From: a virus
Virus record (IMG/VR): IMGVR_UViG_3300044720_000102
Location: 1 to 21,798 of that record
Reading direction: 5' to 3' (one strand)
DNA length: 21,798 nt
Notes under the pieces: model-generated
The model's input: only the letters and a program-made list of their open reading frames with translations
Databases searched by the model: none
What the model was told of the DNA's origin: nothing
Position numbers and translations under genes: made by a program
Shown: positions 1-21,798 of the stretch, piece after piece
Numbering within the stretch: position 1 is the first letter of the stretch
Layout: each line of letters opens with the position of its first letter

Positions 1-1545
1 TCAAGTCGGCTCGATCACGATGGTCGCGCCCTTGCCCTGGCGTCCCGACGGCACAACAAGGATCCGTTTGACCAGGTGACGCAGCATGTCACGACGTCTG
101 TCGACTGCCAGGGTGTCCCACTCGGACAGCAGGTCGGTGGCCACCTGGACCGGCGAAACAGCCGGTACCTCTGCCGCTCTCTGTGCGATGGCCAGTCGCT
201 CCTCGACCGCCGCGCGCTCCGCGAGCAGTTCGTCCCGCACCCGCTTGTAGGTGTCGGTCGGAATGATCTCTTCGATGTTCTGCCGGGTCGCCCGGTCCAG
301 CTTGCGATCGATCGCAAGGACCTCGTTCATGATCAGCTCGGCGTCCACGCGGGCATGCAGCTTGCCGAGCTGAACCCCTTCGGTCCGCTCGGCGGCGTGC
401 TCAATGTCGTCGGCAATAGAGCCCAACCATTTGTGCAAGGCAAGCCGGACTCGTCGTTGCGTGGTGCCGACGAATTTCGAACTCCCGCCTTTCTTCCATG
501 CGCCACAGACGAAGGTCGGATTTGGTCCGCTATAGCTGCGGTGCATCGCCGCGCCACAGATCTCGTCGCCTTCGAGGGGGAGTCCGCACTTGATTATCCC
601 GGCTAGCTCGTGGGCGGGAGTGATATTGCGCGCCTGCTCCTTGCGTCGGTGAAGGCGTTCGTTCTTGTACCTGTCCCACACGCCGTCTTTGAGAACCGGT
701 TCGTGAGCACCTTGATTCCATACCCGATTCGGGAAACTGGGGCGCAGGCTCTTACCGCCCTTGAGTTCTCCGTACCGGGCCAGCAGGCCCGCGCCGAACC
801 CCGAATCAAGCAGGGCCGCGAGCCCGCTCTCTGTCCACTTGCTGCCGTTGATGCCGGGCACACCGGCCCGGTTGGCGTCCCGCGCGATCGAGTTGAACCC
901 GCGACCGCCGATGTACTGGGCGTATAGCCACTCCAGTACCTCGGCTTGCTCCGGAATGGGGTCGTATCGCTCGGGCTCGCCGGGCTCGCGCACGCGGCGA
1001 TAGCCGTACCGGTCACCGCCGCTGGCGGGGAGGCCTCGCCGTCGGCGTGTTTCATGGGTGTCGCGCCAGCTGTCGCCGATCAGGTCGGACTGCAACTCGG
1101 CGAGGTCGATCATCAGGTTGCGCGAGAAGCGGCCGTGACTGGTGGTGAGATCGGCGGGCTCGGTCGCCGATTCAACGGCGCCGCCCAGCTCCTCGATCGC
1201 CACCTCGGCGAGAACCCAGTGCTTCCGCAGGCGGCTGAGCCTGTTCCACTTCCACACCACGATCACGTCGGCGTCGCCGTCCGCGATCGCCTTCATCGCA
1301 CGCTGCACTCCTTGGCGCTTGTGCCACACGCGCCCGGTGTGCTGCTCCCAGATCGGCTCGCCGACCGGCACGATGCCGTGCCGGGTCATGTAGTCATCGC
1401 ACGCCGCCAGCTGGATGGCGTCCGAGATCGTCTCTTCCTTCTCGGTGGACTGGCGGAGGTACCGAATCCCTCGTCGAGGTTGGTCCGGAACGGCGCGCAG
1501 TGCAGCCCGGACCCGGTCCTGAGTGGTCGCGATGGGTCTGGTCAC
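1..1545 (-). CDS. int: Large serine integrase (site-specific recombinase)
   Basis: This 514-aa protein would integrate and excise the phage genome by serine-recombinase chemistry. The N-terminal resolvase domain (about residues 24-165) shows the catalytic serine in RQS (S33), the ISDAIQ segment after it, and NRLSR with the active-site arginines R102 and R105. A recombinase domain with the GYRRV segment follows. A zinc ribbon starts at C320 (KCG, then ICG and VCG), and a Leu/Glu/Arg-rich coiled coil lies near the C terminus, as usual in large serine integrases. The GTG start at 1545 is preceded by AAGGAGGT about 10 nt upstream. The stop is at the very edge of the window, so the gene is complete. 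It lies 21 bp downstream of a small unknown gene on the same strand. The family call is firm; the att site is not visible and may lie to the left. Confidence 0.96.
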   Translation of the reverse strand: MTRPIATTQDRVRAALRAVPDQPRRGIRYLRQSTEKEETISDAIQLAACDDYMTRHGIVPVGEPIWEQHTGRVWHKRQGVQRAMKAIADGDADVIVVWKWNRLSRLRKHWVLAEVAIEELGGAVESATEPADLTTSHGRFSRNLMIDLAELQSDLIGDSWRDTHETRRRRGLPASGGDRYGYRRVREPGEPERYDPIPEQAEVLEWLYAQYIGGRGFNSIARDANRAGVPGINGSKWTESGLAALLDSGFGAGLLARYGELKGGKSLRPSFPNRVWNQGAHEPVLKDGVWDRYKNERLHRRKEQARNITPAHELAGIIKCGLPLEGDEICGAAMHRSYSGPNPTFVCGAWKKGGSSKFVGTTQRRVRLALHKWLGSIADDIEHAAERTEGVQLGKLHARVDAELIMNEVLAIDRKLDRATRQNIEEIIPTDTYKRVRDELLAERAAVEERLAIAQRAAEVPAVSPVQVATDLLSEWDTLAVDRRRDMLRHLVKRILVVPSGRQGKGATIVIEPT

Positions 1546-1566
1546 GTTGGGGTGTACCTCCTTGCG

Positions 1567-1899
1567 CTACATCGGCGGCACGAGGCGCAGCTGCGGGCGG
1601 TTGCTTGTCGATGCGGCAGGGCACTGTTCCCCGCTCGCGGTGACCGCGGCGTACTGCAACCACGTAGCGCCGTCGTCGTCGATCACGACAGCTGAGTCGT
1701 GGCACAGGGCGCGCACCCCGGCGGTGACGAGAGCGGTCACCTCGTTGAGCGCCAGTCCTGGCCGGACGTGGATCGTGTTCGTGGCGTGGTCGACCACGCA
1801 GTCGGCATGCTGCAAATCCGTTACGCAGAGCGTCAGCCAGTGGAGCAGGTGGGCAGCGGCGTAGCTGGCGGCGACCAGCACAATTGGGTCTGAGGTCAC
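1567..1899 (-). CDS. Unknown 110-aa protein upstream of the integrase
   Basis: I do not recognise this protein. It is 110 aa with an N-terminal half rich in Ala, Leu and His and a middle segment NTIHVRPGLALNEVTALV; no transmembrane segment or zinc motif is evident. The GTG start at 1899 has no convincing Shine-Dalgarno sequence. A -10-like TAAAAC lies about 12 nt upstream with TTGGAG 17 bp before it, so the mRNA may be nearly leaderless. The gene ends 21 bp before the integrase start, so the two are probably co-transcribed. That position makes an integration accessory or recombination directionality factor possible, but this is inference from context only. Confidence 0.7.
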   Translation of the reverse strand: MTSDPIVLVAASYAAAHLLHWLTLCVTDLQHADCVVDHATNTIHVRPGLALNEVTALVTAGVRALCHDSAVVIDDDGATWLQYAAVTASGEQCPAASTSNRPQLRLVPPM

Positions 1900-1995
1900 G
1901 TCAGTACAAGCGTTTTACATGCGGTTTACTGTTACTCCAACAGGGCCGGAATCACCTGTTTAGCCGAACTTACTACCCATAGCCGTGACGTTGGG
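1899..1995 (-). promoter_or_regulatory. Candidate leftward promoter with ACAGG/CTGTT half-sites
   Basis: Read on the minus strand, TTGGAG and TAAAAC are separated by 17 bp and place the start of transcription a few nucleotides before the GTG at 1899. The same stretch holds three half-sites: CTGTT at 1929-1933, AACAGG at 1939-1944 and CCTGTT at 1955-1960 (plus-strand reading), giving two overlapping inverted repeats. They could bind a regulator or integrase. No experimental support; the promoter match is moderate. Confidence 0.35.
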
Positions 1996-2442
1996 TCATG
2001 ATGTCTCGCCTTCAACTTCCCGCTGCTGTGCGGGCTCCTCGCCGAGGTTGATGACCTGGTAGCGGTTCGGGTCGGCAGCGATCTCCTCGGTGGTGAGGAT
2101 CCGCGGCCTGTCCGACACTTCGTTCGCCTTCATCCGCTTGAGAACCTCGGCGGCCAGTTGCTCCGCGCTGAGGTCTTCGGCTCGTGCAGGTGCCAGGCTC
2201 TCCTGTCCGGCCTCGCCAGACGTGATCAATCCGGCCTCGACGAGAACGGTCAGCAGGGGAGTGTCGAACGCGTTGGCGACGCCCCGCGCTGCGTCGATGC
2301 TGGGCGCCTGACCTTCGCGCCATCGGGTTACTCGGGTGTGGCTGATGCGGGCGGCGCGTGCCAGGTCGGCGCCCGCCCAGCCTCGACGATCCATCTCGGC
2401 CTGCACGTACTGCCACCACGGCGTTACCTGCGGTTTGCTCAC
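1996..2442 (-). CDS. HTH transcriptional repressor (phage immunity repressor candidate)
   Basis: This protein of about 148 aa has an N-terminal XRE/cI-type helix-turn-helix: GADLARAARISHTRVTRWREG followed by a SIDAARGVANAF helix. The C-terminal half is Glu/Ala-rich and has no LexA/CI Ser-Lys peptidase motif that I can see, so cleavage-type induction is not supported. It is the first leftward gene across a divergent control region from the early operon, the classical place of the lysogeny repressor. I chose the GTG at 2442: the longer ATG at 2481 would put a probable operator (2458-2471) inside the coding sequence. A -10-like TACAGT (minus strand, 2456-2451) lies 8 nt from the GTG, which suggests leaderless or near-leaderless translation. 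The HTH call is firm; its role as the immunity repressor is inferred from position. Confidence 0.85.
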   Translation of the reverse strand: MSKPQVTPWWQYVQAEMDRRGWAGADLARAARISHTRVTRWREGQAPSIDAARGVANAFDTPLLTVLVEAGLITSGEAGQESLAPARAEDLSAEQLAAEVLKRMKANEVSDRPRILTTEEIAADPNRYQVINLGEEPAQQREVEGETS

Positions 2443-2457
2443 GGGACCACACTGTAC

Positions 2458-2471
2458 GTGCACGCACGCAC
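2458..2471. promoter_or_regulatory. Candidate repressor operator 1 (GTGC-N6-GCAC)
   Basis: The site reads GTGCACGCACGCAC, a dyad with 4-bp arms and a 6-bp spacer. It lies just upstream of the -10-like TACAGT of the repressor gene, where binding could autoregulate the repressor. Confidence 0.5.
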
Positions 2472-2535
2472 ACGCCGCCATGGGTCCTTCGGCACATCAC
2501 CCGAGGTGACGCACTTACAACGGTGTGATTCACTC

Positions 2536-2549
2536 GTGCGGCGGCGCAC
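2536..2549. promoter_or_regulatory. Candidate repressor operator 2 (GTGC-N6-GCAC)
   Basis: The site reads GTGCGGCGGCGCAC, with the same arms and spacer length as operators 1 and 5. It lies mid-way between the divergent genes. Confidence 0.5.
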
Positions 2550-2558
2550 CAATTGAAC

Positions 2559-2572
2559 GTGCGAGCACGCAA
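2559..2572. promoter_or_regulatory. Candidate repressor operator 3 (GTGC-N6-GCAA)
   Basis: The site reads GTGCGAGCACGCAA, with one outer base different from the dyad consensus. It also overlaps a tighter palindrome CGTGCGAGCACG at 2558-2569. Confidence 0.45.
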
Positions 2573-2577
2573 ATTCC

Positions 2578-2591
2578 TTGCCTTTGCGCAA
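2578..2591. promoter_or_regulatory. Candidate repressor operator 4 (TTGC-N6-GCAA)
   Basis: The site reads TTGCCTTTGCGCAA, a symmetric variant with both outer bases changed together, so the dyad is kept. It overlaps the -35 element of the early promoter, so binding here would block RNA polymerase. Confidence 0.5.
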
Positions 2592-2613
2592 AGTGCGGCT
2601 TACGGTGTGCGTG
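2578..2613 (+). promoter_or_regulatory. Early rightward promoter (sigma-A type)
   Basis: A -35 element TTGCCT (2578-2583) is separated by 17 bp from a -10 element TACGGT (2601-2606), with predicted transcription start near 2613. It drives the gene at 2655 and probably the coupled early operon. Operator 4 covers the -35 and operator 5 covers the start point, which is the expected geometry for a repressed lytic promoter. A very similar element (TTGCCG-18-TACGCT) precedes the tRNA at 12656. Confidence 0.6.
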
Positions 2614-2624
2614 CAAGCAAGCAC
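2611..2624. promoter_or_regulatory. Candidate repressor operator 5 (GTGC-N6-GCAC)
   Basis: The site reads GTGCAAGCAAGCAC. It lies within a longer imperfect palindrome at 2607-2624 (8-bp arms around AA, one mismatch) and covers the predicted start point of the early promoter. Confidence 0.5.
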
Positions 2625-2654
2625 CGAACCCGCTAGCACGCAAGGAGGGGAACG

Positions 2655-2885
2655 ATGGCCCCCACCGTCGTACTGCGCACTGGGCCCCTCGTGAAACACC
2701 GCAAGAAGAGCGGCCTGGTCGACGACACGAGGCTCGCCTCGGCAATGCGGATGCACCGCACCACAGTGACGCGAGTCGTCGCGGGGGAGATGCGGCCAGG
2801 CGTCGCGTTCATCGCCGGTGCTCTGACCGCGTTTCCGGATCTCAGGTTCGACGACCTGTTCGAGATCGCCCAGGCCACCGCATGA
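2655..2885 (+). CDS. Small Cro-like HTH DNA-binding protein
   Basis: This 76-aa protein is the first gene of the early operon. It consists almost only of an XRE-type HTH: DTRLASAMRMHRTTVTRVVAG, then a helix MRPGVAFIAGALTAFP and a FDDLFEI helix typical of actinobacterial XRE proteins. Small size, first position and divergence from the repressor fit a Cro-like early regulator; a directionality factor for the integrase is an alternative. AAGGAGG lies 6 nt before the ATG. The stop overlaps the next start (ATGA), so translation is coupled. Confidence 0.85.
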   Translation: MAPTVVLRTGPLVKHRKKSGLVDDTRLASAMRMHRTTVTRVVAGEMRPGVAFIAGALTAFPDLRFDDLFEIAQATA

Positions 2886-3073
2886 CTACGCCGACCGCGA
2901 TCGAGGAAGCCGGCCGGATTCTCGCGGTCGCTCGTGCCGAGCGTGACGCGCTGCCGCCCAACCTCGCCGCTCGCGCCGCGTGGCAGGCCGGTGGCCCGAG
3001 CCTCGGCGAGATCGAAAACCGGATTCGCGAACAGCGCGGCCTGCCGGCGCTCGACCTTCTCCAGTCCGCCTGA
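2882..3073 (+). CDS. Small early phage protein, unknown
   Basis: This 63-aa protein starts at an ATG overlapping the previous stop (ATGA). It is predicted helical, with AIEEAGRILAVARAERDALPP, then AAWQAGGPSLGEIENRIREQRGLPAL. Short, helical, arginine/alanine-rich proteins of this style are common in actinophage early operons. I know of no assigned function. The 73 bp after it contain no further gene, only GC-rich sequence with a weak possible stem. Confidence 0.7.
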   Translation: MTTPTAIEEAGRILAVARAERDALPPNLAARAAWQAGGPSLGEIENRIREQRGLPALDLLQSA

Positions 3074-3146
3074 CCCAGCCAAAAAGCAGGGCCGCCTGCG
3101 CCTGGCCCGGCGCTCGACGGCCCTCCGATCAAGGAGATGACCCTCC

Positions 3147-3827
3147 ATGACCACGACCATGATCTCAGACCCCGACGACGCTGGTCGAGCCTCGGTCTCG
3201 CCGGAGACCGCCACTCGCGCCGCACACGCCCGCGACACGGTGACCGCGCTGTTCGCCGGAACCCGCCGGGCCCTCGAGGAACTGGGGACTACCGACCGCC
3301 AGTGGCCGCGCATCGCGTCCGAGTGGTTCGCCGCGGCCGAGCCGAGCCGCCCGACGCGGTCCGCTCGCCACCAGGCCAAGCCTGACCTGTCGACCCCGAC
3401 CGGCAGGGTGCTGCACGGCTACCTCGGCGAAGGCGCCCGCCGCGCGATCGCGGACCTGCTCGACACCCTCGACGGCGAGCACCAGCTGCCGCTCGGCCTG
3501 CTGTCCATGCGCGAGGCCACCCGGCAGGCGCTGCGCCTGGCCGTCGTCGACGAGCCCGCGCGGCCCCTCGACGACGAGGACCAGGCCGCCGACATGTGGT
3601 CCGTGCCGTGCCTGGACTGCGGCGCCGAGGCACAGCGCGCGTGCATGGGCGTGCCGTCCGGAACGCACGTGCACGGCATCCGGATGTTCGGCGTGCTGCT
3701 GATCGCGGTGTCCGACCAGCCCGAGGTGTGCGAGCTGGTCGACCAGGCCCGCCGCAAGGCCACCACCGCGGCGGTGCCCTCGGCCGCCGACGTCGCCCTG
3801 GTCGCATCCCTGCGCGGCGTCCTGTGA
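3147..3827 (+). CDS. Phage zinc-finger-like protein
   Basis: This 226-aa protein is Ala/Arg-rich over the first two thirds. A compact metal-binding motif follows: C155-LD-C158-GAEAQRAC, a glycine, and HVHGIR. This C-x2-C...C...H pattern recurs in small actinophage proteins and is generally taken as a DNA-binding zinc finger. The function is unproven. AAGGAG lies 11 nt before the ATG at 3147; an out-of-frame ATG at 3137 is closer to it but opens only a shadow frame. The stop overlaps the next GTG start (GTGA). Confidence 0.75.
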   Translation: MTTTMISDPDDAGRASVSPETATRAAHARDTVTALFAGTRRALEELGTTDRQWPRIASEWFAAAEPSRPTRSARHQAKPDLSTPTGRVLHGYLGEGARRAIADLLDTLDGEHQLPLGLLSMREATRQALRLAVVDEPARPLDDEDQAADMWSVPCLDCGAEAQRACMGVPSGTHVHGIRMFGVLLIAVSDQPEVCELVDQARRKATTAAVPSAADVALVASLRGVL

Positions 3828-4123
3828 CCGGGGTGGCGCGGCGCAAGGCCGCGCTCGCCAAGGTCGCCACCGCCCGCGGAGTCCTGTCCGGGCTGCGGCG
3901 TTCGGCGATCCGGAACCCGCCGGTCGACGGCGGCGCGCAGATCGCGCACCACCGGCTGCTGCTCGCCGCGTACCGCGCCCTGTCGCACGCGCTGGCCGAG
4001 GTCGCCCCGCTGTACCGGCCGGACTCGCCGACGCAGCGGTTCGTGCTCGGCGAGCACCAGGCGCTCAACATCGTCGTCGCCACGCTGCACCGCCAGCTCG
4101 ACGCGGTCGGCGGTGGCTGCTGA
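3824..4123 (+). CDS. Small early protein, unknown
   Basis: This 99-aa protein starts at a GTG overlapping the preceding stop by 4 nt (GTGA). The N terminus is basic (VARRKAALAKVATARGVLSGLRR), followed by mainly helical sequence (AHHRLLLAAYRALSHALAEV). It ends with VGGGC, and its stop overlaps the next ATG (TGATG). No known domain is recognised. The start was chosen on coupling; no strong Shine-Dalgarno sequence lies before it. Confidence 0.65.
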   Translation: MTGVARRKAALAKVATARGVLSGLRRSAIRNPPVDGGAQIAHHRLLLAAYRALSHALAEVAPLYRPDSPTQRFVLGEHQALNIVVATLHRQLDAVGGGC

Positions 4124-4419
4124 TGGCCGAGCCCGCTGAGCCGCTGACGTTGGCCGACTTCGAACCCGAGTTCGCCGCGGTCGTCGCGAAGTTCGCGATC
4201 AAGACCCCGCTGCCCGAGCGCTACCGGTCCACGGCTGCCGTGTACCGCGAGATGGCGGTGATCTACCGGCGCGCGAATCGCGACGTCCATGACGTTCCGT
4301 CGATGGTGTCCTGGGCGCTGACGATGGCGGCGGGGGACTGCGACGCCACCGCGGACCGGTACGAGCAGTGGGCGAACGACGAGGACGCCCATGCGACTCG
4401 CGCGGCGGGTGGTGCGTGA
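4123..4419 (+). CDS. Small early protein, unknown
   Basis: This 98-aa protein begins at an ATG inside the TGATG overlap with the preceding gene. It is acidic at its N terminus (AEPAEPLTLADFEPEF) and helical after that, with conserved-looking aromatic residues (YREMAVIYRRANRD) and a C-terminal half ending in a run of charged residues. No domain is recognised. Both ends overlap neighbouring genes (TGATG at each), so it is an integral part of the operon. Confidence 0.65.
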   Translation: MAEPAEPLTLADFEPEFAAVVAKFAIKTPLPERYRSTAAVYREMAVIYRRANRDVHDVPSMVSWALTMAAGDCDATADRYEQWANDEDAHATRAAGGA

Positions 4420-4694
4420 TGTCGACCCACTCCAAGCCCGCACGCCGCGCGGAGCTGATCGCGCCTGCGGCCCTGCTTGTCGGCGTCGCCCTGGCCTCGG
4501 TCGGCCTGCGGCTGATCGCCCCTGTGGTCCTGGCCCTCGGCGCCGCCGGGCTCGTCACCGGCGACCTGGTGCCGCCGCTGGTGTGGCCGCTGGCCGCCGT
4601 CTGGCTGGCGGCCCTGGTCGTCGTCGCCGCGCTGCTGCGGCTGATCCCTCGTATCTCGTGCCCGACCCGGAAGAACGGTGACAACCGTGGCTGA
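4419..4694 (+). CDS. Small membrane protein
   Basis: This 91-aa protein has a short basic N terminus (STHSKPARRAEL), then two or three closely spaced hydrophobic stretches: LIAPAALLVGVALASVGL, LIAPVVLALGAAGLVTG and VWPLAAVWLAALVVVAALL. It ends in a basic tail. It should sit in the cytoplasmic membrane. It is the first of several membrane proteins between here and 6617 in the same operon. The ATG lies in a TGATG overlap with the upstream gene; its end overlaps the next start. Confidence 0.7.
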   Translation: MSTHSKPARRAELIAPAALLVGVALASVGLRLIAPVVLALGAAGLVTGDLVPPLVWPLAAVWLAALVVVAALLRLIPRISCPTRKNGDNRG

Positions 4695-5466
4695 CCCCAC
4701 TCCATCCACCTCCAGCACCACCGCGGCGGCCGTGCAGGTGATGGTCGATGCCGCCGCGAAGCACCAGCTGCCGCTGCTCACCGAGCACTGCCTGTGCGGC
4801 GAGCCGATGGCCGGTCCGGACTACAAGGCCTCGCAGCGGCGGCACGTGGCCGAACAGGTGCTGCTCGCGCTCGGCGCGCTGCGCGAGGTGCCGCTGCCCT
4901 CGGCCGCAGACCTGGTCGACCAGGTCGCCCGCCAGCTGGCCATTCAGGCGGGCGAGTCACCCGAGCTTGGGCCGAAGTGCGTCCCGGCCGAGGTCGAGCC
5001 CCACCGGTCGGCGGCGCGACAGCTGCACGAGGTGTACGCGCCGGTGTTCAACGGCCTGGTCGAGCGGGTCCGGCTGCTCACCCTGTCCTTCGACGGACTG
5101 GTGGGCTTCTACGAGGACGCGCTGGCCGAGCGCAACGCGGCCCGGCGGCGGGCGGACCTCGCCGAGGAGCGGGCCCGGCTGGCCGGGGGCCTGCTGAAGC
5201 GGCGCAACCGCGAGTACGGCCGCGCCTCGCAGGAGATCGGCGTGCAGCGCGGCCAGCTCGCCCGCGCGTACGAGCACCGCCGGATCGCCATCGGGCAGGC
5301 CGAGCTGGCGCGCGGCGAGGTCGTGACGGCGCGGACGCGGGTCCGGGTCGCGCTGGGTCTCGACGGCGACGGCGACTTTGGCGCGCTCACGCTGGCCGAG
5401 CTGCTCGGCCGCCTGGTCGCCAAGGCCGACCAGGTGGCGGTCGACGGCGGTGTTCGCCGTGGCTGA
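4687..5466 (+). CDS. Coiled-coil protein with an N-terminal Cys pair, unknown
   Basis: The protein is about 259 aa. The N terminus is Ser/Thr/Ala-rich, followed by EHCLCGEP, a C-x-C pair that is too short to define a zinc domain. Residues from about 140 to 215 are rich in Ala, Glu and Arg with heptad spacing (ERNAARRRADLAEERARLAG, then QRGQLARAYEHRRIAIGQAE), indicating a long coiled coil. The start is uncertain: GTG at 4678 has the better ribosome-site distance. I prefer GTG at 4687 because the overlap GTGGCTGA is identical to that at 5459-5466. Encoded among membrane proteins, it might be a cytoplasmic partner of them; that is only context. Confidence 0.65.
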   Translation: MADPTPSTSSTTAAAVQVMVDAAAKHQLPLLTEHCLCGEPMAGPDYKASQRRHVAEQVLLALGALREVPLPSAADLVDQVARQLAIQAGESPELGPKCVPAEVEPHRSAARQLHEVYAPVFNGLVERVRLLTLSFDGLVGFYEDALAERNAARRRADLAEERARLAGGLLKRRNREYGRASQEIGVQRGQLARAYEHRRIAIGQAELARGEVVTARTRVRVALGLDGDGDFGALTLAELLGRLVAKADQVAVDGGVRRG

Positions 5467-5602
5467 CGGGCCGAAGCAGTACGACCAGGCAGGGTGCGCG
5501 AGCGGCTGCCGCGACACCATGGCAGGCACGGCCGCGCTGATCGCCCTGGTGGCAGTGCTGTCGGTCCGCCTGGTGCGCCGCGGAAGGCGCGGTCGCCGGT
5601 GA
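5459..5602 (+). CDS. Short single-span membrane protein
   Basis: This 47-aa protein starts at a GTG overlapping the previous gene by 8 nt (GTGGCTGA). The N-terminal 20 residues are hydrophilic with two Cys (AGCASGC). One hydrophobic span follows (TAALIALVAVLSVRLV), and the tail is strongly basic (RRGRRGRR), so the C terminus should face the cytoplasm. No family is recognised. The GTGA overlap with the next gene and the shared membrane character support it as real, though it is very short. Confidence 0.5.
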   Translation: MADGPKQYDQAGCASGCRDTMAGTAALIALVAVLSVRLVRRGRRGRR

Positions 5603-5781
5603 TCGCCGCGTGGTGGGTGCCCGCCGGGCTGGCGGTGCTCGTGCTGCTGGTCATCCTCGCCCTGGTCGTGATGGCCGGGCTCGGCCTGGGTACCAGCCAG
5701 CCAGACGAGCCCGCCCGGCCGGGCGTCGACGGCCAGTGGACCGGCTTCGAGTCGGTGCCACCCGAGGGGGCGCCGCGATGA
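5599..5781 (+). CDS. Short single-span membrane protein
   Basis: This 60-aa protein has an N-terminal transmembrane helix (WWVPAGLAVLVLLVILALVV, running on into MAGLGLG) and a short acidic and proline-rich tail ending in FESVPPEGAPR. The start is a GTG in a GTGA overlap, and the stop overlaps the next start (ATGA). It has no cleavable signal that I can see and is probably membrane-anchored. The function is unknown; it belongs to the membrane-protein block at 4419-6617. Confidence 0.55.
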   Translation: MIAAWWVPAGLAVLVLLVILALVVMAGLGLGTSQPDEPARPGVDGQWTGFESVPPEGAPR

Positions 5782-6617
5782 CCCGGCCACGAACCGGGCC
5801 GGGCTGGCTGGTGCGCCTGGTCGCGGCGCTGCCCGTCGAGGGCGCCCTGGTGATCTCCTTCTCCGGGCTGGCCCAGCTGGCGCGGGCCTGCCGCATCGAG
5901 GGCTGGCTGGCCTACCTGTGGCCGGTGACCCTCGACGCCACCGGCGTGGTCGCGTCGCTGATCTGGCTCGACCAGCGGATGCCCGCCGACGCCCGCCGCG
6001 CCGCGCGCTGGCTGGCGGCCAGCACCATCGTGCTGTCGGTCGCGGGCAACGGGCTGTGGCACTGGCTGATCGACCTCGGCCAGCGGCCCCACGTGCTGGT
6101 GCAGATCGGCGTCGGCAGCGTGCCGCCGCTGGTGCTGTTCGCGTTGCTGCACGTGCTCGCCCTGGCGCACCGTCGCCCGACCGGCCCGCCAGCCGCTCGC
6201 CCGGCTGTGGGCACCGGCGCCGAGCGCCCGCCCGGCCCGTGGTCCGGGCTGGTGGTCACGGTCCGCCCGCCCGCCAGCCCGGCCAGCGCCGCCAGCGTCC
6301 CGACCCTGCCCGAGCTGGCGCCCCTCGGGCTGCCGGTCCGCCCGGCGCTGGCCGACCGGCTGGCCATCGTCATCCCCGCCAGCCAGCCCGCCCGCGCACC
6401 CGCCAGTCCGCGCACCCGGCCAGCCGGGGTGTGGACCGAGCACATCGGCCGCGCCCGCCAGGTGCTCGACGAGTACCCGGCCACCGGGCGCCAGGCGCTC
6501 GCCGACGCGCTCGGCATCCCGACCAGCCAGGCCCGCCAGCTGCTCGACCGCCTGCGCCAGCCCGACCAGCCAGCGGCGCCCGCTGGCCAGACCATCGAGG
6601 AGACCGCCCGTGTCTGA
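5778..6617 (+). CDS. DUF2637/SpdB2-like membrane protein with C-terminal HTH
   Basis: This 279-aa protein has an N-terminal membrane domain of about four spans. The run GALVISFSGLAQLARA, then WLAYLWPVTLDATGVVASL, is typical of the DUF2637 family, which includes SpdB-type spread proteins of actinobacterial plasmids and integrative elements. A Pro/Ala-rich linker (about 130-220) leads to a C-terminal helix-turn-helix-like region, GRQALADALGIPTSQARQLLDRL. In conjugative elements such proteins are linked to plasmid spread between hyphae; here no TraB/FtsK-like translocase is present, so the phage role is unknown. It could be a replication-site anchor or an exclusion protein. The start is an ATG in an ATGA overlap. 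The family call is based on recognisable sequence pattern, not a search. Confidence 0.7.
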   Translation: MTRPRTGPGWLVRLVAALPVEGALVISFSGLAQLARACRIEGWLAYLWPVTLDATGVVASLIWLDQRMPADARRAARWLAASTIVLSVAGNGLWHWLIDLGQRPHVLVQIGVGSVPPLVLFALLHVLALAHRRPTGPPAARPAVGTGAERPPGPWSGLVVTVRPPASPASAASVPTLPELAPLGLPVRPALADRLAIVIPASQPARAPASPRTRPAGVWTEHIGRARQVLDEYPATGRQALADALGIPTSQARQLLDRLRQPDQPAAPAGQTIEETARV

Positions 6618-7404
6618 CCGCCACATCGTCGTCGTCGACGTCGAGACCAACGGTCTCGACTTCGACCGCCACGTCGCCGTCGAGGTGGCGTGGCACAACC
6701 TCGACACCGACGAGCGCGGCAGCTTCGTGCCCCCGCACAACGTGAGCAACGTGCTCGCCACCGCGGAGGTCCAGGCGCTGCAGATCAACCGGTACATCGA
6801 CCGCCTGGCCGACGCCGAGCAGGACCGTGAGGGCAAGGGCGCCTCGCTGCTGTGGGAGCAGCTCTGCAACAACACGCTCGCCGGCTGCAACCCTGGGTTC
6901 GACGCCCGGTTCATCGCGGCGATGTACGAGCACGACTACGACCTGGACGCCCACGGCATCGACGGTCCGCCGAGCTGGCACCACCGGTTGGCCGACCTGT
7001 CGGTCTACGCCGCCGGGGTGCTCGGCCTCGCCCTGACCGAGCTGCCCGGCTTGTCGACGGTGTGCGAGCTGCTGCACGTCGAGCACCTCGACCCGCACAC
7101 CGCCGCCGGTGACGTCGACGCGACCGTGGCGTGCTTCCGCGAGCTGGCCCGCCTGCAGCACTCACGGCGGCACCTGCTGGTCCCCGCGGCCGCCGGTGGC
7201 CGAGCCGCCCGCGAGGTGTGGTGGCAACACGCCTGCGGTCACCTCGAGCAGTTCAACCGCGGCTTCGTACCCGAGGACGGCGGCTGCGACGCGTGCGAGT
7301 CGGGCAGCCCACACCGGTCGGACTGGCAACCGGTGTACGTGGCCGACCGCGACGACCGCGACCAGCTGGTGCTGGTCAAGCCCGGAGAGGTCTGCCACCG
7401 GTGA
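6610..7404 (+). CDS. DnaQ-like 3'-5' exonuclease (DEDDh family)
   Basis: This 264-aa protein carries all the catalytic motifs of a DEDDh exonuclease: VVVDVETNGL (D10, E12), NPGFDARF (D98), and HTAAGD with H163 and D168. It should degrade single-stranded or frayed DNA from the 3' end and may act in proofreading or end processing during phage replication. A C-terminal extension carries a probable zinc ribbon (CGH...CDAC, about 215-240). The GTG start overlaps the preceding stop by 8 nt (GTGTCTGA), and the end overlaps the next gene by GTGA. No phage polymerase is encoded nearby, so any polymerase partner would be from the host. Confidence 0.88.
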   Translation: MSDRHIVVVDVETNGLDFDRHVAVEVAWHNLDTDERGSFVPPHNVSNVLATAEVQALQINRYIDRLADAEQDREGKGASLLWEQLCNNTLAGCNPGFDARFIAAMYEHDYDLDAHGIDGPPSWHHRLADLSVYAAGVLGLALTELPGLSTVCELLHVEHLDPHTAAGDVDATVACFRELARLQHSRRHLLVPAAAGGRAAREVWWQHACGHLEQFNRGFVPEDGGCDACESGSPHRSDWQPVYVADRDDRDQLVLVKPGEVCHR

Positions 7405-7667
7405 GCCCCGGCCCCGTGGTGCTGCTGCTCCACATCGACACACGGAAGTTCGACCAGGCGATGCGGCGGGCGACTGCCGCTGTCCGTCGTCTCGGCCGAG
7501 CCCTCGGTGACGGGCTGGCGAGGCACGACGCGGCGATGCGCGGCCAGGTGATCCTGCGCGCCGGCCGCCGGGTCCACCGGTCGACCGTCCGCCCGGCGCG
7601 GCTGCCCATCGACGGCCACGCCTACCGCAACCGCACCCGCCGACGCACCCGGAAGGCACGCCGATGA
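7401..7667 (+). CDS. Small basic protein, unknown
   Basis: This 88-aa, strongly basic protein has a hydrophobic start (PVVLLLHIDTRKFDQAMRRA) and an Arg-rich tail (HAYRNRTRRRTRKARR). The central part is helical. It may bind nucleic acid through charge, but no domain is recognised. It begins at a GTG in a GTGA overlap with the exonuclease gene and ends in an ATGA overlap with the next, so it is translationally coupled on both sides. Confidence 0.6.
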   Translation: MSPGPVVLLLHIDTRKFDQAMRRATAAVRRLGRALGDGLARHDAAMRGQVILRAGRRVHRSTVRPARLPIDGHAYRNRTRRRTRKARR

Positions 7668-8509
7668 GCGTTCGAGTGACCACCAAGGAGTTCATCGGGC
7701 TGCTGGCCGCGCTGGTGCACACCGCGTCCGACGACCCGGAGATGGGCGCCATCGCCGGGATCCTGCTGCACACCGCCCGCGGCTACGCCTCGGCCGAGCC
7801 CGGCCGCTCGACGCTGCTGGTCGGCACCTCGACCGACACGATCACCGCCGGGCACACCTGGGTCCTGGCCAACGGGCACATGCAGCCGATGCTGTGGCCG
7901 ATCGGCCAGGTGGCCCCGGCCCTCGCGGTGCTGCGCCGGATGTCCAAAGGCGACAGCGACCACACGGTCGAGATCCGCCAGGACGGCGACCAGGTGACGC
8001 TCGCCGAGGGCGAGAACCTGTTCGGCGAAGGAGCGTCGTACACCTTCGACCTCGGCGACGCGTCACGGTTCCCGCGCACCCTGTGGCGGCTGCTCTCCGA
8101 CGTCCACCTGCGCCCGGCCGTGCGCGACCGGGACGCCGACCAGGTGATCCCGGTCGGCGTCCGCACGGACGTCTCCGAGGTCGCCCTGGCCCCGTTCCTG
8201 ACGATCGCGAAGGCCCGCAAGCAGCCGATCGAGCTGTACCGCTACCACCAGCGCCTGCCGGTGCAGGTCGTGATCGGCGGCAACTACCGCGGTGCGTTCC
8301 TGCCCTACCTCAACGGCGACGACCTCGACACCTCCCGGCACCCCGACGACGCGGTGTACCCGGCAGACCTGCCCGAGCCCGCTCCCGAGCCCAAGCCCGG
8401 CGGCGCCACGTCGACGGTGAACCTGCGCGAGGCCACCGGACTGCTGCTCGCGTCGGTGACCGATATCGCCGACGCCGCGCTCGACCGGGAGGCGCCCGCC
8501 CAGGACTGA
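7664..8509 (+). CDS. Possible sliding-clamp-like (DnaN-type) phage protein
   Basis: This 281-aa protein resembles a shortened beta clamp. Features are LLVGTSTDTITAGHTW (clamp-type strand after an Ala/Leu helix), VAPALAVLRRM, VEIRQDGDQVTLAEG, YTFDLGDASRFPR, and a late VVIGGNYRGAFLPYL, which recalls the last strands of clamp domains. At about 235 aa of ordered sequence it would hold two clamp domains, not three. The tail is Pro/Glu-rich. If correct it would tether a polymerase or nuclease on DNA, fitting its place after the DEDDh exonuclease gene. The resemblance is by eye; an unrelated phage beta-sandwich protein is the alternative. ATG in an ATGA overlap; a strong hairpin follows at 8530. Confidence 0.5.
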   Translation: MSVRVTTKEFIGLLAALVHTASDDPEMGAIAGILLHTARGYASAEPGRSTLLVGTSTDTITAGHTWVLANGHMQPMLWPIGQVAPALAVLRRMSKGDSDHTVEIRQDGDQVTLAEGENLFGEGASYTFDLGDASRFPRTLWRLLSDVHLRPAVRDRDADQVIPVGVRTDVSEVALAPFLTIAKARKQPIELYRYHQRLPVQVVIGGNYRGAFLPYLNGDDLDTSRHPDDAVYPADLPEPAPEPKPGGATSTVNLREATGLLLASVTDIADAALDREAPAQD

Positions 8510-8529
8510 CCCGGCCTCCTTCATCCACG

Positions 8530-8562
8530 CGGTCGGTGCCCGCTTCCCTCGGGCACCGACCG
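8530..8562 (+). terminator. Strong hairpin, terminator or attenuator
   Basis: A perfect 13-bp stem (CGGTCGGTGCCCG with CGGGCACCGACCG) closes a 7-nt loop. No T-run follows, as is common for actinobacterial terminators. It lies between 7664-8509 and the gene at 8605, splitting the early operon. Confidence 0.65.
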
Positions 8563-8604
8563 CCTACCCGTATCCCCGGCGCACCGTCCAGAAAGGACAC
8601 AGCG

Positions 8605-8841
8605 ATGACCGACACGGACTGGGTCGTCGTCGAACGCATCGCCTACGGCCACAAGGTCGGCCGGGAGCCGACTGAGGCCGAGCGGTACGCCGCCGCCCGC
8701 CTGCTGCACCGCCACGGGCACAGCAAGTCCCAGATCACCCAACACCTGGGCATGCGCCACTCGGCGATCCAGCGCGCCCTGGCAGGCCACGCGCCGCCCG
8801 CGCGCGGAGCCCGACCGTCCACAACCGACCGAGAGGGCTGA
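8605..8841 (+). CDS. Small HTH protein
   Basis: This 78-aa protein ends the gap after the hairpin. It has a clear helix-turn-helix: PTEAERYAAARLLHRHG, then SKSQITQHLGMRHSAIQRALAG, similar to the DNA-binding part of resolvase-type or sigma-like regulators. A gene regulator or small replication accessory are both possible. AAAGGAC lies about 7 nt before the ATG. The tail (PARGARPSTTDREG) is disordered. The next gene begins 5 bp after the stop. Confidence 0.7.
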   Translation: MTDTDWVVVERIAYGHKVGREPTEAERYAAARLLHRHGHSKSQITQHLGMRHSAIQRALAGHAPPARGARPSTTDREG

Positions 8842-8846
8842 TCCCT

Positions 8847-9188
8847 GTGCACAACGGACCCTTTCTCGCCCGCCTGGCCCGCCGGACCATCCTCGACGTC
8901 CGCCAGGAGGCCAACCTGCGCGAGCACCTGGCCGTGCTCGTCGACCTCGGCGCGCTCGACCCCGGCCTGCTGGTCGACCTGGCCATCGAGATAGCACGCC
9001 ACGTCCCCGACGAGGCGATCGCCGCGATCGTCACCGACGGCGAGTCCGCGACGCTCCCCGTCGCCACGCTGATCCACCGCGAGGCCCACCGGCGCCACGA
9101 CCGCGGTGACCGAGGCGGCTGGATCACCTGGGGCGAACGCGCCTACCACTGCGCCCGTCAGCGCCGCCGTAGGCAGCGCAGCGCATGA
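8847..9188 (+). CDS. Small basic early protein, unknown
   Basis: This 113-aa protein has no recognised domain. It starts with LARRTILDVRQEANLREHL, has a Leu/Asp-rich middle (VLVDLGALDPGLLVDLAIEI), and ends in a very basic tail (CARQRRRRQRSA). It is mostly helical by eye. The GTG at 8847 is preceded by GAGAGGG about 9 nt upstream. Its last 4 nt overlap the start of the next gene (ATGA), so it is coupled to the putative replication initiator, which may be relevant to its role. Confidence 0.65.
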   Translation: MHNGPFLARLARRTILDVRQEANLREHLAVLVDLGALDPGLLVDLAIEIARHVPDEAIAAIVTDGESATLPVATLIHREAHRRHDRGDRGGWITWGERAYHCARQRRRRQRSA

Positions 9189-10237
9189 CCTTCTTCCTGC
9201 TCGGCGACGAGTTCGCGACCGACCCGGTGTGGCCGGTGCTGGCCGAGGGCAAGTCGTCGCTCGTGCACGCACTCAAGGCCGGCTACGTCGACCTGGGGAC
9301 CACGTCGAGCCACCACGGCCACGACGGCTACCTGACCCAGTACGAGATGGATCAGCACTGCACCAAGCGCGTGCAGGTCCTGCTGACCATGAGCGTGCTG
9401 GGCCTGGCCCCGAAGATCCACCGGCGCGGCGACGAGTGCGAGTGCCTCGGCGAGGCCTGGATCGACGGGTTCGGCTACCGGATCCACAAGTTCCTCAAGC
9501 GCAACCCGTCGCGCAAAGAGAAGTCCCGCAACGACACCCAGAAGGCCGAGCTGAACAGCGCGACGTTGAAGCACGCCGCGTGGATGCGCGACGGCGGCTG
9601 CTGCCGGTACTGCCGCAGCGGCGTGCTGAACAAGAAGTCCGGCCGGTTCAAGGACCGGCGGCGCGTCTTGCACTTCGACCACGTCGACCCCGACCAGACC
9701 GCCGGTGACGACCTGGCCAACTTCGTCACCTCGTGCGCCCGCTGCAACGAGTACAAGGGCCGTCGCACGCCGGAAGAGGCCGACATGCGGCTGCTGCCGG
9801 TGCCCACCGCGGAGGAGATCGCGGCCTGGGCGGCGCGCGGACCGGCGGTGTTCGACCTGCCCCTGTACGGCCTGGCCGACCAGTTGTCGATCAACGCCGG
9901 ATCAACGGCCGATCAACAACAGGCCGTTGTTCCGCCGGTTGTTCCGCCGGTTGATCCCCGACCGGGCGCGACGACCGGTCACCACGACCAGACCAGGGCA
10001 CAACCAGGCCCGCAAACCACCGACGAGCAGCAGGAACAACCGGTCGCACAGCCAGCGAAGGGTCCGGGTCGGGTCGGGCAGCCGCGGCCTGGTGGTGCGG
10101 CGCCCGCCGCGCCACCAGGTGGCCAACCGGCACGCACGCCGGACGCGCCGGACATCTACCACCGCCGCTCCCGCGCCGCACCGCCCGCTGCCGTGCACCC
10201 GACTGACCCCGAACCCCCGGAAGGGAGATCGACGTGA
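9185..10237 (+). CDS. Putative replisome-organiser-like domain fused to HNH nuclease
   Basis: This is a 350-aa protein. Residues 1 to about 100 follow the pattern of actinophage replication-initiator N-terminal domains: a start like FFLLGDEFATDPVWPVL, then ALKAGYVDLGTTSSHH and DGYLTQYEM, as in proteins described as replisome organisers. Residues 134-195 are an HNH/zinc module: GGCCRYC (C140, C143), HFDHVDP (D165, H166), and CARCNEYKG (C184, C187, N188, K191). The rest is Pro/Gln/Ala-rich and disordered, and its DNA holds a repeat array (9889-9956). An HNH homing-type enzyme without a replication role is the alternative. ATG in an ATGA overlap. HNH is sure; the initiator assignment is by pattern. 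Confidence 0.75.
   Translation: MTFFLLGDEFATDPVWPVLAEGKSSLVHALKAGYVDLGTTSSHHGHDGYLTQYEMDQHCTKRVQVLLTMSVLGLAPKIHRRGDECECLGEAWIDGFGYRIHKFLKRNPSRKEKSRNDTQKAELNSATLKHAAWMRDGGCCRYCRSGVLNKKSGRFKDRRRVLHFDHVDPDQTAGDDLANFVTSCARCNEYKGRRTPEEADMRLLPVPTAEEIAAWAARGPAVFDLPLYGLADQLSINAGSTADQQQAVVPPVVPPVDPRPGATTGHHDQTRAQPGPQTTDEQQEQPVAQPAKGPGRVGQPRPGGAAPAAPPGGQPARTPDAPDIYHRRSRAAPPAAVHPTDPEPPEGRST
9889..9956. repeat. Iteron-like array, candidate replication origin
   Basis: Three copies of GATCAAC start at 9889, 9900 and 9911, exactly 11 bp apart. After AGGCC come three inverted or near-inverted copies, GTTGTTC at 9926 and 9938 and GTTGATC at 9950, 12 bp apart. GGATCAAC (9899-9906) and GTTGATCC (9950-9957) pair perfectly, and AACAAC (9915-9920) pairs with GTTGTT (9926-9931). 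An 11-bp period is not a multiple of three, so codon repetition cannot create it. The array lies inside the linker of the initiator-like gene. A further inverted copy of the half-site, GGAACAACCGG, lies at 10033-10043. Confidence 0.65.
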
Positions 10238-10782
10238 CCCGCAGACCGCCACCTGCACCCGACCCGACCCTGGAATGGCTCGCCCAGCAGGACGAGGCGC
10301 TGACCGTGCCGTGCCCCGCGCCGGACTACTGCTGCAAGCCGATCGGCGAGTCCTGTGTGGACCAGTGGGGCAAGCCGCTGATGAATCAACCCGGACACCG
10401 CGGCCGCCGAGCCCTGGCCGCCAAGGAAGCCGGACACCAGCTCGACCCGCTGCCCGCCGTCGCCGCCGACCCGGACCCGACCCCGGCACCGCGGCCGCGC
10501 ACCGGCGGCCAGGGCACGACCCAGAAGTGCAACCACTGCGAGGGCGAGCTGCAGTGGGCCCGCACCCGCAAGGACGCGCTCATGCCCGTGGACGCCGAGC
10601 CGTCCGACAAGGGCAACGTGTTGTTGACCTTCGAGCGCGGTCAGCTGCGCGCCGACGTGATCGGCAAGCAGACCCAGGCCGCCGCGATGCGCGCCGCCGG
10701 GAAGCAGCTCCACCTGCACCACGCCGTCACGTGCCCGTACGCCTCGCGGTGGTCCACCGCCGCATCCCGGAGGTCCGCATGA
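10234..10782 (+). CDS. Double zinc-motif phage protein
   Basis: This 182-aa protein combines two small metal-binding modules common in actinophages. The first (about 25-58) is CPAPDYCCKPIGESC, ending in PGHRGRR. The second (about 98-172) starts with CNHCEGELQWARTRKDALMP, has the typical VDAEPSDKGNVLL segment, and ends in LHHAVTCPYA. A Pro/Ala-rich linker joins them. The second type occurs as a free-standing small protein in many mycobacteriophage and streptomycete phage genomes; its function is unknown, probably nucleic-acid binding. The GTG start overlaps the preceding stop (GTGA), with AAGGGAG 8 nt upstream. Confidence 0.75.
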   Translation: MTRRPPPAPDPTLEWLAQQDEALTVPCPAPDYCCKPIGESCVDQWGKPLMNQPGHRGRRALAAKEAGHQLDPLPAVAADPDPTPAPRPRTGGQGTTQKCNHCEGELQWARTRKDALMPVDAEPSDKGNVLLTFERGQLRADVIGKQTQAAAMRAAGKQLHLHHAVTCPYASRWSTAASRRSA

Positions 10783-11036
10783 CCCACAACGACTGCGAGC
10801 GGCCCGACTGCGACGACGTCGTGTTCCCGTGGCTCGACCGGAGGTACTGCAGCCGCCGGTGCGCCGAGGCCGCACGCGAGCACGCCCAGCTCGCGCAGCG
10901 GTTCGCCGCGGCCGTCGCCGAGCAGCATGGCCGCATCGTCGTGCTGCCGCCCGAGCTGGCCGCCGCGCCGCCGAGCACCACCAGGCGCACGGGCCTGCTG
11001 CGCAGCCTGTTCGCTCGCGTCGCGAGGAGGACCTGA
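10779..11036 (+). CDS. Small zinc-finger protein
   Basis: This 85-aa protein carries an N-terminal Cys cluster, CERPDCDD, followed by RRYCSRRCAEAAREH, the pattern of small C-x4-C/C-x2-C fingers (FCS-like). The rest is a helix and a basic tail (TTRRTGLLRSLFARVARRT). It starts at an ATG in an ATGA overlap and ends in a TGATG overlap. A nucleic-acid-binding accessory role is plausible; no function is known. Confidence 0.65.
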   Translation: MTHNDCERPDCDDVVFPWLDRRYCSRRCAEAAREHAQLAQRFAAAVAEQHGRIVVLPPELAAAPPSTTRRTGLLRSLFARVARRT

Positions 11037-11269
11037 TGCGCAAGGCGCGGATCCGCCGAGTGATGCCCGGCCTGTGGAAGGTCGAGCGGCCGCGCTTCGG
11101 GTTCGGCACGGCCGACGTCGTCGCCGAGCCGTTCGACACCTGGGCACACGCGATGGACTCGGTCCAGCGCCGGACCGCGAGCGCGGGCCCGCAGGTCACT
11201 GCGGCACCGGAGCCGTCCCGGTCACGGTCGTACTGGCGCTACTCGAACATCCCGATCGAGATCACGTGA
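11036..11269 (+). CDS. Small basic protein, unknown
   Basis: This 77-aa protein begins at an ATG in a TGATG overlap, with GAGGAGG 6 nt before it. It has a basic beta-rich start (MRKARIRRVMPGLWKVERPRF), a GFGTADVVAEPFDTWAHAM segment, and a tail with several Arg and Tyr residues. Sequences of this kind in phages resemble small proteins built on a W-x-V/ERPRFG beta hairpin, but I cannot name a family. It ends in a GTGA overlap with the next gene. Confidence 0.65.
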   Translation: MRKARIRRVMPGLWKVERPRFGFGTADVVAEPFDTWAHAMDSVQRRTASAGPQVTAAPEPSRSRSYWRYSNIPIEIT

Positions 11270-12015
11270 CGACCCCGGCCGCCGACGAGCGGCGCCCGTG
11301 CGCGATCTGCCGCCACCACCTGGCGCAGCAGAGCTACCGGACGTGCGCCGAGTGCAGCGCGCAAGTCCTGGCCGCGATGGACGACGTCGTGCTGCTCTAC
11401 CGCGTCCAGGTGCTCGACCCCGAGGCGCTGCTGCCGACCGCGTCGCCCGGCGGCAGCACCTCGGCGGTGTTCGGCCCGCGCTCGCCGACCTCGGACGCGT
11501 TGCTCGACCTGACCGACCGCAGGCCCACCGCCGAGGGCGACCCGCGCGACGTCCAGGGCGTGCTCGGCGCGTGGGTGGACGCGGTGCGCGAGGCGTACGG
11601 CCTGCCGCCGCGACCACGACCGGCGGGCCGAGTCCGGCCTGAACCGTCGCGCACCGTGCGGTGCTGGACGGCGCAGCAGCTGGCGCACGGCACGGTCGCG
11701 GCGAAGGTGTCGTTGCTGCGCGGGCTGTGGTGGTGGATCCGCGGACACGACGCGGTCGCCCAGTTCGCCCGCGACCTGTTCCTGCTGCGGGACCGGCTGC
11801 GCGACCTCGCGGGCGAGTCGCACGCCCGCGTCCGGATCGGCCGGTGTCCCACACCGGTGGACGCCGAGCCGGCCGCCGACGGCACCGTGCCGCGCTGCGG
11901 CCAGCTGCTGCTCGCCCGCGTCGGTGACCGGCTCATCAAGTGCCCGGCCTGCAACACCCCGTGGCCCTGGCTGTCGTGGCCCGCACTCGCCGACAAGCTG
12001 GCCGAAGGAGCCTGA
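11266..12015 (+). CDS. Zinc-ribbon phage protein, unknown
   Basis: This 249-aa protein has an N-terminal double C-x2-C motif (CAICRHHL, then CAECSAQVL) and a C-terminal pair of Cys motifs (GRCPTPVD, PRCG, and KCPACNTPW), so two ribbons flank a central helical region. The overall plan resembles zinc-ribbon proteins seen near the end of early operons in actinobacterial phages and integrative elements. A DNA-binding or regulatory role is likely but unproven. The start is a GTG overlapping the preceding gene by 4 nt. AAGGAG lies just before its stop. Confidence 0.7.
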   Translation: MTTPAADERRPCAICRHHLAQQSYRTCAECSAQVLAAMDDVVLLYRVQVLDPEALLPTASPGGSTSAVFGPRSPTSDALLDLTDRRPTAEGDPRDVQGVLGAWVDAVREAYGLPPRPRPAGRVRPEPSRTVRCWTAQQLAHGTVAAKVSLLRGLWWWIRGHDAVAQFARDLFLLRDRLRDLAGESHARVRIGRCPTPVDAEPAADGTVPRCGQLLLARVGDRLIKCPACNTPWPWLSWPALADKLAEGA

Positions 12016-12080
12016 GCCTTGACCGACACTCGAACGTATGTGCGACTATCGACCGGCCCACCTCACCACCGGGAGCGCCC

Positions 12081-12275
12081 ATGGAGGACCACCGCTGGCG
12101 ACCCGTCGACACCTGGTCGCCCACCGACTGGATGCGCCACGCCCGCGGCGTGCTCGACGACTACGTCGCGATCGCGGACGACATCACCAGCACCGGCGCA
12201 CCGATCGAGTCGCCGGACATCCTCGCCGCCGTCGAGCTGGCCAAGCGCATCGCCGAGGTCGGCCCGCCGTTCTAG
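12081..12275 (+). CDS. Small early protein, unknown
   Basis: This 64-aa protein has a Trp-rich start (EDHRWRPVDTWSPTDWMRHA), followed by a helix (RGVLDDYVAIADDI) and a short C-terminal helix (SPDILAAVELAKRIAEV). GGGAG lies 6 nt before the ATG. No family is recognised. It follows a 65-bp gap after the preceding gene, which breaks the chain of overlapping starts; that gap has no clear promoter. Confidence 0.65.
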   Translation: MEDHRWRPVDTWSPTDWMRHARGVLDDYVAIADDITSTGAPIESPDILAAVELAKRIAEVGPPF

Positions 12276-12284
12276 GCGGACCCG

Positions 12285-12506
12285 GTGACGGCGGCCGAGC
12301 CCGCCGCGGCCGCGCTGCCCACGCTGCTCGACTACGCCGCGCTGTCCGCCTACCTGCAGGTGCCGACCGGCACCCTGCGGTACTGGGCGAGCAAGGATGG
12401 CTGGACCGCGTACGGCACGCCCCGCGCCCGCCTCTGGCCGCTGTCCGAGGCGGTCGCGTCGTTCACCGACCGACGGATGTCCGACCTCGGCGAGGGTCCC
12501 GAGTAG
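12285..12506 (+). CDS. MerR/excisionase-type HTH protein
   Basis: This 73-aa protein has the winged-HTH plan of the excisionase/MerR N-terminal family: LLDYAALSAYLQVPTGTLRYWAS, then a wing DGWTAYGTPRARLWPLSEAVASF. It should bind DNA; as the last early gene it may be a directionality factor or late regulator. Serine-integrase factors are diverse, so that link is only a suggestion. The start is GTG at 12285; no good Shine-Dalgarno sequence is visible (CGGACCCG precedes it). The gene ends 33 bp before the promoter-like element at 12540. Confidence 0.75.
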   Translation: MTAAEPAAAALPTLLDYAALSAYLQVPTGTLRYWASKDGWTAYGTPRARLWPLSEAVASFTDRRMSDLGEGPE

Positions 12507-12539
12507 ACCGGGCCACGCCACGCCGAGCCGCACCCTGCT

Positions 12540-12576
12540 TGCCGCCTGACCTGCGGCCAACGTACGCTGCCACCGG
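12540..12576 (+). promoter_or_regulatory. Candidate promoter for the tRNA
   Basis: TTGCCG (12540-12545) is separated by 18 bp from TACGCT (12564-12569), closely matching the early promoter at 2578. Predicted start is near 12576. The spacer contains TGACCTGCGG (12548-12557), the same 10-mer repeated near the terminase genes. Confidence 0.5.
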
Positions 12577-12584
12577 GAGAGCTG

Positions 12585-12602
12585 TGTCCACTGCGGACAC
12601 CA
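12585..12602 (+). other. Small hairpin upstream of the tRNA
   Basis: GTGTCC and GGACAC form a 6-bp stem around a 5-nt loop within the tRNA leader. Function unclear; possibly a processing signal. Confidence 0.3.
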
Positions 12603-12617
12603 TCCCATCGACACACC

Positions 12618-12650
12618 CGAAGCCCCGGCCACCACGTGGTCGGGGCTTCG
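12618..12650 (+). terminator. Strong hairpin directly upstream of the tRNA
   Basis: CGAAGCCCCG (12618-12627) and CGGGGCTTCG (12641-12650) form a perfect 10-bp stem, extended by a G-T pair and CCAC/GTGG around a 3-nt loop. It ends only 5 nt before the tRNA. It looks like a terminator for the early operon; if the promoter at 12540 serves the tRNA it could instead be a processing element. Confidence 0.55.
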
Positions 12651-12655
12651 TGCTG

Positions 12656-12730
12656 AGCACCGTGGAGCAGTTCGGTCAGCTCGCTGGGCCCATACCCCAG
12701 AGGTCGCGGGTTCAAATCCCGCCGGTGCCA
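12656..12730 (+). tRNA. tRNA-Met (CAT), initiator type
   Basis: A full cloverleaf can be drawn: acceptor 12656-12662 with 12723-12729, D stem GAGC/GCTC, anticodon stem CTGGG/CCCAG with anticodon CAT (12691-12693), T arm GCGGG-TTCAAAT-CCCGC, and discriminator A at 12730. CCA is not encoded. It has the bacterial initiator hallmarks: an unpaired 1:72 (A and C here), A11:U24 in the D stem, and three consecutive G-C pairs at the bottom of the anticodon stem. It differs from ordinary initiators by C33 in place of U33, and by C38. It may be a working phage initiator tRNA or a degenerating copy. Confidence 0.88.
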
Positions 12731-12756
12731 CGACAAGCAGCACGAGGGAGCAGGCC

Positions 12757-13035
12757 ATGGCAGCCAAGCACCAGGGCCGCAAGGGCCGGCCATGGCGCAG
12801 GGTGGTGGCCGCGGTCAAGGCCAGCTCGAAGGTCTGCCACCTGTGCGGCCACGAGATCGACCACACCCTGCCGAAGGAACACCCGTACTCCTACACCACC
12901 GACCACGTGCAGCCCAGGTCACGAGACGGTGCGCCGTCGGTGGCCAACGGCCGCCCGGCTCACCGGTCGTGCAACTCCCGCAAGGGCAACAGGACCGGGC
13001 AGGCCGTGCCCTTCCGTCGCACGCGGGTGTGGTGA
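12757..13035 (+). CDS. HNH endonuclease, packaging-associated
   Basis: This 92-aa protein is almost all HNH domain: CHLCG (C27, C30), TTDHVQPRSRDG (D49, H50), N64, HRSCNSRKGN (C72, N73, K76). Such small HNH proteins sit beside terminase genes in many HK97-type phages, and in HK97 the equivalent is needed with the terminase for cos cleavage. Its position directly before the small-terminase candidate matches this. The N terminus is basic (KHQGRKGRPWRR). GAGGGAG lies 7 nt before the ATG. A homing enzyme is possible but less likely at this place. Confidence 0.9.
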   Translation: MAAKHQGRKGRPWRRVVAAVKASSKVCHLCGHEIDHTLPKEHPYSYTTDHVQPRSRDGAPSVANGRPAHRSCNSRKGNRTGQAVPFRRTRVW

Positions 13036-13206
13036 CCGCCCTGCCAAGCCCCCTGATGAGGGTCCGCGGACGCGGGGCGCTGACCTGCAGGTATGGGCGC
13101 CTAGGCCTCTGACCTGCGGTTTCTTTTGACCTGCGGTAGGGGGACCCCGCCCCAGGCCTCCCTTTTTTTCTCCCCGGAAGCGCCCAGATTGGGGGATCTG
13201 ATCACC
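13036..13206. other. Intergenic region, candidate cos site
   Basis: 171 bp without a gene lie between the HNH and small-terminase genes. They contain a 10-bp palindrome GTCCGCGGAC (13062-13071), a TGACCTGC repeat series (13081, 13110, 13127), a short GGGGG/CCCC symmetry at 13139-13148, AGGCCTC twice, and a run of seven T (13163-13169) after GC-rich sequence. This is where cos lies in related phages. The exact cut point cannot be deduced. Confidence 0.45.
13081..13137 (+). repeat. TGACCTGC direct repeats
   Basis: TGACCTGCGGT occurs exactly at 13110-13120 and 13127-13137, 17 bp apart, and a variant TGACCTGCAGG at 13081-13091. A fourth copy of the core TGACCTGCGG is at 12548-12557. They are outside coding sequence and could be binding sites for the HTH-bearing small terminase (cosB-like). 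Confidence 0.6.
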
Positions 13207-13770
13207 GTGACAACCGATCGGATCACTTCGATTAGCGATGCGATCGCCGAGGCGATTCGTGCAGGTAGGAAGCGTGAAGGCCTCACCCGAGCGGAGTTCG
13301 CGACGGCCGCGTGGGACGCCGGTGCGCCGACGGACTTCAGCGCCGCGGTGGTCGGCTACATCGAGACCGGCCGCCGCGACAAGGACGGACGCCGCAAGCG
13401 CGAAGTCACCGTCGACGAGGCCGTGTTCCTCGCGGCCGCGCTCGGCACGACGGTGCTGGAGCTGCTCGGCGAGCACGCGCACCTGTACGGCACGGAGGAG
13501 AAGGAGCGGTGCTCGGCGTGCGAGAGCCGCGGCGGCGCGGTCCTGGCGCAGGCCCGGCTCGACATCGAGGACCTGGGCGACCTGGCCGACGTCGAACCGA
13601 CGCTCGCCCAGCTGATCTACGCGCTCGCGTCCGCCGTGGACGCCGGTGGCGACAAGCTGCCGAGCCTGGCGAAGGAGTTGCGCGAGACGCTCAAGCTGCT
13701 CATCGGTGCTCGCGCGGTCGAGCCTCCTGCCGAGGAGGACGACCTTGACGACGCTGGAGAGCCGGACTGA
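13207..13770 (+). CDS. terS: Terminase small subunit candidate with HTH
   Basis: This protein of about 187 aa has an N-terminal HTH-like domain (EAIRAGRKREGLTRAEFATAA, then a VVGYIETGRRDKDGR segment and VDEAVFLAAALGTTVLELL). The C-terminal helical region (TLAQLIYALASAVDAGG, LAKELRETLKLLIG) resembles the end of actinophage small terminases. It should recognise the packaging site and deliver DNA to the large subunit. The next gene is the large terminase, and it overlaps the last 26 nt. I take GTG at 13207 as start; the frame is open further upstream, but that sequence is repeat-rich and non-coding in style. A plain XRE regulator is the alternative. Confidence 0.75.
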   Translation: MTTDRITSISDAIAEAIRAGRKREGLTRAEFATAAWDAGAPTDFSAAVVGYIETGRRDKDGRRKREVTVDEAVFLAAALGTTVLELLGEHAHLYGTEEKERCSACESRGGAVLAQARLDIEDLGDLADVEPTLAQLIYALASAVDAGGDKLPSLAKELRETLKLLIGARAVEPPAEEDDLDDAGEPD

Positions 13771-15286
13771 GTTCCTGCGGGCCCAGCTGCAGGAGCTGTA
13801 CGGGTTGCAGTGCATCCCGATGTGGGGCACCCCGCGCAACCTGGAACGCAAGACCTACGGCGGGAAGGCCGCGAAGTTCGCGGAGGCGCTCGGCACGCCG
13901 TTCATGCCGTGGCAGCGCTACGTCGCCGACGTCGTCCTGGAGGTCGACCCGTACACCGGGCTGCTGGCCTACCGGGAAGTGCTGCTCATGGTGCCCCGGC
14001 AGTCGGGCAAGACCACGCTGGAGCTGGCGGTCATGGCGTGGCGGGCGTCCGCCTGGCCCCGACAGAACATCCTGTACTCCGCCCAGACCCGCAACGACGC
14101 CCGCAAGAAGTGGGAAGAGGACCACGTCCCCGCGCTACTGGGCGCACCGTCGATCGCCAAGCGCATCCGCCAGGTGGTCATGGCCAACGGCCGCGAGTCG
14201 ATCAAGTTCCACAACCGGTCGACCTGGGGCATCGTGTCCAACACGGAGAAGGCCGGGCACGGCCCGACGCTGGACATGGGCCTGATCGACGAGGGCTTCT
14301 CGCACGAGGACGACCGCATGGAGCAGGCGTTCTCCCCTGCCATGATCACCCGGCCGCAGCCGCAGACGTGGCTGGTGTCCACCGCGGGCACCGCGAAGTC
14401 GTTGTTCCTCAACGACAAGCGCGAGTTGGGCCGCGAGGTAATCGAGTCCGGCGAGCCCTCGCGCATGGCGGTGTTCGACTGGACCGGTGCCGCGTCGGCG
14501 AAGGAGAAGTACGACCGGACCGACCGGCGGGTGTGGCGACGCACAATGCCCGCGCTCGGCCACACCATCACCGAAGAGGACGTCGCGGCCACGCTGGCGT
14601 CGATGCAGAAGAACCTCCTCGGGTTCGACCGGGCTTTCCTGAACATCACGCGCCTTGAGGTCGTCGAGGACGACCCGAACGTCCCGTCCGACGTGTGGCC
14701 GGACCTGGTCGACGAGGACTCCCGGCCGGGCACGGACATCGCCCTGGCCATCGACGTCACGCCCTCGCGCGACTACGCCTCGATCTCCTCGGCGAGCCTG
14801 CGCCCCGACGGCAAGATGCACCTGGAGCTGATCGACCACCGCTCCGGAACCGATTGGGTCGCCGGACGTGCGGCCGAGCTGGTCACGAAGTACAACGCGG
14901 TCGGCCTGGCGCTGGACCTGGCGGGCCCGGCCGGGTCGCTGCTGATCCCGCTGGAGAAGCTCGGCATCCGACGCCCCGAGGACCCGGCCAAGCCCAAGCG
15001 CCGACAGCTGGCGATCCCCACCGTCCAACAGGTCGCCGCGGCGTGCGCCGACTTCACCGACGCCGCACGCAATGACCTGTTGCGGCACGCCGACGCGGTG
15101 CCGCTCAACGTCGCCGTCGCCGGGGCACGCAGCCGCCCACTGGGCGACGGCGGCTACGGCTGGGGCCGCAAGTCCTCGGGCATCGACATCAGTCCGCTGG
15201 TCGCCACCACGTTGGCGCGCTGGGTGTTCGAGACCCGCGCGCACCTGGTCAAGGACGACTACGACCCGCTGTCCAACATCTGGTGA
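13745..15286 (+). CDS. terL: Terminase large subunit
   Basis: This protein of about 513 aa is the packaging motor. The ATPase domain has a Walker A motif MVPRQSGKT (83-90 region), the Walker B motif LDMGLIDEG with D182 and E183, and a VSTAGTA coupling motif. The nuclease domain shows acidic clusters DIALAIDVTPSRDYASI and LALDLAGPAG, with a final acidic DDYDPL. Length fits a phage terminase of the HK97-type group. I chose the TTG at 13745, which has GAGGAGG 6 nt upstream and overlaps the small-subunit gene by 26 nt; the open frame further upstream overlaps that gene without support. It cuts the cos site together with the HNH protein and the small subunit. Confidence 0.95.
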   Translation: MTTLESRTEFLRAQLQELYGLQCIPMWGTPRNLERKTYGGKAAKFAEALGTPFMPWQRYVADVVLEVDPYTGLLAYREVLLMVPRQSGKTTLELAVMAWRASAWPRQNILYSAQTRNDARKKWEEDHVPALLGAPSIAKRIRQVVMANGRESIKFHNRSTWGIVSNTEKAGHGPTLDMGLIDEGFSHEDDRMEQAFSPAMITRPQPQTWLVSTAGTAKSLFLNDKRELGREVIESGEPSRMAVFDWTGAASAKEKYDRTDRRVWRRTMPALGHTITEEDVAATLASMQKNLLGFDRAFLNITRLEVVEDDPNVPSDVWPDLVDEDSRPGTDIALAIDVTPSRDYASISSASLRPDGKMHLELIDHRSGTDWVAGRAAELVTKYNAVGLALDLAGPAGSLLIPLEKLGIRRPEDPAKPKRRQLAIPTVQQVAAACADFTDAARNDLLRHADAVPLNVAVAGARSRPLGDGGYGWGRKSSGIDISPLVATTLARWVFETRAHLVKDDYDPLSNIW

Positions 15287-15294
15287 GAGGAGCC

Positions 15295-15570
15295 ATGGTG
15301 GCCAAGCCCAAGCCCTCTCGGATCCGCGAGCAGGCCCACCGATTCCTACTCGGTGCGGCTGTCCTGGCGGGCCACGCTTGGCGGGGCGTGGCCCGCTACG
15401 GGACCGCAGTCGGTGGCGTCGTGCTGTTGTCGGTGGGCGCCGCCCAGGTGTACGGCCCGGCCGGGCTGATCGTCGCCGGTGCCCTGCTGCTCGGAGACCG
15501 GGTGGTCGACGACTACCGGACCGACCGCGACCAGCGCCAGGCGCAGCAGCGGGGAGGGGAGCAGCAGTGA
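15295..15570 (+). CDS. Small membrane protein between terminase and portal
   Basis: This 91-aa protein has a basic N terminus (AKPKPSRIREQAHRF), two hydrophobic stretches (FLLGAAVLAGHAW and TAVGGVVLLSVGAAQVYGPAGLIVAGALLLG) and a charged tail (DDYRTDRDQRQAQQRGG). Small membrane proteins at this position are seen in other actinophages; the role is unknown. Starts are ambiguous: GTG at 15283 overlaps the terminase stop, while ATG at 15295 follows GAGAGGAG closely. The end overlaps the portal start (GTGA). Confidence 0.7.
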   Translation: MVAKPKPSRIREQAHRFLLGAAVLAGHAWRGVARYGTAVGGVVLLSVGAAQVYGPAGLIVAGALLLGDRVVDDYRTDRDQRQAQQRGGEQQ

Positions 15571-16763
15571 GCTACCTGACCGGCACCCACCAGCCGCAGC
15601 GCGCGAACGCCCCACTTCGGCCCTGGTACCAGTACGTGGCCGGGAGTTCGGAGTTCGGCGGGTCCTACGCCGAGGTGCCGCTGGGTTCACCGGAGTCGGT
15701 GATGCAGGCCGTCGCGGTCGGGTCGTCGGTGGACCTGCTGGCGTCGCTGGCCTCCGAGCTGCCGATCGACGTGTTCTCGGGCAACGGGTCGGACCGGCAG
15801 TCGCTTCCCACGCCGGGCTACCTGCTCGACCCCGCCGGGGACGGGCACGGCCTGGAGGACTGGGTGTACCAGCTGATCGTGTCGTGGCTGCTGCGCGGCA
15901 ACGTGTTCGGCAACATCCTGGAGCAGAGCCGCGGCTACCCGACACAGGTCGTGTGGCACTACCCGGACTCGGTGAACGGGTGGCTCGACGGCAACGGCGA
16001 CGTGTCGTGGTCGGTGGACGGCAAGCCGGTCACCGACCTGTCGACGTTCATCCACCGGCGCGTCAACCCGATGCCCGGCGTCGTGCTGGGCATGTCGCCG
16101 GTGCAGCGGCACGCCCGCACCATCGGCCTGAACCTGGTGGCCACGCAGTTCGGGCTGCAGTGGTTCACCGACGGCGCGCACCCCGGCGCGATGCTGACCA
16201 ACTCCGAGGCCGACCTGAAGGACGAGGCAGTCGTCCGCAAGGTCAAGGACCGGTTCCTGGCCGTCATCCGCGGCACCCGCGAACCACTGGTGCTGGGCAA
16301 GGGGTGGGACTACAAGCCGATCCAGCTCAAGCCCGAGGAGTCGCAGTTCCTGCAGACGCAGGGCTACAGCGCCGCGGACTGCTGCCGGATCTTCGGGCCC
16401 GGTATCGCCGAGGTGCTCGGCTACGAGTCCGGCGGGTCGCTGACCTACTCCAATGTGGAGAGTCGCAGCACGCACCTGTTGGTGTACGCGCTGAACCGGT
16501 GGTTGCGCCGCGTCGACCGGCTGCTGACGTCGATGCTCCCGGCGGGGCAGTACGCGCGGATCGACCGCGACGGCGTGCTGCAGTCCACGACCCTGGAGCG
16601 CTACCGCTCGCACGACCTGGCGCTGCGCGGCCGGTGGAAGACCGTCAACGAGATCCGCAACCGCGAGCACCTGCCGCGTGTCGCGTGGGGCGACGAACCG
16701 AACCCGCCGTCCGGGCAGGCGCCCGGCACGGACCCGAACAACACCGAGGACGGGAAGTCATGA
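15567..16763 (+). CDS. Portal protein (HK97 family)
   Basis: This 398-aa protein forms the ring through which DNA enters the head. Typical portal sequence features are YAEVPLGSPESVMQAVAVGSSVDLLASLASELPIDV at the start, then WVYQLIVSWLLRGNVFGNIL, the FIHRRVNPMPGVVLGMSPVQ wing, and the YSAADCCRIFGPGIAEVLGY and SLTYSNVES segments seen in HK97-type portals. Start GTG at 15567 overlaps the previous stop (GTGA) and has GGGGAGGGGAG upstream. Its position between terminase and protease is standard. The tail is Pro/Asn-rich. The protease gene begins in an ATGA overlap at its end. Confidence 0.93.
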   Translation: MSYLTGTHQPQRANAPLRPWYQYVAGSSEFGGSYAEVPLGSPESVMQAVAVGSSVDLLASLASELPIDVFSGNGSDRQSLPTPGYLLDPAGDGHGLEDWVYQLIVSWLLRGNVFGNILEQSRGYPTQVVWHYPDSVNGWLDGNGDVSWSVDGKPVTDLSTFIHRRVNPMPGVVLGMSPVQRHARTIGLNLVATQFGLQWFTDGAHPGAMLTNSEADLKDEAVVRKVKDRFLAVIRGTREPLVLGKGWDYKPIQLKPEESQFLQTQGYSAADCCRIFGPGIAEVLGYESGGSLTYSNVESRSTHLLVYALNRWLRRVDRLLTSMLPAGQYARIDRDGVLQSTTLERYRSHDLALRGRWKTVNEIRNREHLPRVAWGDEPNPPSGQAPGTDPNNTEDGKS

Positions 16764-17584
16764 GCGTTGCGACCCTGCCCGGCCTGGAGATCGTCCGGGC
16801 CGTGCCGACCGTGGTCCGCACCCTGCGGGCCGACCCCGCCGCCGACGCGGCCGACGACCAGGCCGTGGCGGCGATGCCGACCATGGAGGTGCGGTTCAGC
16901 CCGTTCGGCACCTGGTACGAGATCAACTCCTGGTGGGAGGGTCGTTTCCTGGAGCGGACCGTCAAGGGTGCGTTCAAGAAGACGATCAGCGAGAACGGGC
17001 AGAACGTCCGGTGCCTCTACGACCACGGGTACGACTACCAGATCGGGAACAAGGTCCTCGGCGCGATCGACGATCTGCGCGAGGACAGCGACAGCGCGGT
17101 CGGTGTGGTGCCGCTGTTCGACACCCATTACTGCCGCGAGCTGCTGCCCGGTCTGGAGGCCGGTGTCTACGGCTCCTCGTTCCGGTTTCGGGTGATCCAG
17201 GAGTCGTGGAACGAGGAGCCCGGCAAGTCCGAGTACAACCCGGACGCGCTGCCCGAGCGGACGATCACCGAGGTCCGGCTGTTCGAGTTCGGGCCGGTGA
17301 CCTTCCCTGCAAACCCTGATGCGACCGCCGGTGTGCGGTCGCTGACCGATTCGTTCTACGAGCGCCTGGCCGCTCGCGACCCCCAGCGGGTCGACGAGCT
17401 GCGCTCGCGCATGAGCACCATCCGCACTCCCGACGACGCCGCAGCCGCCCGGACGGGCACTGGGGCAGCGGGAGCCGCGACCACCACCGACGAGCCGGCC
17501 CCGCGCCACTCGGGCGGACTGACCCACGCGCAGCGGCGCGTGCGTCTTCACCCGTACCTGCAGAAGACAGGAGCACCCTCATGA
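16760..17584 (+). CDS. Prohead protease (HK97 family, S78/U35)
   Basis: This 274-aa protein processes the head precursor. The core shows FSPFGTWYEINSWWEGRFLER, the catalytic His in LYDHGYDY (H89), the Ser in YGSSFRFRV (S139 or S140), and ITEVRLFEFGPVTFPANPDA, the closing segment typical of phage prohead proteases. Residues after about 210 form a disordered Ala/Thr/Arg-rich extension. It starts in an ATGA overlap with the portal gene and ends in an ATGA overlap with the capsid gene, so all three are coupled. It would cut the N-terminal delta domain of the capsid protein. Confidence 0.93.
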   Translation: MSVATLPGLEIVRAVPTVVRTLRADPAADAADDQAVAAMPTMEVRFSPFGTWYEINSWWEGRFLERTVKGAFKKTISENGQNVRCLYDHGYDYQIGNKVLGAIDDLREDSDSAVGVVPLFDTHYCRELLPGLEAGVYGSSFRFRVIQESWNEEPGKSEYNPDALPERTITEVRLFEFGPVTFPANPDATAGVRSLTDSFYERLAARDPQRVDELRSRMSTIRTPDDAAAARTGTGAAGAATTTDEPAPRHSGGLTHAQRRVRLHPYLQKTGAPS

Positions 17585-18963
17585 CCCTGGAGGAGCTGCG
17601 CGCACGGCTCGACGCGATCGAGGCCGAGCGCGCCACCATCCACCAGACCGCCGGTGACGCCGCGCTCGACGAGACGCAGCAGACCCGGTGGGACGCACTG
17701 GACACCGAGGAGGTGGACGTCCGTGCGCAGCTGGTCACCGCCGAGGTGGAGGACCGCGCGGCGCGGGCGGCTCGCGTCGCCGCGTCGCGGTCCCAGTTCG
17801 GCGCCCGGTTCAACCCGACCCAGGACCCGCACGCCGCGCTGCTGGGCGGCGGTGCGTCGCGGCAGGCGCTGATCGACGGCAACCTGCGCGCGATGGACGG
17901 GCGCATCGACGACGCCGGGGAACAGCGCGCGTTCGAGCGGACGCTGCGCCGTCACGCCAGGGACATCCAGTGGGCGCAGCAGCTGCTCGCCCGGTCGACC
18001 CCGGCCTACGAGTCCGGGTGGCTCAAGCTCATGCGTGGTGAGGGGATCCTGCTCACCAACGAGGAGCGCGCGGCGATGGCCGTGGGCACCAACACCGCGG
18101 GCGGGTACTTGGTGCCCACGCACCTGGACCCGACGCTGATCCTGACCAGCGAGGGGTCGGACAACACGCTGCGCCAGCTGGCGCGGGTGGTCACTCTGAC
18201 CGTGGGCAACACCTGGCACGGCGTGAGCACGGCGGGGGTCACCGCGTCGTTCGACGGCGAACTGGCCGAGGTGTCCGACGACAGCCCGGCGGTGGACACC
18301 GAGGGCATCCCGGTGCACCAGGCGCAGGCCTTCGTCCAGGCGTCGTTCCAGGCGTTCGAGGACATCGCGGGCCTGGAGTCCGACGTGCGCATGCTGTTTG
18401 CCGACGCCAAGGACCGGTTGGAGGGCGACAAGTACAACAACGGTTCGGGCACCGGCGAGCCGAAGGGCATCTTCACCGCGCTCGACGCGAACACCAACGT
18501 CGAGATCGTGTCCACCACCGCGGCGACGATCGGCATCGTCGATCTCAACGCCGTGTACCGCGGGGTGGCCAAGCGGTGGCGTCGGCGCGGCACCTGGCAC
18601 ATGAACAGCCTGTACTCGCTGGCGATCAAGGGCCTGGGCACGCAGGTGTCCAACGCCTACTCCGGTGACCTCACGCAGGCGCCGACCGATTTCATCCTCG
18701 GTCGGCCGGTGAACGAGGACGAGGACGCCCCGGACACCCAGACCACCACGACCCGCGACAACGAGATCGCGTTCGGGGACTTCTCGAACTTCCTGATCAT
18801 CGACAAGCCGGGCTCGTTCGCGGTCGAGTTCATCCCGAACCTGTTCCACGTCAACAACAACCTGCCCAACGGGCGGCGCGGGTGGCTGGCGCACTGGCGT
18901 ACCGGGTCCGACTCGGTCAACGACGTCGCGTTCCGGCTGCTGCAGGACAAGACCAGCGCCTGA
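17581..18963 (+). CDS. Major capsid protein (HK97 fold)
   Basis: This 460-aa protein has a long N-terminal helical region (about 1-70, LEELRARLDAIEAERATI and a heptad-rich TAEVEDRAARAARVAA) that fits the scaffolding delta domain removed by the protease. The HK97 core starts around GGYLVPTHLDPTLIL, followed by the E-loop-like region with TASFDGELAEVSDDSPAVDTEG, and contains the characteristic FQAFEDIAGLESDVRMLFADAKDRLEGDKYNNGSGTGEPKGI segment. The end (RLLQDKTSA) is typical. Starts in an ATGA overlap with the protease gene and is followed by a very strong hairpin. Confidence 0.94.
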   Translation: MTLEELRARLDAIEAERATIHQTAGDAALDETQQTRWDALDTEEVDVRAQLVTAEVEDRAARAARVAASRSQFGARFNPTQDPHAALLGGGASRQALIDGNLRAMDGRIDDAGEQRAFERTLRRHARDIQWAQQLLARSTPAYESGWLKLMRGEGILLTNEERAAMAVGTNTAGGYLVPTHLDPTLILTSEGSDNTLRQLARVVTLTVGNTWHGVSTAGVTASFDGELAEVSDDSPAVDTEGIPVHQAQAFVQASFQAFEDIAGLESDVRMLFADAKDRLEGDKYNNGSGTGEPKGIFTALDANTNVEIVSTTAATIGIVDLNAVYRGVAKRWRRRGTWHMNSLYSLAIKGLGTQVSNAYSGDLTQAPTDFILGRPVNEDEDAPDTQTTTTRDNEIAFGDFSNFLIIDKPGSFAVEFIPNLFHVNNNLPNGRRGWLAHWRTGSDSVNDVAFRLLQDKTSA

Positions 18964-18978
18964 CCGACCGCACGACCT

Positions 18979-19012
18979 GGTGGCCCACCGGACCTCGTTC
19001 CGGTGGGCCACC
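18979..19012 (+). terminator. Strong hairpin after the capsid gene
   Basis: A perfect 14-bp stem (GGTGGCCCACCGGA with TCCGGTGGGCCACC) closes a 6-nt loop 16 nt after the capsid stop. No T-run follows. It probably ends or attenuates transcription so that capsid mRNA exceeds the downstream genes, or protects the mRNA 3' end. Confidence 0.75.
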
Positions 19013-19059
19013 GGCGTTCCACCCCCGACCGTCCGGATTACCTCGAGGAGGACCCCGTC

Positions 19060-19404
19060 ATGTCCGACGAGCAGACCCCGCCACCTGCGCCGCCCATGGT
19101 CGAGACCACGCCGCCGCCCGCGCCGCCCGTTGCGGACGAGCCCGCGCCTGCCAGGGGGCACTTCGTGCGCGTGCGGCAGATCCCTTCGGCGGTCGTGCAC
19201 CCCGAGCACGGCGCGTTCGTCACCCCGCGCGCCGGTGACCGGTACCCGGCCGACGACCCGCTGGTGGTCGAGTACCCGTGGCTGTTCGAGGACCAGGACG
19301 TCGCGGTGCCCGAGGATGCCGCCGAGTCGGTCCGGATCGGCCCGGTCGAGGACGCCACCGCCAACCCCGGCCAGAAGCGCAACACGCGCCGTCCGCGCGG
19401 ATGA
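19060..19404 (+). CDS. Small head-associated protein, unknown
   Basis: This 114-aa protein has a Pro-rich N terminus (TPPPAPPMVETTPPPAPP), then a beta-rich region (GHFVRVRQIPSAVVHPEHGAFVTPRAGDRYPADDPLVVEYPWLF). Similar short proteins with a YPADDPLV.xYPWLF-like ending follow the capsid gene in other actinophages; a head decoration or completion role is likely but unproven. GAGGAGG lies 8 nt before the ATG. Its end overlaps the next gene by ATGA. Confidence 0.75.
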   Translation: MSDEQTPPPAPPMVETTPPPAPPVADEPAPARGHFVRVRQIPSAVVHPEHGAFVTPRAGDRYPADDPLVVEYPWLFEDQDVAVPEDAAESVRIGPVEDATANPGQKRNTRRPRG

Positions 19405-20174
19405 GCGCCCCTCAGACCGTGGTACCGGGTTCCGTGGTCGTCGGCTATCTCGACGGCGGGACCTGGGCCGCCTGCTTCGGCCTGAGCTACCGCGACCTGC
19501 TGCTCTACGACCTGACCCACGAGGGCCGGATCGTCCGCGAAGGCGGCACCGAGCTGCGCGCGGTCACCGGCAGTGGCGGGATCCCGACCAACCGGAACAA
19601 GGTCGCCAGAGACTTCCTCGACGGCACTGACGGCGAGTGGCTGTTCATGGTGGACAGCGACATGGGGTTCGCGGCCGACACTGTGGACCGGCTCGTCGCC
19701 GCGGCCGATCCGGCCGAGCGCCCGGTCCTGGGCGGGTTGTGCTTCGCGCTGAAGAAGTCGGGCACCGGCGAGTTCTACGCCGAGCGGTACCGGATCCAGC
19801 CGACCGCGTACGAGTTCCTGGACCTCGGCGACGAGGTGGGGTTCCGGCCGGTCATGGACTACCCGCGCGACCAGGTGATCGCCGTCGCGGGCACCGGCGC
19901 GGCGTGCGTGCTGATCCATCGCGACGCACTCCTGGCGGTGCGCGAGCACCACGGCGGTGACGTGTGGTTCGACCCGATCACGCACCCGACCGGCGACAAG
20001 GGCAAGCCGAGGACCTTCAGCGAGGACCTGAGCTTCTGCGTGCGCCTGGCCGCTGCCGGTGTGCCGCTGCACCTGCATACCGGCGTCCGGACGACGCACG
20101 ACAAGCACGGCGTGTTCCTCGACGAGGAGACGTTCGACGCCAGCCGCCAGGCGGCGCCTGGCCCGAGCAACTGA
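19401..20174 (+). CDS. Glycosyltransferase-like protein in the head module
   Basis: This 257-aa protein resembles GT-A type glycosyltransferases: an N-terminal Rossmann-like region (VVVGYLDGGTWAACFGLSY), an asparagine/arginine turn TNRNKVARDFL, the metal-binding MVDSDMGF with D85-S86-D87 (D-x-D), and SEDLSFCVRLAAAGV (E208, D209), the acidic motif after the acceptor loop, with a late HTGVRTTHDKHG. It would transfer a sugar from a nucleotide sugar, with phage head or tail protein as a possible target. The location in the structural operon supports that reading. The start is an ATG in an ATGA overlap; GAGGAGG precedes the next gene. Confidence 0.8.
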   Translation: MSAPQTVVPGSVVVGYLDGGTWAACFGLSYRDLLLYDLTHEGRIVREGGTELRAVTGSGGIPTNRNKVARDFLDGTDGEWLFMVDSDMGFAADTVDRLVAAADPAERPVLGGLCFALKKSGTGEFYAERYRIQPTAYEFLDLGDEVGFRPVMDYPRDQVIAVAGTGAACVLIHRDALLAVREHHGGDVWFDPITHPTGDKGKPRTFSEDLSFCVRLAAAGVPLHLHTGVRTTHDKHGVFLDEETFDASRQAAPGPSN

Positions 20175-20183
20175 GGAGGAACC

Positions 20184-20993
20184 GTGGCCTACGACGTGGG
20201 TGACACCGCGCGACTGCGGTTCGAGGTGCGCGACGCCACCGGTGCGCTCGTGACGCCGGGCGGCGCGGTGACCCTCACCATCACGCTGCCCGACGGCACG
20301 ACGACCTCACCGGCGAACACATCCCCGGCAACCGGGGTGTACGTCGCCAGCTACCTCACGGCGCAGACCGGGCGTCACCTTGTGCGCTGGGTCGCGGCCG
20401 GATCCGACGCGACCAGCGACACCGACATCCTCGACGTCCGCCCGGCCGAACGTGGCTGGCTGCTGTCCAAGGCGGACGCCCGAAGGACGCTGAACCTGCG
20501 CAGCACCACCGACGACGCCGAGGTCCTGGACTGGCTCGGCGCCACCACCCAGGTGATCGAGCGCCACACCGGCCGCGCCTGGGTGCAGCGCACCCACACC
20601 GAGACGGTACGAGGCGGACGTGCGGGCATCCCGCTGATCTGGGAGCCGATCAAGTCGGTCGTCAGCATGGTGCCGTTGCTGAGCTTCGGCACCACCTACC
20701 TAGCGGCGGCCCTGGTGTGGAACTCGTCCGGGATCCTCAAACTGGCCAACGGTTTGAGCTTCGATCCGGGCGAGTACACGGTGACCTACGTGGCTGGCGA
20801 CAACACTGCGATTCCAGAGAACGTCGCCGCGGCCGCCCGGATCATTCTCGACCACCTGTGGCAGACCCAACGCGGTAGCGGCAGCCTGCCCAGTCGCGAC
20901 GACGAGGACTTCCCGTTCGACCCGCGGGCCGGGTACGCCATCCCCAACCGGGCGGCCGAGCTGCTCGGCGGCACGGTGGGAGGTTTCGCCTGA
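20184..20993 (+). CDS. Head-tail connector with N-terminal Ig-like domain
   Basis: This 269-aa protein is a fusion. Residues 1 to about 88 are beta-rich (VGDTARLRFEVRDATGALVTP, AVTLTITLPDGTT) and look like an Ig-like domain. Residues 90-269 match head-tail connector proteins (gp6-like): LLSKADARRTLNLRSTTDDAEVLDWLGATTQVIERHTGRAW, PIKSVVSMVPLL, GEYTVTYVAG, and IPENVAAAARIILDHLWQTQRG. Start GTG at 20184 has GAGGAGGAA 5 nt upstream; the end overlaps the next ATG (TGATG). Connector role is fairly sure; the Ig-like part is by eye. Confidence 0.85.
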   Translation: MAYDVGDTARLRFEVRDATGALVTPGGAVTLTITLPDGTTTSPANTSPATGVYVASYLTAQTGRHLVRWVAAGSDATSDTDILDVRPAERGWLLSKADARRTLNLRSTTDDAEVLDWLGATTQVIERHTGRAWVQRTHTETVRGGRAGIPLIWEPIKSVVSMVPLLSFGTTYLAAALVWNSSGILKLANGLSFDPGEYTVTYVAGDNTAIPENVAAAARIILDHLWQTQRGSGSLPSRDDEDFPFDPRAGYAIPNRAAELLGGTVGGFA

Positions 20994-21475
20994 TGGGTAC
21001 GTCGGCGATCCCGGCCGCGTTGGACGGCTTGCTCGAGCTATCCCGCAACGCCGCTGTCGTGGGTGGCACGTTGGACGGCGTGATCGTGTTCGACGGTCCA
21101 CCGGTGGGTGAAGGCTCCGACGAACTGGAGCTCTACATCGGCGACGACCCGGACGACGAGACGGCAGGGATCAGCGGGACGCAGGACTTCGCCAGCCTGG
21201 GCGGCAACGCCAAGGACGAGACGTTCTCGATCTACTGCACCGCCGTGTCGCGCAGCGGCGACACCGACATGAGGGCCGAGCGGGCTCGCGCGTTCGCCAC
21301 CCTCGCGGCGGTCGAGCAGCTGCTGCGCCAAGGCGTGCCCGGCGCGGATCCGCGGCTCGGCGGCGCTGTGCTGTGGTCCGGGGTCGGCGGCGACATCCGG
21401 TGCACCCAGCTGCAGACCACCAAGGGCGCCTACGTCGAGGTCGGGTTCAACGTCGTGTGCCGCGCACGGATCTGA
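20993..21475 (+). CDS. Tail terminator or head-tail completion protein candidate
   Basis: This 160-aa protein follows the connector with an ATG in a TGATG overlap. The sequence begins with helical IPAALDGLLELSRNAAVVGGTLDGVIVFDGPPVG, then a strand-rich part (ELYIGDDPDDETAGISG), then FASLGGNAKDETFSIYCTAVSRSGD and a helix RAERARAFATLAAVEQLL, ending in TTKGAYVEVGFNVVCRARI. The order and the strand-helix pattern resemble tail terminator/completion proteins, but no motif is decisive. The small size fits. Confidence 0.65.
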   Translation: MGTSAIPAALDGLLELSRNAAVVGGTLDGVIVFDGPPVGEGSDELELYIGDDPDDETAGISGTQDFASLGGNAKDETFSIYCTAVSRSGDTDMRAERARAFATLAAVEQLLRQGVPGADPRLGGAVLWSGVGGDIRCTQLQTTKGAYVEVGFNVVCRARI

Positions 21476-21476
21476 C

Positions 21477-21503
21477 CCCTTTCCCCATCACACCAACAAA
21501 GGG
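21477..21503 (+). promoter_or_regulatory. Possible hairpin covering the ribosome site of the last gene
   Basis: CCCTTT (21477-21482) can pair with AAAGGG (21498-21503), hiding most of the AAAGGGAGG ribosome site of the gene at 21511. The 15-nt loop makes it only moderately stable. Confidence 0.3.
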
Positions 21504-21510
21504 AGGCGCT

Positions 21511-21798
21511 GTGCGCGTCGTCTACGACGGCCCATTCCCGGCCGTGGAAGTTCCGGACCTGGGTTACGTCGTCGAGTGCGGCGTGCCCGTCGACGTGCCC
21601 GACGAGGTCGGCGCCAGCCTCATCGCCCAGGACCCGTGGTCCGAGGTCCTGAGCGATGAGCAGGCCGAGCGGCGGCGCATCGCGGTCGAGCAGGAGGCCG
21701 AGCGCCTGGCCGCCGAGGAGGCCGAGCGTCTCGCGGCCGAGAGCAACGGCACCGGTGAACCGCCGGCTGACCCGCCCACCACCCCCAAGCCGACCAAG
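21511..21798 (+). CDS. Truncated phage protein with Glu/Ala-rich tail
   Basis: The reading frame is open to the window edge (96 codons, no stop). It starts at GTG 21511, preceded by AAAGGGAGG 4 nt upstream. The N-terminal part (VRVVYDGPFPAVEVPDLGYVV and GVPVDVPDEVGASLIAQ) is short and beta-rich; a heptad-like segment follows (EQEAERLAAEEAERLAAE) and then a Pro/Thr-rich end. In the usual order this is a small head or tail protein just upstream of the major tail protein. The function is unknown. Confidence 0.7.
   Translation, partial: MRVVYDGPFPAVEVPDLGYVVECGVPVDVPDEVGASLIAQDPWSEVLSDEQAERRRIAVEQEAERLAAEEAERLAAESNGTGEPPADPPTTPKPTK

Follow-up and report, generated by a model that had tools for sequence, protein, structure and literature searches.

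A candidate lytic replication origin of helically phased iterons and a G-tract inside the initiator-like HNH gene of a viral sequence

The window analyzed here is the whole stretch of 21,798 nucleotides of the IMG/VR virus record IMGVR_UViG_3300044720_000102, and the features of the locus under study are collected in Table 1. According to Pfam and PHROGs, the central gene encodes an HNH endonuclease, although the HNH domain spans only residues 140 to 194. It is preceded by an N-terminal domain and followed by a disordered tail, whose coding sequence carries both the iterons and the G-tract; the array sits in the last third of the gene. The CxxC pairs and the D-H motif of the HNH domain are present, with C140, C143, D165, H166, C184, C187, and N188 invariant. 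Its best foldseek matches were mostly Cas9 HNH domains, none of them at an E value of ≤0.001. The N-terminal domain together with the HNH domain matched only HNH domains in the PDB, and the N-terminal domain alone found no fold match among the solved structures deposited there.

Table 1. Features of the initiator-like gene and its surroundings (positions in the window)
Feature	Position	Strand	Basis or remark
Initiator-like HNH protein gene, 350 aa	9185..10237	+	Pfam HNH 3.9e-5; phrog_15463 1.7e-15; homologues and tree
N-terminal initiator-like domain, residues 1-119	9185..9541	+	AF2 pLDDT 91.3; hhalign
HNH nuclease domain, residues 140-194	9602..9766	+	Pfam PF01844, 24.1 bits, above curated cut-off
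Iteron cluster I, GATCAAC x3	9889..9917	+	11-bp period; sites cycle through all reading frames
Iteron cluster II, inverted	9926..9956	-	GAACAAC, GAACAAC, GATCAAC on the - strand; 12-bp period
Iteron cluster III, single GAACAAC	10034..10040	+	Homologues have one or two + sites near the same position
G-tract GGGTCCGGGTCGGGTCGGG, 5-bp unit, potentially G-quadruplex forming	10060..10078	+	Codon test; IMG/VR scan
Inverted repeat, 15-bp arms, 93% complementary	10088..10119	.	Directly after the G-tract
Second, inverted G-tract	10258..10270	-	CCCGACCCGACCC on the + strand; at start of next gene

The predicted order of elements in the N-terminal domain is helix-helix-(strand)-helix-helix-strand-strand, as in winged helices. 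By hhalign, this domain aligns with annotated actinophage replication initiation proteins and their relatives (probability of 95.6%, E value of 1.3e-8), which come from phages of Microbacterium, Gordonia, Mycobacterium, Streptomyces, Propionibacterium, and Arthrobacter. The initiators with this homologous N-terminal domain belong to PHROG 2447/3926, examples being Microbacterium Appa gp42, Gordonia GMA1 gp64, and the RepA-like protein of the Mycobacterium abscessus phage phiGD23-1. The window's own N-terminal domain fell below the threshold in the comparison with PHROG 2447, annotated as "replication initiation protein," and this connection runs through intermediates: homologues of the window protein do match the family (L059, 1.7e-20; L055, 5.5e-13; L065, 4.8e-5; L042, 2e-4), and a third, HNH-bearing group from Gordonia and Arthrobacter phages, which itself matches PHROG 2447 at up to 1.7e-20, connects the window's family with the replication initiation proteins. 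The initiator genes of Appa and of 1191A lie two genes ahead of the DnaB helicase gene, and no other initiator, helicase, or primase was recognized among the ORFs scanned in the window. Judged by homology only, the gene would thus encode a replication initiator, in agreement with the initial annotation, which had called it initiator-like.

Direct reading confirmed the positions at which that annotation had placed the six main repeats: GATCAAC is read on the plus strand at 9889-9895, 9900-9906, and 9911-9917, and cluster II appears on the same strand as GTTGTTC (9926-9932 and 9938-9944) and GTTGATC (9950-9956). What had been described as a half-site at 10033 is instead GAACAAC at 10034-10040. 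The 11-bp period first ascribed to the whole array holds for its left half, whereas the right half is spaced at 12 bp; likewise, the argument that the period is not a multiple of three, and therefore not explained by protein repetition, is limited to the left half, since in the right half the 12-bp period corresponds to whole codons (peptide VVPPVVPPVDP).

Across the 21.8-kb window, GATCAAC occurs 6 times against 1.4 expected, a count that none of 100 shuffles equaled, and four of the six copies fall within 68 bp. The tail of the gene contains 8 GAWCA/TGWTC sites, compared with 3.3 under synonymous shuffles (p=0.0025), and 4 same-strand pairs at 11 or 12 bp, compared with 0.45 (reached in 0 of 2000 synonymous shuffles), but the core GAWCA was first spotted in the window itself, and the window's own p-value is therefore not fully independent. 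Because a generic test of the commonest 7-mer in the window alone was not significant against synonymous shuffles (p=0.086), much of the weight is borne by the comparison within the family. A held-out motif model counts as weak, since at a lax threshold the array, with its peak of 10 sites, barely exceeds the next best place, with 9.

The family sample comprised 22 distinct members with a readable tail, window included, which were drawn from viral contigs, bacterial genomes, and one family-wide genome search. In all 22 of them, the part of the tail that separates the HNH domain from the G-rich motif carries short repeats, with site cores of GAWCA in 16 members and GACAA-like in 6. The sixteen GAWCA members were grouped by core, and spacing and inversion played no part in the grouping. 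Together they hold 166 sites, against 77 under synonymous shuffles, and 59 same-strand pairs at 11 or 12 bp, against 7.7 ± 2.5, the largest pair count among 2000 synonymous shuffles being 18. The distances between paired sites concentrate at 11-12, 22-24, and 33-36 bp (none at 10, none at 14, and two at 13 bp), which places the sites on approximately the same side of the helix. Typically, about 17 bp separate a forward cluster (11 bp) from an inverted cluster (12 bp), and a spacer of 50 to 80 bp, one or two forward sites, and the G-rich motif come next; one homologue, L014, has no phased pairs.

The nearest relative, found in a Umezawaea prophage (L010) and 59% identical, has its sites at the window's exact offsets of 0, 11, 22, 37, 49, and 61, where the inverted ones read GTTGATC, GTTGAAC, and ACTGATC, while the peptide encoded over the sites is DVDRGVERRTDP in L010 and AVVPPVVPPVDP in the window. 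Position, helical spacing, and inverted layout are kept in homologues though the peptide changes, which is the conservation at the DNA level that had been named at the outset as a check. These data also bear on whether the repeats merely mirror a repetitive Pro/Asp/Thr-rich peptide in a low-complexity tail, as might be proposed from the in-frame right half and from the homologues, several in number, with peptide repeats such as DN, TD, and ADP. We consider this highly improbable, since the left-half sites fall in all reading frames, the inverted sites match the forward ones, the offsets of L010 are maintained with a different peptide, and synonymous shuffles are exceeded nearly eightfold.

The type of site, GATCA or GACAA, does not strictly match the tree of the N-terminal domains, on which it changes three times, two of these changes being forced; in L029 and L025, it switches without a matching N-domain clade. 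Few residues may decide the specificity, or another protein may bind. An origin at which some other host or phage protein, and not the HNH gene product, occupies the iterons would account for these switches, and this reading, which overlaps on the origin itself with the one we prefer, is unlikely in our judgment: a change of few residues could switch the specificity, and every phage has a different set of iterons within its initiator gene, the pattern to be anticipated when protein and sites evolve jointly. In the same kind of HNH gene of Rothia phage Spartoi (gp51; L069, 1635-3251), we observed several identical repeats of about 46 bp (AAAGTGTGCCCCGCTCCGAGGCATCGGAAGGTATAAAGGTCTGCC) and no G-tract.

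The G-tract, (GGGWC)n, which lies about 20 to 50 bp downstream of the iterons, is the most widely shared part of the arrangement and had been omitted from the initial annotation. The region encodes GxGRVG, and codon usage would let its DNA, GGTCGGGTCGGG, vary more than it does. In the 22 homologues, GGC accounts for 12 of 70 Gly codons inside the motif versus 321 of 522 outside (p=1e-12), and CGG for 19 of 19 Arg codons inside versus 226 of 776 outside (p=1e-10). This test on the aligned motif was used instead of GGG-run counts per gene, which were weak against synonymous shuffles (p<0.05 in 17/42). Since its unit is 5 bp long, the tract does not derive from a codon repeat, and this, like the bias of its codons, speaks against the peptide-based explanation discussed above. 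In the window, a second tract, GGGTCGGGTCGGG on the opposite strand, lies about 180 bp past the first and forms with it a perfect inverted pair spanning the gene junction; it is absent from the homologues checked.

Corynebacterium Poushou, Gordonia Nyceirae, Arthrobacter Maja, and Brevibacterium AGM9 have the tract in this gene as well; Spartoi is without a tract, and L032 has only a poor one. In some of these named phages, it comes after far longer repeats. In the AGM phages of Brevibacterium aurantiacum, the family is represented by an HNH gene whose tail contains annotated repeats and then the G-tract, but these phages differ from the window in the length of the repeat units (198-bp tandem repeats, five of which are annotated in AGM9). 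As far as can be judged from its citation in PMC9331655, de Melo et al. (2020, Environ Microbiol 22:3413) deals with the tandem repeats of the AGM phages. Our literature search, for which most subscription journals were out of reach, found no description of the G-tract.

The genes of the PHROG 2447/3926 initiators also hold a G-tract with a unit of 5 to 6 bp, often with iterons and a hairpin, but they lack the HNH domain and bear the tract on the opposite strand, as (CCCGA)n in GMA1 and Kroos, (CCCAA)n in Cerasum, and (CCCGT)n in Appa. Since the peptides encoded over these tracts differ (PDPTR, PNPTQ, and VPSRP), it is the DNA that is kept. We scanned 2.9 million viral contigs (IMG/VR) with the strict tract pattern GGGWCGGGWCGGGWCGGG, using no protein, and obtained at least 80 loci. 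Among the matches listed, the tract lies inside an ORF matching the initiator profiles in 51 of 80 cases, whereas 7.7 would be expected from the length of the initiator-matching ORFs. Of the 13 HNH-type genes among these matches, 12 have the tract on the coding strand, and 37 of the 38 HNH-less initiators have it on the opposite strand. Also among the matches listed, 17 of the 38 HNH-less genes exceed synonymous shuffles in repeats at a lag of 10 to 13 bp upstream of the tract. A hairpin within 60 bp downstream is seen in 16 of the 38, mostly directly after the tract, and examples of its loop are TAAC and TAC. Such a hairpin is not a general rule, given that only 1 of the 13 HNH-type genes among the matches listed has one.

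No initiator was recognized at 23 of the 80 tract loci among the matches listed; several of these are low-GC contigs and may have no relation to the family, and L128, with a hairpin and a tract, may hold a diverged initiator. Several long GGGTC tracts were seen at L148 (4223-5918), and likewise at L142, L126, and L138 (GC of 0.50 to 0.53, no initiator recognized), which are possibly other elements using the same GGGTC repeat.

HNH proteins near terminase are known packaging partners, and in the window the large subunit of terminase (13.8 kb) is encoded about 3.6 kb downstream of the HNH gene. The array and G-tract might accordingly be a pac or cos recognition site and the HNH protein a terminase-associated nuclease, similar to gp74 of HK97. 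The adjacency to cos and terminase expected of a gp74-type protein was not found at this distance, and the N-terminal domain is initiator-like. In Gordonia Bunker and Arthrobacter Elesar, moreover, a separate small HNH gene occupies the genome end and the gene of the present family lies about 3 kb away, while in HNH-less initiators the tract is far from the ends (26 of 38.7 kb in Appa, 45 of 58 kb in Kroos). With another HNH gene at the end of genomes that carry this same gene, and with the tract well inside others, a packaging site is very unlikely. Between the replication region and the terminase, the window contains a tRNA-Met gene (anticodon CAT, 12656-12731), overlain by a long ORF (12038-13129) with odd codon-position GC that is probably spurious.

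Iterons of 11 to 12 bp with inverted halves resemble plasmid centromeres, and the window encodes an HTH repressor (1996-2481). That a ParR/Omega-like protein or a phage repressor binds the array as a partition centromere or an operator nonetheless seems scarcely probable. The window carries a serine integrase and no recognized ParA/ParM-like gene, which points to stable inheritance by integration, and the arrays lie inside initiator-family genes of divergent phages with different iteron sequences.

We therefore favor, with a probability of roughly 80%, the reading that the array is where the initiator binds at an origin of lytic replication, and that this origin lies within the 3' part of the initiator's own gene, in the manner of lambda gene O. 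Iterons and G-tract are conserved at the DNA level and are placed in an initiator-family gene, and an initiator-specific origin is suggested because the iterons vary by phage, each in its own initiator gene, with a common element downstream. The lambda origin is located within gene O (PMC6022878), and the origins of lambdoid phages contain iterons (PMC7466680). As in lambda, tandem iterons lie in the window inside the coding region of a phage gene, that of the putative initiator predicted to bind them. Unlike lambda, the window protein has an HNH domain, the array is built of two inverted halves with 7-bp cores spaced at 11 or 12 bp, and the iterons are followed by a G-tract, with no obvious AT-rich stretch. 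No relation of the window protein to the lambda O family was seen. The GC content of the array region is within the 0 to 14th percentile of its locus, yet amounts to 57 to 68%, and no strongly AT-rich unwinding element was found beside the iterons. GC skew, which had also been suggested as a check, shows no switch at 9.9 kb.

Under the preferred reading, the winged-helix-like N-terminal domain would bind the helically phased iterons, with cluster I on one strand, the inverted cluster II, and cluster III near the tract as binding sites, and would wrap or bend the DNA. The DNA between the iterons and the G-tract, which is locally poorer in GC, might then melt, and either the G-rich strand exposed in this way, possibly in a folded form, or the hairpin next to it could help to load the host helicase and primase. 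The HNH domain would perhaps serve in nicking, for later replication or processing.

In extrachromosomal mycobacterial prophages, the RepA origin is thought to lie upstream of or within repA, and no repeats were identified there by the authors (PMC7157519); these origins serve prophage maintenance and not, as proposed for the window, lytic growth. The RepA proteins of Miko and Rachaly were considered as experimental support and set aside, as no match to the present initiator family was found, and the RepA phages Miko, Rachaly, and Jeeves are absent among the matches to the phiGD23-1 initiator.

To our knowledge, the origins of actinobacteriophages are largely unmapped. The chances seem to us evenly balanced that actinobacterial phages share an undescribed class of lytic origin, in which phage-specific iterons and a (GGGWC)n tract reside in the initiator gene, with the tract on the coding strand where an HNH nuclease is present and on the template strand, often then with a hairpin, where it is not. 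What the host machinery reads in all of them would be the G-rich strand, and the direction in which helicase is first loaded may depend on which of the two strands is the G-rich one. If so, sequence alone would be enough to find the origin in many sequenced actinophages whose gene at this place is now filed as "HNH endonuclease" or "hypothetical protein." The strand preference of the G-tract would then hint at how the helicase and primase of high-GC hosts get recruited, and the embedded origins could supply small replicons for actinobacterial genetics.

Elsewhere in the window, a protein with a phrog_6152 match (7664-8509) adjoins a DnaQ-like exonuclease (6610-7404). It was considered as a sliding clamp, but the relation to the annotated clamp Elesar gp47 is unconvincing (E=0.044). 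At 5610-6617, the window encodes a DUF2637 protein with a PHROG match to "excisionase."
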